Assembly: GCF_010384365.1 (NCBI RefSeq)
Contig: NZ_CP048397.1
Location: 1,736,001-1,800,000 of the forward strand
Direction: 5' to 3'
DNA from: Streptomyces sp. S4.7
GTDB taxonomy: Bacteria; Actinomycetota; Actinomycetes; Streptomycetales; Streptomycetaceae
Length of the DNA: 64,000 nt
The translations under genes and the position numbers were made by a program. Every line of letters starts with the position of its first letter. The first letter of the stretch is position 1. Positions 1-64,000 of this stretch are shown here, one piece after another. The notes under the pieces were generated by a model. The model made no database searches. It was not told the DNA's origin and worked only from the letters and a program-made list of their open reading frames with translations.

Positions 1-999
1 CTCCAGGTCGTCCTCCTGACCGCACTGCTGCGTACCACGTACCGCGAGACCGGCTGGTGGATCGTCGCCGACCACCAGTCCGGCATCGGCCGGCTGCTGA
101 CGCTGACCCTGATCGCCGCCGGTGCCTGGCTGGTGATCCACATCGCGTCGGCCGTCGTGGAGTCGACGTACGCGCGCTACGCGACATCGGCCCGCGACCG
201 GGCGAAGGTCCGCCGGGTCCGTACGCAGGTGACGCTGATCATGCGCATCGTGACCGCCGTGGTCGTGGTGGTGGCGGTCGCGGCGATCCTGCTCACCTTC
301 CCCAGCATGCGGACGATCGGTACGTCCATGCTGGCCTCCGCGGGCATCATCGGCATCGTCGCCGGTGTCGCCGCGCAGTCCACCCTCGGCAATCTCTTCG
401 CCGGTTTCCAGATCGCCTTCGGCGACATGGTGCGGATCGGCGACACGGTCGTGGTGGACGGCGAGTGGGGTGTGGTCGAGGAGGTGACGCTCACGTTCCT
501 GGCGGTACGGACGTGGGACGAGCGCCGGATCACGATGCCGGTGTCGTACTTCACGAGCAAGCCGTTCGAGAACTGGTCGCGCGGCGGTGTCCAGATGACC
601 GGCACCGTCTTCCTCCAGCTCGACCACTCGGCACCGGTCAGGCTGATGCGCGAGAAGCTGCACGAGATCCTCCAGGACTGCGCGGCCTGGGACGGCCGGG
701 ACTGGAGTCTGGCCGTCACCGACACCACCCCGAGCACCATCGAGGTGCGGGCCGTCGTCACGGCGAAGGACGCGGACGACATCTGGACGGCTCGCTGCAC
801 CGTGCGGGAGCAGCTGATCGGATGGCTGGCCGACGAGCATCCGTACGCGCTGCCGCGCATCGCGACCACGCAGGCGGCGGTGCTCCCCGCGCAGGGGCAG
901 GGGAAGAACGGCGTCGTGGCGCGCCCGGCGGCGCACCACGAGCCCGACCCGGCGGTGACGGAGAACGCGGACGGCGACCCGCGCACCGGACGCGGCTGA
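1..999 (+). CDS. Mechanosensitive ion channel, MscS family (5' end missing)
   Basis: The frame is open from base 1, so the start lies before the window; 332 residues are visible. It encodes a small-conductance mechanosensitive channel of the inner membrane that would open under hypo-osmotic stress. Two hydrophobic segments (about residues 37-50 and 78-100) precede a Gly/Ala-rich pore-lining helix (about 108-140, containing GIIGIVAGVAAQSTLGN), the hallmark of MscS TM3. The beta domain follows (VRIGDTVVVDGEWGVVEEV), then the alpha/beta C-terminal domain and a short polar tail from about residue 300. It converges on the antiporter gene with a shared terminator between them. The family assignment is secure; the ion preference cannot be read from sequence. 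Confidence 0.9.
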   Translation, partial: LQVVLLTALLRTTYRETGWWIVADHQSGIGRLLTLTLIAAGAWLVIHIASAVVESTYARYATSARDRAKVRRVRTQVTLIMRIVTAVVVVVAVAAILLTFPSMRTIGTSMLASAGIIGIVAGVAAQSTLGNLFAGFQIAFGDMVRIGDTVVVDGEWGVVEEVTLTFLAVRTWDERRITMPVSYFTSKPFENWSRGGVQMTGTVFLQLDHSAPVRLMREKLHEILQDCAAWDGRDWSLAVTDTTPSTIEVRAVVTAKDADDIWTARCTVREQLIGWLADEHPYALPRIATTQAAVLPAQGQGKNGVVARPAAHHEPDPAVTENADGDPRTGRG

Positions 1000-1012
1000 C
1001 GGCCACCGCGCC

Positions 1013-1041
1013 GAGGCCGGCCCTGTCGAGGGCCCGGCCTC
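1013..1041. terminator. Bidirectional terminator between mscS and the antiporter gene
   Basis: GAGGCCGGCCCT and AGGGCCCGGCCTC form a 12-bp stem with one bulged C and a GTCG loop. It lies between convergent genes and its right edge overlaps the antiporter stop codon. No T-run is present, as is usual in high-GC actinobacteria. Confidence 0.6.
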
Positions 1042-2626
1042 AGCGCATGCTGTGCACGTCCAGATATCTGAGCACCCGGTCCACCACTTCCGGGTTCGCG
1101 TTCGGTTCGCTGCGCACCAACAGGACCTCGTGCCGGGCGGCCGACATCATCTCGCGCTGGATCCGCTGGAGGGTCTCGACCCGTTGGCTGCGCTTGGCGA
1201 ACCAGTCGCGCCGCTCGTCGTCCACCACGTCCGGGCTGATCCTCGCGCCGATGTCGAACGCCCCGCGAGCCAGGCGTTCGCTCAGCTCCTCGGGCAGTTC
1301 CTCGACCTCTTCGATCTCCTTGAGGCGGCGCTTGGCGGCCCTGGCGGCGCGTACGGCCAGTTCGTGCTCGAACCCGCGCTCGGCCTCGATGTCGGCGCTC
1401 ACACCGAGCCGTTTCACCAGCCACGGCAGGGTGAGTCCCTGGAAGACGAGCGTCATCATGATGACGGCGAAGGCGATGAAGATGATCTCCTCACGGCCGG
1501 GGAAGGGTGTCCCGTCGTCGGTCTCCAGCGGGATGGCCAGCGCCAGCGCGACCGAGGCGACCCCGCGCATCCCGGCCCACCACATGATGATGGTCTCCCG
1601 CCGGCTGACCGGGATCTCCTCGTCGTAGTCCCGGAGTTTGTGCAGCCGTTTGGTCACCCAGACCGCGGGGAGCAGCCACAGCAGCCGTACGCCGACGACG
1701 ACCCCGACGACGGCGGCCGACCAGCCGAGCGTCTCCCCGAGATGGCCGTCCGCGGCGCCGAAGGCGTTGTGGAGTTCGAGTCCGATGAGCCCGAAGGCGA
1801 TGCCCGTGACGAGGATGTCGACGACCTCCCAGAAGGTGTTCCCGGCGAGCCGTCCCATCACGTCGTCGGCGTCCGCCGAGTGCTCGGCCAGGAAGAGGGC
1901 GGTGGTCAGTACGGCGAGGACGCCGGAGCCGTGCAGTTCCTCGGCGAGTACGTAGCTGACGAACGGCACCAGCAGGGTCAGTCCGACCTGGAGGGGCGCG
2001 TCGCCGAGCAGCGCCATGAGCTTGTTGGTGATCCAGCCGAGCACGACGCCCATGGCGACCGCGACCACGGCGGAGAGCACCAGCGTCCCGGCCGCGCTCG
2101 GCCAGGAGAAGGTGCCGCTGACCACGGCGGCGACGGCCACGTGGTAGAGCACGATCGCCGTGACGTCGTTGAACAGGCCCTCGCCCTCCAGGATGGAGAC
2201 GAGCCGCCGGGGCAGTCCCAGGGATCCGGCGACGGCGGTCGCGGCGACCGGGTCGGGCGGTGCGACGAGCGCGCCGAGTACGAACGCGGCGGCGAGCGGC
2301 AGTCCGGGGACGACGGAGTTGGCCACGGTCGCCACCGCGGCCATCGTGACGAAGACCAGCGCCACGGCGAGCAGGAGGATCGGCCGCACATTGGCGGTGA
2401 ACTGCCGCCAGGAGGTGCGCTGTACGGCCGCGTACAGCAGGGGCGGCAGCACCAGCGGCAGGATGAGGTCCGGCGGCACGTCGACGTTCGGTACGAAGGG
2501 CAGCAGCGCCAGGACGATCCCGAGGAGGGTCATCAGCACCGGCGACGGCAGATTGAGCCGCTCCCCGAGTGGCACCGTCACCACGGCGCCCAGCAACAGC
2601 ACGAGCAGCGGCGCCAATTGGGCCAC
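1040..2626 (-). CDS. Na+/H+ antiporter, CPA1 family
   Basis: This 528-residue inner-membrane protein would exchange Na+ (or K+) for H+, controlling pH and sodium. About twelve hydrophobic segments fill residues 1-410. The CPA1 ion-site motifs are visible: APPDPVAATA at about 121-130 and FNDVTAI at about 152-158. A hydrophilic, charged C-terminal tail of about 120 residues is cytoplasmic, as in bacterial NhaP-like proteins. The start is a GTG with GGAGGG eight bases upstream. The gene stands alone, convergent with mscS and followed upstream on the same strand by the cellulase gene. Family assignment is confident; cation specificity is not known from sequence. Confidence 0.9.
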   Translation of the reverse strand: MAQLAPLLVLLLGAVVTVPLGERLNLPSPVLMTLLGIVLALLPFVPNVDVPPDLILPLVLPPLLYAAVQRTSWRQFTANVRPILLLAVALVFVTMAAVATVANSVVPGLPLAAAFVLGALVAPPDPVAATAVAGSLGLPRRLVSILEGEGLFNDVTAIVLYHVAVAAVVSGTFSWPSAAGTLVLSAVVAVAMGVVLGWITNKLMALLGDAPLQVGLTLLVPFVSYVLAEELHGSGVLAVLTTALFLAEHSADADDVMGRLAGNTFWEVVDILVTGIAFGLIGLELHNAFGAADGHLGETLGWSAAVVGVVVGVRLLWLLPAVWVTKRLHKLRDYDEEIPVSRRETIIMWWAGMRGVASVALALAIPLETDDGTPFPGREEIIFIAFAVIMMTLVFQGLTLPWLVKRLGVSADIEAERGFEHELAVRAARAAKRRLKEIEEVEELPEELSERLARGAFDIGARISPDVVDDERRDWFAKRSQRVETLQRIQREMMSAARHEVLLVRSEPNANPEVVDRVLRYLDVHSMR

Positions 2627-2772
2627 GGTGCGCCCTCCGGGAGTCGTGAGTCCTGACGATCAAGGCCTCTCAACCCTGCCACGCGGGCCGGTGAAACCCG
2701 GCGAGGCGCTGCTCCTCGCAGCCCGCTTCCGGGTCGCGAGGAGACGTTTCGGCAGTGCGCCGCCCGTGACCG

Positions 2773-3861
2773 TTACTCGCGGATCCGGTCCCGGATCCAG
2801 ACTCCGGCCTCCTTGAGGACGCCGCTGCCCGACCAATTGCCGGCGTTGCAGGAGCCCTCCTTGAAGACCGCTCCCGAGCGGTGGTCGTCGGAGTAGTTCC
2901 AGTTGGTCCAGGAGATGTTCTTCCGCTTCATCAGGTCGAGGAAGCGCTGCGACCGGCCGAAGTCGTCGGCGCCCTCACCCGCGTAGTTCTGGGTGCCGAA
3001 CTCGGTGACGAAGACGGGCAGTCGGTCCGACGCCCGGTCGAGCGCGGCCAGGTACTCGTCGCGGTGGGAGGCCGCGTAGAAGTGGAACGTGTACATGATG
3101 TTGGAGGCGTTGACGGGGTTGTTCACGACCTCCTTCTCGTCGGCGCCGTCGGAGACGCCGAAGGAGGACCAGGCGCGGGTGCCGACGAGGACGACAGCGT
3201 CCGGGTCCTGGGCCCGGATGACGGGGATGATCTTCTCGGCGTACGACTTGACGGTCGCCCAGCTCATGTCGGAGGGCTCGTTGGCGATCTCGTAGAGGAC
3301 GCCGGGGCTGTCCTTGTACTTCTTCGCCATGGCGGTGAAGAAGGTCTTCGCCCGTTCGAGGTTGAAGTTGGGGTCGCCGGGGCTGAGCATGTGCCAGTCG
3401 ATCACCGCGTACATACCGCGCTGGTGCGCGCCGTCCACGAACTTCTGGGCGAGGGCGGTGAAGCGCTGCGGGTCGGTCTCGTAGCCGCCCTCCTGGACGT
3501 ATGTGGAGACGCGCAGCACGTCGGCCCGCCACTCGTTGACGAGGACGTCGAGCGAGCCGTCGGTGACGCACTGGGAGTACCACTGGGTGCCGTGCGTGCT
3601 CATGCCGCGCAGCTGGACGGCCTGGCCCTGGCTGTTGCAGAGGCGGGTGCCGCAGACCTTGAGCTGGCCGTTCTCACTGATGGGGGAGGCGACGCCGGCG
3701 GGTGCCGCGGTGCCGGTGGAAGCGGTGGCGGCGCCCGCTCTCATCGGGGACAGCATGGCGGTGACGATACCGAGCGCGGAGACGGCGAGGAGTGCCTTGC
3801 GGCCGCGCCGGCCTCGGGTGCGGGGTGCGCGAGGCGGGTGGGAGGTGGCGTGCTGGGACAT
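2773..3861 (-). CDS. Secreted endoglucanase, glycoside hydrolase family 5
   Basis: A 362-residue secreted beta-1,4-glucanase. The N-terminus has a basic stretch (RTRGRRGRK, 14-22) and a hydrophobic core ending near AGAA (about 42-45), a Sec-type signal peptide; the RR pair is not followed by a clear Tat motif. The mature enzyme is a single GH5 barrel: LRGMSTHGTQW near 85-94, the acid/base Glu195 in EIANEP, and the nucleophile Glu287 in VTEFG. There is no carbohydrate-binding module or linker, so it is a minimal catalytic domain. The ATG start has GAAGGGAG nine bases upstream. A near-perfect palindrome about 105 bases upstream may be its operator. Exact substrate (cellulose or another beta-glucan) is not settled by sequence. 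Confidence 0.9.
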   Translation of the reverse strand: MSQHATSHPPRAPRTRGRRGRKALLAVSALGIVTAMLSPMRAGAATASTGTAAPAGVASPISENGQLKVCGTRLCNSQGQAVQLRGMSTHGTQWYSQCVTDGSLDVLVNEWRADVLRVSTYVQEGGYETDPQRFTALAQKFVDGAHQRGMYAVIDWHMLSPGDPNFNLERAKTFFTAMAKKYKDSPGVLYEIANEPSDMSWATVKSYAEKIIPVIRAQDPDAVVLVGTRAWSSFGVSDGADEKEVVNNPVNASNIMYTFHFYAASHRDEYLAALDRASDRLPVFVTEFGTQNYAGEGADDFGRSQRFLDLMKRKNISWTNWNYSDDHRSGAVFKEGSCNAGNWSGSGVLKEAGVWIRDRIRE

Positions 3862-3966
3862 GGGGTGGTGCTCCCTTCGGGTGGGGTCCGGTACGGGAGA
3901 GCGACTGTCAGAGGCATGACAGCAAGTGAGTGAAAGTTAAGGTTGTTTCCAATTACCGTCAACAGT

Positions 3967-3985
3967 GTTGGGAAAGTTTCCTAAC
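3967..3985. promoter_or_regulatory. Palindromic operator candidate upstream of the GH5 cellulase
   Basis: GTTGGGAAAGTTTCCTAAC is an inverted repeat of 9-base arms around a central G with one mismatch. It lies about 105 bases upstream of the cellulase ATG in an AT-richer patch (3925-3990). It is not the TGGGAGCGCTCCCA CebR site. From memory, similar AGGAAA/TTTCCT palindromes occur before secreted polysaccharide hydrolases in Streptomyces; I cannot verify that here. Confidence 0.5.
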
Positions 3986-4069
3986 GATTGCTCCACGAGG
4001 GACGTCCGAGATCACCCGGTTGCCCCTGAACGCCCCGTGTCACCGCGGTACCGGCCACCGCACGGCCCC

Positions 4070-4585
4070 CTACAGCAGGCGCCGCATACCCCGGTGCGGG
4101 ATCCCCACGGACTCGTACTCCACGCCGTACGCCTCGTAGCCCAGCCGTTCGTAGAACCCCAGCGCCCGCGTCTGCGCGTGCAGGTCCACCACCAGCAGAC
4201 CGCGCTCGCGCGCCAGGTCCTCCACGGCCCGCACCAGCGCGACGCCGATCCCGAGACCGCGCGCCTCCTCGGCCACCGCGAGCCGGCCGAGCGAGCCGAC
4301 CGCCGGGTCACCGCCGGTCCGGTCGGCCGCCTCCGGGCCGTACAGCAGCCGCGCCGTACCGAGCGGCAGCCCGTCGCCGCGCACCGCGAGCACATGCGCG
4401 GCAGCGGCGTCCAGGGCGTCGTGGGAGTCGAACTCAAGCTCCTCGGGGACGAGTTGCTCCACGACGAACACCCGCCGTCGGACCTCGAAGCACGCCTCAC
4501 GGTCGGCCGCGCCGGCGGCCGGCCGGATCTCGTACACCACCCCGCCGCCGGGCCGCGGGCCGGCTCCGGTCCCGCCCGCGCTCAC
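4070..4585 (-). CDS. GNAT family N-acetyltransferase
   Basis: A 171-residue acyl-CoA-dependent acetyltransferase. It opens with IRPA...[13 protein letters not shown], typical of the ElaA-like/GNAT group, and carries the acetyl-CoA loop as [17 protein letters not shown] (about 105-121), where the RGLGIG segment is motif A. The C-terminal YERLGY motif is present. I chose the GTG at 4585 because it overlaps the TGA of rluD (GTGA), meaning translational coupling; longer versions of this frame run through rluD and are not credible. Substrate is unknown. It is last in a minus-strand run with rluD and lspA upstream. Confidence 0.85.
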
Positions 4586-5526
4586 GCGTTGCTCTCGGCC
4601 CGTACCTTGTCCAGCGCGCTCTGGAGATCGTCCGGGTACGTGCTCTCGAACTCCACCCACCGGCCGTCCGACGGATGCTCGAAGCCCAGCTTCATCGCGT
4701 GCAGCCACTGCCGGGTCAGCCCCAGCCGCTTGGCCAGGGTCGGGTCGGCGCCGTACGTCAGGTCCCCGACGCACGGGTGGCGGTGGGCGGCCATGTGCAC
4801 CCGGATCTGGTGCGTACGGCCCGTCTCCAGCTTGATGTCCAGCAGCGAGGCGGAGCGGAACGCCTCGATCAGGTCGTAGTGCGTGACCGACGGCTTGCCC
4901 TCGGCGGTCACGGCGAACTTGTAGTCGTGGTTCGGGTGCCGCCCGATGGGGGCGTCGATCGTGCCGCTCATCGGGTCCGGATGCCCCTGCACCAGCGCGT
5001 GGTAGCGCTTGTCGACGATCCGCTCCTTGAACTGCGCCTTGAGCGAGGTGTACGCGCGCTCCGACTTGGCCACGGCCATCAGCCCGGACGTGCCGACGTC
5101 CAGCCGGTGCACGACGCCCTGGCGCTCGGCGGCGCCGGAGGTCGAGACGCGGTAACCGGCGGCGGCCAGACCGCCGATGACGGTCGTACCCGTCCAGCCG
5201 GGGCTCGGGTGCGCGGCCACGCCGACCGGCTTGACGACCACGACGATGTCGTCGTCGTCGTACGCGATCTCCATGCCCTCGACCGGCTCGGCCACGACCC
5301 GCACCGGGGCCACGGGCTCCGGCATCTCCACTTCCAGCCAGGCGCCGCCGCGCACCCGTTCGGACTTGGCGACCACGGCCCCGTCGACCTGCACCTTCCC
5401 GGCGGCGGCCAGCTCGGCCGCCTTCGTACGGGAGAACCCGAACATGCGGGCGATGGCGGCGTCGACGCGCTCGCCCTCAAGGCCATCGGGAACGGGCAGG
5501 GTGCGGATATCGGGAACGGTGCTCAC
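4582..5526 (-). CDS. rluD: 23S rRNA pseudouridine synthase, RluD/RluA family
   Basis: A 314-residue RNA pseudouridine synthase of the RluA/RluD class, which isomerises uridines in large-subunit rRNA. An N-terminal S4 RNA-binding domain ([21 protein letters not shown], with the arginine-rich turn) is followed by the catalytic domain with [11 protein letters not shown]; the catalytic Asp is near residue 143. Later motifs GRTHQIRVH and VGDLTYG are also typical. I chose the GTG at 5526 because family members begin with a short [13 protein letters not shown] N-terminus; an upstream GTG at 5565 would add 13 residues. Neither start has a strong ribosome-binding site. It follows lspA by 91 bases and overlaps the GNAT gene. 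Confidence 0.88.
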
Positions 5527-5617
5527 CCGTCGAGTATGCCTTGCCCGCAAGGCTTGACCGCCCACGGACAGCGCACACCGGCCCCGGGGCGGCGTGCGGA
5601 CGGCGTGCGGGCGCCGT

Positions 5618-6178
5618 TCAGTCGCGGTGGACCGTCCCGTCGGGGTCGAGACCGCGGAAGGACAGGATCACGATCAGGAAACCGCCGCAGACGATCGCGG
5701 AGTCGGCGAGATTGAACACCGCGAAGTTCGCCGGCGCGATGAAGTCCACGACGGCGCCCTTGAACACCCCCGGCTCGCGGAAGATCCGGTCGGTGAGATT
5801 GCCGAGCGCCCCGCCGAGCAGCAGACCGAGCGCGAACGCCCACGGCCCGCTGTAGAGCTTGCGGGCCAGTCGCGCGATCACCACGATCACGGTCGCCGCG
5901 ACGAACGTGAAGAAGACGGTGTACGCCTCACCGATGCCGAAGGCCGCGCCCGCGTTGCGCACCGCCTCGAACTTCAGCAGATCGCCGACGACCTCGATGG
6001 GCTCGTGGTGCTCCAGCTTGGCCACCACGAGCATCTTGCTGCCGAGGTCGAGCAGGTAGGCCACCAGTGCCACGGAGAAGAGCGCGACGATCTTGCGCTT
6101 TCCCCGGACCGGCTCGGCGGGAGCCGCGCCCTCGTCGTCAACATCCGGCGCTCCGATGACGCGCTCCGCCTCTGCCAC
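5618..6178 (-). CDS. lspA: Lipoprotein signal peptidase (signal peptidase II)
   Basis: A 186-residue membrane aspartyl protease that cleaves the signal peptide of diacylglyceryl prolipoproteins. Four transmembrane helices are visible. Catalytic motifs are intact: [13 protein letters not shown] early, GALGNLTDR, then the two aspartates in VVDFI and FNLADSAI. A hydrophilic N-terminal extension of about 30 residues precedes TM1 and the C-terminus ends after TM4 without the Lys-rich tail of some homologues. The GTG start has GAGGGAC six bases upstream. It lies between the TraR-like gene (59 bases upstream) and rluD, the common lspA-rluD pairing. Confidence 0.93.
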
Positions 6179-6236
6179 GTGAGTCCCTCAAGTTAGATCC
6201 CGATTAGCGTCGAGGGTACGGCACACGCGTACGGTC

Positions 6237-7037
6237 TCAGCCTCGCCTTTCCTGCTTCTGCTTGTCCTCGACACACAGCGTGGCCCGCGGGAACGCCTGC
6301 ATTCTGGCCTTGCCGATCGGCTTGCCGCAGACCTCGCAGAGGCCGTACGTACCGGCGTCGAGGCGCAGCAGCGCCCGTTCCGTCTGCTCGACCATCTCGC
6401 GCGCGTTCGCCGCGAGGGACATCTCGTGCTCCCGTGTGATGTTCTTGGTGCCGGTGTCGGCGTCGTCGTCGCCCGCGCCGTCGCCGGAGTCCCGCATCAG
6501 CCCGGCGAGCGCCTGCTCCGACGCCGAGATCTCGGCGTTCAGCCGGGCCGCCTCGCTCTCCAGGCCGGCCCGCGCCTCGGCGACCTCCTCCTCCGTCCAG
6601 GGGTCCTCGCCGGGCCTCACCGCGAGCTCTCCGGGGGGTGTGGTGCCACGCGCCGGGGGCACCGCGGTCGCTGTGGCGCCCGTGGCCGCCGTCGGCCTCT
6701 TACTCGCTGTCTTCTTCGCTGCCACCGTCTTGGCTCCCGTCAGTTCCGCGGCCTCGGCCGCCCCCTCGGCCGCGGACGCGGCCCTTTTCGCGGCCTTCTT
6801 GGCGGCAACCTTCTTGGGAGGCGCCGTCTTCCTGGCCGCGGTCTTCTTCGCAGGTGCCTGGTGCTCCGGCTCGGCCGCGGCGGTCTCCTCCGCGGCCGGT
6901 GCGTGCGTAGCCGGTGTCTGTCGCTCCGGTGCCTTCTTCTCAGCCGGCTTCTCGGCGGCTGCCGTCTCGGCCGTTGCCTTCTTCACAGCCGCTTTCCCGG
7001 CCGCTGTCTTCTTCGCGGCGGTCTTCTTCGCCACCAT
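6237..7037 (-). CDS. TraR/DksA-type zinc-finger protein with long Lys/Ala/Pro arm
   Basis: A 266-residue protein. Residues 1-135 are low-complexity Ala/Lys/Pro with repeated KKTA, AKKA and ARKT units, resembling the tail of actinobacterial HU/histone-like proteins. Residues 145-266 match the TraR/DksA fold: a coiled-coil pair (about 150-185 and 200-225) and a C-terminal zinc-finger module with CEVC at 234-237. The distal half reads CVED (255-258), so the fourth zinc-ligand cysteine is Asp. DksA-type proteins enter the RNA polymerase secondary channel; whether this one does is inference. The ATG has GAAGGGG seven bases upstream. It lies just upstream of lspA and is divergent from ileS. Confidence 0.85.
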   Translation of the reverse strand: MVAKKTAAKKTAAGKAAVKKATAETAAAEKPAEKKAPERQTPATHAPAAEETAAAEPEHQAPAKKTAARKTAPPKKVAAKKAAKRAASAAEGAAEAAELTGAKTVAAKKTASKRPTAATGATATAVPPARGTTPPGELAVRPGEDPWTEEEVAEARAGLESEAARLNAEISASEQALAGLMRDSGDGAGDDDADTGTKNITREHEMSLAANAREMVEQTERALLRLDAGTYGLCEVCGKPIGKARMQAFPRATLCVEDKQKQERRG

Positions 7038-7373
7038 GCCGCGGCCCCTTCACATTTTGTGATCTTGCACGCGAGTCGTGCTGGGACGATAAATCGACAC
7101 CAGCCACGCGGCAACGGGGCACGCTGCCGGTGAGACCCGCCTCCGCCGGTGACAAGGCGAGCCTGTCATCGGTTGTGCCCAGCTCCCCGCCGGGTAATCC
7201 GCCCCACGGGCGGCTCGGGGAAGTCCGCGGGCCCCGCCGGACCCATTCGGGTCAGCGGCGGCGCCGCGGACCGCGCAGGCCGCGCTCCCGCCCCGTGACA
7301 CCTGTCCGGGGCCCTCGCGCGCCCGCCGGAAAAGCGGTCGGCCGCCCCTGTCACGGCCCCGTACACTGGGGCC
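7038..7373. promoter_or_regulatory. Divergent promoter region, traR-like gene and ileS
   Basis: This stretch has no gene. At 7362-7367 TACACT fits a Streptomyces -10 box for ileS, placing the transcript start near 7374, exactly where the T-box leader begins. No good -35 is seen. The rest (7038-7350) is GC-rich with no clear structure apart from ordinary short inverted repeats. Confidence 0.45.
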
Positions 7374-7645
7374 AGCGAGAGGCGTGGATGGGGACGAGTA
7401 GCTCCGAGAGCGGCCATGAGCGACCCGGGGACGGTGCGAGCCCGGGGGCAGGGCACGGAGTGAAGCATCACCCCGGAGCCGCCGGAAGAAAGCCCTGGCA
7501 GTACGCGGGGCCGTAGACCCGGCAGCGCGACCCCAATGAGGGGGCCGAGGGCGGCGACGCCCGGGGCCAAGGAGGGTGGTACCGCGGGAGCCGGAGGCTC
7601 TCGTCCCTCCGACGGAGACACCGCAGATCCGTTGGAGGAGTTTCG
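7374..7645 (+). promoter_or_regulatory. T-box riboswitch (translational) controlling ileS
   Basis: This leader binds uncharged tRNA-Ile. The T-box consensus AGGGTGGTACCGCG is at 7573-7586, and its bulge TGGT is complementary to the ACCA end of tRNA-Ile. An ATC in GTGAAGCATCACC (7467-7469) is the likely specifier. GGAGGG (7571-7576) pairs with CCCTCC (7605-7610) in the antisequestrator. The alternative hairpin pairs CCTCCGACGG (7606-7615) with CCGTTGGAGG (7629-7638), which contains the ileS ribosome-binding site. The two helices share 7606-7610 and exclude each other, so control acts on translation rather than termination; no T-run follows. Class II T-boxes on ileS are known in actinobacteria. 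Confidence 0.93.
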
Positions 7646-7648
7646 TCC

Positions 7649-10795
<3,147 letters not shown>

Positions 10796-10831
10796 CGACG
10801 GGGGCGGGGATCCGGCCCCGCGCGAGCGAAA

Positions 10832-10870
10832 AAGGGCCGGGCCCGGGGAGAATCCCCGGGCCCGGCCCTT
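10832..10870. terminator. Bidirectional terminator between ileS and divIVA
   Basis: A perfect 17-bp inverted repeat (10832-10848 with 10854-10870) around the loop AGAAT, with A-tracts before and T-residues at its ends, so it can act for both convergent genes. Confidence 0.85.
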
Positions 10871-10913
10871 CAGCCTGCCGACGGCTGCGCGCGAATCCCG
10901 CGCCCAGCGCCCG

Positions 10914-12125
10914 TCAGTTGTCGTCCTCGTCGATCAGGAACCCTCGCATCGGCGACGGAGCCTGCTGCATCGGCTGCATGGGCTGCGGCGCCTGCGGCCG
11001 CACCGGTGCCATCGGCTGGGTCATCGCCGGGGACATCTGCTGCTGGTTCCCGTACGACGGTCCGCCCGACGACGGTCCGTGCCCGCCGCCCATGGACGGG
11101 TTGCCGCCCATGGTGTGCCCCATCGCGCCCGCACCGGCCGGTGCCATGGACGGCGACGGCGGCAGTGAGGCCGCGGCCGGCGTACGCGGCGGGGCCAGCG
11201 AGTCGTCGGCCTGGGTCTCCAGCTGGCGCAGCTGGCTCTCCAGGTAGGACTTCAGCCGGGTCCGGTACTCGCGCTCGAAGCCACGCAGGTCTTCGACCTT
11301 GCGCTCCAGCGTCGCGCGCGCGGACTCCAGGGAGCCCATCGCCACGCGGTGCTTCTCCTGCGCGTCCCGCTCAAGGGCGTCCGCCTTCGCACGGGCGTCC
11401 CGCTCCAGACCCTCGGCGCGGCTGCGCGCCTCGCCGACGATCTTGTTGGCCTCGGAACGGGCCTCCGCGATCGCCTGGTCGGCGGTCTGCTGGGCGAGCG
11501 AGAGCACACGCGCGGCGCTGTCGCCGCCGGGTCCGCCCTGGCCGGGCTGCGGGCCGTGCCCCATGGGGCCGCCCATCGGTCCACCCATGGGTCCGCCCTG
11601 CATCTGCCCCTGCATCTGGCCCTGCATCGGACCACCCTGCATCTGGCCCTGCATGGGGCCGCCCTGCATGGGACCGGGACCGTGCTGACCCTGCGGGCCG
11701 GGGCCGGGGCCGTGGCCGGGGTGTCCACCCGGGCCGGGGCCGTGTCCGCCGGGGCCGGGGCCGTGTCCGCCGGGGCCGGCGGGAAGCTGCGGGGGCCCAC
11801 CGGGCAGCTGGGGCTGGCCCATCTGCGGGGGCTGCTGCTGCTGGACGGGGGGTCCTGATATGGCGGCGGGGACAGGGGCACCCGGCCGCTCCTGCTGCTC
11901 GGGAGGCTTGCGCATCCCTTGCTGCTGTTGCTGCTGCTGGTTCTGCGCGGCGGCACGCGTCGCGGCGGCCAGCTTGGCGCGCAGGTCCTCGTTCTCACGA
12001 AGCAGGCGCGTCAGTTCGGCCTCGACCTCGTCTAGAAAGGCATCGACCTCGTCCTCGTCGTAGCCTTCTCGGAGGCGGACGGTCGTGAACTGCTTGTTCC
12101 GCACGTCCTCGGGGGTCAACGGCAT
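10914..12125 (-). CDS. divIVA: DivIVA/Wag31 polar growth protein
   Basis: A 403-residue coiled-coil scaffold that marks hyphal tips and branch sites and recruits wall synthesis. The N-terminal DivIVA domain ([11 protein letters not shown], then a first coiled coil to about residue 70) binds membrane. Residues about 80-210 are a Gly/Pro/Gln/Met/His low-complexity linker with tandem [12 protein letters not shown] units. A second long coiled coil follows (about 215-310, [19 protein letters not shown] onward), then a Pro/Met/Gln-rich tail ending FLIDEDDN. The start MPLTPEDV has GAGGTGAA upstream and matches the conserved N-terminus; the frame could extend 22 residues further, which is rejected. 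It is last gene of the division cluster. Confidence 0.95.
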
Positions 12126-12174
12126 CTCTTCTTCACCTCTACGTAGTCGTCGGCAGTCGGCAAGACCGTATCGT

Positions 12175-12471
12175 TCACATTGCCCTCGCAAGGCCGTTGA
12201 CGACCGAGATGAGGATGTACACGATGATCATCAGAACGAAGAAGGACAGGTCGAGTGCCACGCCCCCGAGACGCAGCGGCGGAATGAACCGCCGCAGAAG
12301 CTTGAGCGGTGGATCGGTGACAGTGTAGGTGGCCTCCAGAACGACCACCATCGCCTTGCCGGGCTGCCATGAGCGGGCGAATTGGAAGACATAGTCCATG
12401 ACCAGCCGGAAGATCAGCACGATGAGGAAGCACACCAGCGCGATGTAGACCACCTGTAGCGCAACGCTCAT
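12175..12471 (-). CDS. YggT family membrane protein
   Basis: A 98-residue membrane protein with two hydrophobic stretches: residues 2-30 ([19 protein letters not shown]) and about 68-95 ([15 protein letters not shown]). The YggT motif with LLRRFIPP lies between. It sits between sepF and divIVA, the conserved actinobacterial order, and is probably cotranscribed with them. Function is not firmly known; context suggests a role in envelope growth or division. The start ATG is 69 bases after sepF. Confidence 0.88.
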
Positions 12472-12540
12472 CCCGCGCTTACCTCTCCCCTGGTTTCTCT
12501 GGTTCCGGCCTCTCGGCCGGGTCGTTCCCGGTGTCGTGTC

Positions 12541-13158
12541 TCAGCTCTGGTTGAAGAACCCGCCCTCTGCGATACGGGCCTTGTCCTCCGCCGTGACGTC
12601 GACGTTAGCAGGCGACAACAGGAACACCTTCTGCGTCACTCGCTCAATGCTGCCATGGAGACCGAAGACAAGTCCCGCGGCAAAGTCGACAAGTCGCTTC
12701 GCATCGGTGTCGTCCATCTCCGTCAGATTCATGATCACCGGGGTGCCCTCACGGAAGTGTTCCCCGATGGTACGGGCCTCGTTGTAGGTCCGCGGGTGCA
12801 ATGTGGTGATGCGGTACGGCTCTCGCTCGGACACGACCTTGGGCATGATCACTGGTGCGTTCTTCTCCAGGCTGGGGCGTTCAGGTGTGATGGATGCCAC
12901 GGGGGCGATTCGGGCAGGACGTCCGCTTTCGGCCGCTACCGGCACCGGCTGACGGTCCCGGTCACGCTGCGGGGGAGGCTGCACCACTCGTACTGGTTCG
13001 TCCCGTTCGACCTGGTGCACCGGCTGGTGGCGCCGGCGTTCACGCTCGGGTTCGGGCTCGGGTTCGAAGTCGTCATCGGGGTCGAAGCCCCGGCCGTCGT
13101 ACCCATCGTCCTCCACGAGGCCGAGGTAGACCGCCATCTTGCGCATCGCGCCGGCCAT
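12541..13158 (-). CDS. sepF: Cell division protein SepF
   Basis: A 205-residue cytoplasmic protein that anchors FtsZ to the membrane and aligns Z-rings. The N-terminus ([14 protein letters not shown]) is the amphipathic membrane-binding helix. An acidic then Arg/Pro/Gln-rich linker covers about 17-105. The SepF core is about 115-200, with [20 protein letters not shown] and a dimerisation segment [18 protein letters not shown]. The ATG has GGAGG nine bases upstream. It is separated from yggS by 124 bases with a weak TCCAC/GTGGA hairpin, so it may have a promoter of its own. Confidence 0.95.
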
Positions 13159-13282
13159 TCTCTGAGTCCTCCGCTCTGTGGTGGATCGGCCTCGTCACCA
13201 AGTGCCCTCGATCCACTCGGTCCATCCACTTTTCGGTGGAAATGACCATATTTTCTGCTGTGGTCCGACTTGCTTCGCGACG

Positions 13283-14002
13283 TTACCCGAGCCGGGGGCG
13301 GACTCCGAGTACCGCCGTACCGACGCGCACATGTGTCGCTCCGGCCGCCACGGCTGCTTCGAGATCCGCACTCATCCCTGCTGACACCATGTTCGCAGCA
13401 GGATGGTCCGCGCGCAGCAGGGATGACAATTCCAGCAGGCGCTCGAACGCGGCCTGTTCGCGATTCGCGTACGGTCCGGCGAGCGGCGCGACGGTCATCA
13501 GACCGTCCAGCCGCAGCCCCGGCGCCTCGGCCACCGCGGTCGCCAACTCCTCGACCCCGTCCGGGGAGACACCTCCGCGTTCACCGCGCGCACCCGAATC
13601 CGCGTCGAGGGCGACCTGGATCAGTGCGCCCACCTCACGCTCCGCGCGCACCGCGGCGGCGGACAGCGCCGAGACCAGCTTGAGCCGGTCGACGGACTGC
13701 ACGACATCGGCGTAACCGACCACGGAACGGACTTTGTTGGTCTGCAACTGACCCACGAAGTGCCACGTCAGCGACAGATCCGCGCACGCGGCAGCCTTGG
13801 GCGCCGCGTCCTGGTCACGGTTCTCCGCGACGTGCCGCACCCCGAGTTCACTCAGCAGCCGGACGTCGCTCGCGGGGTAGGTCTTGGTGACCACGATCAG
13901 GGTCACTTCCTCCCGGTTCCGACCGGCGGACGCGCAGGCGGAGGCGATACGGGTCTCCACCTTGTGAAGATTTTCGGCGAGTTCGGTCGCGCGGTCCGTC
14001 AT
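13283..14002 (-). CDS. PLP homeostasis protein, YggS/PROSC family
   Basis: A 239-residue pyridoxal-phosphate-binding alanine-racemase-fold protein that buffers PLP and affects amino-acid homeostasis; it has no known catalytic reaction. Lys40 in VTKTYP is the expected PLP Schiff-base lysine. HFVGQLQTNKVRSV, the DSGARGERGGVSPDGVEEL loop and SAGMSADLEAAV are family motifs. The ATG at 14002 overlaps the pgeF stop as ATGA. The frame remains open upstream inside pgeF, but the coupled start and the family length (about 230-240) decide for 14002. Confidence 0.92.
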   Translation of the reverse strand: MTDRATELAENLHKVETRIASACASAGRNREEVTLIVVTKTYPASDVRLLSELGVRHVAENRDQDAAPKAAACADLSLTWHFVGQLQTNKVRSVVGYADVVQSVDRLKLVSALSAAAVRAEREVGALIQVALDADSGARGERGGVSPDGVEELATAVAEAPGLRLDGLMTVAPLAGPYANREQAAFERLLELSSLLRADHPAANMVSAGMSADLEAAVAAGATHVRVGTAVLGVRPRLG

Positions 14003-14751
14003 GACGCTCCCAGCCAGACATATCCGGCGAGCCGGCCGGTGGTGCGGTCGCGGCGGTACGAGAAGTGGTCGGCGGACTCGACGGTGCAGACCTCCGAGCG
14101 GTGCCTCTCCCCGACCCCGAGTGCGGCGAGCTGCGCGTGCACCCCGGCGGTGACGTCGACTGCGGGGGTGCCCCAACTAGTCTCGGCCCAGGACTCCGGT
14201 ACGGCTTCGGCGACTTCGGCCCGCATGGCCTCGGGGACCTCGTAACAGCGTCCGCAGACCGCGGGTCCGGTCCGGGCGGTGATCCGGGCGGGCTCGGCGC
14301 CCCTCTCGACCATCGCGTCGACCACCGCCGGGACGACTCCCGCGACCAGTCCGGGGCGTCCGGCGTGCGCGGCGGCGGCGACTCCCGCCACCGGGTCGGC
14401 CAGCAGGACCGGGACACAGTCGGCGGTGAGTACGGCGAGGGCGAGTCCGCGGCGGGTGGTGACCACGGCGTCGACCGCCGGGATCTCGTCCGACTCATCT
14501 GATCCCCAGGGCCCTTCGACGACGGCGACGTCACGTCCGTGCACCTGGTTCATCCAGACGACCCGCGCCGCGTCGAGTCCGAGAGACTCGGCGGCGGCGG
14601 TCCGGTTCGCGCGTACGGCGGCGGGGTCGTCGCCGACCGCGCCGCCGAGGTTGAGCTGCTCGTACGGAGCGGCGCTCACTCCGCCCCACCTGTCGGTGAA
14701 GGCGAAATGGGCGCCGCTCGTGGAGGTCAACGCGTCGTGCTGTCCTATCAC
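13999..14751 (-). CDS. pgeF: Laccase-domain protein (peptidoglycan editing factor PgeF/YfiH family)
   Basis: A 250-residue protein of the YfiH/DUF152 family, annotated either as polyphenol oxidase or as peptidoglycan editing factor, which removes L-Ser-containing muropeptide precursors. Metal-ligand motifs are intact: His71 in NQVHG, Cys112 in LTADC and His129 in AAAHAG. The GTG start overlaps the ftsZ stop (GTGA), and its own stop overlaps yggS (ATGA), so it is translated as part of a coupled chain. Position beside ftsZ favours the wall-editing role over phenol oxidation; that is inference. Confidence 0.9.
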
Positions 14752-15962
14752 TTCAAGAAGTCCGGGACATCCAGCTCTTCGGCCTGGGGGTCCTGGTAGG
14801 GACGGGCCGTCGGGACGTGCGGGGGCGAAACCGGCGGCAGGTGCGTCTCGTTGACGGCCGGAGCAGGCTCGGGGGCGGGCTTCTCGTCGCGCGAGGGGAC
14901 CGTACCGAGTCCGCCGGCGGGGCGGCCCGAGTCGGACTCGGGGGCCGATGCGCGGTACGACGGCTGGTCGTCCCGCTTGGCCGAGGTCAGTCCGGTCTCA
15001 CGGCGGGTCGGCGGCTGTCCGCCGTCGAAGCCGGCCGCGATCACGGTGACCCGTACCTCGTCACCGAGGGCGTCGTCGATGACGGCGCCGAAGATGATGT
15101 TGGCCTCGGGGTGCGCCGCCTCGCTCACCAGTTGCGCGGCCTCGTTGATCTCGAAGAGACCGAGGTCGGAGCCGCCGGAGATGGAGAGCAGCACGCCACG
15201 CGCGCCGTCGATGGACGCTTCGAGGAGCGGCGAGGAGATCGCCATCTCCGCGGCGGCCACCGCGCGGTCGTCGCCGCGCGCCGAGCCGATTCCCATGAGG
15301 GCCGATCCGGCCTCGGACATCACGGACTTGACGTCGGCGAAGTCGAGGTTGATCAGGCCCGGCGTGGTGATGAGGTCGGTGATGCCCTGGACGCCCGAGA
15401 GCAGGACCTGGTCCGCGGACTTGAACGCGTCCAGGACGCTGACCTGACGGTCCGAGATGGACAGCAGGCGGTCGTTGGGGATGACGATGAGGGTGTCGAC
15501 CTCTTCGCGGAGTTCGGCGATGCCGTCCTCCGCCTGGTTCGCGCGCCGACGGCCCTCGAAGGTGAAGGGGCGGGTGACGACACCGATGGTGAGGGCGCCG
15601 AGCGAGCGGGCGATGTTGGCGACGACGGGGGCGCCGCCGGTGCCGGTTCCACCGCCTTCGCCGGCGGTGACGAAGACCATGTCGGCCCCCTTGAGGACCT
15701 CCTCGATCTCCTCGCGGTGGTCCTCTGCCGCCTTGCGGCCGACTGCCGGGTTCGCTCCGGCGCCGAGGCCACGGGTGAGTTCGCGGCCGACGTCGAGTTT
15801 GACGTCGGCGTCGCTCATCAACAGGGCTTGTGCGTCGGTGTTGATCGCGATGAACTCGACGCCCTTGAGGCCGACCTCGATCATTCGGTTGATGGCATTG
15901 ACACCACCGCCGCCGACACCGATGACCTTGATGACTGCGAGGTAGTTCTGCGGTGCTGCCAC
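14748..15962 (-). CDS. ftsZ: Cell division GTPase FtsZ
   Basis: A 404-residue tubulin homologue that forms Z-rings and, in Streptomyces, ladders of rings in sporulating hyphae. The GTP signature GEGGGTGTG lies near residues 101-109. The T7 synergy loop appears as [11 protein letters not shown] (about 204-214), and its Asp would hydrolyse GTP in the next subunit. After residue 315 comes a Pro/Glu/Ser-rich linker, then the conserved C-terminal peptide LDVPDFLK that binds SepF or FtsW. The start is a GTG with GAGAGG upstream. A 275-base promoter-bearing gap precedes it, and pgeF, yggS, sepF, yggT and divIVA follow. Confidence 0.98.
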
Positions 15963-16237
15963 GTCGAAGGCCTCTCGCCTCGAGTTACGTGTCGCCGCTT
16001 CGCTGTTGTCGCGAGGCGACGACTGATGCCGATGGGACGGTCCGGACGCCGACCCGAACCCTAACCTTGAAGTTTAGGGTTACCAGAGTGTCTGCTTCTT
16101 GGACTCTTCCGAACAGGACACTAAGTCGACACGTGGCGCACGTTCAACGAACACGCCGAACCTCCCGTTTTTCTTTTCACCCTATGTGATCACGCACGGG
16201 ACTGACCAACCAGGGTGCTGGTCAGCACATATACGCG
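15963..16237 (-). promoter_or_regulatory. ftsZ promoter region between ftsQ and ftsZ
   Basis: A 275-base gap in an otherwise tightly packed cluster. It holds AACCCTAA...TTAGGGTT arms (16057-16064 and 16074-16081, spaced by nine bases), 95-119 bases upstream of the GTG. A GTGATCAC palindrome lies at 16186-16193 next to an AT-rich patch. Streptomyces ftsZ is known to have several promoters including a sporulation-induced one; which of these elements is a promoter or a BldD-type site cannot be settled by eye. Confidence 0.7.
16057..16081. repeat. AACCCTAA/TTAGGGTT inverted repeat upstream of ftsZ
   Basis: Two perfect 8-base arms flank CCTTGAAGT. In an mRNA it would form a weak hairpin with a nine-base loop; as DNA it could be an operator about ten helical turns upstream of the ftsZ start codon. 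Confidence 0.6.
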
Positions 16238-17035
16238 TCAACTCCCCGATACGGAAGGGGCGGTGGGCGCACTCACATCGAAGTGCGCCGCCTTCGGAAC
16301 TGCTTTCATGAGAGCGGCGAGAGCCCGCGCCTTCGCGGCGCCGTCCTCGCCGCTCCCCCACATCACCGTGCGCCCGCCGTTCAGCTCCAGCGAGATGGAG
16401 TCGTACGAACGGACCTTCACGACCTTGGTGTCCTTGGCGACTTCGGCCGGGAGTTCGTCCCGGACGCGTACCGCTTCGGACATCAGACGGGCGGCTGCGA
16501 AGCGTCGCACACTCGGGGAGTGATCCACCGTCAATTCCAGCAGCGGTACGCCCTTCGGGGCCTTCTCGACGGTAGCGAAACGCACGCCCTCCGCGTCCAC
16601 TTCGATGAAGTTTGCGCCCTTTTCGATAACCAGCGCGGGCTTTCGCTCCGTCACTTCCAGACCGATGCCGTTCGGCCATGACCGTGTCACATCCACCGAG
16701 TCGATACGCGGCAGCTTCTGTCGAAGTCGACGCTCAATCGCATCCGTGTCGACGGAAATCAGCGGACCGGAGATCGGAACTGCCGCTACGGCTTCCACCT
16801 CGGCGGGCTTCAGGGCCTGAGTGCCCGAAGTCCGTACCTGCTCGACGCGCAGCCACGGAGAGCCGTATAGCAGCCAGATTCCCCCGGCGCCGAGTGCGAT
16901 CGACGAAGTGAGAAGAAGCAGAAAACGACGTCCGGGAAGCCGGAACCGACGGGCCGGAGGGCGGCCCGAACGGGCGCGGCCGGATTCCGACTCGGCACTT
17001 GCCGCGCCTCGCTCGGCGGTCGTCGGTCCGGCCAC
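16238..17035 (-). CDS. ftsQ: Cell division protein FtsQ
   Basis: A 265-residue bitopic divisome protein linking FtsL/FtsI/FtsW. A cytoplasmic basic N-terminus of about 38 residues is followed by one transmembrane helix (LLLLTSSIALGAGGIWLLY), then the POTRA domain (RVEQVRTSGTQALKPAEVEA) and FtsQ beta domain with WPNGIGLEVTERKPALVIE. I chose the GTG at 17035, whose product begins VAGPTTAERG; the frame is open into murG but that extension has no domain. The start lies 14 bases after murG, with an AGGAAGG/AGGGG ribosome-binding region. Confidence 0.93.
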   Translation of the reverse strand: MAGPTTAERGAASAESESGRARSGRPPARRFRLPGRRFLLLLTSSIALGAGGIWLLYGSPWLRVEQVRTSGTQALKPAEVEAVAAVPISGPLISVDTDAIERRLRQKLPRIDSVDVTRSWPNGIGLEVTERKPALVIEKGANFIEVDAEGVRFATVEKAPKGVPLLELTVDHSPSVRRFAAARLMSEAVRVRDELPAEVAKDTKVVKVRSYDSISLELNGGRTVMWGSGEDGAAKARALAALMKAVPKAAHFDVSAPTAPSVSGS

Positions 17036-17049
17036 TGACCCCTGCCTTC

Positions 17050-18144
17050 CTATGCCTGACGGCGCGCTGCGACCGCCTCGTACACCATGCCGACGAGCAG
17101 CTCGTCCGCGTCCCTGCGGCCGAACTCGGCGGCCGCGCGGGACATCTCGTACAGCCGGTGCGGATCGGAGAGCACCGGCAGCACATGGCCCTGGACCCAT
17201 TCGGGCGTCAGTTCGGCGTCGTCGACCAGCAGTCCGCCGCCGGCCTTGACCACCGGCTGGGCGTTGAGCCGCTGTTCACCGTTGCCGACGGGCAGCGGTA
17301 CGTAGGCGGCCGGGAGCCCGACGGCGGAGAGTTCGGCGACGGTCATCGCGCCGGCGCGGCAGAGCATCATGTCCGCCGCGGCGTAGGCGAGATCCATCCG
17401 GTCCACATACGGTACCGGGATGTAGGGCGGCATTCCCGGCATGTTGTCCACGCGCGGCATTTCGTTCTTCGGTCCGACCGCGTGCAGGATCTGGATGCCG
17501 GAGCGCTGGAGCAGCGGCGCGGCCTGCTGGACCACCTCGTTGAGCCTGCGGGCACCCTGTGAGCCGCCGGAGACCAGCAGGGTCGGCAGGTTGGGGTCGA
17601 GCCCGAAGGCGGCGCGCGCCTCGGGGCGCACCCGTGCCCGGTCGAGCGTGGCGATGGTGCGGCGCAGCGGGATGCCGATGTAGCGGGCGCCGCGCAGCTT
17701 GCTGTCCGGGGTGGAGACGGCGACGGCCGCCGCGTACCGCGAACCGATCTTGTTGGCGAGACCGGGGCGGGCGTTGGCCTCGTGGACGACGATCGGCACC
17801 CCGAGCCGCTTGGCGGCGAGATAGCCGGGCAGCGCGACGTAGCCGCCGAAGCCGACGACACAGTCCGCCTTCGTGCGCTCCAGGATCTGCTCGGCCGCCT
17901 TGATGGTGCCGCGCAGCCGGCCGGGGACGGTGATCAGTTCAGGGGTGGGTTTGCGCGGCAGCGGGACGGCGGGGATGAGCGCCAGCTCGTACCCCCGCTC
18001 GGGCACCAGCCTGGTCTCGAGTCCGCGCTCCGTGCCCAGGGCCGTGATCCCCACGGTGGGGTCCTGCCTCCGCAGGGCGTCCGCGAGGGCGAGCGCGGGC
18101 TCGATGTGGCCGGCGGTCCCCCCACCGGCGAGTACGACATGCAC
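17050..18144 (-). CDS. murG: UDP-N-acetylglucosamine transferase MurG
   Basis: A 364-residue GT28 glycosyltransferase at the inner face of the membrane. It adds GlcNAc to lipid I, giving lipid II. The N-terminal GGGTAGHIEPALALA glycine-rich loop (about 7-21) and a second, VSGGSQGARRLNEV near 190, are the expected donor and acceptor features, followed by CRAGAMTVAEL. The start is GTG (GTG CAT GTC), six bases after ftsW. It sits between ftsW and ftsQ, so the last cytoplasmic lipid step is coexpressed with the septal polymerase. Confidence 0.97.
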   Translation of the reverse strand: MHVVLAGGGTAGHIEPALALADALRRQDPTVGITALGTERGLETRLVPERGYELALIPAVPLPRKPTPELITVPGRLRGTIKAAEQILERTKADCVVGFGGYVALPGYLAAKRLGVPIVVHEANARPGLANKIGSRYAAAVAVSTPDSKLRGARYIGIPLRRTIATLDRARVRPEARAAFGLDPNLPTLLVSGGSQGARRLNEVVQQAAPLLQRSGIQILHAVGPKNEMPRVDNMPGMPPYIPVPYVDRMDLAYAAADMMLCRAGAMTVAELSAVGLPAAYVPLPVGNGEQRLNAQPVVKAGGGLLVDDAELTPEWVQGHVLPVLSDPHRLYEMSRAAAEFGRRDADELLVGMVYEAVAARRQA

Positions 18145-18150
18145 CGAAAT

Positions 18151-19659
18151 TCACCGCTCTCCGGACGGACGCTTCTTGACGCGCCGTCTCATCGTCTTCC
18201 TTTTCACGCCGGGCCTTCGCATGGCCAGGGCCGCTTTCGCGGCCGGATCCTCTCGCGCGAACGCGATCAGCAGCCCGACAGCGAACATGGTCGGCAGCAG
18301 GGCTGAGCCTCCGTAGGAGAACAGCGGGAGCGGGACTCCGGCGATCGGCAGCAGACCGAGCACCGCGCCGACGTTGACCACGGCCTGCGCCGTGATCCAC
18401 GTGGTCACGCCTCCCGCCGCGTACCTCACGAAGGGGTCCTCCGTGCGTCCGGCCACGCGGATACCCGCATAGCCTAGAGCCGCGAACAGGGCGAGTACCG
18501 ACAGCGTCCCCGCCAGCCCCAGTTCCTCCCCGGTGATGGCGAAGATGAAGTCGGTGTGAGGTTCCGGGAGTTGACCCCATTTTTCCACACTCGCGCCGAG
18601 TCCGGAACCGAACCATCCGCCGGAGGCCAGCGCGTAGATGCCGTGCACGGCCTGCCAGCACTGGTCGCCGGGGCCGGGCTCCGTGGCGCCGATGCAGGCG
18701 AGCCTGGACATGCGGTTGGGGCTGGTCTTGATGAGGACGAAGCCGAGGGCGAGGGTGACGGCGAGCACACCGCCGAAGAGCCGGGTGGGCGCCCCCGCCA
18801 GCCACAGCAGTCCCAAGAGGATCGCGGCGAGGATGATCGCGGTGCCCATGTCGCCGCCGAGCATGATCAGTCCGAGCAGCATGAAGGCGACCGGGACGAG
18901 CGGCACCAGCAGATGTTTCCACTGGGTCAGCAGCCGCTTGTCCTGTTTGCGGGCGAGCAGATCGGCGCCCCACAGGATCAGCGCCAGCTTGCCGAACTCG
19001 CTGGGCTGGAGCTGGAAGGGGCCGCCGAGGTAGATCCAGTTCTGGTTGCCGTTGACCGCGTGCCCTATCCCCGGGACCTGCACGAGGACCATCAGGAAGA
19101 CGGCCCCGACGAGCAGCGGGTAGGAGAGCGCGCGGTGCAGTTTGCCGGGCATCCGGGACGCGACGAGCATGAGTCCGGCGCCGATGACCGCGGCCAGGAA
19201 CTGTTTGCGGAAGAAATACGAGCCGGGCAGGGAGAGCTCCAGCGCCTTGATCATCGAGGCGCTGTAGACCATCACCAGACCGAGCGCGGTGAGCAGCAGC
19301 CCGGCGCCGAAGATCAGGTAGTACGCGGTGAGGGGGCGGTCCCAGGCGCGGCGGGCCCGCTCGTACATCCGCCGTACGCGGTTGCCCCGCGGCGGGCGGG
19401 GCAACCGGGCGCCGGAGCCGCCACGGACCGCGGGAGCGCGTCGTACGGCCGCTCCGGGGGCCCGGCCACGCAGGGCGAGAGCGGGCGGCCACAGCGACCG
19501 CTCGGGACCCGTGGCGGGCCCCTCTGCCCCTCCCGGCAGGGCGAGGGACGGCGGGGCGAAGGACGGTGCGGTGAACGACGGTGCGGCGGCGCGCGGCCGT
19601 CCGCCCGCCCATGGACGCACGGGGGGCGGGGCACTGCCCGCGGTGTCGTCGGCCGGCAT
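18151..19659 (-). CDS. ftsW: Septal peptidoglycan polymerase FtsW (SEDS)
   Basis: A 502-residue SEDS-family glycosyltransferase with about ten transmembrane segments, which polymerises lipid II at the septum with FtsI. SEDS landmarks include YSASMIKAL, GIGHAVNGNQNWIYLGGPFQLQ split across a loop, PSEFGKLALILW, and a late GVPLPLFSYGGSAL motif. The first 110 residues are Pro/Ala/Arg-rich and cytoplasmic, longer than in most bacteria; the C-terminus is strongly basic (KRKTMRRRVKKRPSGER). The ATG has GGAGGGGAC eight bases upstream. Note the homologous RodA is not in this window. Confidence 0.96.
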   Translation of the reverse strand: MPADDTAGSAPPPVRPWAGGRPRAAAPSFTAPSFAPPSLALPGGAEGPATGPERSLWPPALALRGRAPGAAVRRAPAVRGGSGARLPRPPRGNRVRRMYERARRAWDRPLTAYYLIFGAGLLLTALGLVMVYSASMIKALELSLPGSYFFRKQFLAAVIGAGLMLVASRMPGKLHRALSYPLLVGAVFLMVLVQVPGIGHAVNGNQNWIYLGGPFQLQPSEFGKLALILWGADLLARKQDKRLLTQWKHLLVPLVPVAFMLLGLIMLGGDMGTAIILAAILLGLLWLAGAPTRLFGGVLAVTLALGFVLIKTSPNRMSRLACIGATEPGPGDQCWQAVHGIYALASGGWFGSGLGASVEKWGQLPEPHTDFIFAITGEELGLAGTLSVLALFAALGYAGIRVAGRTEDPFVRYAAGGVTTWITAQAVVNVGAVLGLLPIAGVPLPLFSYGGSALLPTMFAVGLLIAFAREDPAAKAALAMRRPGVKRKTMRRRVKKRPSGER

Positions 19660-19743
19660 CTTCGCTGTCCCCTCCAGTCGTGCGCGCGCGACCGGCCGGT
19701 GGGGCTGTCGCGGCCCGCGCTCGCGGGGCTGCCGGCCGATCGG

Positions 19744-21207
19744 TCAGGCGTGCTCGGCGGCGAGGGCGCGGACGGCGTCCGCGAACGCCTCGCCCCGCTT
19801 GTTGTAGTTGACGAACATGTCCATCGAGGCACAGGCCGGGGCCATCAGGACGGTGTCCCCGGACTTCGCGAGGCTCGCCGCCGCACGGACCGCCGCCGAC
19901 ATCGCACCAGTGTCCGTCTGTTCGAGGTCGACGACAGGGACTTCGGGGGCGTGTCGCGTGAGGGCTTCGCGGATCAGCGCCCGGTCGCGGCCGATGAGAA
20001 CCACGCCGCGCAGCCGCTTCGCGGACTTCTCGACCAGTTCGTCGAAGGACGCGCCCTTGGCGAGACCTCCGGCGATCCAGACGATCGGGTCGTAGGCCGC
20101 CAGGGACGCCTCCGCGGCATGGGTGTTGGTGGCCTTGGAGTCGTCGATGTAGCTGACGTCCGCGACGTCCGCGACGTGTTCGATGCGGTGCGGGTCGGGG
20201 CGGAAGGCGCGCAGTCCGTCGCGTACGGCGGCGGGTGCGACACCGTACGCGCGGGCGAGGGCCGCCGCCGCGAGGGCGTTGGCGATGTTGTGCGGGGCCG
20301 GTGGCTGGACATCCGCGACCTCGGCCAGCTCCTGGGCCTGCTCGCTTCGGTTCTCGACGAAGGCGCGGTCGACCAGGAGGCCCTCCACGACGCCGAGTTG
20401 GGAGGGTCCGGGAGTGCCGAGGGTGAAGCCGATCGCGCGGCAGCCCTCCTCGACGTCGGCCTCGCGCACCAGGTCCTCGGTCACCTTGTCGGCGACGTTG
20501 TAGACGCAGGCGACGGTGTTGCCCTCGTAGATCCGGCCCTTGGCGGCGGTGTACGCCTCCATGGAGCCGTGCCAGTCGAGGTGGTCGGGCGCGATGTTGA
20601 GGACGGCGCCGGAGTGGGCGCGCAGGCTCGGTGCCCAGTGCAACTGGTAGCTGGAGAGTTCGACGGCGAGGACGTCGTACTTCTCGCGGCCGTTGTCGTC
20701 GGGCAGGACGGCGTCGAGCAGCGAGACACCGATGTTGCCGACGGCCTCGGTACGCAGGCCGGCCGCCCGGAGGATCGCGGCGAGCATCCGCACGGTCGTG
20801 GTCTTGCCGTTGGTGCCGGTGACGGCCAGCCAGGGCGCGGCGTCGGGGCCCCTGAGCTGCCAGGCGAGTTCGACGTCTCCCCAGACCGGTACACCGGCCT
20901 CGGCGGCGGCGCGGAAGAGGGGCTTGTCGGGCTGCCAGCCGGGGGCGGTGACGACGAGTTCGGTTCCCTCGGGGAGGGTCGCGCCGTCGCCGAGCCGTAC
21001 GGTGACGCCCGTCCCGGCCAGTTCGGCGGCCTGGGTACGGGCGCGCTCGTCGTCGCCGTCGTTGACGACCGTGACGTCGGCGCCGAGGTCCCGCAGGGTG
21101 CGGGCCGCCGGGATCCCGGAGACTCCGAGACCGGCGACGGTGACCCGCTTGCCCTGCCACCGGGCACGGAGCCCGGCCGCCGCGTCGGCCGGCTGGGGGC
21201 CGCTCAC
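19744..21207 (-). CDS. murD: UDP-N-acetylmuramoyl-L-alanine--D-glutamate ligase MurD
   Basis: A 487-residue Mur ligase adding D-Glu to UDP-MurNAc-L-Ala. The N-terminal Rossmann domain (VAGLGVSGIPAARTL, about 24-38) is followed by the ATP loop VTGTNGKTTT (129-138) and the C-terminal domain with YIDDSKATNTHAA. I chose the GTG at 21207, which overlaps the mraY stop as GTGA; the same frame is open for another 136 codons inside mraY but encodes nothing recognisable there. An 84-base gap separates it from ftsW. Confidence 0.96.
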   Translation of the reverse strand: MSGPQPADAAAGLRARWQGKRVTVAGLGVSGIPAARTLRDLGADVTVVNDGDDERARTQAAELAGTGVTVRLGDGATLPEGTELVVTAPGWQPDKPLFRAAAEAGVPVWGDVELAWQLRGPDAAPWLAVTGTNGKTTTVRMLAAILRAAGLRTEAVGNIGVSLLDAVLPDDNGREKYDVLAVELSSYQLHWAPSLRAHSGAVLNIAPDHLDWHGSMEAYTAAKGRIYEGNTVACVYNVADKVTEDLVREADVEEGCRAIGFTLGTPGPSQLGVVEGLLVDRAFVENRSEQAQELAEVADVQPPAPHNIANALAAAALARAYGVAPAAVRDGLRAFRPDPHRIEHVADVADVSYIDDSKATNTHAAEASLAAYDPIVWIAGGLAKGASFDELVEKSAKRLRGVVLIGRDRALIREALTRHAPEVPVVDLEQTDTGAMSAAVRAAASLAKSGDTVLMAPACASMDMFVNYNKRGEAFADAVRALAAEHA

Positions 21208-22274
21208 TTGTCGGCCGCCCAGCCCGCGTAGAAGAGTCCGAGTCCGACGATCACGCACATGCCCTGGATGATCCAGAACCGGACCACGACAAGGACTTCG
21301 GACCACCCCTTCAGTTCGAAGTGGTGCTGGAGCGGGGCCATCCTGAAGACGCGCTTGCCGGTCAGCCGGAACGAACCGACCTGGATCACCACGGACATGG
21401 TGATGAGGGCGAAGAGGCCGCCGAGCAGGGCGATCAGGAGTTCGGTACGGGAGCAGATGGCGAGGCCCGCGAGGGCGCCGCCGAGCGCCAGCGAGCCGGT
21501 GTCGCCCATGAAGATCTTGGCGGGTGAGGTGTTCCACCACAGGAAGCCGAAGCAGGAGCCCATGAGGGCGGAGGCGACGACGGCGAGGTCGAGCGGATCT
21601 CGTACCTCGAAGCATGCCTCGGGGTTGGTGAGCGTCAGCGCGTTGGCGCAGGACTCCTGGAACTGCCAGAGGCCGATGAACGTGTAGGCGCCGAAGACCA
21701 TCACCGACGCACCGGTGGCCAGACCGTCCAGACCGTCCGTCAGATTCACGCCGTTGGACATCGCGAGAATCATGAACAGCGCCCAGACCACGAACAGCAC
21801 CGGCCCGATGGACCAGCCGAAGTCCGTGACGAACGACAGCTTGGTGGAGGCGGGGGTGTTGCCGCGGATGTCGGCGAACTGGAGCGAGAGCACCGCGAAG
21901 GCGATGCCGACGATCAGCTGTCCGGCCATCTTCGCCTTGGCCCGCAGGCCCAGCGAACGCTGCTTGACGATCTTGATGTAGTCGTCAAGGAAACCGACCA
22001 GGCCCATCCCCGCCATCAGGAAGAGGACCAGCACACCGGAGAACGTCGGGTCCTCGCCGGTGATCACCTTCGCCAGGGCGTAGGCGATCAGCGTGGCCAG
22101 GATGAAGGCGATGCCACCCATGGTGGGCGTGCCCTGCTTGCTGCCGTGGCTGCGCGGGCCGTCGTCCCTGATGAACTGCCCGTAACCCTTGCGGGCCAGC
22201 AGTTTGATCAGCAGCGGCGTGCCGATCAGGGTCAGGAAGAGCCCGATGGCTCCCGCGAAGAGGATCTGCCTCAT
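21204..22274 (-). CDS. mraY: Phospho-MurNAc-pentapeptide translocase MraY
   Basis: A 356-residue, ten-helix membrane enzyme that moves phospho-MurNAc-pentapeptide to undecaprenyl phosphate, making lipid I. Conserved loops are visible: GTPTMGG (about 49-55), the aspartate pair in FLDDYIK (about 95-101), NGVNLTDGLDGLA near 184-196 and the late FMGDTGS and LQHHFELKGW. The ATG overlaps the murF stop (ATGA) and the stop overlaps murD (GTGA), so murF-mraY-murD are translationally coupled. Confidence 0.97.
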   Translation of the reverse strand: MRQILFAGAIGLFLTLIGTPLLIKLLARKGYGQFIRDDGPRSHGSKQGTPTMGGIAFILATLIAYALAKVITGEDPTFSGVLVLFLMAGMGLVGFLDDYIKIVKQRSLGLRAKAKMAGQLIVGIAFAVLSLQFADIRGNTPASTKLSFVTDFGWSIGPVLFVVWALFMILAMSNGVNLTDGLDGLATGASVMVFGAYTFIGLWQFQESCANALTLTNPEACFEVRDPLDLAVVASALMGSCFGFLWWNTSPAKIFMGDTGSLALGGALAGLAICSRTELLIALLGGLFALITMSVVIQVGSFRLTGKRVFRMAPLQHHFELKGWSEVLVVVRFWIIQGMCVIVGLGLFYAGWAADK

Positions 22275-23701
22275 CGGCCGGAGACCTCGCCCTCGACTGC
22301 GTTCTCGAGCAGTGCCTGGGCGACCCGCTCCAGTCCGGCCGACCTCGAAGCCTTCACCAGCACGACGTCTCCCGAACGCAGTTCACTGCGCAACAGATCG
22401 ACCGCCGCCTGCGCGTCGGACACGTGCACCGACTCCTCACCCCACGAACCCTCGTTGTAGGCGCCCAGTTGCAGCCAGGACGCTTCCCTGCCCCCGACTG
22501 CGACGAGCTTGCTGACGTTGAGCCGGACGGCGAGCCGTCCGACCGCGTCGTGCTCGGCGAGCGCCTCGTCACCGAGTTCGGCCATCGGGCCGAGCACCGC
22601 CCACGTGCGTCCGCCGGTTTCCCTGGCGGCACCGCCCATGGCGACCAGCGCGCGGAGCGCTGCCCTCATGGAGTCGGGGTTCGCGTTGTAGGCGTCGTTG
22701 ACGATCGTCACGCCGTCCGCGCGCTCGGTGACCTCCATACGCCAGCGGGAGAGGGTCTCCGCCTCGGAGAGCGCCAGGGCGATCTCGTCGACGGACATGC
22801 CCAACTCATGGGCGACGGCGGTCGCGGCGAGCGCGTTCGACACGTGGTGCTCACCGTACAGCCGCAGCGTCAGCTCGCTGCACCCGGTGGGTGTTCGAAG
22901 GCGGAAGGAGGGTCTGCCGAGTCCGTCGATGTGCACGTTCTCTGCCCGTACGTCTGCTTCGTCGGACTCCCCGAACAGCACGACGCGCGCCTTGGTGCGG
23001 GAGGCCATGGCGCGTACGAGGGGGTCGTCGGCGTTCAGGACGGCGATGCCGCCCTCCTCGGCGGACGGCAGGGACTCGACCATCTCGCCCTTGGCCTGGG
23101 CGATCTGCTCGCGTCCGCCGAACTCGCCGATGTGGGCGGTGCCGACGTTCAGCACAAGGCCGATCCTCGGCGGGACGAGGCCGGTGAGGTAGCGGATGTC
23201 ACCGATGTAGCGCGCCCCCATCTCCAGGACGAGGAAGCGGGTGTCCTCGGCGGCGCGCAGAGCGGTGAGCGGGAGTCCGATCTCGTTGTTGAGGTTTCCT
23301 TCGGGCCAGACGGTGGGGGCCTCGCGCCGCAGGAGTTGGGCGATGAGGTCCTTGGTGCTGGTCTTGCCCGACGATCCGGTGAGCGCGACGGTCGTGGCGC
23401 CGGTGCGCTCCACGACGGCGCGTGCGAGGGCGCCGAGGGCCTGTACGACGTCCTCGACGACGATGGCGGGGACCCCGACGGGCCGGACGGCCAGCACGGC
23501 GGTGGCGCCCGCCTCGACGGCGCGGCGGGCGTAGTTGTGGCCGTCGACGTTCTCGCCGGCGAAGGCGACGAAGAGGCTGCCGTCCGCGACCCGGCGGGAG
23601 TCGATGACGACGGGGCCGGTGACGTGGGCGTCCGGATCCGGTATGTCGTACGACTGCCCGCCGACGATGGTGGCGATCTCGGCGAGGGAGAGGGTGATCA
23701 C
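22271..23701 (-). CDS. murF: UDP-MurNAc-tripeptide--D-Ala-D-Ala ligase MurF
   Basis: A 476-residue Mur ligase that adds D-Ala-D-Ala to the precursor tripeptide. It begins VITLSLAEIATIVGG, the usual MurF N-terminus; the ATP loop TGSSGKTSTKD lies near 114-124, and VNDAYNANPDSMRAAL is the family signature near 340. I chose the GTG at 23701; the frame stays open through the 232-base gap to murE, which is Pro/Arg-rich shadow coding and shows no domain. No strong ribosome-binding site is seen before the GTG, so that start is the least certain among the mur genes. Confidence 0.95.
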   Translation of the reverse strand: MITLSLAEIATIVGGQSYDIPDPDAHVTGPVVIDSRRVADGSLFVAFAGENVDGHNYARRAVEAGATAVLAVRPVGVPAIVVEDVVQALGALARAVVERTGATTVALTGSSGKTSTKDLIAQLLRREAPTVWPEGNLNNEIGLPLTALRAAEDTRFLVLEMGARYIGDIRYLTGLVPPRIGLVLNVGTAHIGEFGGREQIAQAKGEMVESLPSAEEGGIAVLNADDPLVRAMASRTKARVVLFGESDEADVRAENVHIDGLGRPSFRLRTPTGCSELTLRLYGEHHVSNALAATAVAHELGMSVDEIALALSEAETLSRWRMEVTERADGVTIVNDAYNANPDSMRAALRALVAMGGAARETGGRTWAVLGPMAELGDEALAEHDAVGRLAVRLNVSKLVAVGGREASWLQLGAYNEGSWGEESVHVSDAQAAVDLLRSELRSGDVVLVKASRSAGLERVAQALLENAVEGEVSGR

Positions 23702-23933
23702 GTGGACCGTCCGGCGAATGGAGGGCGGGTGATGGATGGGGACGCGGGCGCGGTGGGGGTGCGCGCGGGCGCCGGAGGAGAGGGTGGAGAGCTGTCCGGA
23801 CGGCGCGGGGGGCGGGCGGCGGCCGGCGGGGTGAGGGGGTACGGGAGGACGGTCCGCGGGGAGAGCGTCACCGCGGCGACCGGGCGACGGCCGCCGGAAC
23901 CCGGCGCCGCCGTCCGGTCGCCGGACGGTGCCC

Positions 23934-25649
23934 TCATTCCCGACCGGTGCTCTCGCTCCCGTGGCGGCGGGAGCGTTCGATGGCCTCGCGCAGCACCTGA
24001 CGGTCGTCGAAGGCGCGTACCACCCCGGCGATGTCCTGGCCCTGTTCGTGGCCCTTGCCGGCGACGAGGACGGTGTCGCCCTCGGCCGCCCTCGACACCA
24101 CGGACGCGATGGCCGCCGCGCGGTCGGCGTCGACCAGGACGTCACCGCGCTCGTGGATCGGCACCTCGGCGGCGCCCGCGAGCATCGCGGCGAGGATCGC
24201 GAGCGGGTCCTCGGAGCGCGGGTTGTCCGAGGTCAGTACGGCGGTGTCGGCGAGTCGCGCCGCCGCGGCGCCCATCGAGGGGCGCTTGGACCGGTCGCGG
24301 TCGCCGCCGCAGCCCAGGACGATGTGCACCTTGCCCCGGGTGACCTTGCGCAGGGAGCGCAGCACCGATTCGACGGCGTCCGTCTTGTGGGCGTAGTCGA
24401 CGACGGCGAGGTAGGGCTGTCCGGCGTCGACCCGCTCCAGCCGGCCGGGGACGCCGGGGACGGCCGCGACGCCGTCGGCGGCGATCTGCGGATCGATTCC
24501 GGCCACGGCGAGGGTGACGACGGCGGCGAGGGTGTTGGCGACGTTGAACGGGCCGGGCAGCGGGGCCTCGGCGCGGATCCGCTCGCCCTTGGGGCTGACG
24601 ACGGTGAAGAGGCTGCCCTGCCGGCCGACCTCGACGTCCTCGGCGCGCCAGTCGGCGTCCGGGTGGCCCTCGGCGGAGAACGTCGTGATGGGTACGCCCG
24701 CCTCGTGGACGAGCCGGCGGCCGTACTCGTCGTCGAAGTTCACCACGCCGACACGGCTGCGCTCGGGGGTGAACAGCCGTGCCTTGGCCTGGAAGTAGTC
24801 CTCCATGCCGGAGTGGAACTCCATGTGTTCCGGGCTGAGGTTGTTGAAGACGGCGATGTCGAAGACACAGCCGTCGACCCGGCCGAGCACCAGGGCGTGG
24901 CTGGAAACCTCCATCGCGACGGAGTCCACGCCGCGCTCGCGCATGACGGCGAGGAGCGCCTGGAGGTCGGTGGCCTCGGGGGTGGTGCGCTCGGATTTGA
25001 TGCGCTCGTCGCCGATGCGCATCTCGACGGTGCCGATGAGCCCGGTGTGGTGTCCGGCGCCGCGCAGTCCGCCCTCGACGAGATACGCGGTGGTGGTCTT
25101 GCCGGAGGTGCCGGTGATGCCGATCTGGAGGAGGTCGGCGCCGGGGTGGCCGTAGATCTCGGCGGCCAGTTCACCCATGCTGCCCCGTGGATCGGGGGTC
25201 ACCAGCACCGGCAGGCCGGTGGCGGCGGCGCGCTCGGCGCCCGCCGGGTCGGTGAGGATGGCCGCCGCGCCGAGGTCGGCCGCCTGGGCGGCGAAGTCGG
25301 CGCCGTGGAAGCGGGCACCGGGCAGGGCGGCGTACACGTCCCCTTCGCGTACCGCTCGCGAGTCGTGGGTGATGCCCGTCGCCGCTCCGTCGGCCGGGGG
25401 CTCGGCTCCCAGCCGGGCGGCCAGGTCCACGAGCGAGGTCGGCCGGACCTGGTCGGGGCGGGGCGCTCCGGGGTGGTTCACGGGCGCGTCCTTTGTGGTG
25501 GTTCGGTACTGATCTGCGTGGGGCACGGCGGTGAGCGTACCGGGCTCACCGGGCCGCGGGCCAAGTGAGGGGCGCCCGGTGCCGGTGCCGTCTGATGGGG
25601 GGACGGACGGGTCGTCGTGGTTCCCCGAGTCGGGGGTGATCGTTGTCAC
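23934..25649 (-). CDS. murE: UDP-MurNAc-tripeptide synthetase MurE (diaminopimelate-adding)
   Basis: A 571-residue Mur ligase adding the third amino acid. The ATP loop GITGTSGKTTTAY lies near 177-189, and DNPRSEDP near 480 is the motif that selects diaminopimelate rather than lysine; Streptomyces walls use the LL isomer, which the motif alone does not distinguish. The N-terminal 60 residues are a polar extension. The start is GTG with CAGGGAAC upstream, 16 bases after ftsI. The C-terminal domain with GKGHEQGQD is intact. Confidence 0.95.
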   Translation of the reverse strand: MTTITPDSGNHDDPSVPPSDGTGTGRPSLGPRPGEPGTLTAVPHADQYRTTTKDAPVNHPGAPRPDQVRPTSLVDLAARLGAEPPADGAATGITHDSRAVREGDVYAALPGARFHGADFAAQAADLGAAAILTDPAGAERAAATGLPVLVTPDPRGSMGELAAEIYGHPGADLLQIGITGTSGKTTTAYLVEGGLRGAGHHTGLIGTVEMRIGDERIKSERTTPEATDLQALLAVMRERGVDSVAMEVSSHALVLGRVDGCVFDIAVFNNLSPEHMEFHSGMEDYFQAKARLFTPERSRVGVVNFDDEYGRRLVHEAGVPITTFSAEGHPDADWRAEDVEVGRQGSLFTVVSPKGERIRAEAPLPGPFNVANTLAAVVTLAVAGIDPQIAADGVAAVPGVPGRLERVDAGQPYLAVVDYAHKTDAVESVLRSLRKVTRGKVHIVLGCGGDRDRSKRPSMGAAAARLADTAVLTSDNPRSEDPLAILAAMLAGAAEVPIHERGDVLVDADRAAAIASVVSRAAEGDTVLVAGKGHEQGQDIAGVVRAFDDRQVLREAIERSRRHGSESTGRE

Positions 25650-25665
25650 TGGGTCGTTCCCTGGG

Positions 25666-27687
25666 TCACTCGCCGGGTTTGAACTCGACCGGCAGGGGGG
25701 CTGCCTTCTTGCCGGTCGGTGGGACCTGGAGGCTCTTGAGAGCGAACTCCATGACCTCCTTGTAGATGGGGCCGCAGATCTGGCCGCCGAAGTAGCTGCC
25801 CTCGGTGGGGTTCTGGATGGCGCAGTAGACGGTGATCTGCGGGTCGTCGGCGGGGGCGAAGCCCGCGAAGGACGCGGTGTAGCCCTTGTAGCGTCCGGTC
25901 ACGGGATCGACGCGGTTGGCCGTCCCCGTCTTGCCTGCGACGCGGTAGCCGGGGATCCGGGCCTTGGTGCCGGTGCCCGCCTCGTCGCCGACGACGGATT
26001 CGAGCATGGTGGCCAGCGTCCTGGCCGTCTTCTCGCTGATGACGCGGGTCTGCTTGGGGGCGGTCGCGGGGGTGAAGCGGCCGTCCGGGCCCTGTGTGCC
26101 GCGGACCAGGGTGGGCTCGATCCGTACGCCTCCGTTGGCGATGGTCGAGTAGACCGAGGCCGCCTGCATGGCGTTGACCGACAGTCCCTGTCCGAAGGGG
26201 ATCGTGAACTGCTGGGAGGTCGACCAGTCCTTCGGCGCCGCGAGGATGCCCTGCGTCTCGCCGGGGTAGCCGAGGCCGCTGGGGCTGCCGATGCCGAATT
26301 TACGCAGGTAGGAGTGGAGGACCCGGTTGGCCTCCGGCTGGGTTCTGCCGAGCTGGCCGGTCGCCAGGATGGTGCCGATGTTGCTGGACTTGGCGAGGAC
26401 CCCGTTGAGGGTGAGGTACCAGGTGGGGTGGTCGATGTCGTCCTTGAAGAGGCGGTCGCCGCGGTGGAGCCGGTTGGGCACGGTGACATGGGTGCCGGGC
26501 ACGGCGGCCTTCTCCTCCAGGACGGCGGCCATGGACATGACCTTGCTGGTGGAGCCGGGTTCGAAGGCGTCCTGGAGCGCGGCGTTGCCCATGGCGGCGC
26601 CGTCGGCCTGTGACAGGTCGTTGGGGTCGAAGCCGGGGGCGTTGGCCATGGCGAGCACCTCGCCGGTCCGGGTGTTCTGCACTATGACGTAGCCGCGGTC
26701 GGCCTTGGATTCGGTGACCTGTTCGGAGATGGCCCGCTGGGCGGCCCACTGGATGTCCCGGTCGATGGTCAGCTCGATGTCCGTGCCCGGGACCGCGGGA
26801 TTCTCCCGTGAACCCGCCGTGGGGACGCGCCGGCCGCCGGAGTGGGCGTAGGTGATCTCGCCGTCCTGGCCGGAGAGCTGCTTGTCGAGCATGGACTCCA
26901 CGCCGCCGCCTCCGTGGCCGTCGGCGTTGACGTATCCCAGTATCCCGGCGGCGAGGTCCCCGTTGGGGTACACGCGCTTGCTGCTGGGCTCCTGGAAGAC
27001 TCCGGCGAGGACGCTGGCCGGTGCGTCGGCGCCCTTGCCGCCCTTGGCGGTACGGGCCTTCTCGGCCTTCTCCGCGAGGACGGACTTGAGGTCGCTGATC
27101 TGGTTCCAGACCTGGGGGGTCTGGCGGTGGGCGAGCACCGCGAAGCGGGACTTGGGGGCCGAGAGCTGCTTCTCCAGCGTCTCGGGCTCCTTGTCGAGGA
27201 TCGGCGCGAGGAGCGCGGCGGCCTGCTCGGGGGCGTTGTCGACGTTGCTGTCCTCGGGGGTGAACATCTTGGGGTCGGCCGTGATGTCGTGGGCGTCGAC
27301 GCTGCTGGCGAGGGCGACACCGGCGCGGTCGGTGATCTCGCCGCGCTCGGCGGCCAGGGTGACGCTCGTGAAGCGGTTCTTCTCGGCCTTGGCCGTGTAC
27401 GCGCTGGCGTCGACCGCCTGGACCTGGAGCAGCCGGACGACGAAGACCAGCATGACGACGGTCAGTCCGAGGCTGACCAGACGGAGCCGGGGGCGGTGGC
27501 TGCCGAGCCGGATACGGCGCGAGCCGCGGGCGCCGGGCCGCGCACGGCCCTGCGCGGGGCGTCGCGGTCGGCCGGACGGGCGGGGCGCGGGGCGCTGCGA
27601 CGCGCGTGATTCGGGCCGGGGGCGCGCGCCGCTCCCGGAGCGCGCGGGGCCGGGGACCCGGCGGCGCGGTGGTTGCTCGGGGGGCAC
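25666..27687 (-). CDS. ftsI: Septal transpeptidase FtsI (class B penicillin-binding protein)
   Basis: A 673-residue class B PBP that crosslinks septal peptidoglycan with FtsW. A basic, Pro/Arg-rich cytoplasmic tail of about 70 residues precedes one membrane anchor (LRLVSLGLTVVMLVFVVRLL). The dimerisation domain follows, then the transpeptidase domain with all three motifs: Ser nucleophile in GSTSKV (near 377), SSN (near 433) and KTGTANR (near 587). It starts at a GTG four bases after ftsL and lies 16 bases before murE. It is a beta-lactam target by family. Confidence 0.96.
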   Translation of the reverse strand: MPPEQPPRRRVPGPARSGSGARPRPESRASQRPAPRPSGRPRRPAQGRARPGARGSRRIRLGSHRPRLRLVSLGLTVVMLVFVVRLLQVQAVDASAYTAKAEKNRFTSVTLAAERGEITDRAGVALASSVDAHDITADPKMFTPEDSNVDNAPEQAAALLAPILDKEPETLEKQLSAPKSRFAVLAHRQTPQVWNQISDLKSVLAEKAEKARTAKGGKGADAPASVLAGVFQEPSSKRVYPNGDLAAGILGYVNADGHGGGGVESMLDKQLSGQDGEITYAHSGGRRVPTAGSRENPAVPGTDIELTIDRDIQWAAQRAISEQVTESKADRGYVIVQNTRTGEVLAMANAPGFDPNDLSQADGAAMGNAALQDAFEPGSTSKVMSMAAVLEEKAAVPGTHVTVPNRLHRGDRLFKDDIDHPTWYLTLNGVLAKSSNIGTILATGQLGRTQPEANRVLHSYLRKFGIGSPSGLGYPGETQGILAAPKDWSTSQQFTIPFGQGLSVNAMQAASVYSTIANGGVRIEPTLVRGTQGPDGRFTPATAPKQTRVISEKTARTLATMLESVVGDEAGTGTKARIPGYRVAGKTGTANRVDPVTGRYKGYTASFAGFAPADDPQITVYCAIQNPTEGSYFGGQICGPIYKEVMEFALKSLQVPPTGKKAAPLPVEFKPGE

Positions 27688-27691
27688 TGGG

Positions 27692-28333
27692 TCACCTGCC
27701 GGAGGTCGTCGGGGTGGGTGTGCCGGACGTCGGTCCGGGCACGGGCGGGGTGGCGGGCGCGCCGCGGGCGCCCGTCGAGGCGGACGGGACCGGCGTGCCG
27801 GTCGAGGGGGCGGCGGCCGGGTCCGTGGACTCTTCCGGGGAGGGGGACGCCGGGCTGCCCGTGGGCGACGCCGACGGGGTCACGGAGGGGGCGAGGGAGG
27901 CGGGCAGGGTGGGCGCGGCGGGCGGGAAGGCGTCCATGGCGGACGGCGCGGCGTACGGGAGCGCGCCGGCCTCGGACGGGACGCCGGTGATCCTGCCGCG
28001 CGGGTCGAGGAAGGCGGGGCTGCCGCCGGGGACCATGCCGAGTTCCCGCGCGCGGCGCTGCAGCGCGTCGGGCGCGGAGAGGCTGTCCACGTCCCGCTGG
28101 AGCGCCTGCTGCTCGTCGGTCAGATCGGTGGTCCGCTTCTTCAGCTCGCTCAGCTTGAACGACCCGACGTTGAGTGAGGAGTTCAGCAGGAGCAGGGTGA
28201 TGAGCCCGCCGCCGAGGAGGAGAACGACCAGCAGGACGAAGGGGGTGCGCGCCGCGGTGCTCGGCCCGGTCGTCGGCATCAGCCGGGCGAGCCGCGCGGC
28301 GCGCCCCCTGAGCTGCCTGGCCGGTCCCCTCAC
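27692..28333 (-). CDS. ftsL: FtsL-like division protein (septum formation initiator family)
   Basis: A 213-residue bitopic protein in the ftsL position. After a basic N-terminus ([17 protein letters not shown]), one transmembrane helix (about 29-50, [20 protein letters not shown]) is followed by a short coiled coil ([25 protein letters not shown] split around 57-82) and [12 protein letters not shown], the FtsL/DivIC hallmark. The last 100 residues are Pro/Ser/Thr/Ala-rich and outside the membrane. The GTG at 28333 overlaps the rsmH stop (GTGA); an internal ATG at MPTTGPST would remove 23 residues. Confidence 0.88.
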
Positions 28334-29286
28334 CGCACGTCCTCCCGGATCCGCTCGGCGCCGCGCAGCCGGGCGGGGGCGGCCCTGCGGTTCTCGGCGA
28401 CCTCTTCCTCGGCGGGCAGTTCGGCGCCGCGCGTCAGCAGTTTGAGCCTCGGCTGGTAGCGCTCGGGCACAACGGGCAGGCCGGGGGGCGCGGTGTTGGC
28501 GGCGCCGGCCGCGAAGACCTGCTTGACCAGGCGGTCTTCGAGGGAGTGGTAGGCGAGTACGGCGATACGGCCACCGACCGCGAGGGAGGCCACCGCGGCC
28601 GGGACGGCGGCTTCCACGGAGGACAGTTCGCCGTTGACCTCGATGCGCAGGGCCTGGAAGGTGCGCTTGGCGGGGTTGCCACCGGTGCGCTTGGCGGCCT
28701 GCGGCAGGGCGTCCCGGATGAGTTCGACCAGACGGGCGCTGTCGGTGAAGGGCTCGACGGCGCGTTCCCTTACGATCGCGGACACGATGCGCTTGGCCTG
28801 CTTCTCCTCGCCGTACGCCCGCAGGATCCGGACCAGTTCGCCCGGCGGGTAGGTGTTGAGGACCTCGGCCGCGCTCATTCCGGCCGACTGGTCCATGCGC
28901 ATGTCGAGCGGGGCGTCCTGGGCATAGGCGAACCCCCGCTCCGCCTCGTCGAGTTGCATGGACGAGACGCCGAGGTCGAAGAGCACGGCCTGGGCCTTGG
29001 GGATGCCCAGCCGGTCGAGCACGTCGGGCAGTTCGTCGTAGACGGCGTGCACGAGGGTGGCGCGGTCGCCGAACGGGGCGAGGCGCTCGCCGGAGAGCCT
29101 CAGCGCCTCCTTGTCCCGGTCGAGCGCGACCAGCCGAGCGGCGGGGAAGGCGGTGAGCAGCGCCTCGCTGTGGCCGCCGAGGCCGAGGGTGCAGTCGACG
29201 ACGACGGCGCCGGGTTCGGTGAGGGCGGGGGCGAGCAGGTCGAGGCACCGGTCGAGCATCACCGGGACGTGCCGGGTGCCGGTCAT
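28330..29286 (-). CDS. rsmH: 16S rRNA m4C1402 methyltransferase RsmH (MraW)
   Basis: A 318-residue SAM-dependent enzyme that N4-methylates C1402 of 16S rRNA. It begins [10 protein letters not shown], with the SAM-binding motif [16 protein letters not shown] (about 28-43), [17 protein letters not shown] and the late [11 protein letters not shown]. The ATG at 29286 overlaps the stop of a 15-codon reading frame with its own purine-rich ribosome-binding site, suggesting coupling. It is the first gene of the cluster; I see no mraZ upstream. Confidence 0.95.
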
Positions 29287-29330
29287 TCGCGGGCCTCGCG
29301 GGGCCTGGTTCGCTGGCTGCGCTCGCTCAT
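29283..29330 (-). CDS. Possible 15-residue leader peptide overlapping rsmH
   Basis: A short frame encoding [15 protein letters not shown]. Its ATG follows GAGAGGG and its TGA overlaps the rsmH start codon (ATGA). rsmH itself has no good ribosome-binding site, so this frame could deliver ribosomes by coupling. It has 4-5 arginines and no run of one biosynthetic amino acid, so an attenuator role is not indicated. Too short for coding statistics; low confidence that the peptide has a function. Confidence 0.35.
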
Positions 29331-29742
29331 GCGCCCTCTCAGGTCCGGCGTGGATGTACGTACCGCCGAGCGTGAGGAGGCCGAGCCGCACGTACGCCGC
29401 ACACGCGGGGGAATTCGGGAAGTGTTCCGGTAAGTGTTCGGGATGTCCGTGAACTTCGCGTCACTTTAGTCCACAGGCCCCCTCGGTCAATCAACCGGCC
29501 AGCGCGTCGCCCGGCCCGCTGCACAGGGACCGGCGGCGCCGATCGGGCGAAGATCGGGTGAAGATCGAGTGGGGTCCCGACGGGGTGGCGACACGATCAC
29601 GTGCAAGTGAAATCGGCGCCCGTCACCCGTTCGCCCTCTCGGGCTTTACCCGTGTGGCTTACCTCACACCGGGCCTCGTTGACGATGTTTGTCCGGTCGC
29701 ACAGCGGGCTTCCGACGCGGGGGAGCATTACCGTCTATAGGT
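29331..29742. promoter_or_regulatory. Divergent intergenic region, rsmH cluster and carbonic anhydrase
   Basis: This 412-base region holds no gene. Two direct copies of AAGTGTTC with matching flanks lie at 29420-29430 and 29432-29442, 12 bases apart, about 90-112 bases upstream of the short leader frame: a candidate operator for the division cluster. The region 29455-29500 is AT-richer. At the right end CTATAGGT abuts the carbonic anhydrase ATG. I could not fix promoters with confidence. Confidence 0.5.
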
Positions 29743-30306
29743 ATGTCGACATCCGCGCACCTCCCCGCCGAGTCCGCCCGGGCATCCGCCGGTACGGCCC
29801 GAACCGACGGTACGGTCACCGATCGACTCGTGGACGCCAACCGGCACTACGCGAAAGAGTTCGACGACCCGGGGATGGACGCCCGTCCCGTACTGCGCGT
29901 CGCCGTGGTCGCCTGCATGGACGCCCGCCTCGACCTGCACGACGCGCTGGGCCTGGAGCTCGGCGACTGTCATACGATCCGCAACGCGGGCGGTGTCGTC
30001 ACCGACGACGTCATTCGCTCACTCACCATCAGCCAGCGGGCGCTCCAGACCCGCAGCGTCGTGCTCATCCATCACACCGGCTGCGGCCTGGAGGCCATCA
30101 CCGAGGACTTCAGGCACGAACTGGAAATGGAGGTCGGCCAGCGTCCGGCCTGGGCCGTGGAGTCCTTCAGGGACGTGGACCAGGACGTACGGCAGTCGAT
30201 GCAGCGGGTGCGGACCTCACCGTTCCTCCTGCACACCGACGACGTACGCGGTTTCGTCTTCGACGTGTCGACCGGCCTTCTGCGGGAAATCGACTCGGCG
30301 AACTGA
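29743..30306 (+). CDS. Beta-class carbonic anhydrase
   Basis: A 187-residue zinc enzyme interconverting CO2 and bicarbonate. The zinc ligands are Cys58, His111 and Cys114 (ACMDAR and HHTGCG), with the Asp60-Arg62 dyad that makes this the kind of beta-carbonic anhydrase in which Asp can be the fourth ligand. It resembles the short actinobacterial Rv1284-type group. I chose the ATG at 29743; no ribosome-binding site precedes it and an AT-rich CTATAGGT lies immediately upstream, so the mRNA could start near the ATG. A longer version from 29689 has no support. Confidence 0.9.
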   Translation: MSTSAHLPAESARASAGTARTDGTVTDRLVDANRHYAKEFDDPGMDARPVLRVAVVACMDARLDLHDALGLELGDCHTIRNAGGVVTDDVIRSLTISQRALQTRSVVLIHHTGCGLEAITEDFRHELEMEVGQRPAWAVESFRDVDQDVRQSMQRVRTSPFLLHTDDVRGFVFDVSTGLLREIDSAN

Positions 30307-30354
30307 CCGCGCCGCCGCACCAGAAACACGGCAACTCCGGCAATTCACACCCAC

Positions 30355-30363
30355 TTATCCACA
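30355..30363 (+). promoter_or_regulatory. Isolated DnaA-box-like nonamer
   Basis: TTATCCACA matches the DnaA-box consensus in the intergenic region before moxR. It is alone, with no cluster and no AT-rich unwinding region, so an origin is excluded; chance or a titration/regulatory site remain. Confidence 0.3.
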
Positions 30364-30476
30364 GGCGAGTGACACGAAGCGGTAACGGCTACAAGAATGC
30401 GTGAGTGACAGCGGTGCCCCGGAACCTTCCGGGCGCGGCGTCCGTATTTCGGGGTGGGCCGGGCCGTGAAGAAGAG

Positions 30477-30502
30477 CCTCGGCCCGTATGAACGGGCCGA
30501 GG
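30477..30502 (+). promoter_or_regulatory. Hairpin overlapping the moxR ribosome-binding site
   Basis: CCTCGGCCCG and CGGGCCGAGG form a perfect 10-bp stem with loop TATGAA. The right arm ends inside GAGGAGG (30499-30505), the ribosome-binding site of moxR, so folding would hide part of it. Confidence 0.45.
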
Positions 30503-30510
30503 AGGGCCGG

Positions 30511-31548
30511 GTGACGACCTATGACGATCGAGCGAGCCTCACAGATCTGACCACCACAGCGGAGCGTGTCCGCGCATCGGTGGAGGGTGTGATCGAGGGC
30601 AAGCCTGAGGTCGTACGGCTTTCGCTGACAGTGCTGCTCGCCGAGGGACATCTGCTCATCGAGGATGTCCCCGGCGTCGGCAAGACAATGCTGGCCAAGG
30701 CGCTGGCACGTTCCATCGACTGCTCGGTCCGGCGTATCCAGTTCACGCCCGACCTGCTGCCCTCGGACATCACCGGGGTCTCCATCTACGACCAGCAGCG
30801 CCGGGACTTCGAGTTCAAGCCCGGTGCGATCTTCGCGCAGATCGTGATCGGCGACGAGATCAACCGCGCCTCGCCCAAGACGCAGTCGGCGCTGCTGGAG
30901 TCGATGGAGGAGCGCCAGGTCACCATCGACGGGCAGACGTACGAACTGCCCAGCCCCTTCATGGTGGTGGCGACGCAGAACCCGGTCGAGATGGAGGGCA
31001 CCTATCCGCTGCCCGAGGCGCAGCGCGACCGCTTCATGGCCAGGGTCTCCATCGGTTATCCGAGCGCGGAGGCCGAGTTGGAGATGCTGGACGTGCACGG
31101 CGGGGTCTCGCCGCTGGACGACCTCCAGCCGGTGGCCCACGCGCACGACATCGTGAAGCTCATCGACGCCGTGCGGAAGGTCCATGTGGCCGACTCCGTA
31201 CGGCGGTACGCGGTGGAGCTGGTCGCGGCGACCCGTACCCACCCGGATCTCAGACTGGGCGCCTCACCGCGCGCGACGCTGCATCTGCTGCGCGCGGCGA
31301 AGGCGTCCGCCGCGCTGAGCGGCCGGGAGTACGCGCTGCCGGACGACGTGCAGGCGCTGGCGGCCGCGGTGCTGGCGCACCGGCTGCTGCCCACCGCGCA
31401 GGCACAGCTCAACCGCCGGACCGCCGAGCAGGTGGTGCTGGAGATCCTCCAGCGCGTCCCGGTGCCGACGGCCGACGGCGGCAGGCAGGCCCCCGTGGCC
31501 ACCGCGCCGCTCTACGACCGGCAGCAGCCGGGCGTCCGGCGGCTGTGA
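30511..31548 (+). CDS. MoxR family AAA+ ATPase
   Basis: A 345-residue MoxR-type AAA+ ATPase, a chaperone-like protein usually cooperating with von Willebrand-like or DUF58 partners. Walker A is GVGKTMLAKAL (about 53-63, within LLIEDVPGVGKT), Walker B IVIGDEINRASPKTQ (near 110), and sensor motifs ATQNPVEMEGTYPLPEAQ and RDRF follow. I chose the GTG at 30511, with GAGGAGG five bases upstream; an upstream GTG at 30466 would add 15 residues that form the hairpin above. Its stop overlaps the DUF58 gene (TGATG), so the two are coupled. Confidence 0.93.
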   Translation: MTTYDDRASLTDLTTTAERVRASVEGVIEGKPEVVRLSLTVLLAEGHLLIEDVPGVGKTMLAKALARSIDCSVRRIQFTPDLLPSDITGVSIYDQQRRDFEFKPGAIFAQIVIGDEINRASPKTQSALLESMEERQVTIDGQTYELPSPFMVVATQNPVEMEGTYPLPEAQRDRFMARVSIGYPSAEAELEMLDVHGGVSPLDDLQPVAHAHDIVKLIDAVRKVHVADSVRRYAVELVAATRTHPDLRLGASPRATLHLLRAAKASAALSGREYALPDDVQALAAAVLAHRLLPTAQAQLNRRTAEQVVLEILQRVPVPTADGGRQAPVATAPLYDRQQPGVRRL

Positions 31549-32906
31549 TGGAGCCCGGCGCCACCGCCTCGGACAGCGAGGGCAGAGGCGGGCTGCGGGC
31601 GGCGCTGGGCGGTCTCACCACCCGCGGCCGGTCGTTCTTCGCCGCGGGTATCGCGGCGGCGGTCTGCGCGTACGTACTCGGCCAGGCGGATCTGCTCCGG
31701 GTGGGGATGCTGCTGGCCGTCCTGCCGCTGGTCTGTGTGGGCGTGCTGTACCGCACGCGCTACCGGGTCGCGGGCAGCAGGCGGCTCTCGCCGTCGCGCG
31801 TGCCTGCGGGCTCCGAGGCCCGCGTCCATCTGCGGATGGACAACGTGTCGCGGCTGCCCACCGGTCTGCTGATGCTCCAGGACCATGTGCCGTACGTGCT
31901 GGGCCCGCGCCCCCGGTTCGTCCTGGACCGGGTGGAGGCGGGCGGGCGCCGCGAGGTCTCCTACCGGGTGCGTTCGGACCTGCGCGGGCGCTATCCGCTC
32001 GGGCCGCTGCAACTGCGGCTGAGCGACCCGTTCGGGATGTGCGAGCTGACGCGGTCCTTCAGCGCCCACGACACCCTGACCGTCATCCCGCGCACCGAGC
32101 CGCTGCCACCGGTCCGGCTGGCGGGCGCGACGGCGGGGTACGGGGACGGGCGGCAGCGCTCGCTGTCACTGGCCGGCGAGGACGACGTCATCCCGCGCGG
32201 CTACCGGCACGGCGACGATCTGCGCCGGGTGCACTGGCGCTCCACGGCGCGCTACGGCGAGCTGATGGTGCGCCGCGAGGAGCAGCCGCAGCGGGCCAGA
32301 TGCACGGTGCTGCTCGACACCCGCCGGCTCGCCTACCAGGGCGCGGGACCGGACTCCGCCTTCGAATGGGCGGTTTCGGGAGCGGCGTCCGCGCTGGTGC
32401 ACATGCTGGAACGGGGCCTCTCCGTCCGGCTGTTGACGGATACGGGGAGTTCGGTGCCCGGCCAGGGCGCCGACGGATTCGCCGGTTCGTCACAGGAGTC
32501 CGCCGACGCGGCCGGACTGATGATGGACACACTCGCCGTCGTCGACCACTCCGACGGAGCCGGTCTCTCCCGCGCGTACGACGTGCTGCGCGGCGGGACC
32601 GAGGGACTGCTGATCGCCTTCCTCGGTGATCTCGACGAGGAGCAGACCGCCGTGGCCTGCCGTATGCGCCATCGCAGCGGCGCCGCGGTGGCCTTCGTCC
32701 TGGACAGCTCCGGCTGGCTCCAGGAGGAGGGCGAACCGCCCGCGCCGGTCCGGGACCGGCTGCGGCAGTTGCGCGAGTCCGGCTGGAGCGCCCTCGCGGT
32801 GCCGGCCGGGGCGGCGCTCCCCGATCTGTGGCAGCAGGCGGCACAACAGCGCACCGGGTCGGGTGCGGCACAGGACTCGGCAGGCTTCTCCGGAGGATGG
32901 TCATGA
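31548..32906 (+). CDS. DUF58 domain protein
   Basis: A 452-residue membrane-associated protein. Two hydrophobic segments near 35-70 (FFAAGIAAAVCAYVL and LLRVGMLLAVLPLVCVGVLY) are followed by a beta-rich domain and the DUF58 core with GDDLRRVHWRSTARYGELMVR (about 226-246). DUF58 proteins lie with MoxR ATPases and transglutaminases in bacterial operons; their role is probably in envelope or stress functions but is not firmly known. The ATG overlaps the moxR stop; a GTG three bases earlier is an alternative. Its own stop overlaps the next gene (ATGA). Confidence 0.9.
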   Translation: MEPGATASDSEGRGGLRAALGGLTTRGRSFFAAGIAAAVCAYVLGQADLLRVGMLLAVLPLVCVGVLYRTRYRVAGSRRLSPSRVPAGSEARVHLRMDNVSRLPTGLLMLQDHVPYVLGPRPRFVLDRVEAGGRREVSYRVRSDLRGRYPLGPLQLRLSDPFGMCELTRSFSAHDTLTVIPRTEPLPPVRLAGATAGYGDGRQRSLSLAGEDDVIPRGYRHGDDLRRVHWRSTARYGELMVRREEQPQRARCTVLLDTRRLAYQGAGPDSAFEWAVSGAASALVHMLERGLSVRLLTDTGSSVPGQGADGFAGSSQESADAAGLMMDTLAVVDHSDGAGLSRAYDVLRGGTEGLLIAFLGDLDEEQTAVACRMRHRSGAAVAFVLDSSGWLQEEGEPPAPVRDRLRQLRESGWSALAVPAGAALPDLWQQAAQQRTGSGAAQDSAGFSGGWS

Positions 32907-35329
32907 GCGGTCGCGCGAGGCTGGCGCTGTGCGCGTTCGCCGCCACGATGATGGCGGCGGGCGCTCTGCTGCCGCTGGTCGATCCGGCCACCTGGTTCGT
33001 CCAGGCGGCCTTCATAGTGGCGGTCCTGGCGGGAGTGGGCGCGCTCGGCCGGCGGGTGCCGCTGGCCAGAACGCTGACCGTGGCGCTCCAGGCGGTCGCG
33101 GGGCTGCTCATGCTCACGGTGGTCTTCGCCTCGGAGCAGGCCCTGTTCGGTCTGCTGCCCGGCCCGGACGTCTTCCTGCGCTTCGGTGAGCTGCTGAACC
33201 AGGGCGGCGAGGAGGTCGCCCGGTACTCGGTTCCGGCACCGTCGACCAACGGCATCAGGCTGATGCTGGTCGGTGGTGTGCTGGTCATCGGTCTCGCCGT
33301 GGACGCGCTCGCCGTGACGTTCCGCAGCGCGGCGCCGGCCGGGCTGCCACTGCTCGCGCTGTACTCGGTCGCCGCCGGTCTCTCCGGCGGCGACGCGTCC
33401 TGGCTGTGGTTCCTGCTGGCGGCCAGTGGCTATCTGCTGTTGCTGCTGGCCGAGGGCCGGGACCGGCTCTCCCAGTGGGGCCGGGTCTTCGGCGGCGCTC
33501 CGCGCGCTCCGGGCCGTACGGCCGGCGGGATGGACACCGGGGGCGGCAGCACTGCGGCCCCGGTCCGTTCGGGTCACCGGATCGGTGTGATGGCGCTGGG
33601 AATCGCGCTGGTGGTGCCCGCCGCGCTGCCGTCGCTGAACGGCGGACTGCTCAACGGCACGGGGGCCGGGTCGGGTTCGGGCCTGGGCGGCGGCACGATC
33701 TCCGCCGTCAACCCGCTGGTGTCGCTCCAGGACAACCTCAACCAGCCCGAGGACCGGGAGGCGTTGCGGTACCGGACGAACGCGGAGAACACCCAGAACC
33801 TGTATCTGCGGATCATGGCGCTGGACGACTTCGACGGCACGGCCTGGCGCTTCTCCCAGCGCAGTGTCGAGGACGTGCCGAACAGGCTCCCAGACCCACC
33901 CGGTCTGCGCGCAGACGTGAGCACCACCGAGATCAAGACGAGTATCTCCGCCGCCGGTTGGTACCGGCAGAACTATCTCCCGATGCCCTATCCGGCCTCG
34001 GAGGTGGACATCGAGGGGCGCTGGCGGTTCGAACCGAGCGGCCGCACGCTGGTCGGCGACCGCGGCGAGACGACGCGAGGCGCCCAGTACCAGGTCACCA
34101 GCCTGCTGGTGGAGCCGACCCGGGAGCAGCTCTCGGCGGCGCCGAGGCCCCCGGCCTCCCTGGTGCGGGAGTACACCAAGGTGCCGGACGTCCTCCCGGA
34201 AGAGGTGGCGGCCACCGCGCGCGAGGTGACCGAGGGCGCGGCGAACGACTACGAGAGGGCCGTCAGGCTCCAGGACTGGTTCGCCGTGGACGGCGGCTTC
34301 ACCTACGACACTCAGGTCGCCTCCGGCACGGGCGTCTCGGCCATCAGCCGCTTCCTCAGGGAGAAGGAGGGCTTCTGCGTCCACTTCTCCTTCTCGATGG
34401 CGGCGATGGCCCGCACGCTGGGCATCCCGGCGCGGGTGGCGGTGGGCTTCACACCGGGCACACCGCAGTCGGACGGCACGATGTCCGTCGGGCTCCGTGA
34501 CGCGCACGCCTGGCCCGAGCTGTACTTCGAAGGTGTCGGCTGGACCCGCTTCGAGCCGACGCCGAGCCGGGGCAGCGCCCCGGACTACACGATTCCCGAG
34601 GCTCCCTCGGGCGAAGCCAGCGACCCGGCCCAGCCCGAGACCAGCGAGTCGTCCGCGCCGACCTCGCAGCCGTCCACCTCGGACAGCTGCCCGCCCCAGG
34701 ACGCCAGGATCGGCGAGTGCGGCACGACCGCGCCGGCCGGAGCGCTGCCCCCGACCGACTCGGGGACATCCGCGGGGACGGTGGCCGCCATCACGCTGGG
34801 CGTCCTCGCCGTCCTGCTGCTGCCACTGCTGCCACTGCTGTGGCGCACCCGGATCCGGGCCCGGCGTCTCGGTTCCGGGGGCCGGACGCCCGTCGATGCC
34901 ACGGCCCGCGCGCTGGGCGCGTGGCGGGAGATCATCGACACCGCCTGGGACCACGGCATCCGTCCCGACGAGTCGCGGACACCGCGCAAGACGGCGGCCC
35001 GGATCGTGCGGCTGGGGCGGCTGGAGGGTGACGCGGCCGATGCCGTGCACCGAGTCGCGCGTGCGGTGGAGCTGGTGCTGTACGCGCCGGAGCCACGGCC
35101 CGTCACGGGTCTCGCCGACGACGCCCAGCGGGTCCGCGTGGGCCTGGGCGACGCGGCGGGCCGCTGGACCAGACAGCGGGCACTTTTCCTGCCGCGCTCC
35201 TCCGTTCGAGTGATGTGGGGGCTCGGCGAGCGCTGGGCGGCCGTCACCGATCGCTGGGGAGTGCGCCGCCTGGAGCTGGGCCGCCGGTGGGCGGCGCTGT
35301 TCCGCAGGCCGTCGCGGCAGCGGGGCTGA
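32903..35329 (+). CDS. Transglutaminase-like membrane protein (TgpA family)
   Basis: An 808-residue protein. Six or so N-terminal transmembrane helices (about 1-270; DUF3488-type) anchor an external transglutaminase core with the catalytic Cys in REKEGFCVHFSFSMAAMA, the His in LRDAHAWPELYF, and WTRFEPTP at the third position, where Glu stands in the usual Asp region. A Ser/Pro/Thr-rich stretch and another transmembrane helix (near 645-670) lead to a cytoplasmic DUF4129-like domain. The ATG overlaps the DUF58 stop. The moxR-DUF58-transglutaminase triad is conserved; the substrate is unknown. Confidence 0.9.
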   Translation: MSGRARLALCAFAATMMAAGALLPLVDPATWFVQAAFIVAVLAGVGALGRRVPLARTLTVALQAVAGLLMLTVVFASEQALFGLLPGPDVFLRFGELLNQGGEEVARYSVPAPSTNGIRLMLVGGVLVIGLAVDALAVTFRSAAPAGLPLLALYSVAAGLSGGDASWLWFLLAASGYLLLLLAEGRDRLSQWGRVFGGAPRAPGRTAGGMDTGGGSTAAPVRSGHRIGVMALGIALVVPAALPSLNGGLLNGTGAGSGSGLGGGTISAVNPLVSLQDNLNQPEDREALRYRTNAENTQNLYLRIMALDDFDGTAWRFSQRSVEDVPNRLPDPPGLRADVSTTEIKTSISAAGWYRQNYLPMPYPASEVDIEGRWRFEPSGRTLVGDRGETTRGAQYQVTSLLVEPTREQLSAAPRPPASLVREYTKVPDVLPEEVAATAREVTEGAANDYERAVRLQDWFAVDGGFTYDTQVASGTGVSAISRFLREKEGFCVHFSFSMAAMARTLGIPARVAVGFTPGTPQSDGTMSVGLRDAHAWPELYFEGVGWTRFEPTPSRGSAPDYTIPEAPSGEASDPAQPETSESSAPTSQPSTSDSCPPQDARIGECGTTAPAGALPPTDSGTSAGTVAAITLGVLAVLLLPLLPLLWRTRIRARRLGSGGRTPVDATARALGAWREIIDTAWDHGIRPDESRTPRKTAARIVRLGRLEGDAADAVHRVARAVELVLYAPEPRPVTGLADDAQRVRVGLGDAAGRWTRQRALFLPRSSVRVMWGLGERWAAVTDRWGVRRLELGRRWAALFRRPSRQRG

Positions 35330-35354
35330 GCGGGTCACCGGGCCGGGAACGGGC

Positions 35355-35403
35355 GGGGCGGGCGGTACGGGGCGGCTTACGGCCCTGTACCGCCCGCCCC
35401 TTT
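35355..35403 (+). terminator. Terminator of the moxR operon
   Basis: A perfect 14-bp stem (35355-35368 with 35387-35400), an 18-base loop and a short TTT. It lies 25 bases after the transglutaminase stop. Confidence 0.8.
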
Positions 35404-35468
35404 CGTATGTCCGGGTACGCGCCGGATGCCGGGGCGTCCGCCCGGATTCCGGGCCGGGGCAGGTACCC

Positions 35469-35521
35469 GGATACGGGTGAGGGGCGAGCGCATCGCGCGC
35501 GCTCGCCCCTCACCCGTATCC
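35469..35521 (-). terminator. Long terminator facing the DUF3040 gene
   Basis: A perfect 23-bp inverted repeat (35469-35491 with 35499-35521) around a seven-base loop, 57 bases downstream of the DUF3040 stop. It backs onto the moxR-operon terminator. Confidence 0.8.
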
Positions 35522-35577
35522 GCCGTCTGTCACGGCCGTCGCACCACTACTGCAAGCTTGGGAACCTCGGAATCGTC

Positions 35578-35976
35578 CTACTGACCCTGCTCGTCACGGC
35601 GACGCTGCCACCGCTGCTCGATCCGGTTCATGAACGAACGGCGCTGTCGAGGCTGCTGCCGACGGTCGGCCGTGGCCTCGCCGGATGCCTGTTGCTCACC
35701 CGGTTTCGGGGCCTTGCGCCAGCCGGTGACCGCGAGAACCGCGCAGCCCAGCATGACGAGGAAACCCACCACGCCGATCCAGATCTGCTTGGCGACCATA
35801 CCGGTCATGAGGAGCGCGATACCCACGAGAAAGCCAGCGATCGCCTGGTAGACCCGTCGCCGGGTGTACGTACGCAGCCCGCTTCCCTCAAGCGCTGTCG
35901 CGAACTTGGGATCTTCGGCGTACAGCGCTCGCTCCATTTGCTCGAGCATTCGCTGCTCGTGCTCCGAGAGCGGCAC
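35578..35976 (-). CDS. DUF3040 membrane protein
   Basis: A 132-residue actinobacterial protein. It opens with LSEHEQRMLEQMERALYAEDP, the defining DUF3040 segment, then has two transmembrane helices (about 45-64 and 67-86) and a charged Arg/Gln-rich tail. The GTG start has AGGAGG six bases upstream. Function unknown; in Streptomyces such genes lie near the division cluster. It faces the moxR operon across paired terminators. Confidence 0.88.
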   Translation of the reverse strand: MPLSEHEQRMLEQMERALYAEDPKFATALEGSGLRTYTRRRVYQAIAGFLVGIALLMTGMVAKQIWIGVVGFLVMLGCAVLAVTGWRKAPKPGEQQASGEATADRRQQPRQRRSFMNRIEQRWQRRRDEQGQ

Positions 35977-36261
35977 GGAGTCCTCCTAGTCGTCGGTCGC
36001 GGGGGGCGACCGGTATGCGGCCCCTTCAGGATAGGCAGGGAATCGCCCCCGTGAAACCCGCCCTCTACGCCATTTCGCCAATCCGGGCCGCCATGCCGAC
36101 TCGGCCGCTGAGGCGTTGATTCCCCAACCGTCGACCCGTCATGCCGGAAGGCGTACCCCGATCATACGGCGCCGAACGCTCTGCCGGGGGGCCTGTGGCG
36201 CACTCCATGCGCAGCTTCGTTGCTGATCAGCCCCGCGATCAATGCTCGCGAGCGTTCTCTG
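35977..36261. other. Intergenic region before the DUF3040 gene
   Basis: A 285-base stretch without a gene. It would carry the DUF3040 promoter and the end of the methyltransferase transcript. I see no strong terminator, riboswitch or repeat in it. Confidence 0.4.
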
Positions 36262-37110
36262 TCAGGCCCGCTTCTCGCCCAGGACGTGCAGCTGGCTCGC
36301 GACGGAGTGGAACGAGGGCTGCTCGGCGGCGGCCGCCTCCAGCTTCAGAAGGGCCTCCAGAGCACCCGGCTGAGTGTCCACCAGAACGCCGGGGACCAGG
36401 TCGGAGAAGACCCGTACGCCGTGTACGGCGCCCACCTCGGCGCCGGCCTTCTCGACCAGTTCGGTGAGCAGTTCCACGGTGAAGCGCCGGGGCACCGGAT
36501 CGCCCTCGCCCCAGCGGCCCGCGGGGTCGGTGAGTGCCTGCCGGGCCTCGGTGAAGTGCCCGGCGAGCGCCCGGGAGAGGACGGCGCCGCCGAGGCCCGC
36601 GGCGAGCAGGCTCAGCGCACCGGCGGGACGCAGCGCCTCCACCGCGTTCCGCAGGCCCTCGGCCGGGTCGTCGACGTACTCCAGGACGCCGTGGCAGAGC
36701 ACGGCGTCGTACCCGCCGCGCCCCACCACGTCGAACAGGCCGAGGATGTCGCCCTGGACGCCGTTGACGCGGTCGGCGACGCCCGCCTCGGCGGCCCGGC
36801 GCTCCAGCGCGAACAGCGCGTTGGGACTCGGGTCGACGACGGTCACCCGGTGCCCGAGGCGGGCGACGGGCACGGCGAAGTTGCCCGTGCCTCCTCCGGT
36901 GTCGAGGACGTCCAGGACCGCCGCGTCACCCACGGCGGCGGCGCGGCTGTGGAGGGCGCGTTCGAGTACCTCCCACACCACGGCGGTACGCAGGGAGCTA
37001 CGGGGGCGCGACGGCGTCTCTCCACCGAAGGCAGGGGAAGGGTCCGACACGGCAGTTGACTCCTCGGCGCGGTGCAGCCCCAGGTCGCGGGGCGTGAAGG
37101 GTGCAGGCAC
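36262..37110 (-). CDS. Class I SAM-dependent methyltransferase
   Basis: A 282-residue methyltransferase of unknown substrate. The SAM-binding motif I reads VLDTGGGTGNFAVPVA (about 68-83), with an acidic motif II VTVVDPSPNAL and the motif YDAVLCHGVLEYVDDP near 135-150, the CmoA/UbiE-like layout. The C-terminal half has a lid-like helical insertion. Two starts are possible: GTG at 37110, and GTG at 37050, which follows GAGGAG and gives a product beginning SDPSPAFGG. The second has the better ribosome-binding site; the first has TAGGCT close upstream. It follows the HEPN gene by 33 bases. Confidence 0.83.
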   Translation of the reverse strand: MPAPFTPRDLGLHRAEESTAVSDPSPAFGGETPSRPRSSLRTAVVWEVLERALHSRAAAVGDAAVLDVLDTGGGTGNFAVPVARLGHRVTVVDPSPNALFALERRAAEAGVADRVNGVQGDILGLFDVVGRGGYDAVLCHGVLEYVDDPAEGLRNAVEALRPAGALSLLAAGLGGAVLSRALAGHFTEARQALTDPAGRWGEGDPVPRRFTVELLTELVEKAGAEVGAVHGVRVFSDLVPGVLVDTQPGALEALLKLEAAAAEQPSFHSVASQLHVLGEKRA

Positions 37111-37143
37111 CGCACAGCCTATTGCCTCGGTCGGCCGTCCCCG

Positions 37144-37686
37144 TCACCCAGCGGCGCCGCCCTTCTCCGGCTGTTCCGCCCGGGGCTGGGGCAGTACCGG
37201 TTCGAGCACGAGCAGCCGCTCCACGAGGCGCAGGAACATGGCCACGTCGCGCAGCAGGTCGTCGGCGTCGCGGCTGCTCGCCGCGCCCTGTATGCCGGCC
37301 TCGGCCCGCGCCCTGCGGGTGGCTCCGGAGGCGAACAGGGCGCTCCATTCGGTCAGCTCGGGCACGATCTCGGGCAGCACCTCCCAGGCGCTCCTTATGC
37401 GCCTGCGGCGCGGGCCGGTCGTGGGCTCGGGCCGGCCACGGGCGGCGAGGACCGCCGCGGCGGTGCGCAGGGCGGCCAGATGGGCCGTGGCATAGCGCTC
37501 GTTGGGGGTTTCGAGGGTGGCGGCCTCGTCCAGCCCCGTACGGGCCTGGGCGAGCAGGTCGAGGGCGGCGGGCGGCGCGGTCGCGCGCCGCAGAACGGGG
37601 TGGACGTCGGTCGCGGGGCCGGTCAGCGAGGGGGCAGGGCCGCCTGTGCTTCGCCGGCGTGCGGCTGCGGCGTAGGAACTGGCCAT
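37144..37686 (-). CDS. SAV_6107-family HEPN domain protein
   Basis: A 180-residue, largely helical protein matching the actinobacterial SAV_6107 HEPN family: ALDLLAQARTGLDEA, then ERYATAHLAALRTAAAVLAAR near 70-90, a helical pair also seen in nucleotidyltransferase-associated HEPN proteins. The RxxxxH RNase motif of toxin HEPN proteins is not evident, so RNase activity is not supported. The ATG has AGGAGG six bases upstream. No antitoxin-like MNT partner lies beside it. Function unknown. Confidence 0.8.
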   Translation of the reverse strand: MASSYAAAARRRSTGGPAPSLTGPATDVHPVLRRATAPPAALDLLAQARTGLDEAATLETPNERYATAHLAALRTAAAVLAARGRPEPTTGPRRRRIRSAWEVLPEIVPELTEWSALFASGATRRARAEAGIQGAASSRDADDLLRDVAMFLRLVERLLVLEPVLPQPRAEQPEKGGAAG

Positions 37687-37810
37687 GACGAACCTCCTGG
37701 TCGTCTCTGTGACGGCTCTGTGGCCGTATGTGTCCATCGTGGAGCACACCACTGACAATCCGCCCTGACCTGCACTTTTGTCTCACCGGCAGGTTCGGAG
37801 TAGTTTTTGA

Positions 37811-37824
37811 ACTGACTGGTCAGT
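37811..37824. promoter_or_regulatory. TetR-type operator before the ABC fusion gene
   Basis: ACTGACTGGTCAGT has perfect 6-base arms around TG, in an AT-richer patch 31 bases upstream of the ATG of the ABC fusion gene. Short palindromes of this kind are typical TetR-family sites, and a TetR gene lies at the end of the same transcript. Confidence 0.6.
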
Positions 37825-37854
37825 ACAAGAAAGTGCGAGCTCTGGGGAGGGCGT

Positions 37855-39324
37855 ATGGGAGCCGGGCCGACCGATGAGGCGGTCGCCGAACCGCACGGCG
37901 CGGCAGTCGTGGCCGAGGGGCTCGGACTGAAGGGACCGCGCGGCTGGGTCTTCCGTGACGTCGATGTCGACGTACGTCCCGGCGGGATCCTTGCGATCGA
38001 GGGCCCCTCCGGCTCGGGCCGCACCTGTCTCCTGCTGGCGCTCACCGGGCGGATGCGCCCCACGGACGGATCCGCGGGGATCGGCGGCCTGCGGGTACCG
38101 CGCGCGATGGCCGCCGTGCGCCGTATCAGCGCGCTGGGCCCGGTCACCGGTGTCAGCGAACTCGACCCTGCCCTGACCGTCGCCGAACACCTCCGTGAAC
38201 GCGTCCTGTTGCGCCGCCGCTACGACACCTCCTTGGGAGGCGCGCTCCGCGCCCTGCTGCGGCCCCGTTCCGAACGCGCCGCCGAGAGGCGGCTCCGTAC
38301 GGACGACGCACTGGTGGCGGCGGAACTCGACCTCGCGGCCCTGCCCAAGGGCGCCCGTACCTCCGTACGCGATCTGGAACGGCTGGAGGCGCTGCGCCTC
38401 TCGGTGGCTCTGGCACTCATCGGCCGGCCGCGCCTGCTCGCCGTGGACGACCTCGACCTCAAGCTCTCCGACGCCGAACGGGCCGCGGCCTGGGACCTGT
38501 TGAGGTCGGTGGCCGCCGACGGCACGAGCGTCGTCGCGGTCTGCGGCCGGGCGCCCGCCGGCATCGACACCGTCCGGACGGCCGGCGCACCCCGCCGGGC
38601 CGGACGGACCGAAGCCGTGGCGAAGATCCCCGATTACGACAAGAACGAGCGCGACCTCCGTACGGAGGTGATGGCCGACCCCGTCCGGCTCGCCTCCCGC
38701 TCCACGCACGAGGCGCCCAACTACGGCACCGGTTTCGCCCCTTACTTCATCCCGCTCTCGCTCTGGGTCGGCGCGATGGTGGCGTACATGCTGATCCAGC
38801 CGCTCAACCGGCGTGCCCTCGCGGCCGGTGCCGCCGCCTGGCGGATCGCCGTCGCGGGCTGGCTGCCGGTGGTGGGCATCGGACTGCTCCAGGTGGGCGC
38901 GCTGATGTCCGTACTGCACTGGGGACTTGGCCTCCAGATGACGCGCGCCGCCGGTACGGTCGGCTTCCTGGCACTGGTCACCTGCTGCTTCGCGGCGATC
39001 ACGCAGTGGCTGAACGCCCGCTTCGGGGCCGCGGGCCGGATCCTCGTCCTGGCCGTGCTGATGCTCCAGCTGACCTCGGCCGGCGGCACCTACCCCGTAC
39101 AGACGAGCCCCGGCTTCTTCAACGCCATCCACCCCTTCCTGCCGATGAGTTACGTCGTGGAGTCGCTGCGCGTCCTCATCACGGGCGGCGGGCTCGGACC
39201 GGTCCGGCAGGGCTGCGCCGTACTCGCGGCGTTCACCGCGGGCGCGCTCGCGCTGACCACCGTCGCCGCGCGCCGCGGACAGGTGTGGACCCTCGACCGT
39301 CTCCATCCCGAATTGCGGCTGTGA
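37855..39324 (+). CDS. ABC ATPase fused to the C-terminal half of a YhgE/Pip-type permease
   Basis: A 489-residue protein with two parts. Residues 18-242 are an ABC-type ATPase: Walker A GPSGSGRT (50-57, Arg where Lys is usual) and Walker B RLLAVDDLD (193-201); the LSGGQ signature is replaced by RDLERLEALRLS. Residues about 256-489 match the C-terminal membrane domain of YhgE/Pip-type permeases (KIPDYDKNERDLRTEVMADP, then GTGFAPYF and five or six transmembrane helices, ending LDRLHPEL). From memory, Streptomyces usually has two separate genes here, a short ATPase and a permease of about 700 residues; the permease's first half is absent. The joint is near residues 243-256 (about 38581-38622). 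The ATG has GGGGAGGG upstream. Confidence 0.85.
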   Translation: MGAGPTDEAVAEPHGAAVVAEGLGLKGPRGWVFRDVDVDVRPGGILAIEGPSGSGRTCLLLALTGRMRPTDGSAGIGGLRVPRAMAAVRRISALGPVTGVSELDPALTVAEHLRERVLLRRRYDTSLGGALRALLRPRSERAAERRLRTDDALVAAELDLAALPKGARTSVRDLERLEALRLSVALALIGRPRLLAVDDLDLKLSDAERAAAWDLLRSVAADGTSVVAVCGRAPAGIDTVRTAGAPRRAGRTEAVAKIPDYDKNERDLRTEVMADPVRLASRSTHEAPNYGTGFAPYFIPLSLWVGAMVAYMLIQPLNRRALAAGAAAWRIAVAGWLPVVGIGLLQVGALMSVLHWGLGLQMTRAAGTVGFLALVTCCFAAITQWLNARFGAAGRILVLAVLMLQLTSAGGTYPVQTSPGFFNAIHPFLPMSYVVESLRVLITGGGLGPVRQGCAVLAAFTAGALALTTVAARRGQVWTLDRLHPELRL

Positions 39325-39362
39325 GTCCGAAGAGTGCGCCGGCACCTGTGAGAATCGGGCGC

Positions 39363-39986
39363 ATGGACAGCAGCAGCACCCGCCGGCGGGCCACCCGACA
39401 GAAGCTCTACGAGGCCGCGGTGACACTCATCGCCGAACAGGGCTTCTCGGCGACGACCGTCGACGAGATCGCCGAGCGGGCCGGAGTCGCCAAGGGCACG
39501 GTCTACTACAACTTCAAGAGCAAGACCGAGCTGTTCGAGGAGCTTCTGCGGCACGGCGTCGGCCTGCTCACCGCCTCCCTGCGGACCGCCGCCGAGGAGA
39601 CGGCGGAGCGCGACGGGACCAGCGTGGAGGCGCTGGACGCCATGATCCGGGCGGGGCTCGCCTTCATCGACCGCTATCCGGCGTTCACCCAGCTCTACGT
39701 GGCCGAACTCTGGCGCACCAACCGCGCGTGGCAGTCCACGCTGCTGGTGGTGCGTCAGCAGGCCGTCGCCGTCGTGGAGAAGGTGCTCCAGGAGGGGATC
39801 GACGGCGGTGAGCTGAGCCGTGAGATCGATGTCCCGCTGACCGCCGCCGCGCTGGTGGGCATGGTGCTGGTGGCGGCCCTGGACTGGCAGGCGTTCCAGC
39901 CCGAGCGGTCGATCGACGACGTGCACTCGGCGCTCTCGTTACTCCTGCACGGACGGGTCGGCGGAAGCGGACCCGTTCCTCACTGA
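39363..39986 (+). CDS. TetR family transcriptional regulator with a TTA codon
   Basis: A 207-residue TetR regulator. The N-terminal HTH is textbook: TVDEIAERAGVAKGTVYYNF (about 32-51), with a ligand-binding domain after it. It follows the ABC fusion by 38 bases and probably represses that operon through the palindrome at 37811. In the C-terminal part SALSLLLHG, the first Leu of LLL is a TTA codon (39939-39941), the only in-frame TTA I found in the window by eye; in Streptomyces this makes translation depend on the bldA tRNA. The ATG at 39363 fits the family N-terminus; an open frame further upstream lies inside the fusion gene and is rejected. Confidence 0.93.
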   Translation: MDSSSTRRRATRQKLYEAAVTLIAEQGFSATTVDEIAERAGVAKGTVYYNFKSKTELFEELLRHGVGLLTASLRTAAEETAERDGTSVEALDAMIRAGLAFIDRYPAFTQLYVAELWRTNRAWQSTLLVVRQQAVAVVEKVLQEGIDGGELSREIDVPLTAAALVGMVLVAALDWQAFQPERSIDDVHSALSLLLHGRVGGSGPVPH

Positions 39987-40045
39987 GAGCCCGGTCGACA
40001 CGGGGGGACGCAGGAGGACACAGGGGGCGGGGGGACGCGGAAACG

Positions 40046-40087
40046 CGCCGTTCCGGTCGGGTTTCCTCACTCCCGACCGGAGCGGCG
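40046..40087 (+). terminator. Terminator after the ABC fusion-tetR operon
   Basis: A 16-bp stem (40046-40061 with 40072-40087) in which one pair is U-G, with a 10-base loop. It lies 59 bases after the tetR stop. Confidence 0.75.
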
Positions 40088-40289
40088 CATCGCCTCACCC
40101 CGTGGCGGTCTGGGTGCCACACCGCTCCGCCGCCCCGTGCCGGCGGTTTCGGCGTCGCGCCCCTCCCGTGCCCCACACTCTTCCGTCTTCGCAGGTGGGG
40201 GCCTATCCGCGTCTCTACTCATCTCATGTACTAGGTACGGATACTCACCACCCCGTTCGAATCCTCACCCGTCCGGCCCACACGCTGAC

Positions 40290-40302
40290 TACGATTTCGT
40301 CC
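40290..40302 (+). promoter_or_regulatory. -10 box for a leaderless DUF4126 mRNA
   Basis: TACGAT at 40290-40295 is followed by seven bases and then the GTG start. There is no ribosome-binding site, so the transcript probably begins at the start codon. No clear -35 is seen. Confidence 0.5.
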
Positions 40303-40908
40303 GTGTCCGTACTTCCCCTTGTCTTCACCAGCGGCTGGGCCAGCGGTATCAACGCGTACGCGGTGGTTCTGCTGCTCGGCGTATTCGGCGCGACCGGGCT
40401 GACCGACGAGGTCCCCGAGTCGCTCCAGCGCACCGATGTGCTGGTCGTCGTGGGCGTGCTCTTCGTCTGCGAGGCGGTGGCGGACAAGATCCCTTACGTC
40501 GACTCGATCTGGGACTCCGTGCACACGGTGATCAGGCCGCTGTCAGGTGCGGTGGTCGCGGCGCTGCTCGCCGGGCAGAGCGGCTCGCTCCCGGAGATCA
40601 CGGCGGGCGCCGTCGGCGGATCGACCGCCCTGGTGAGTCATCTGGTGAAGGCCGGCACGAGGATGGCGGTCAACACCTCCCCGGAGCCCTTCAGCAACAT
40701 CGCCGTCAGCACCCTGGAGGATCTCGGCGTCGCCGGGATCATCACGTTCGCGATCTTCCACCCGCTCGCCGCCGCGATCGTCGCGGGCGGCCTCCTGCTG
40801 CTCGGCATCGTGATCATCATCTTCCTGGCGTCGAAGATCCGCCGGTTCCGGCAGCGCAGGGCGCAGAGACGCGAGGAACGGCGCCTCGCCACGTCGTGGC
40901 CACCCTGA
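40303..40908 (+). CDS. DUF4126 membrane protein
   Basis: A 201-residue membrane protein of the DUF4126 family. Four to five hydrophobic segments are visible, beginning FTSGWASGINAYAVVLLLGV, with the family motif CEAVADKIPYVDSIWDSVHT (about 58-77) and a C-terminal basic tail (RRFRQRRAQRREERR). Function unknown. I chose the GTG at 40303 because the hydrophobic N-terminus starts there and a -10 box sits seven bases upstream; the frame is open for 67 codons before it but those lie in intergenic sequence. Confidence 0.85.
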   Translation: MSVLPLVFTSGWASGINAYAVVLLLGVFGATGLTDEVPESLQRTDVLVVVGVLFVCEAVADKIPYVDSIWDSVHTVIRPLSGAVVAALLAGQSGSLPEITAGAVGGSTALVSHLVKAGTRMAVNTSPEPFSNIAVSTLEDLGVAGIITFAIFHPLAAAIVAGGLLLLGIVIIIFLASKIRRFRQRRAQRREERRLATSWPP

Positions 40909-41013
40909 CCCGGCGCTTCCTCGTCCCGCTCTCCCCGTTCCCGCGTTCCCGCGTTCCCCGGCCCGGCATCCCGGCTTCGGCGCCGGGAAAACAGGCCGCT
41001 AAGGTCCACTTCC

Positions 41014-42549
41014 ATGGCACTGATTGCGGTGATCGGCGCCGGGATGGGCGCGATGGCGGCGGCTGCCCGGCTGGCAGTGGCCGGGCACCGGGTGACGGTG
41101 TACGAACGCTCGGCGACGTACGGCGGCGCCCTGGGCCGGTTCGAACGCGACGGGTTCGCGTACGACACGGGACCCACGCTGCTGCATCTGCCGGCCGTCT
41201 ACCGGGACCTGTTCCTCAAGACCGGCAAGAAGCCGCTCGAGGAGTGCGTACGGATGACCCAGGTCGACCCGGCGAGCAGGCATCTCTTCCCCGACGGCAC
41301 CGAGGTCCGCCTGCCGAACGCGTCGCGCGCCGGAGTCGTCTCGGCCCTGGACGCCGCGCTCGGCGACGGAGCGGGGACACGGTGGGGAGACTTCCTCGGC
41401 CGGGCCCGGGACGCCTGGGACCGTTCACGGCGGCCTCTGTTGGAGGAGCCGCTGCGGAGCGACTGGCAGGTACTGGGTCGCGATCCGTATCCGGCCGTCC
41501 GGCAGCGCAGGCTGCTGCGTGCGCCCCGGGTGGCGGGCACCGTCGCCGAGGTGGGGACGGGAGAGCTGGCCGACCGCCGGCTCGCCGCGCTGTTCGAGGG
41601 GTACGTCCTGTCGTACGGACTCGATCCGCGGCGCACCCCCGCGAGCGCCGCCCTGCTGCCGTACATGGAGCAGACTTTCGGCACCTGGTACGTGCGGGGC
41701 GGGATGCGGGCGCTGGCGCACGCGGTGTACGAGCGGTGCCTGGAGCGCAGGGTGGAGTTCGTCTTCCGGGCCGATGTGATCCGGATCGTCGAGAAGGACG
41801 GCCGCGCCGCCGGTGTCGAGCTGGCGCCGGGACCGGCCGCCTCCGCCCCGACGGTCGTGGAGGCGGACCATGTGGTGGCGGGCACGGCCCCGGAGGCGCT
41901 CGTGGACCGGGAGTTGTGGCGGGACGACGACGTACGGCCCTGGGACGCGGGCGGAAGCGGGGTGCCGTCGGTCCCCGGCAGGTTCTCGGTGCTGCTGGCC
42001 CTGCGCGGCGGCAGGCCGGACGGCACGGCGCACCGGACGGTGGTGCACTCCCCCGACGGCGGCGACGAGGCCGGCGCGGTGTTCTCCGGCCGGACGGCGC
42101 AGCGGCCGACGGTCACGGTGCTGCGGCCCGACGACCCGACGACGCGTCCGGACGACGGGCACGAGGCGCTCACCCTCACGGCGACCGTCGCACCGCACGG
42201 TCCGGTGGACTGGAACGACGCGGGGCTGCGTGAGCGGTACGCCGATGTACTGGTGGAGGCGGCCGGCGCCGCCGTGCCGGAACTGCGGGAGCGGCTGTCC
42301 TGGCGGGAGATCCGTACGCCCGCCGACACGGCGGCCGGCACCGGGGCACGGGGCGGCTCGGTGCCCGCGCCCTCGCTGGCGGGTGCGGAGGGCCGGCTGC
42401 TGCGTCCGTCGAACAGCACGCGGCTGCCCGGTCTGTATCTCGTGGGCGGCGAGGCGCACCCGGGTGGCGGGCTGGCGCACGCGGGCATGTCCGGGACGTT
42501 GGTCGCCGGGCTGATCGTGGAGGGCGCGGACTTCCGCGGGTCGCGCTGA
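41014..42549 (+). CDS. CrtI-like FAD-dependent oxidoreductase (phytoene desaturase superfamily)
   Basis: A 511-residue flavoprotein. The N-terminal dinucleotide fold is VIGAGMGAMAAAARLAVAGH (about 6-25), followed by the YERSATYGG strand and DTGPTLLHLP, typical of CrtI/CrtN and related amine-oxidase-like enzymes. The C-terminal FAD segment is LYLVGGEAHPGGGLAHAGMSG (split about 471-491). No crtE, crtB or other carotenoid genes lie nearby, so the substrate need not be phytoene. It stands alone between the DUF4126 gene and a convergent membrane-protein gene. Confidence 0.87.
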   Translation: MALIAVIGAGMGAMAAAARLAVAGHRVTVYERSATYGGALGRFERDGFAYDTGPTLLHLPAVYRDLFLKTGKKPLEECVRMTQVDPASRHLFPDGTEVRLPNASRAGVVSALDAALGDGAGTRWGDFLGRARDAWDRSRRPLLEEPLRSDWQVLGRDPYPAVRQRRLLRAPRVAGTVAEVGTGELADRRLAALFEGYVLSYGLDPRRTPASAALLPYMEQTFGTWYVRGGMRALAHAVYERCLERRVEFVFRADVIRIVEKDGRAAGVELAPGPAASAPTVVEADHVVAGTAPEALVDRELWRDDDVRPWDAGGSGVPSVPGRFSVLLALRGGRPDGTAHRTVVHSPDGGDEAGAVFSGRTAQRPTVTVLRPDDPTTRPDDGHEALTLTATVAPHGPVDWNDAGLRERYADVLVEAAGAAVPELRERLSWREIRTPADTAAGTGARGGSVPAPSLAGAEGRLLRPSNSTRLPGLYLVGGEAHPGGGLAHAGMSGTLVAGLIVEGADFRGSR

Positions 42550-42628
42550 ACTCCCCGCGCGGCCGGGCGAGGACATCTGACACCGTTCGAACCCGCGCGG
42601 ACGTCGCGGGAGTTGGGCGGGCCGTCAG

Positions 42629-43648
42629 TCAGTAGCGGTAGCGCTGCTCGTCGTGGTCGGGGTCGTAGCCGTACTGCTCGGGCGCCTGCTGCGGCATCGG
42701 GGGGATGTTCTCGCCCTCTCGCTGTTGCGGGACCCAGACCCCGCCGGGCGGCGTCTCCGCGCCGTACTCGGGCGACCCCGCCCGGCCGCCGCCCTGCCCG
42801 TTCTGGTCGCCGTAGGGGGCCGCGTACTGCTGCTGGCCGCCGTAACTGTCGTACGCGCCGTAGGAATCGCCGCCGCTGTTCGTGGCGCCGTACGGGTCGC
42901 TGTAGGCGGCGTACTGCTGCTGCCCCGTGTCGTAGTCGTACTGACCGCTCTGGCCGCTCTGCGCCGCGTACGGGTCCTGCTGACCGCCGTACGCGTCTTG
43001 GCCCTGGCTCGCGTAGGGGTCCCCGGCACCGTAGGTGTCGGTGGAGCCGTAGGCATCCTGGGCCTGACCGGAGTAGGCGTCCTGGCCCGCGTAGGCGTCG
43101 TGACCGGCGTAGGTGCCTTGGCCCGTGGGGGCGTCGTAACCGCTGTACGGGTCGTAGTTGCCGTACTGGGTCGCCTGGTAGGCCGCGTCGCTGTACACGC
43201 CGTACTGCCCGGTCTCGTCGGGCATCGGCTCCGGCTCGTAGACCGAGGCCGCGAGCGGGGGCTCGCCGGGGACGGGACCGGCGCCCATGTTGTCCGCCGC
43301 GACGGGCCGGTACTCCAAGTCCGAGACTTCCAGGCTCGGTTCGCGTGTCTCGGCCTCACCGCCGCCGGCCCTGCGGCGGCGGCTCACGCCGGGGCTGCCG
43401 CCGATCGCCCAGCCGGTGGAGAAGCCGCGGCGGAACGAGAGCGTCACATAGGTCTGGCCGACCGCGAACGCGATCGCGCCGACGGCGATGACCGGAACGG
43501 ACGCGAGCAGGACACCCAGCACCACGCCGACGAAACCCGTGAAGGCGAGAAGTCGCCAACGGAGCCGCGCCTTGTACTGGAGCAGTACTTCACCCAGCAG
43601 CCACAGCGCGACGATGCCGAACGCGATGTAGAGGACCGTCCAGCCCAT
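42629..43648 (-). CDS. Membrane protein with Tyr/Gln/Gly/Asp-rich disordered tail
   Basis: A 339-residue protein of no named family. Residues 1-75 hold two to three transmembrane helices (VLYIAFGIVALWLLGEVLL; LLAFTGFVGVVLGVLLA; VPVIAVGAIAFAVG). Residues 76-150 are polar. Residues about 150-300 are low-complexity, rich in Tyr, Gln, Gly, Asp, Ala and Ser, with recurring DAYxGQ, DPYAxQ and QQYAAPY units, resembling prion-like domains. The end is Pro/Gln/Tyr-rich (DEQRYRY). It ends 79 bases from the convergent CrtI-like gene and lies downstream of metF. Homologues exist in Streptomyces by recollection; function unknown. Confidence 0.8.
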   Translation of the reverse strand: MGWTVLYIAFGIVALWLLGEVLLQYKARLRWRLLAFTGFVGVVLGVLLASVPVIAVGAIAFAVGQTYVTLSFRRGFSTGWAIGGSPGVSRRRRAGGGEAETREPSLEVSDLEYRPVAADNMGAGPVPGEPPLAASVYEPEPMPDETGQYGVYSDAAYQATQYGNYDPYSGYDAPTGQGTYAGHDAYAGQDAYSGQAQDAYGSTDTYGAGDPYASQGQDAYGGQQDPYAAQSGQSGQYDYDTGQQQYAAYSDPYGATNSGGDSYGAYDSYGGQQQYAAPYGDQNGQGGGRAGSPEYGAETPPGGVWVPQQREGENIPPMPQQAPEQYGYDPDHDEQRYRY

Positions 43649-43699
43649 GCCCGCCCCTCTCCTGCGGTCACCGCCCCGGGTCGGGGCGTGTACGACCGG

Positions 43700-44617
43700 T
43701 CACGACTGCTCGTGCCGTCCGAGATTCTCGTAAATTTCGAGCGTCGCCGTGGAGTTGTTGAGTGTAATGAAGTGGAGTCCGGGGACACCCTCCGCGCGCA
43801 GCGTCGCGCAGAACTCAGTCGCGTACTCGATACCGATGGAGCGTACAGCGGCGGGATCCTCCGCGGCGGAGAGGATCCGCTCTTTCAGTGCGGGGGGCAG
43901 CGACGCGTTGCTGAGCTGCGAGAAGCGCTCGATCTGCCGGACGTTGGTGACCGGCATGATCTCCGGGATGATCGGGGTGTCGCAGCCGGCCGCCGCCACC
44001 TTGTCCCGCAGCCGCAGATAGTCCTCGGGGTCGAAGAACATCTGGGTGATGGCGTAGTCGGCGCCCGCGCGGCACTTGGCCACGAAATGCCGGATGTCGC
44101 TCTCCCAGTCGGGCGAGCGCGGATGCATCTCGGGGAAGGCGGCGACGCCCACGCAGAAGTCGCCGGACTCCTTGATCAGACGGACCAGGTCGGCCGCGTA
44201 CGTCACGCCCTCGGGGTGTTTGACCCACTCGCCCATCGGGTCGCCGGGCGGGTCTCCGCGCACGGCGAGGATGTTCCTGATCCCGGCGTCCGCGTACTGG
44301 CCGATCATGTTCCGCAGCTCGGCGACCGAGTGGTTCACCGCGGTGAGGTGGGCGACCGGGGTGAGTGTGGTGTCGGAGGCGATCTGCTGGGTCGCCTTGA
44401 CCGTGCCCGCGCGGGTGGAGCCCCCGGCGCCGTAGGTCACCGAGACGAAGTTCGGGGCGACGGCCTCGACCCGGCGCAACGCGTTCCAGAGGTTCCGCTC
44501 GCCCTTCTCCGTCTTGGGCGCCCAGAATTCGAACGAGTACGACAATTTGCCGGTCGCAAGCAGGTCACGCACCGTACGAGCGTGATCCGTCCTGGTCGAA
44601 GCTGTACCAAGGGCCAT
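43700..44617 (-). CDS. metF: Methylenetetrahydrofolate reductase MetF
   Basis: A 305-residue flavin enzyme reducing 5,10-methylene-THF to 5-methyl-THF for methionine synthesis. The barrel begins [19 protein letters not shown] (about 30-48) where the catalytic Glu is present, then [14 protein letters not shown] and the ILAVRGDPP motif (about 114-122); [15 protein letters not shown] and [10 protein letters not shown] follow. It starts at the ATG at 44617, with a good -35/-10 pair ending six bases before it and no ribosome-binding site, so the mRNA is probably leaderless. Confidence 0.95.
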
Positions 44618-44652
44618 ACGGGAAGGTTATCGAGGGCACGGCGATCACCCAA
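44618..44652 (-). promoter_or_regulatory. metF promoter, leaderless
   Basis: On the minus strand TTGGGT (44647-44652), a 17-base spacer and TAACCT (44624-44629) form a promoter; six bases then separate the -10 from the metF ATG. No SAM or cobalamin riboswitch is visible here. Confidence 0.6.
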
Positions 44653-44780
44653 CCAGAGCAGGCCTTTTTGTCCATTTCACACCATGCCTGTCCACCCCTC
44701 GGACAGCGCACCCGCAACCGGAGCCGGGGGTCCGGGGGTCCGGGGCTTTGGGGCGGGTGACGGTGGTGCGGCGGACCGTG

Positions 44781-45449
44781 TCAGGCGACCCGGTCCCGTA
44801 CGCGCTTGGCGATGCCGGCGGCCGCCATGGCCGGGTCGTCCGCCTCCGTGAGGGCCCGTACGACCACGACCCGGCGGGCCCCGGCGTCCAGCACCTCTTC
44901 GAGGTTGCCCGTGTCGATCCCGCCGATCGCGAACCACGGGCGCCGGGTGGCCATCGACGCCGCGTACCGCACGAGGTCGAGTCCGGGGGCGGGTCGGCCC
45001 GGCTTGGTGGGGGTGGGCCAGCACGGCCCCGCGCAGAAGTAGTCCACGCCGGGCTCGCCGGCCGCGGCCATCACCTCGGCCTCGGAATGTGTGGAGCGGC
45101 CGATCAGCAGCTCCGTACCGAGGATGGCGCGGGCGGCGGAGACGGGCAGGTCCCCCTGGCCCAGGTGCAGCACGTCGGAACCGATGGCGTGCGCCACGTC
45201 CGCCCGGTCGTTCACGGCCAGGAGCTTGCCGTGGCGTCGGCAGGCGTCGGCGAAGACCTGAAGGTGGTCCAGCTCCTCGGCCGCCTCCATGCCCTTGTCA
45301 CGAAGCTGCACGATGTCCACACCGGAGGTGAGGACGGCGTCCAGGAACTCGGGAAGATCCCCCTGCCGCTTCCGTGCGTCCGTGCAGAGATAGAGCCGGG
45401 CGTCGGACAGCAGATCGAGTGCGCTGGGCGCACCGGGCGCTGCGGGCAT
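44781..45449 (-). CDS. thiE: Thiamine-phosphate synthase ThiE
   Basis: A 222-residue TIM-barrel enzyme joining HMP-PP with the thiazole phosphate to give thiamine phosphate. It contains [32 protein letters not shown] (about 44-56), [21 protein letters not shown] (split around 80-100) and the phosphate-binding [15 protein letters not shown] chose the ATG at 45449, with GGGGGAG six bases upstream; the frame extends 65 codons further into intergenic sequence without a domain. Its TPP riboswitch is not visible; thiO-thiS-thiG nearby have one. Confidence 0.95.
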
Positions 45450-45538
45450 GCGGGTCTCCCCCGTCGGATCGTTGTCATGACGGCCGTGCGCGGGCCGGGG
45501 GCCGCCCGGCCCGCGCACGGCCGGTGGTGGTGGTGCCG

Positions 45539-45904
45539 TCAGACGGCGAGCGCCTGGGCGCGGCGCTTCACCTCCGTACCGCGATTCTCGCTGAGGGCCT
45601 GCGCGGGCGTGCCCGGCAGGGACGGGTCGGGAGTGAAGAGCCACTCGAGCATCTCTTCGTCGGTGAAGCTGTCGTCCCTCAGGAGCGTCAGGGTCCCGGC
45701 GAGGCCCTTGACGACCTTCTTGCCGTCGATGAAGGCGGCCGGCACCTGAAGCGCCCGATTCTCACCGCGGCGCACGGCGATCAGCTGACCCTCCTTCACC
45801 AGTTGACGCACACGCGTCACCTCGATATCGAGCATTTCCGCGATATCGGGCAGGTGAAGCCAGGCAGGGACGAGAGCATCGATCTTTGCGTCAATCTCAG
45901 TCAC
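45539..45904 (-). CDS. Rv2175c-family DNA-binding protein
   Basis: A 121-residue winged-helix DNA-binding protein. [22 protein letters not shown] (split about 15-36) is the HTH; the C-terminal half matches the Rv2175c-type domain ([20 protein letters not shown]). In mycobacteria Rv2175c is a substrate of the Ser/Thr kinase PknL. A PASTA kinase gene lies 4 kb away here, so phosphorylation is a reasonable but untested idea. The GTG start lacks a clear ribosome-binding site. It ends 89 bases before thiE. Confidence 0.85.
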
Positions 45905-46006
45905 AGGACAAGCCTGCCATCCCGGACTGACAGTCGGAAGCCGAGCCGGGCACCGACTGGGCCGACGAGCGGTACCCCCGGCCCGGGGAGAGCGCGCGGG
46001 ACACGG

Positions 46007-47227
46007 TCACAGAGCCGTCAGTTTGAGCGGTACGGCGGGGTCGGCGGCCCGCCGCGTGTCGATCCGCGCACCCGCCGCGACGAGCTTGCGGCCCTGCGCC
46101 AGGTCTCGCGGTCTGCCGACGGCGAGCAGCGCCACCAGCGCCCCTTCCCGCAGCCACAGGACCGACCAGGCGGCGCTCGCCGGGTCGCCGCGCCACAGGA
46201 GGGCGTCGGCCCGGTCGTGGTGGCCCGCGTACTGCACGAAACGGCCGAACTGCTCGGACCAGAAGTACGGCACCGGGTCGTAGGGCTCGTGGGACTCCCC
46301 CACGATGTCGGCGGCGACCGTGCGCGGCCCCTGGAGCGCGTTGTCCCAGTGGTGCACCATCAGCCGCTCCCCGTAGCGGGCCGAGGGGAACGAGGCGCAG
46401 TCCCCGACCGCGTACACACCGGGCGCCGAGGCGCGCAGCCGGTCGTCGGCGGTGACGGCGCCCTCGGCGCCGGTCACGATGCCGGATCCCGCCAGCCAGG
46501 CCGTCGCGGGTCTGGCGCCGATGCCCACGACCACCGCGTCCGCCGCCTGCTCACGGCCGTCGGAGAGAACCACCCGGCCGGGCTCGACGCTCGCCACGCG
46601 CGCGTGGGTGAGGAGTTCGGCGCCGCTCTCGGCGTACCAGTCGGCCATCGGAGTGGCGACCTCGGCGGGCAGGGCGCCGGCGAGCGGATGGGCCGCCGCC
46701 TCGACGACGGTCACCTCGCAGCCGGCCTCCCTGGCCGCGGTCGTGAACTCGGCGCCGATCCAGCCCGCTCCCACCACGACGACATGGTGCTTGCGCTCCA
46801 GGACGGGGCGCAGCCGCGCCGCGTCGTCCAGGGTGCGCAGCAGGTGAACACCCGGGACCCCGTCGGCGCCCGGCAGGGTGATCGGTTCGGCGCCGGTGGC
46901 GATGACCAGCGCGTCGTAGGGAACCGGCCCCGCCTCCGTGTCCACCTCGTGGTCCGCCGGGCGCACACCGGTCACTTCGAGACCCAGCCGCAACTCCGCA
47001 CGGAGCGCGTCGAAGTCCACGTCGAAGGCCGAACCTTCCGCCGCACCGAGGAGGACGGCCTTCGAGAGTGGGGGCCGGTCGTAGGGCTGGTGACGCTCGG
47101 CGCCGATGAGGGTGACGGGGCCTTCGTGCCCCAGTTCGCGCAGTGCCACGGCGGTCTGCACACCCGCCATTCCCGCGCCGACGACGACGGTGCGCCGCTC
47201 GTCCGTCTGCTTCCGCTGCTCGCTCAC
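46007..47227 (-). CDS. NAD(P)/FAD-dependent oxidoreductase (ferredoxin-reductase type)
   Basis: A 406-residue pyridine-nucleotide disulfide oxidoreductase-fold enzyme resembling rhodocoxin or putidaredoxin reductases. FAD motif VVVGAGMAGVQTAVALRELG is near 14-33; the NAD(P)-binding motif VVVGAGWIGAEFTTAAREAG is near 149-168; the second FAD strand VYAVGDCASFP is near 280. The C-terminal dimer-type domain is present. No ferredoxin or P450 gene is adjacent, so its electron partner is unknown. The GTG start has AAGGTGAT five bases upstream; TAAGGT six bases upstream could equally be a -10 box. It is divergent from thiO. Confidence 0.88.
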   Translation of the reverse strand: MSEQRKQTDERRTVVVGAGMAGVQTAVALRELGHEGPVTLIGAERHQPYDRPPLSKAVLLGAAEGSAFDVDFDALRAELRLGLEVTGVRPADHEVDTEAGPVPYDALVIATGAEPITLPGADGVPGVHLLRTLDDAARLRPVLERKHHVVVVGAGWIGAEFTTAAREAGCEVTVVEAAAHPLAGALPAEVATPMADWYAESGAELLTHARVASVEPGRVVLSDGREQAADAVVVGIGARPATAWLAGSGIVTGAEGAVTADDRLRASAPGVYAVGDCASFPSARYGERLMVHHWDNALQGPRTVAADIVGESHEPYDPVPYFWSEQFGRFVQYAGHHDRADALLWRGDPASAAWSVLWLREGALVALLAVGRPRDLAQGRKLVAAGARIDTRRAADPAVPLKLTAL

Positions 47228-47340
47228 CCGATCACCTTATGGAACCGGCGGGGTCGACGACTCCCTTACAGGGGGCGGGGACAGGGGGTTACCCTGACCG
47301 TAAAGCACTTGTCATCAGTGGCGAACAGAAGACTTCACAC

Positions 47341-47434
47341 CTCGCGGGAGCCCGTACGCACCGGGCTGAGAGGGAGGCTGACGCGGCCTCCGACCGTACG
47401 AACCTGATCCGGGTCATGCCGGCGAAGGGAGGAG
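47341..47434 (+). promoter_or_regulatory. TPP riboswitch (THI element) controlling thiO-thiS-thiG
   Basis: The THI-box is clear: CTGAGA at 47366-47371 in a GGGCTGAGAGGG context and ACCTGATC at 47402-47409, followed by GGGTCATGCCGGCGAAGGGA. TCGC (47342-47345) can pair with GCGA (47422-47425) as part of P1. The ribosome-binding site GGGAGGAG (47427-47434) directly abuts P1, which points to translational control. TACCCT at 47290-47295 could be the -10 box. Confidence 0.95.
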
Positions 47435-47444
47435 CTGGACACCC

Positions 47445-48658
47445 ATGCGGTCATCTCATGTTCGGTACCGGGAATCCGGGCGGTCCGACGTCCTGGTGGT
47501 CGGGGGCGGGATCATCGGCCTGGTCACCGCCTGGCGCGCGGCGCAGCTCGGGCTCGGCGTCACCGTCGTCGATCCGGAGCCGGGCGGCGGCGCCGCGCGG
47601 GTCGCCGCCGGGATGCTCGCCGCCGTCAGCGAACTCGACCACGGCGAACAGACCTTGCTGGCGCTGAACATCGCCTCGGCGCAGCTGTATCCCGACTTCG
47701 TCGCCGAACTGGAGTCGGTGACGGGGCAGGAGACCGGCTACCGCGCCTGCGGCACGCTCGCCGTCGCTCTCGACAGCGACGACCGGGCGCAGCTGCGTGA
47801 ACTCCACGCCCTCCAAAGGAGGTCGGGTCTGGAGTCGCAATGGCTCACCGGCCGCGAGTGCCGGCGGCTGGAGCCGATGCTCGCTCCCGGCGTCCGCGGC
47901 GGGCTGCGGGTCGACGGGGACCACCAGATCGACCCGCGCAGGCTCGCGGCCGCCCTCGTGACGGCCTGTGAGCGGTCGGGGGTGGTCTTCCACCGGGCGT
48001 GGGCCGAACGGCTGCGGGTGGCCGGGGACCGGGCCGCCGGGGTCACGGTGGCCGGCGGCGCCGAACTGGGCGCCGATCAGGTCGTCGTCGCCGGGGGCAG
48101 CCTCAGCGGGCGGCTGGCGGGCGTGCCGGACGACGTCCTGCCTCCGGTACGTCCGGTCAAGGGCCAGGTCCTGCGGCTGACGGTGCCGCGCCCGTACGCC
48201 CCGTTCCTGTCCCGGACGCTGCGGGCCGAGGTCCGCGGCAGCCACATCTATCTCGTGCCGCGCGAGAACGGCGAGCTGGTCGTCGGGGCGACGAGCGAGG
48301 AGCTGGGCTGGGACACGACGGTGACTGCGGGCGGGGTGTACGAGCTGCTGCGCGACGCCCACGAACTGCTCCCCGGCATCACCGAACTGCCGCTCACCGA
48401 GACCCTCGCCGGGCTGCGGCCGACGTCGCCGGACAACGCCCCGCTGCTCGGGCCGACCGCCCTGCCGGGGCTGCATCTGGCCACCGGGCACCACCGCAAC
48501 GGGGTGCTCCTGACGCCCGTCACGGGCCGGGTGATGGCCACCGTCCTCACGACGGGTGAACTGCCGGACCACGCACGGCCCTTCACCCCCGCACGCTTCC
48601 CGCCCGGTGGCGCCTCGGCCCCCTCCCCCACCGTCCGTGCAGGTCAGGAGCAGCACGC

Positions 48659-48662
<4 letters not shown>
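47445..48662 (+). CDS. thiO: Glycine oxidase ThiO
   Basis: A 405-residue FAD enzyme that oxidises glycine to the imine used in making the thiazole ring of thiamine. FAD-binding VLVVGGGIIGLVTAWRAAQLG lies near 16-36, then GAARVAAGMLAAVSELDHGE and the late GLRPTSPDNAPLLGPT (about 325-340). It is the first gene behind the TPP riboswitch and its stop overlaps thiS (ATGA). Aerobic thiO-type thiazole synthesis, rather than thiH, is expected in Streptomyces. Confidence 0.95.
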
Positions 48663-49706
<1,044 letters not shown>

Positions 49707-49859
49707 GGCCCCGTGCGCCCCGCGCTCCCCGGCCGAGGTGGGGCTCCCCCGGATAAGGCGACGGCCGATTGCCGCGATGCGGTGTGCGTGCTGTCACAAG
49801 ACGGCTCCAGTGGCGTGTCGGGCCCGACCCGGGGCTGCGGGAGTGTCGGCGGCGGCTCG

Positions 49860-49871
49860 TAGACTCAACGG
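49860..49871 (+). promoter_or_regulatory. -10 box for a leaderless kinase mRNA
   Basis: TAGACT at 49860-49865 lies six bases before the GTG of the PASTA kinase gene. There is no ribosome-binding site, so transcription likely starts at the start codon. No convincing -35 is seen. Confidence 0.5.
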
Positions 49872-52025
49872 GTGGATACGACCCTTAGGGACCCTCTCGT
49901 CGGGCAGGTGCTCGACGGCCGTTACCGCGTCGACGCGCGCATCGCCGTCGGCGGCATGGCCACGGTCTACCGGGCCGTCGACACCCGGCTCGACCGGGTC
50001 CTCGCCCTGAAGGTGATGCACCCGGCCCTGGCGACCGACGCCACCTTCGTGGAGCGTTTCATCCGCGAGGCCAAGTCGGTGGCGCGGCTGGCGCATCCGA
50101 ACGTCGTCGGGGTCTTCGACCAGGGCGCCGAGGGCGCCTACGTGTACCTGGCGATGGAGTACGTGGAGGGCTGCACGCTGCGGGACGTCCTGCGCGAGCG
50201 CGGCGCCCTCCAGCCGCGTGCCGCCCTCGACATCCTGGAGCCGATGCTGGCCGCGCTGGGCGCCGCCCACCGGGCCGGTTTCATCCACCGGGACATCAAG
50301 CCGGAGAACGTCCTGATAGGGGACGACGGCCGGGTGAAGGTCGCCGACTTCGGCCTCGTACGGGCCGTCGGCTCGGTCACCAACACCACCGGCACGATCC
50401 TCGGCACGGTCTCCTACCTCGCCCCGGAGCAGATCGAGTACGGCACCTCCGACACCCGGGTCGACGTGTACGCGTGCGGTGTCGTCCTGCACGAGATGCT
50501 GACCGGCGCCAAACCGCACGGCGGGGACACCCCCGCGCAGGTGCTCTACCTCCATCTGAACGAGGACGTGCCCGCGCCGTCCGCCGCGGTGCCCGGTATG
50601 GCGGTCGAGCTGGACGAACTGGTCGCCGCGGCCACCGCGCGCGATCCGGAGATCCGGCCCGAGGACGCGGTGGCGATGCTCGCGCTGACCCGGCGCACGC
50701 GCGCCGCGCTCGACGACGCGCAGCTGGACGCGGTAGCGCCGCAGGCCACCGCGGAGACCTCGTCGGCCGCCCGTGCGACGAAGCGCGGGACACGGGGCGG
50801 CAACGGGGCGGTCCCGGTCGGCGCCTCGCAGCCGTCCCAGGACGGCCACGACAGCGCCACCGGCAGCGGGAGCGGGCGCTCCCACGACGCGTCACCCGCC
50901 CCGCACGGCGCCTCCCGCGGCGCGGCAGTCCACGGCTCCGACGACCGCACGAGCGTGATTCCGCGCCTCGTCCGCCCCGACGCCTCGCCCGACGATTCCG
51001 GTACCGCCGACCTGTCGGCCGCCTCCCACGGAGACGACCAGGTCCGCCGCACCAGTCGGCTCACGATGCCGCCTCCGGGCCCGGAGGCGCCCGCGCACCG
51101 GCCGCCCGCGCGCCGCCGGACCGGCAGGCTCGCCTCCGCGCCCCGCGGGAGCGTCCTGGCGGTCGTGGTCGCCGCACTGCTGGTGCTCGGTGTGGGCGTC
51201 GGCGTCTGGTATATCAACTCGGGGCAGTTCACCCGCGTCCCCTCGCTCCTCGGGCAGACCGAGCAGACGGCGAAGAAGCGCCTCGGTGCCGCCGGGCTCG
51301 ACGCGAGCGTCGAGAAGGACTTCAGCGACACGTTCGAGCGCGGCACGGTCATGCGCACCGACCCGGAGCCCCGGGCGCGGATACGGGGCAACGGATCGGT
51401 GACCCTCGTCATCTCCCGCGGCCCGGAGATCGTGCGGGTCCCGGACCTGGCCGGCGAGTCGCTGGCCGACGCCAAGGACGCGCTGAGGAAGGTCGGGCTG
51501 GCGCCGGGCGTCGTCGCCCGGTCCTTCGACGAGCAGACCGATCAGGGCGACATCATCCGCACGCAGCCGAAGGCGGGTACGGAGCTGCGGCCCGACGCGG
51601 GCGTGGCGCTGGTGGTCAGCAAGGGCAGGCCGGTCCACATGCCCGATGTGACGGGCCGGTCCGAGGAGGAGGCGACCGCCTCGCTGGAGGACGCGGGACT
51701 CGATGTGAAGATCGCGGCCGAGCGCGTCAACTCCCCCGAGGAATCGGGCGCGGTGGCCAGGCAGTCCGCGAAGGAGGGCAGCAGGCTCGCCCGCGGCGAC
51801 ACCGTCACGCTGACGATCTCCAAGGGCCCGCGGATGCTCGCCGTCCCGGACGTCACGGGGAAGTCGACAGACGCGGCCACGAGCGAGCTGAACGACGCCG
51901 GCTTCGAGGTGGAGGTCGACCGGAGCTTCCCGTTCCTGGACGACACCGTGTCGAAGCAGTCCGTCGAGGGCGGCGAGAAGGCCGCCGAGGGCAGCACCAT
52001 CACCATCTCGACCAAGGGAATCTGA
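49872..52025 (+). CDS. PASTA-domain Ser/Thr protein kinase (PknB type)
   Basis: A 717-residue receptor kinase. The cytoplasmic Hanks-type domain covers about 1-275: glycine loop IAVGGMATVY, catalytic Lys in LALKVM, HRDIKPEN, DFGLVR and an activation loop with threonines (TNTTGTILGT) then APEQ. A Ser/Asp/Gly/Arg-rich juxtamembrane linker precedes one transmembrane helix (about 431-452). Four PASTA repeats follow (about 455-520, 521-585, 586-652 and 653-717), each opening VPxLxGxx-like. These bind muropeptides or lipid II, so the kinase likely senses wall status. It starts at a GTG with a -10 box six bases upstream. Confidence 0.95.
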   Translation: MDTTLRDPLVGQVLDGRYRVDARIAVGGMATVYRAVDTRLDRVLALKVMHPALATDATFVERFIREAKSVARLAHPNVVGVFDQGAEGAYVYLAMEYVEGCTLRDVLRERGALQPRAALDILEPMLAALGAAHRAGFIHRDIKPENVLIGDDGRVKVADFGLVRAVGSVTNTTGTILGTVSYLAPEQIEYGTSDTRVDVYACGVVLHEMLTGAKPHGGDTPAQVLYLHLNEDVPAPSAAVPGMAVELDELVAAATARDPEIRPEDAVAMLALTRRTRAALDDAQLDAVAPQATAETSSAARATKRGTRGGNGAVPVGASQPSQDGHDSATGSGSGRSHDASPAPHGASRGAAVHGSDDRTSVIPRLVRPDASPDDSGTADLSAASHGDDQVRRTSRLTMPPPGPEAPAHRPPARRRTGRLASAPRGSVLAVVVAALLVLGVGVGVWYINSGQFTRVPSLLGQTEQTAKKRLGAAGLDASVEKDFSDTFERGTVMRTDPEPRARIRGNGSVTLVISRGPEIVRVPDLAGESLADAKDALRKVGLAPGVVARSFDEQTDQGDIIRTQPKAGTELRPDAGVALVVSKGRPVHMPDVTGRSEEEATASLEDAGLDVKIAAERVNSPEESGAVARQSAKEGSRLARGDTVTLTISKGPRMLAVPDVTGKSTDAATSELNDAGFEVEVDRSFPFLDDTVSKQSVEGGEKAAEGSTITISTKGI

Positions 52026-52028
52026 GGC

Positions 52029-52901
52029 TTGACGCTCCCCGACCGCCCGCGCAATCCCGTCGGCGGCCACGTCCCGGTGGCGGGCGGTCTCGCCCGCGTG
52101 GGGCTGGCCTGGGCGCGTGACATCGGCGCCGAGACCGTCCAGGTCTTCGTGGCCAATCCGCGCGGCTGGGCGACGCCCGGCGGGAACCCGGCGCAGGACG
52201 AGCTGTTCCGGGACCGGTGCGCCGCCGAGGGGCTGTCCGCGTACATCCACGCGCCGTATCTGATCAACTTCGGCTCCCACACGCCGGAGACGGCGGAGAG
52301 GTCGGTGCACTCACTGCGGCACAGCCTGCGCCGGGGCCGGGAGATCGGCGCCCCGGGCGTCGTCGTCCACACCGGCTCGGCGACCGGCGGCCGGCCGCGC
52401 GAGGTGGCACTGGCGCAGGTACGGGAGCGGATGCTGCCGCTCCTGGACGAGCTGACGCACGACGACGACCCGTATCTGCTGCTGGAGTCGACAGCGGGGC
52501 AGGGCTCCTCGCTCTGCTCGCTCGCCGAGGACTTCGGTCCGTACTTCGACGCGCTCGACGCGCACCCCAGGCTCGGCATCTGTCTCGACACGTGCCACAT
52601 CTTCGCGGCGGGCCACGATCTGGCCGCGCCGCACGGGGCGCACCGGACACTGGACCGGCTGGTGGAGACGGTGGGTCCCGGCCGGCTCAGGCTGATCCAC
52701 GCCAACGACTCCAAGGACGTGTCGGGCGCCCGTAAGGACCGGCACGTGAACATCGGCGCGGGCCATATCGGTGAGGCGCCGTTCCAGGCGCTGTTCTCGC
52801 ATCCGGCGACCGAGGGCGTGCCGCTGGTGATCGAGACCCCCGGCGGCAAGGAGGGCCACGCGGCGGACGTGGCCCTGCTGAAGAAGCTGCGCGACGCCTG
52901 A
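52029..52901 (+). CDS. nfo: Endonuclease IV (deoxyribonuclease IV)
   Basis: A 290-residue zinc-dependent AP endonuclease of base-excision repair. The TIM-barrel metal ligands are present: GGHVPVAGGL at the start, YIHAPYLIN (His near 77), GVVVHTGS (His near 115), LLLESTAGQG (Glu near 157), ICLDTCHIF (Asp near 191), HANDSKD and the late VIETPGG. The start appears to be TTG at 52029; no ATG or GTG lies before the conserved N-terminus in frame. It follows the kinase gene by three bases and is probably cotranscribed. Confidence 0.93.
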   Translation: MTLPDRPRNPVGGHVPVAGGLARVGLAWARDIGAETVQVFVANPRGWATPGGNPAQDELFRDRCAAEGLSAYIHAPYLINFGSHTPETAERSVHSLRHSLRRGREIGAPGVVVHTGSATGGRPREVALAQVRERMLPLLDELTHDDDPYLLLESTAGQGSSLCSLAEDFGPYFDALDAHPRLGICLDTCHIFAAGHDLAAPHGAHRTLDRLVETVGPGRLRLIHANDSKDVSGARKDRHVNIGAGHIGEAPFQALFSHPATEGVPLVIETPGGKEGHAADVALLKKLRDA

Positions 52902-52939
52902 ACCCATTGCGGAACCCCCAGAGGCCGGGACTTCGACGG

Positions 52940-53581
52940 CTAGAGCTCCGGGCCGTCCCCGGGGCCTTCCTGGTACGAGTAGCGCTGTTCGCTCCAGGGG
53001 TCGCCGATGTTGTGATAGCCGCGCTCCTCCCAGAAGCCGCGGCGGTCGGCGGTCATGTATTCCACGCCCCGGACCCATTTCGGGCCCTTCCACGCGTAAA
53101 GGTGCGGCACGACGAGCCGCAGCGGAAATCCGTGTTCGGCGGTGAGGAGTTCACCGCCGTTGTGGGTGGCGAATACGGTCCGTTCCGAGGTGAAGTCGGC
53201 AAGACGGACATTCGCGCTGTAGCCGTACTCGGCCCAGATCATGACATGGGTGACGGCCGGCGCCGGCGGAGCGAGTTCCAGGATCGTACGGGCGAGCACT
53301 CCGCCCCATTCGGCCCCGAGCATGCTGAATTTTGTCACGCAATGCAGATCGGCGACGACCGTCGAGAACGGCAGGGCCGAGAACTCCTCGTGATTCCAGC
53401 AGCGCTTGTCCCCGTCGGCCGTGGCGCCGAAGACCCGGAACTCCCAGCGCTCGGGCCTGAACTTCGGCACGGGGCCGTAATGCGTGACCGGCCAGCCACG
53501 CTGGAGCCGCTGCCCCGGCGGAAGCCCGGACTGCGCCGACTCCCGTTCTTCCCGGCTCCGCGGCTGACCCATGCCTTCCAT
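52940..53581 (-). CDS. Sulfite-oxidase-like molybdopterin oxidoreductase
   Basis: A 213-residue protein consisting of the molybdopterin-binding domain of the sulfite oxidase family alone. The molybdenum-ligand Cys is expected in VADLHCVTKFS (near 81). VMIWAEYGYSANV, the GFPLRLVVPHLYAWKGPKWV segment and FWEERGYHN are family motifs. It lacks a signal peptide, heme domain and dimerisation domain, unlike full sulfite oxidases, so it is cytoplasmic and its substrate is unknown. Either ATG (53581 or 53572) could be the start; GGAAGG lies between them. Convergent with nfo. Confidence 0.86.
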   Translation of the reverse strand: MEGMGQPRSREERESAQSGLPPGQRLQRGWPVTHYGPVPKFRPERWEFRVFGATADGDKRCWNHEEFSALPFSTVVADLHCVTKFSMLGAEWGGVLARTILELAPPAPAVTHVMIWAEYGYSANVRLADFTSERTVFATHNGGELLTAEHGFPLRLVVPHLYAWKGPKWVRGVEYMTADRRGFWEERGYHNIGDPWSEQRYSYQEGPGDGPEL

Positions 53582-53727
53582 GGTGACAGACCACGAAGGG
53601 TGGTCATGACCAGGTACAGCCCGATTCGGGCAACTGCTACTAAGTACGGCCTTACTGGACGCCCTTCGGAAGTCGGTGCGAGGATGCGCGCATCCTGGCC
53701 AGTCCCCGTGCGGAAGGAGCCTCTGCG

Positions 53728-54207
53728 ATGCAGGGCGACCCCGAGGTCATCGAGTTCCTCAATGAGCAGCTGACCGCCGAATTGACAGCGATCAACCAGT
53801 ACTTCCTCCACGCCAAAATGCAGGAGAACTTCGGTTGGACGAAGCTCGCCAAGTACACACGGTCCGAGTCCTTCGACGAAATGAAGCACGCGGAGATCCT
53901 GACGGACCGAATTCTCTTCCTGGAGGGTCTGCCGAATTATCAGCGGCTTTTCCATGTACGGATCGGCCAGACCGTCACCGAGATGTTCAACGCCGACCGG
54001 CAGATCGAGGTCGAGGCGATCGACAGGCTCCGGCGCGGGGTCGACGTCATGCGGGCCAAGGGCGACATCACGTCGGCGAAGATCTTCGAGTCGATCCTGG
54101 CGGACGAGGAGCACCACATCGACTATCTCGACACCCAGCTGGAGCTGGTCGAGAAACTCGGTGAGGCGCTGTACATCGCGCAGCTGATCGAGCAGCCCGA
54201 CAGCTGA
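53728..54207 (+). CDS. bfr: Bacterioferritin
   Basis: A 159-residue heme-containing ferritin that stores iron as a 24-mer. Ferroxidase ligands are in place: Glu18 (LTAELTAINQYF), Glu51/His54 (FDEMKHAEI), Glu94 (IEVEAIDRL) and Glu127/His130 (DEEHHIDYL). The Met in DEMKH is the heme axial ligand. The ATG has GGAAGGAG eight bases upstream. It converges on bfd, its reductase partner. I saw no iron box upstream; TAAG...CTTA at 53640-53655 is imperfect. Confidence 0.96.
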   Translation: MQGDPEVIEFLNEQLTAELTAINQYFLHAKMQENFGWTKLAKYTRSESFDEMKHAEILTDRILFLEGLPNYQRLFHVRIGQTVTEMFNADRQIEVEAIDRLRRGVDVMRAKGDITSAKIFESILADEEHHIDYLDTQLELVEKLGEALYIAQLIEQPDS

Positions 54208-54238
54208 CACGGCCCGCAGCCCTCGGCGCGCCGTTGCG

Positions 54239-54517
54239 TCAGGCGGCTTCCAGGCCCGCCGGCCTGCCCACGGCCTGTACGGCGGCCGCCTGCGCGACGG
54301 CGGTCTCCACGGCGGTGGCACTCACGGCGGCCGGCGCCGACAGCTCACGGCGCGGGCAGCCGCCGCGCCCGAGTATCGACTGGATGCTGCGCACGCACGA
54401 ACCGCAGTCCGTGCCGGCCTTCGATGCCGAGGCGATCTGGCGGGGGGTGCACGCACCCGCCTCCGCGTGTTCCCGGACCTGCTTCTCGGTGATGCCGAAG
54501 CAAGAGCAGACGTACAC
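54239..54517 (-). CDS. bfd: Bacterioferritin-associated ferredoxin (BFD-type [2Fe-2S])
   Basis: A 92-residue [2Fe-2S] protein that releases iron from bacterioferritin. The four cluster cysteines are Cys4, Cys6, Cys38 and Cys41 (YVCSCFGIT and GTDCGSC), in the BFD fold. An Ala-rich tail of about 30 residues extends past the usual family length. I chose the GTG at 54517, with GGAGGTGA five bases upstream; a GTG at 54526 overlaps the ribosome-binding site. It is convergent with bfr and carries an iron box upstream. Confidence 0.92.
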   Translation of the reverse strand: MYVCSCFGITEKQVREHAEAGACTPRQIASASKAGTDCGSCVRSIQSILGRGGCPRRELSAPAAVSATAVETAVAQAAAVQAVGRPAGLEAA

Positions 54518-54564
54518 GCGGTTCACCTCCCGGCGGGATCGTTGGCTGGCACCGTCCCCGTGGG

Positions 54565-54591
54565 CACGGTGAGGCAAACCTAACCTTACCT
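54565..54591 (-). promoter_or_regulatory. Iron box (DmdR/IdeR type) upstream of bfd
   Basis: On the minus strand TTAGGTTTGCCTCACC (54568-54583) matches the 19-base TTAGGTTAGGCTCACCTAA iron-box consensus at 14 of its first 16 positions, with an overlapping AGGTAAGGTTAGG half-site (54579-54591). It lies about 50 bases upstream of the bfd start, so bfd is probably repressed by iron. Confidence 0.75.
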
Positions 54592-54625
54592 GCCGCCCCG
54601 GTGCGTGCGAAAGGCCCCCGTACGC

Positions 54626-54664
54626 GGGTGGGGCGCGGATCACATCGCGATCCGCGCCCCACCC
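54626..54664 (-). terminator. Terminator of the DAHP synthase gene
   Basis: A perfect 16-bp inverted repeat (54626-54641 with 54649-54664) around a seven-base loop, 42 bases past the aroH stop codon and before the bfd promoter. Confidence 0.75.
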
Positions 54665-54705
54665 CTCGTACTGCTCCGCGTGCCTGCCGCGCCCGGCCCG
54701 GTGCG

Positions 54706-56061
54706 CTACTGCGCCCGGTACATCTCCGCGACGAGGAAGGCCAGATCCAGCGACTGGCTGCGGTTGAGCCGGGGGTCGCAGGCCGTCTCGTAGCGCTGGT
54801 GGAGGTCGTCGACGAAGATCTCGTCGCCGCCGCCCACGCACTCGGTGACGTCCTCGCCGGTCAGCTCCACGTGGATGCCGCCGGGGTGGGTGCCCAGGCC
54901 CTTGTGGACCTCGAAGAAGCCCTTGACCTCGTCCAGCACGTCGTCGAACCGGCGGGTTTTGTGGCCGGACGCCGCCTCGAAGGTGTTGCCGTGCATCGGG
55001 TCGGTCACCCAGGCCACGGTCGCGCCGGACGCGGTGACCTTCTCGACCAGCTCGGGAAGCTTGTCCCTGACCTTCTCGGCGCCCATCCGGACGATGAAGG
55101 TCAGCCGGCCGGGCTCACGCTCGGGGTCGAGCCGGTCCACGTAGCTGAGCGCGTCGTCGACCGACGTCGTCGGGCCGAGCTTGATGCCGATCGGGTTGGC
55201 GATCTTCGAGGCGAACTCGATGTGCGCGCCGTCCAGTTGACGGGTGCGCTCACCGATCCAGACCATGTGGCCCGAGACGTCGTACAGCTTGCCGGTGCGC
55301 GAGTCCACACGGGTCAGCGCCGACTCGTAGTCGAGCAGCAGCGCCTCGTGCGAGGAGAAGAACTCGACCGTACGGAACTCCGCCGGGTCGGTGCCCGCCG
55401 CCTTCATGAAGTTCAGCGCGTTGTCGATCTCGCGGGCGAGACGCTCGTAACGCTGGCCGGACGGGGACGACTTCACGAAGTCCTGGTTCCAGGCGTGCAC
55501 CTGGCGCAGGTCCGCGTAACCGCCGGTGGTGAAGGCGCGCACCAGGTTGAGCGTCGCGGCGGACGCGTGGTACATCCGCTTCAGCCGCTCGGGGTCCGGG
55601 ACCCTGGCCGCCTCGGTGAAGGCGAAGCCGTTGACGGAGTCGCCCCGGTAGGTGGGCAGCGTCACACCGTCACGCGTCTCGGTGGGCTTGGAACGCGGCT
55701 TCGAGTACTGCCCGGCGATCCTGCCGACCTTCACCACCGGCACGGAGGCCGCGTAGGTGAGGACCGCGCCCATCTGGAGCAGGGTCTTGAGCTTGCTGCG
55801 GATCTGTTCGGCGGACACGCCGTCGAAGGCCTCGGCGCAGTCGCCGCCCTGGAGCAGGAACGCCTCACCCTTGGCGACGGCGCCCATCCTCGCGCGCAGT
55901 TGGTCGCACTCGCCCGCGAAGACGAGCGGCGGATAGCTCTCCAGCTCCGCGACGGCAGCGCGCAGGGCCTCGGCATCGGGATACTCGGGCTGCTGCGCCG
56001 CGGGGAGGTCTCGCCAGGTCGCCTGTGCGGCGGGTGCTCGGGTGTCAGCGTTCACGGTCAC
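54706..56061 (-). CDS. aroH: Class II DAHP synthase
   Basis: A 451-residue plant-like (class II) 3-deoxy-D-arabino-heptulosonate 7-phosphate synthase, which condenses PEP with erythrose 4-phosphate to start aromatic synthesis. It contains PPLVFAGECDQLR, LLQGGDCAEAF (metal-ligand Cys), KVGRIAGQYSKPRS, RMYHASAATLNLVR and DPMHGNTFEA. I chose the GTG at 56061 (product begins TVNADT); the frame is open for 900 further codons but only as a shadow of the anthranilate synthase gene. TAATGT lies seven bases upstream, so the mRNA may be leaderless. Divergent from the trp leader. Confidence 0.95.
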   Translation of the reverse strand: MTVNADTRAPAAQATWRDLPAAQQPEYPDAEALRAAVAELESYPPLVFAGECDQLRARMGAVAKGEAFLLQGGDCAEAFDGVSAEQIRSKLKTLLQMGAVLTYAASVPVVKVGRIAGQYSKPRSKPTETRDGVTLPTYRGDSVNGFAFTEAARVPDPERLKRMYHASAATLNLVRAFTTGGYADLRQVHAWNQDFVKSSPSGQRYERLAREIDNALNFMKAAGTDPAEFRTVEFFSSHEALLLDYESALTRVDSRTGKLYDVSGHMVWIGERTRQLDGAHIEFASKIANPIGIKLGPTTSVDDALSYVDRLDPEREPGRLTFIVRMGAEKVRDKLPELVEKVTASGATVAWVTDPMHGNTFEAASGHKTRRFDDVLDEVKGFFEVHKGLGTHPGGIHVELTGEDVTECVGGGDEIFVDDLHQRYETACDPRLNRSQSLDLAFLVAEMYRAQ

Positions 56062-56162
56062 GCGGACAACATTACGGGTTCCGGGCAGCCGTCCACGCCG
56101 ACTCTCAGTGGATGAGACAGATGTCCACCTTCGTGTCGCGGGCGGACGATGTCGGTTAAGAT
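56062..56162. promoter_or_regulatory. Divergent promoters of aroH and the trp leader
   Basis: On the minus strand TAATGT (56069-56074) is seven bases from the aroH GTG. On the plus strand TAAGAT (56157-56162) is seven bases from the ATG of the trp leader peptide. Neither start codon has a ribosome-binding site; -35 elements are not clear. Confidence 0.55.
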
Positions 56163-56169
56163 CCGCGGC

Positions 56170-56226
56170 ATGTTGACGCAGCTGAATCAGGCTTGGTGGT
56201 GGACCGCACATCCGGCGGTCCGCTGA
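56170..56226 (+). CDS. trpL: trp leader peptide
   Basis: An 18-residue peptide, MLTQLNQAWWWTAHPAVR, with three consecutive Trp codons (56194-56202). Ribosome stalling there when charged tRNA-Trp is scarce would let transcription of the anthranilate synthase gene continue. It has no ribosome-binding site, and its -10 box is seven bases upstream: a leaderless leader peptide. The WWWTAHP core is, from memory, conserved in Streptomyces trp leaders. Confidence 0.93.
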   Translation: MLTQLNQAWWWTAHPAVR

Positions 56227-56280
56227 TTCACGCGCGCAACACCGAATCGCAAGGCCGCCCGAGGGGCGGCCTTCCGTGTT
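56201..56280 (+). terminator. trp attenuator: pause hairpin and terminator
   Basis: GGACCGC and GCGGTCC (56201-56207 and 56215-56221) form the pause hairpin overlapping the last Trp codon. The terminator is AAGGCCGCCC with GGGCGGCCTT (56251-56260 and 56264-56273), loop GAG, followed by CCGTGTTT. GGCGG of the pause hairpin can instead pair with CCGCC of the terminator as an antiterminator. Confidence 0.85.
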
Positions 56281-56349
56281 TCCCGGCCCGTCGGCCGACA
56301 CGGACCGGGAATCGGGGCCGTTCCTCCTCTCCGGAAGGAACCACCCCGC

Positions 56350-58341
56350 ATGGACACCGACCCCGCCCGCGCCGACGTGGGACGCCCCGACGTCGCCCAC
56401 CCCGACACCGGCGGACTTCTGGCCCGGCTCCTGGACGACGACTGCCCGCCCTTCGCCCTGCTGCGCCGCCGCACGCCGGGGCGCGACCACGACACCGTGG
56501 AACTGCTCGTCGGCGACGTGCGCGAGGTGCGCCGACTGGCCGACATCCCGGCCGACGACGAGCGTCCCTCGCTCGCCCTGGTCCCGTTCCGGCAGATCCG
56601 GGAGCGCGGCTTCGAGGCGCACGACGACGGCACACCGCTGTCGGTGCTGGTGGCGGACGAGTCGTACGAGCTGCCGCTCGCCGATGTCCTCGCGCATCTC
56701 CCCGCCCACCAGGTCCGGGTCGAGGACGGCGCCTTCGACATCGACGACGAGCGGTACGCGGACATCGTCCGGCGGGTCGTCGAGGACGAGATCGGCCGTG
56801 GCGAGGGCGCGAACTTCGTCATCCGGCGGACCTTCGAGGGCCGGATTCCCGGCTTCGGGCGCGCCGACGCGCTGGCGCTCTTCCGGCGGCTGCTGGCCGG
56901 CGAGCGGGGCGCGTACTGGACGTTCGTGGTGCACACCGGAGGGGGGAGGGGGCGGGAGCCGGGTGGGCGGACGCTGGTCGGGGCGAGCCCGGAGGCGCAT
57001 GTGCGGATGAGCGGCGGCACCGTCGTGATGAACCCCATCAGCGGCACGTTCCGCTATCCGCCCGAGGGGCTGACCACCGAGGCGCTGCTCGAATTCCTCG
57101 GCGACCGCAAGGAGACCGACGAGCTGTCGATGGTCGTCGACGAGGAGCTGAAGATGATGTGCACCGTCGGTGACATGGGCGGGGTGGTCGTCGGGCCGCG
57201 GCTCAAGGAGATGGCCCATCTCGCGCACACGGAGTACGAGTTGCGCGGGCGCAGTTCGCTCGACGTCCGCGACGTCCTGCGGGAGACGATGTTCGCCGCG
57301 ACCGTCACCGGGTCGCCGGTGCAGAACGCGTGCCGCGTCATCGCGCGGTACGAGCCCCTGGGGCGGGAGGGCACCGGGCGCGGCTACTACGCGGGCGCGC
57401 TGGCCCTCGTCGGACGGGACGCGGGCGGCGCGCAGACCCTCGACTCCCCGATCCTGATCCGGACCGCGGACATCGACGCCGGCGGCGGACTGCGCGTGCC
57501 GGTGGGGGCGACGCTCGTACGGCACTCCGACCCGGTGGGCGAGGTGGCCGAGACCCACGCCAAGGCGGCGGGGGTGCTGGCGGCACTGGGCGTGCACGCG
57601 GGGCGGCCGGGCGGCGCCTTCGTACAAAAGGCGCTCGCCGACGACCCGCGGGTGCGGGCCGCACTGGACTCGCGGCGGGCACATCTGGCGCCGTTCTGGC
57701 TGAGGATGCAGGAGCGCTCGGCGTCGCTGTCGGGGCACGCGCTGGTCATCGACAGCGAGGACACCTTCACGGCGATGCTCGCGCACCTGCTGCGGTCCGC
57801 CGGGCTGGATGTGACCGTACGGCGCTACGACGAACCGGGCCTCGGTACGGAGGCCGTGCTCGCGCACCGGGGACCGGTGGTGCTCGGCCCCGGACCGGGG
57901 GATCCGTCGGACCCCGCCGACCCCCGGATGCGCACGCTGCGCGCGCTGAGCGCCGCGCTGCTCCGGGAGCACCGGGGCGGGCTGCTGGGCGTCTGTCTCG
58001 GCAACGAGCTGATCGCGGCGGAACTCGGACTCGTCACGGCGCGCAAGCGGCGCCCGCACCAGGGCGCGCAGACCCGGATCGGACTCTTCGGCAGAACGGA
58101 GACGGTCGGCTTCTACAACAGCTTCACGGCCCGCTGCGACGACGCGCGGGCGGCGGAGCTGGCGACGCGCGGCATCGAGGTGAGCCGGGACGAGGCGGGA
58201 GAGGTCCACGCGCTGCGGGGTCCGGGCTTCGCCGGGGTGCAGTTCCACCCGGAGTCCGTACTGACCCTGCGCGGCCCCGAGATCGTGACCGCCCTCGTCA
58301 CCGACGCGATGCGCGGCAGCGGGGTGGAGCGGCGGCGCTAG
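56350..58341 (+). CDS. trpEG: Fused anthranilate synthase (TrpE-TrpG)
   Basis: A 663-residue fusion that makes anthranilate from chorismate. Residues about 20-450 are the chorismate-binding TrpE part (ISGTFRYPP, LSMVVDEELKMM, VTGSPVQNACRVI, GRGYYAGALAL). Residues about 465-655 are a class I glutamine amidotransferase: GPGPGDPSDP, the nucleophile Cys in GVCLGNEL, ETVGFYNSF and His-Glu in QFHPES. In most GATases the residue after CLG is His; here it is Asn. It follows an attenuator, so it responds to tryptophan. PhzE-type ADIC synthases share this layout, but the Trp leader argues for tryptophan. Confidence 0.93.
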   Translation: MDTDPARADVGRPDVAHPDTGGLLARLLDDDCPPFALLRRRTPGRDHDTVELLVGDVREVRRLADIPADDERPSLALVPFRQIRERGFEAHDDGTPLSVLVADESYELPLADVLAHLPAHQVRVEDGAFDIDDERYADIVRRVVEDEIGRGEGANFVIRRTFEGRIPGFGRADALALFRRLLAGERGAYWTFVVHTGGGRGREPGGRTLVGASPEAHVRMSGGTVVMNPISGTFRYPPEGLTTEALLEFLGDRKETDELSMVVDEELKMMCTVGDMGGVVVGPRLKEMAHLAHTEYELRGRSSLDVRDVLRETMFAATVTGSPVQNACRVIARYEPLGREGTGRGYYAGALALVGRDAGGAQTLDSPILIRTADIDAGGGLRVPVGATLVRHSDPVGEVAETHAKAAGVLAALGVHAGRPGGAFVQKALADDPRVRAALDSRRAHLAPFWLRMQERSASLSGHALVIDSEDTFTAMLAHLLRSAGLDVTVRRYDEPGLGTEAVLAHRGPVVLGPGPGDPSDPADPRMRTLRALSAALLREHRGGLLGVCLGNELIAAELGLVTARKRRPHQGAQTRIGLFGRTETVGFYNSFTARCDDARAAELATRGIEVSRDEAGEVHALRGPGFAGVQFHPESVLTLRGPEIVTALVTDAMRGSGVERRR

Positions 58342-58803
58342 GCCGTGGGCGGAATGTCCCGCCCGGCCCGCGACGCCTGGCACGGTGCGTCTCCCCCGGA
58401 GCCCCCGAGGGGGCACGGGAGGTGCCCCCCTGCGTTGTCGGGCCGAGTACGGCCGGTCCATCCACCACACCGGCCCTCCGCCCTGCGATGCACCGCGCCG
58501 GCCGCCGCGGGCCCCGCCCCTCCGGGCGGACGGCGCTACATCCCGGACACGCCCCAGGCCGTGGGCGGTGGGCTCGTAGGGTGAGGGCTTGCCGATGCCG
58601 GGCTCGTTCGTTCCCGCGTCTCGGCAGCGGTGGCCGACACCGCGGGGAGGTGCGGGGCCGGGGCTCGCGAGTCCTCTTCGGGGCCGGGACGCCTGCGCGG
58701 GGCGGCGGATCGGTCCGGCCGGACGGGCTGTGAACGCAGCCCGTCCGGCGGTTGAGGACATGGGCGGCCCACGCGCCGCGCGAGCCGCCCTTGTGCTGGT
58801 CGG
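58342..58803. other. Intergenic region between trpEG and pfkA
   Basis: A 462-base gap between convergent genes. It contains the hairpin at 58719-58748 and otherwise GC-rich sequence with several short frames that have no ribosome-binding site or recognisable domain. I see no RNA gene. Confidence 0.5.
58719..58748. terminator. Hairpin of a dispersed Streptomyces intergenic repeat type
   Basis: CCGGACGGGCTG (58719-58730) and CAGCCCGTCCGG (58737-58748) form a perfect 12-bp stem with loop TGAACG, followed by CGGTTGAGGAC. I recall very similar AGCCCGTCCGGCG-TTGAGGAC sequences in many Streptomyces intergenic regions, where they act as terminators or repeats; unverified here. Confidence 0.6.
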
Positions 58804-59832
58804 TCAGCCGAAGAAGACGCCGACTTCTTTATAGAGCTCCGGCTGGACGGTCTTGAGTTCCGCAATCGCCTCCGAGATCGGGACGCGCACGATGTCCGTG
58901 CCGCGCAGGGCGACCATCTTGCCGAAGTCGCCCTCCTTCACCGCGTCGATCGCGTGCAGCCCGAACCGCGTGGCCAGCCACCGGTCGAAGGCGCTCGGCG
59001 TGCCCCCGCGCTGGATATGGCCGAGGACCGTGGTCCGCGCCTCCTTGCCGGTGCGCTTCTCGATCTCCTTGGCGAGCCACTCGCCGACGCCCGACAGCCG
59101 TACATGGCCGAACGAGTCCAGCGTCCCGTCCTTGAGAATGACCTCGCCGTCCTTGGGCATCGCTCCCTCCGCGATGACGACTATCGGCGCGTACGAGGCC
59201 CTGAAACGCGACGTCACCCAGGCGCAGACCTGGTCGATGTCGAAGCGCTGCTCCGGGATGAGGATGACGTTCGCGCCGCCCGCCAGGCCCGAGTGCAGGG
59301 CGATCCAGCCCGCGTGCCGCCCCATCACCTCGCAGACGAGGACGCGCATGTGGGACTCGGCCGTGGTGTGGAGGCGGTCGATCGCCTCGGTCGCGATACC
59401 GACCGCCGTGTCGAATCCGAAGGTGTAGTCGGTCGCCGAGAGGTCGTTGTCAATGGTCTTGGGCACACCCACGCAGGGAATGCCGTGCACGTCGGAGAGC
59501 TGGGCCGCCACGCCCAGGGTGTCCTCACCGCCGATCACGATGAGCGCGTCGACCTCGCTGCTCGCGAGGTTCTCCTTGATCCGGCGGATCCCGTCCGCCG
59601 TCTTGAGGGGATTGGTGCGCGAGGATCCGAGGATGGTGCCGCCGCGGGGCAGGATGCCTCGCACGGTGGGGATGTCGAGCCGTACGGTGTCGCCTTCCAG
59701 CGGTCCTCGCCAGCCGTCCCGGAAGCCGGTGAACTCGAACCCGTACTCCGTGACGCCTTTGCGCACGATGCCACGAATGACCGCATTGAGCCCTGGGCAG
59801 TCGCCGCCCCCGGTCAATACTCCGACCCGCAT
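58804..59832 (-). CDS. pfkA: 6-phosphofructokinase with pyrophosphate-type active-site residues
   Basis: A 342-residue phosphofructokinase of the actinobacterial group. GGGDCPGLNAVIRG (about 8-21), KTIDNDLSATDYTFGFDTA and GHIQRGGTPSAFDR are intact; the catalytic Asp is in TIDND. At the phosphoryl-donor site the sequence reads GGEDT (101-105) and VPKTIDND (123-130). In E. coli the ATP enzyme has Gly104 and Gly124; Asp and Lys at these positions mark pyrophosphate-dependent enzymes. So PPi rather than ATP may be the donor. The ATG at 59832 has GAAGGGAAG upstream; the frame extends 18 codons further without support. Confidence 0.9.
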   Translation of the reverse strand: MRVGVLTGGGDCPGLNAVIRGIVRKGVTEYGFEFTGFRDGWRGPLEGDTVRLDIPTVRGILPRGGTILGSSRTNPLKTADGIRRIKENLASSEVDALIVIGGEDTLGVAAQLSDVHGIPCVGVPKTIDNDLSATDYTFGFDTAVGIATEAIDRLHTTAESHMRVLVCEVMGRHAGWIALHSGLAGGANVILIPEQRFDIDQVCAWVTSRFRASYAPIVVIAEGAMPKDGEVILKDGTLDSFGHVRLSGVGEWLAKEIEKRTGKEARTTVLGHIQRGGTPSAFDRWLATRFGLHAIDAVKEGDFGKMVALRGTDIVRVPISEAIAELKTVQPELYKEVGVFFG

Positions 59833-59990
59833 GGAAACACTTCCCTTCGCCGTCGGTGACGCACCTGAGCCACGCGTGAGTGACACAGGTCACTCAGGCA
59901 TGGTGCGCAGGGTCATTTCCGTAGCACCAGAGGGCGGTGGGAGGCGGTTGCGCGACGGCCGCGGAAAGGACCGCGCGGGACGGGCACGCG

Positions 59991-60725
59991 TCAGACGTCG
60001 TCGAGGCCGCGCTCGATCGCGTACCGCACCAGCTCCACGCGGTTGTGGAGCTGGAGCTTGCCGAGGGTGTTCTGCACGTGGTTCTGCACGGTGCGGTGCG
60101 AGATGACCAGGCGCTCGGCGATCTGCTTGTACGAGAGCCCCTTGGCGACCAGGCGCAGCACCTCGGTCTCGCGCTCGGTCAGTTGCGGTGCCTTGGGCTC
60201 GTCGGACGCCGCGGGGGCGGGCTCGGAGGCGAGCCTGCGGTACTCGCCGAGGACCAGCCCGGCGAGTCCGGGGGTGAAGACCGGGTCGCCGACGGCGGTG
60301 CGCCGCACCGCGTCGGTCAGCTCCGCCGTGCTGGCCGACTTCAGCAGATAGCCGGTGGCGCCGGACTTCACCGCTTCGAGTACGTCGGCGTGCTCGCCGC
60401 TCGCCGAGAGAACCAGCACCCGCAGGCCGGGCAGACTGCCGACCAGCTCCTTGCAGACCTGGACGCCGGGCATGCCGGGCAGGTTGAGGTCGAGGACGAT
60501 CACGTCGGGGGTGGTGGCCGTCGCGCGGCGCACCGCCTGGGGGCCGTCACCGGCCGTCGCCACGACGTCGAATCCGGCCTCGGCCAGATCGCGGGCGACG
60601 GCGTCGCGCCACATCGGGTGGTCGTCGACGACCATCACGCGCGTCGCGCCGTCCGTGGCGCTCTCCGCGCCCGCACCCCGCCGGTCGCCGCTGCCGCCGA
60701 TGTTGTTGTCCGTCTGCTCGCTCAT
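59991..60725 (-). CDS. LuxR/NarL-type response regulator
   Basis: A 244-residue response regulator. The receiver domain has Asp34/Asp35 (VVDDHP), the phosphorylation site Asp79 in VIVLDLNLPGMPG and a Lys near 130. The C-terminal LuxR-type HTH (LTERETEVLRLVAKGLSYKQIAERL, split about 181-205) is followed by RTVQNHVQNTLGKL. An N-terminal extension of about 28 Gly/Ala/Asp-rich residues precedes the receiver. The ATG overlaps the kinase stop (ATGA). It partners the MacS-type kinase; target genes are unknown. Confidence 0.93.
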   Translation of the reverse strand: MSEQTDNNIGGSGDRRGAGAESATDGATRVMVVDDHPMWRDAVARDLAEAGFDVVATAGDGPQAVRRATATTPDVIVLDLNLPGMPGVQVCKELVGSLPGLRVLVLSASGEHADVLEAVKSGATGYLLKSASTAELTDAVRRTAVGDPVFTPGLAGLVLGEYRRLASEPAPAASDEPKAPQLTERETEVLRLVAKGLSYKQIAERLVISHRTVQNHVQNTLGKLQLHNRVELVRYAIERGLDDV

Positions 60726-61963
60726 CGCTCCGCCTTCCCCCGTGGAACCTTCAACTCGACTTCCGTGCCCTGGCCGGGGACGGAGATCAGCTCGGCCGTG
60801 CCGCCCAACTCCCGCAGCCGGCCCCGGATCGAGAGCGCGACACCGAGGCGCCCCTCCCCCTCCGCCTGCGCGAGCCGGCCCTCCGGGATGCCGGGGCCGT
60901 CGTCCCTGACGGTCACGATCACCTCGTCCGGCGAGTCCTCGACCAGGATCCAGGACCGCGCGCCGTCTCCGGCGTGCCTGCGGACATTGTCCAGGGCGGC
61001 ACTGACAGCCGCCGTCAGCTCCCGCGCGGCCGCGGGCCGCAGCAGAACGGGAGCGCCCGGCTCGGCGAGCGTCACGGCGGAGCCGGAGAGCGGTGCCAGC
61101 AGCGTACGCAGATCCCACCGCCCGTCCTCGTCGGCGGCGTCGTCCGCCCCGCCGGCCCTCCCTTCCGCGTACTCCGCGTCGTCGACGGTGCGTACCACCG
61201 CCCCGAGAGAACTGTCCTCCGAGGCGCGGGTGGGCGGCACGAGACCGCTGGAGACCAGCGTCCGCAGCGCGACCTCCTGCTCCCCGGCCATACGGCCCAG
61301 CTCCGCCGCCTCACCGCCGAGGGCCGTACCGCGCCGCTGCACCATCGCCAGGACCTGGAGCACGCTGTCGTGGATGTCGCGTGCCAGCCGCTCCCGTTCC
61401 CGGGTCGCCGCCTCGATCTCCAGGGCGCGCGCCAGCGTGCGCTCGGAGGCGCGGGCCACCTCGACGATGTAGCCGATCGCGATGGACGCCACCCACACCA
61501 GCAGCACGTTGTGCAGGGTGTCGCGGCTCGGGGTGCCGCGGCCGACCAGGTTGGCGACGGCGACCAGCGAGGAGGCGAAGGCCGCCCAGCGCCAGCCGCC
61601 CTTGACGGCGAAGGCGAGGACGGAGCCCGCGGTCCATATGGTCGGCAGGGTGGGGCCGTCCGTGTACCGCGCCTGCACGTCGACGACCGGCGTGAGAAGG
61701 ATGCCGACGAGCGCGATGGTGAGGTCGACGCCGAGGAAACGCCTGGTGCAGCTGACGGCGTTGGCCACCTTGGGCAGCGTGAGGACCGTCCAGACGACCA
61801 GGACGACGAAGAACCCGGTGGCGACCCAGGGGCGCTCGAACTTGTCGCGCCCGAAGGCGAAGATCAGAACGGCGTAGACCATGGTGAGCAGGCGGTACGC
61901 GGTCAGCGCGCGCCACAGCGGCTGCTCGACCGACATGCGTACGACCCGTTCGCGTCTGGCCAC
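60722..61963 (-). CDS. MacS-type sensor histidine kinase
   Basis: A 413-residue NarL-class sensor kinase. Five to six transmembrane helices (about 18-165) have almost no external loop, so the signal is probably sensed in the membrane. The dimerisation/phosphoacceptor region is RERERLARDIHDSVLQVLAM (His198). The ATPase domain is divergent: N-box AAVSAALDNVRRHAG and G-box VTVRDDGPGIPEGRL. The GTG at 61963 is chosen; an ATG at 61936 is an alternative that removes nine residues. It is translationally coupled to its regulator. Confidence 0.9.
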   Translation of the reverse strand: MARRERVVRMSVEQPLWRALTAYRLLTMVYAVLIFAFGRDKFERPWVATGFFVVLVVWTVLTLPKVANAVSCTRRFLGVDLTIALVGILLTPVVDVQARYTDGPTLPTIWTAGSVLAFAVKGGWRWAAFASSLVAVANLVGRGTPSRDTLHNVLLVWVASIAIGYIVEVARASERTLARALEIEAATRERERLARDIHDSVLQVLAMVQRRGTALGGEAAELGRMAGEQEVALRTLVSSGLVPPTRASEDSSLGAVVRTVDDAEYAEGRAGGADDAADEDGRWDLRTLLAPLSGSAVTLAEPGAPVLLRPAAARELTAAVSAALDNVRRHAGDGARSWILVEDSPDEVIVTVRDDGPGIPEGRLAQAEGEGRLGVALSIRGRLRELGGTAELISVPGQGTEVELKVPRGKAER

Positions 61964-62075
61964 GTGTCCCCCACCCCCGGTGTCACGATGTGTTCTCCGT
62001 ACTACGGACGTACTGTGCGGCCCACCCGCCGCGTTCAGCCGTCCCGTCGGCCCCGGCGGCCGGACGGGACACTTC

Positions 62076-62780
62076 TCAACTCGCCTTCGCCTTCGACTCC
62101 TCGGCGATCCTGCGCTTGGCCGCCGTCGCGTAGATGTCGACGTACTCCTGGCCGGAGAGCTTCATGATCTCGTACATGACCTCGTCGGTCAGCGAGCGCA
62201 GGATGAAGCGGTCGCCCTCCATGCCCTGATACCGGCTGAAGTCCAGCGGCTCACCGATCCTGATCCCCGGCCGCATCAGCTTCGGCATCACCGTGCCCGG
62301 CGGCTGGATCTTCTCCGTGTCGATCATGGCGACCGGGATCACGGGCGCTCCGGAGGCGAGCGCCACGCGCGCGAGGCCGCCGGGCTTGCCCCGGTAGAGC
62401 CGGCCGTCGGGCGACCGGGTGCCCTCGGGGTAGATGCCGAAGAGTTCGCCGCGCTCCAGTACCGCTATGCCGCTCTTGATGGCCGCCTCGCCCGCCCCGC
62501 GCGCTCCGGAGCGGTCGACCGGGAGCTGGCCTACTCCTTTGAAGAACGCGGCCGTGAGCCGCCCCTTCACACCCGGCGAGGTGAAGTACTCCGCCTTGGC
62601 GATGAAGGTGACCTTCCGGGTCAGTACCGCGGGGAGGAAGAACGAGTCCGAGAACGAGAGATGATTGCTCGCGAGGATCGCGGGCCCCTCCTCGGGAATG
62701 TTCTCGATGCCCTCCACCCAAGGTCTGAAAGCGAGCTTGAGCGATCCTCCGATGGAGAACTTCATCGCGCCGTAGATCAA
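62076..62780 (-). CDS. 1-acyl-sn-glycerol-3-phosphate acyltransferase (PlsC family)
   Basis: A 234-residue membrane-associated acyltransferase making phosphatidic acid from lysophosphatidic acid. The catalytic NHLSFSD (His40, Asp45) and the glycerol-phosphate motif GIYPEGTRSPDGRLYRGKPG (near 115-134) are present; VIPVAMIDTEKI is motif IV. The upstream start is a TTG with GAGG; the ATG at 62765 (beginning KFSIGGSLKLAF) is a reasonable alternative with no ribosome-binding site. Divergent from the esterase gene. Could act in glycolipid rather than phospholipid assembly. Confidence 0.92.
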   Translation of the reverse strand: MIYGAMKFSIGGSLKLAFRPWVEGIENIPEEGPAILASNHLSFSDSFFLPAVLTRKVTFIAKAEYFTSPGVKGRLTAAFFKGVGQLPVDRSGARGAGEAAIKSGIAVLERGELFGIYPEGTRSPDGRLYRGKPGGLARVALASGAPVIPVAMIDTEKIQPPGTVMPKLMRPGIRIGEPLDFSRYQGMEGDRFILRSLTDEVMYEIMKLSGQEYVDIYATAAKRRIAEESKAKAS

Positions 62781-62925
62781 CTCGGGTGCCTCCTGTGTGC
62801 TGTCGACCGACCTTAACCCGAGGGGGGCGCGCGGGTTCCGTCACGGGGCGCCGACGGCTCTGGTCGGTGTCGGCCCGGTCGCGTACGGTGAAGTACCACT
62901 TCGAGACTCACGAACAGGAGACCCT

Positions 62926-63705
62926 GTGCCGGTCCTTCCTGGAGCCGAGCCGTACCGCCACGAGGGCGGAGATGTCGGCGTCCTCCTCTGTCACGGATTC
63001 ACCGGTTCCCCGCAGTCGCTGCGCCCCTGGGCCGAGTATCTGGCCGCCAGGGACCTCACCGTGTCGCTGCCGCTGCTCCCCGGGCACGGCACCCGCTGGG
63101 AGGACATGCAGATCACCGGCTGGCAGGACTGGTACGCGGAGGTGGACCGGGCGCTGCGGGAGATCGGCGAGCGGTGCGAGCGGGTCTTCGTCTTCGGTCT
63201 CTCCATGGGCGGGACGCTGGCGCTGCGGCTCGCGGCCAAGCACGGGCACGCGGTCACGGGTGTCGCCGTCGTCAACCCGGCTAACAGGGTGCACGGCCTT
63301 TCGGCGTACGCCCTGCCCGTCGCCCGCCATCTCGTGCGGACGACGAAGGGCCTGCGCAGCGACATCGCGCTGGCGGGCAGCGAGGAGGTCGGCTACGACC
63401 GGGTCCCGCTGCACGCCGCGCACTCACTGCGGAACTTCTTTAGGCTGGTGGACGGGGAGCTGCCCCAGGTGACCCAGCCGCTGCTGCTGATGCGCAGCCC
63501 GCGCGACCATGTCGTGCCCCCGGCGGACTCGGCGAGGATCCTCGGCCGTGTCTCGTCGACCGACATCCGTGAGGTCGTCCTGGAACAGAGCTACCACGTG
63601 GCGACGTTGGACCACGATGCGGAGCGGATTTTCGAAGAGAGTCACGCGTTCATCGGCCGACTCGCTCCGAGCGTCGGGAAGAAGGGGAGCACAACCGGTG
63701 GCTGA
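62926..63705 (+). CDS. Alpha/beta hydrolase, carboxylesterase type
   Basis: A 259-residue esterase resembling Est30-type carboxylesterases. The oxyanion motif is CHGFTGSPQS (about 22-31); the triad is Ser93 in GLSMGG, Asp194 in SPRDHVV and His224 in SYHVATLD. A cap insertion lies near 118-170. The GTG at 62926 has AGGAG six bases upstream; the frame is open to 62797 but the added residues are intergenic. Natural substrate unknown. Its stop overlaps the start of the next gene by eight bases. Confidence 0.92.
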   Translation: MPVLPGAEPYRHEGGDVGVLLCHGFTGSPQSLRPWAEYLAARDLTVSLPLLPGHGTRWEDMQITGWQDWYAEVDRALREIGERCERVFVFGLSMGGTLALRLAAKHGHAVTGVAVVNPANRVHGLSAYALPVARHLVRTTKGLRSDIALAGSEEVGYDRVPLHAAHSLRNFFRLVDGELPQVTQPLLLMRSPRDHVVPPADSARILGRVSSTDIREVVLEQSYHVATLDHDAERIFEESHAFIGRLAPSVGKKGSTTGG

Positions 63706-64000
63706 GCATGACGCGGACCGCGAGCCGCAGCCGATCGACGAGGACGCCGCCTGGGCGGCGATCGTCGCGGGTTACGGGGAGGAGCCGGCCGATCCGCCGG
63801 GTGCCAAGCCCTTCAAGTCGGTCGAGGACCTGGCGCTCCTGGAGAGCGACCGGAACAGGTCGGATCCGTCTCCGCCCAAGGACAAGGAGTCCGGGACCAC
63901 GAAGGCGGACCTCGGGCCGGTGAACCGGTCGGACGCAGGGCCGGGTGCCAAGGCTCCGGGCGCGGCCGAAGCGGATGACGAGGCGGTCGAGGAGCCCGAC
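63698..64000 (+). CDS. Acidic hypothetical protein (3' end missing)
   Basis: The first 101 codons of a gene that runs off the window. It begins AEHDADREPQPIDEDAAWAA and is rich in Asp, Glu, Pro and Lys, with FKSVEDLALLE near 45-55. The GTG has GGGGAG seven bases upstream and overlaps the esterase stop by eight bases. From memory, Streptomyces homologues have a similar acidic N-terminus and a C-terminal membrane helix, which is outside this window. Function unknown. Confidence 0.75.
   Translation, partial: MAEHDADREPQPIDEDAAWAAIVAGYGEEPADPPGAKPFKSVEDLALLESDRNRSDPSPPKDKESGTTKADLGPVNRSDAGPGAKAPGAAEADDEAVEEPD

Follow-up and report, generated by a model that had tools for sequence, protein, structure and literature searches.

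The closest described relatives of the membrane protein considered here are the YhgE/Pip phage infection proteins (Lactococcus lactis Pip, YjaE, Enterococcus faecalis PIP and Bacillus subtilis YueB), and the members of this family in Firmicutes are phage receptors. In the published passages on these proteins, E. faecalis PIP is described as having six membrane helices with an external domain between helices 1 and 2, and truncations in the external variable region of that protein abolish infection (PMC4999554). A phage-insensitive L. lactis mutant carries a 487-bp deletion in pip, and inactivation of pip was reported to have no apparent effect on the host (PMC5156332). The passages on the Firmicutes proteins in these two papers (PMC4999554, PMC5156332) mention no fused nucleotide-binding domain (NBD). 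A search of titles and the first parts of abstracts returned no paper on the role of YhgE/Pip proteins in Streptomyces. A second point of comparison is given by the ABCG half-transporters, in which one chain carries an NBD and, after it, an ABC2-type membrane domain; ABCG proteins have six membrane helices and intact catalytic motifs.

In this study we analyse a stretch of 64,000 nucleotides from Streptomyces sp. S4.7 (hereafter the window) in which an NBD and only part of a YhgE/Pip permease are encoded by one gene. We find by sequence comparison that a single recent deletion of 1,414 bp probably turned a two-gene membrane system, itself probably controlled by a TetR-family regulator, into one predicted dead-end protein. 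Among the matches listed, the proteins closest to the two parts are P0003 (NBD, 274 aa) and P0002 (permease, 695 aa), which are separate proteins of the same relative, Streptomyces sp. IB2014 016-6, and at 98% and 97% identity respectively they indicate that the fusion is more than chance. The features of the locus are as follows.

37144-37758, reverse strand: SAV_6107-like HEPN protein, a neighbour that marks the slot (PF18726, 127.1 bits; found in 77 of 80 relatives).
37807-37828: inverted repeat TTGAACTGACTGGTCAGTACAA, 5' of the fused gene, by sequence comparison a likely TetR operator.
37855-39324, forward strand: fused gene of 489 codons, ATG to TGA, with an NBD-derived front and the C-terminal half of a YhgE/Pip protein.
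37855-38616, forward strand: NBD-derived part, codons 1-254, with 5 differences from P0003 in 254 residues; relative to P0003, the NBD gene has lost its final 20 codons together with its stop.
About 38614-38617, forward strand: junction, with the crossover between ...GAAGCC and GTGGCGAAG..., 1,414 bp being missing relative to intact relatives.
38617-39321, forward strand: permease-derived part, equivalent to residues 461-695 of the intact YhgE/Pip protein, with 3 differences from P0002 in 235 residues.
39363-39986, forward strand: TetR-family regulator, intact, 207 aa (PF00440, 71.5 bits; found in 80 of 80 relatives and in 277 of 295 Streptomyces genomes).

The frame at 37855-39324 is uninterrupted, with GGGGAGG shortly 5' of its ATG. 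A first-pass annotation made from the letters alone had described it as an NBD joined in frame to the C-terminal half of a YhgE/Pip permease, and the profile matches bear this out: residues 34-199 match ABC_tran (PF00005) at 39.8 bits (cut-off 25), and residues 271-475 match the YhgE/Pip C-terminal domain (TIGR03062) at 231.1 bits, far above the cut-off of 102.2. The same annotation had called the frame and its GC bias intact, and with third-position GC of 0.854 in the NBD part and 0.915 in the permease part the fused frame does look coding. Other membrane profiles are entered only part of the way along, PF12698 (fusion residues 276-468) from position 145 of 347 and PF01061, which scores 26.6 bits and so falls just below its cut-off of 26.9, from position 60 of 211. 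The N-terminal domain of the family, TIGR03061, is not among the best 25 of 106 families for the fusion; the intact relative P0002, like YhgE/Pip proteins, carries it (residues 10-172, 193.7 bits). The fusion thus shares TIGR03062 with the Firmicutes proteins and differs from them in lacking the N-terminal domain, helix 1 and, save for its very end, the external domain that phages use. As to ABC proteins, it has the ABC_tran domain and fold of an ABC ATPase and the ABCG-type order of NBD then membrane part in one chain, whereas the six-helix ABC2 domain of ABCG proteins and the six helices of a YhgE/Pip permease are both predicted, by hydropathy and a structure model, to be reduced to five.

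In related Streptomyces the ATPase, the permease and the TetR regulator had been described in the first-pass annotation as three genes, and this is the norm we find. The NBD match lies 5' of the permease match, and a TetR gene lies on the same strand, in all 80 Streptomyces loci compared, and the NBD and permease occupy different frames in 78 of these, sharing a frame only in L046 and L082, both with a full-length permease. Both genes are within reach in 84 loci (the 80, the window's own and three more), and 81 of these have a permease 694-722 aa long, the exceptions being the window's own locus, L027 (a broken frame covering residues 1-695) and L037 (a 785-codon frame covering 6-695, its start not recognized); every match listed in other genomes has an open frame of at least 698 codons. 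The idea that a two-domain length like that of the fusion might be the norm of the genus was looked for across the 84 loci and found no support. In 70 of the 84 loci the end of the NBD gene and the start of the permease gene share 29 nt; the overlaps counted in the literature passages concerned (-8 to +10 nt) are shorter, so the overlap speaks only weakly for an NBD-permease complex. Set against the intact operon, as in IB2014 016-6 (P0003 and P0002) or in G368 (locus L159), the nearest genome found, which shares with the window the neighbours, the operator-like repeat and the TetR gene, the difference is plain: there two genes (for an NBD of 274 or 293 aa and a permease of 695 aa) encode six predicted helices and a large external domain, and here one 489-codon gene lacks helix 1 and most of that domain.

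Several loci were considered as natural counterparts. Six frames of 917-1016 codons (L162, L164-L168) resembled full-length NBD-permease fusions and were rejected, each being in fact two genes in different frames. At L082 (3784-6720, Streptomyces sp. DHE7-1) the NBD and a full-length permease do form one frame of 979 codons, through a change of frame in the NBD tail, which is either a real full-length fusion or a sequencing error. In L027, L046 and L163 the NBD frame is in pieces through apparent frameshifts (in L027 the permease frame also), and the rest of the operon remains; since mutation and sequencing error look alike at such sites, L082, L046, L163 and L027 were left out as parallels of the fusion. 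A stop lies within the best NBD match in L053 and L077, where the rest of the operon likewise remains.

Two comparisons put the missing piece at 1,414 bp, in agreement with the first-pass estimate of roughly 1.2-1.5 kb, in which the deletion took the end of the ATPase gene with the external half of the permease. In the protein comparison, NBD residues 1-254 are followed directly by permease residue 461 of IB2014 016-6, an estimate that assumes the 29-nt overlap of the relatives and agrees with the protein ends in that strain; the DNA comparison with G368, in a register chosen from the same residues, gives the same figure. A plain blastn alignment to G368 leaves a gap of 1,441 bp, 27 above this value, and we read the excess as extra 9-bp repeat units in the G368 NBD tail, 5' of the junction. 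Because 1,414 is of the form 3n+1, its loss joins two genes lying in different frames, and about one third of random deletions would give such an open join. In G368 the two donor sites agree at 9 of 15 bases, a likeness reached by 1.9% of random 15-mer pairs, and among the 20 largest of 28 repeat families no direct repeat of at least 14 bp joins them. Nor does the lost part seem to have moved: a search with permease residues 1-453 finds nothing outside this locus in the 7.94 Mb genome at E 10 or better, and translocation was rejected on this ground; the fused locus is the only site in the genome above the TIGR03062 cut-off, with seven weaker ABC2-like matches.

The fusion appears to be confined to this lineage. 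Of 5.8 billion proteins searched, 7,997 were scored as candidates, 4,671 of them at E 1e-30, and none of the best 120 of these 4,671 spans more than 75% of the fusion, those that reach 75% being full-length 695-aa permeases; a close fusion of the same length would be expected at top rank, with the reservation that the window's own protein is also not among the 120 listed, its genome perhaps being absent from the database. The only other short protein with an NBD and helices among the matches listed is P0046 (376 aa, from a metagenomic contig of 3.9 kb), which aligns to fusion residues 16-489 at 50% identity with 102 gap positions and which we read as an NBD front and helices 2-6 linked by about 35 residues foreign to the family. 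We judged it a broken or chimeric copy and not a parallel fusion, though it could point to some reason for such stumps to arise repeatedly. A further match, P0112 (352 aa), is a permease without its front. The junction 31-mer occurs in 7 of 206 loci compared, all seven from the window's own genome, and we infer from these comparisons that the deletion is lineage specific and recent.

Substitution counts on the two parts bear on the age of the event. With L009 as outgroup, the window branch has 9 synonymous and 0 amino-acid changes in the permease part (G368 has 6 and 4, with 5 codons ambiguous) and 11 and 7 in the NBD core (G368 has 7 and 4, with 16 ambiguous), where pairwise dN/dS is 0.51 between the window and G368 and 0.29-0.31 between either and L009. 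Residues private to the fusion number 0 of 235 in the membrane part and two within NBD residues 18-254, one of which is residue 157, where the fusion has Glu and 76 of 76 aligned relatives have Gly. Decay is not visible in the permease-derived part. Much or most of the window branch may predate the deletion, however, and if so the counts speak for a probably recent event and not for a working product.

The NBD itself has lost the residues expected of an ATPase. Aligned with ABCA4, the fusion has Arg in place of the Walker A Lys, reads LERLE where ABCA4 has LSGGM, and carries Asp at the catalytic Glu site (motifs GPSGSGRT, RDLERLE and VDD), and neither the fusion nor any aligned relative has a His at positions 226-235, presumably the H-loop, the ABCA4 alignment stopping just short of it. 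It is therefore without all four hallmarks of a functional ATPase, namely the Walker A Lys, the LSGGQ signature, the catalytic Glu and the H-loop His. Among 93 loci, all 92 that align at the Walker A Lys site have Arg there, and all 90 that align at the catalytic Glu site have Asp. Since the catalytic residues are wanting in every aligned relative, there was probably no conventional ATP-driven pump to minimize, and the intact pair itself probably does not work as a textbook ABC pump. The NBD family that is paired with YhgE/Pip (window 37855-38616; L009-L088 and L159-L171) has the appearance of a conserved ABC pseudo-ATPase. It is found in 158 of 197 genomes of an order-wide sample and in one of six genera, every genome listed belonging to the window's genus and the other five genera being thinly tested, and, going by these counts, it is kept in most of the genus despite the lost catalytic hallmarks.

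The membrane part raises a separate difficulty. Hydropathy averaged over 35 intact permeases gives six helices, at 22-40, 502-520, 542-560, 571-589, 596-614 and 660-678, the layout also described for E. faecalis PIP in the published passage (PMC4999554). The fusion retains the last ~40 residues of the external domain followed by predicted helices 2-6, that is, five helices by hydropathy and by model, with one further hydrophobic segment, 179-197, inside the NBD. By the family layout, the retained part is predicted to begin outside the membrane, and with a cytosolic NBD ahead of it helix 2 would enter the membrane from the wrong side. In the 35 permeases the would-be inward loops average 6.9, 3.1, 1.0 and 3.8 Lys+Arg and the short outer loops 0.9 and 2.0, the outer values being spread over 10 and 45 residues respectively and so poorer for their length than the inner ones, while the large external domain averages 60.1 Lys+Arg and 68.7 Asp+Glu. 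In the fusion the 3.1, 1.0 and 3.8 loops would then lie out and the 0.9 and 2.0 loops in, and such charges are described as setting the orientation of most membrane proteins (PMC3962082, in the passage concerned). This argument combines hydropathy, charge counts and an AlphaFold2 model in which the five long membrane helices score pLDDT 59-73, falling to 36-46 at 401-430. The model as a whole (mean pLDDT 70.4, pTM 0.54) predicts the NBD at pLDDT mostly 79-97, with dips to 54-56, and residues 245-300 below 50; its top full-length fold matches are ABCG half-transporters, weakly so (TM-score to query 0.33-0.40, rmsd ~20 or more). A model of the intact permease (pTM 0.31) is too weak to carry weight. 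When the permease profile is compared with solved structures, the best 60 of 103 matches are mostly coiled-coil proteins and include no ABC2-type permease.

The regulatory surroundings are whole. The inverted repeat at 37807-37828 is the only match in the 7.94 Mb genome at up to 2 mismatches, and 65 of the 66 relatives in which the NBD gene was placed (14 of 80 were not placed) carry it 5' of that gene with no more than 3 mismatches; being unique in the genome and shared by the relatives, it is likely the TetR operator. The operator-like repeat, the start site and the TetR gene are all intact at the fused locus, which suggests that the dead-end protein is probably still made and that the stump probably remains under the old TetR control. 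Promoter and terminator scans of the locus, which are uninformative for Streptomyces, found nothing, and defence-system models gave only weak matches (mad8 at 27.6-28.6 bits, mad3, mad1 and PDC-M05B).

The pair is missing altogether from part of the genus. Of the 295 Streptomyces genomes sampled, among them that of the window, 245 contain a match to at least one half of the fused protein (E 1e-40) and 277 a match to the TetR protein (E 1e-60). The 50 genomes that match neither half, 48 of them among the 288 that are at least 90% complete, comprise 33 with a TetR match and 17 without either, and on these counts the NBD-permease pair is dispensable. We opened four pair-less slots (L207, L208, L209 and L210), three in genomes among the 33 and one in G010, which has one weak match to the fused protein in its genome (E 1.1e-44). 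The methyltransferase and TetR genes remain in all four and the HEPN gene in two; the pair is absent from all four, as is the repeat core when up to 2 mismatches are allowed. The TetR gene thus often outlasts the adjoining pair (a TetR match in 33 of the 50 pair-less genomes), with the operator-like repeat gone in the four opened slots, and a TetR gene without the pair may have another target or be a relic.

The mechanism we propose would begin with illegitimate recombination at a site of low homology and the loss of 1,414 bp, after which the frame would have stayed open by a one-in-three chance, running from NBD codons 1-254 into permease codon 461 onward. The product, made once TetR lets go, would be an NBD on a floppy linker followed by five helices unable to all insert correctly, and it would be without the function of the intact system and either degraded or inert. 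What was lost would itself have been unusual, a Pip-like protein with a large coiled-coil external domain and an NBD without ATP-hydrolysis residues. In favour of such a dead-end remnant we count the absence of the pair from 50 of 295 genomes, which marks it as dispensable, and the Gly157Glu change at a site invariant in the relatives; against it we count the open frame, the absence of amino-acid changes beside 9 synonymous ones in the permease part, the intact regulation and P0046 as a second short protein of this kind.

Other explanations of the locus have to be weighed. An assembly or consensus error, with two intact genes in the real strain, would explain why the sister strain IB2014 016-6 is intact at 97-98% identity and why, among the matches listed, no protein covers more than 75% of the fusion, but we hold it unlikely: the 7.94 Mb genome is in only 3 contigs and the fusion lies on one of 7.92 Mb, which makes for a highly contiguous assembly, the window and G368 run colinear across the 64 kb, flanks of the junction included, at 94.9-96.2% identity with the fusion site as the largest gap, the shared repeat of at least 14 bp that a repeat collapse would need is missing from the 20 largest of 28 families, for which reason such a collapse was rejected, and an error would have to make a clean 1,414-bp loss in the one of three frames that stays open. 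The fusion is thus very likely real as sequence. Granted this, the first-pass annotation had offered either a one-piece minimal transporter or a decayed remnant. A working, dimerizing half-transporter of the ABCG kind would suit the order of the domains, but it strikes us as very improbable indeed, because helix 1 went with the deletion, leaving an odd number of helices, five predicted against six in the family, with PF01061 and PF12698 entered only from 60 of 211 and 145 of 347; because an NBD in the cytosol would require the helix bundle to insert the other way round from what its charges favour; because the linker at 245-300 is predicted at pLDDT under 50; and because the NBD, here as in its aligned relatives, is without the Walker A Lys, signature, catalytic Glu and H-loop His. 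ABCG proteins differ from the fusion on both counts, helix number and catalytic motifs. The remnant half of that earlier proposal fits better, with little of the decay it spoke of visible yet. It is very unlikely, in turn, that the NBD keeps a non-catalytic job for which the five helices serve only as a membrane anchor; the well-predicted NBD fold and the retention of a catalytically degenerate family in most of the genus would agree with this, and the 29-nt overlap, which weakly suggests a complex with an intact permease that is now lost, and the Gly157Glu change at an invariant site speak against it. The joined protein is, as far as the models go, likely a broken remnant and not a working mini-transporter.

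A further possibility, raised by analogy with Lactococcus and Enterococcus Pip, is that the deletion was selected because it removed an external domain used in phage entry, the stump being a by-product. The effects of pip truncation and deletion in those genera, and the absence of an apparent cost to L. lactis, are what would be expected; the middle of the external domain is also its least conserved stretch (mean identity to P0002 0.60, against 0.83 for the C-terminal part, over 34 rows), and the low-confidence model of the intact permease gives weak matches to 2ch7 (rank 2, E 8e-4) and to 3cni (rank 49, E 0.35), entries named for Pip and YjaE in the cited passage (PMC5156332). We nevertheless regard selected loss as improbable, since a search of titles and abstracts turned up no Streptomyces phage that uses a YhgE/Pip protein, dN/dS over the external domain is 0.30-0.33 and not above 1 (one pair of relatives), the intact model has a pTM of only 0.31, and plain loss by drift accounts for the data equally well. 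The wider claim, drawn from the same analogy, that the Streptomyces YhgE/Pip protein is a phage entry receptor with a genus-wide pseudo-ATPase partner and that this strain carries a natural phage-escape allele, in which a single deletion took helix 1 together with a phage-binding external domain and left a harmless in-frame stump under TetR, is decidedly unlikely; if it were true, the repeated loss of the pair with TetR left behind would be the same phage escape carried to completion.

On the preferred reading of a deletion remnant, the fusion is a damaged allele of a known operon type and not a new class of transporter. It offers a clean natural deletion allele that splits off helix 1 and the external domain from the remainder of a YhgE/Pip protein, and it comes with two observations that hold across the genus, an NBD partner that is kept without its catalytic hallmarks and a TetR gene that often outlives the pair. 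It is also a warning for annotation, as a database would probably label the fusion an ABC transporter. Elsewhere in the window, the second-largest gap relative to G368 falls at 10801-10828, where ~514 bp present in G368 are absent and 28 bp align on both sides; it lies directly 3' of the frame at 7649-10795, which we take to be an isoleucyl-tRNA synthetase.
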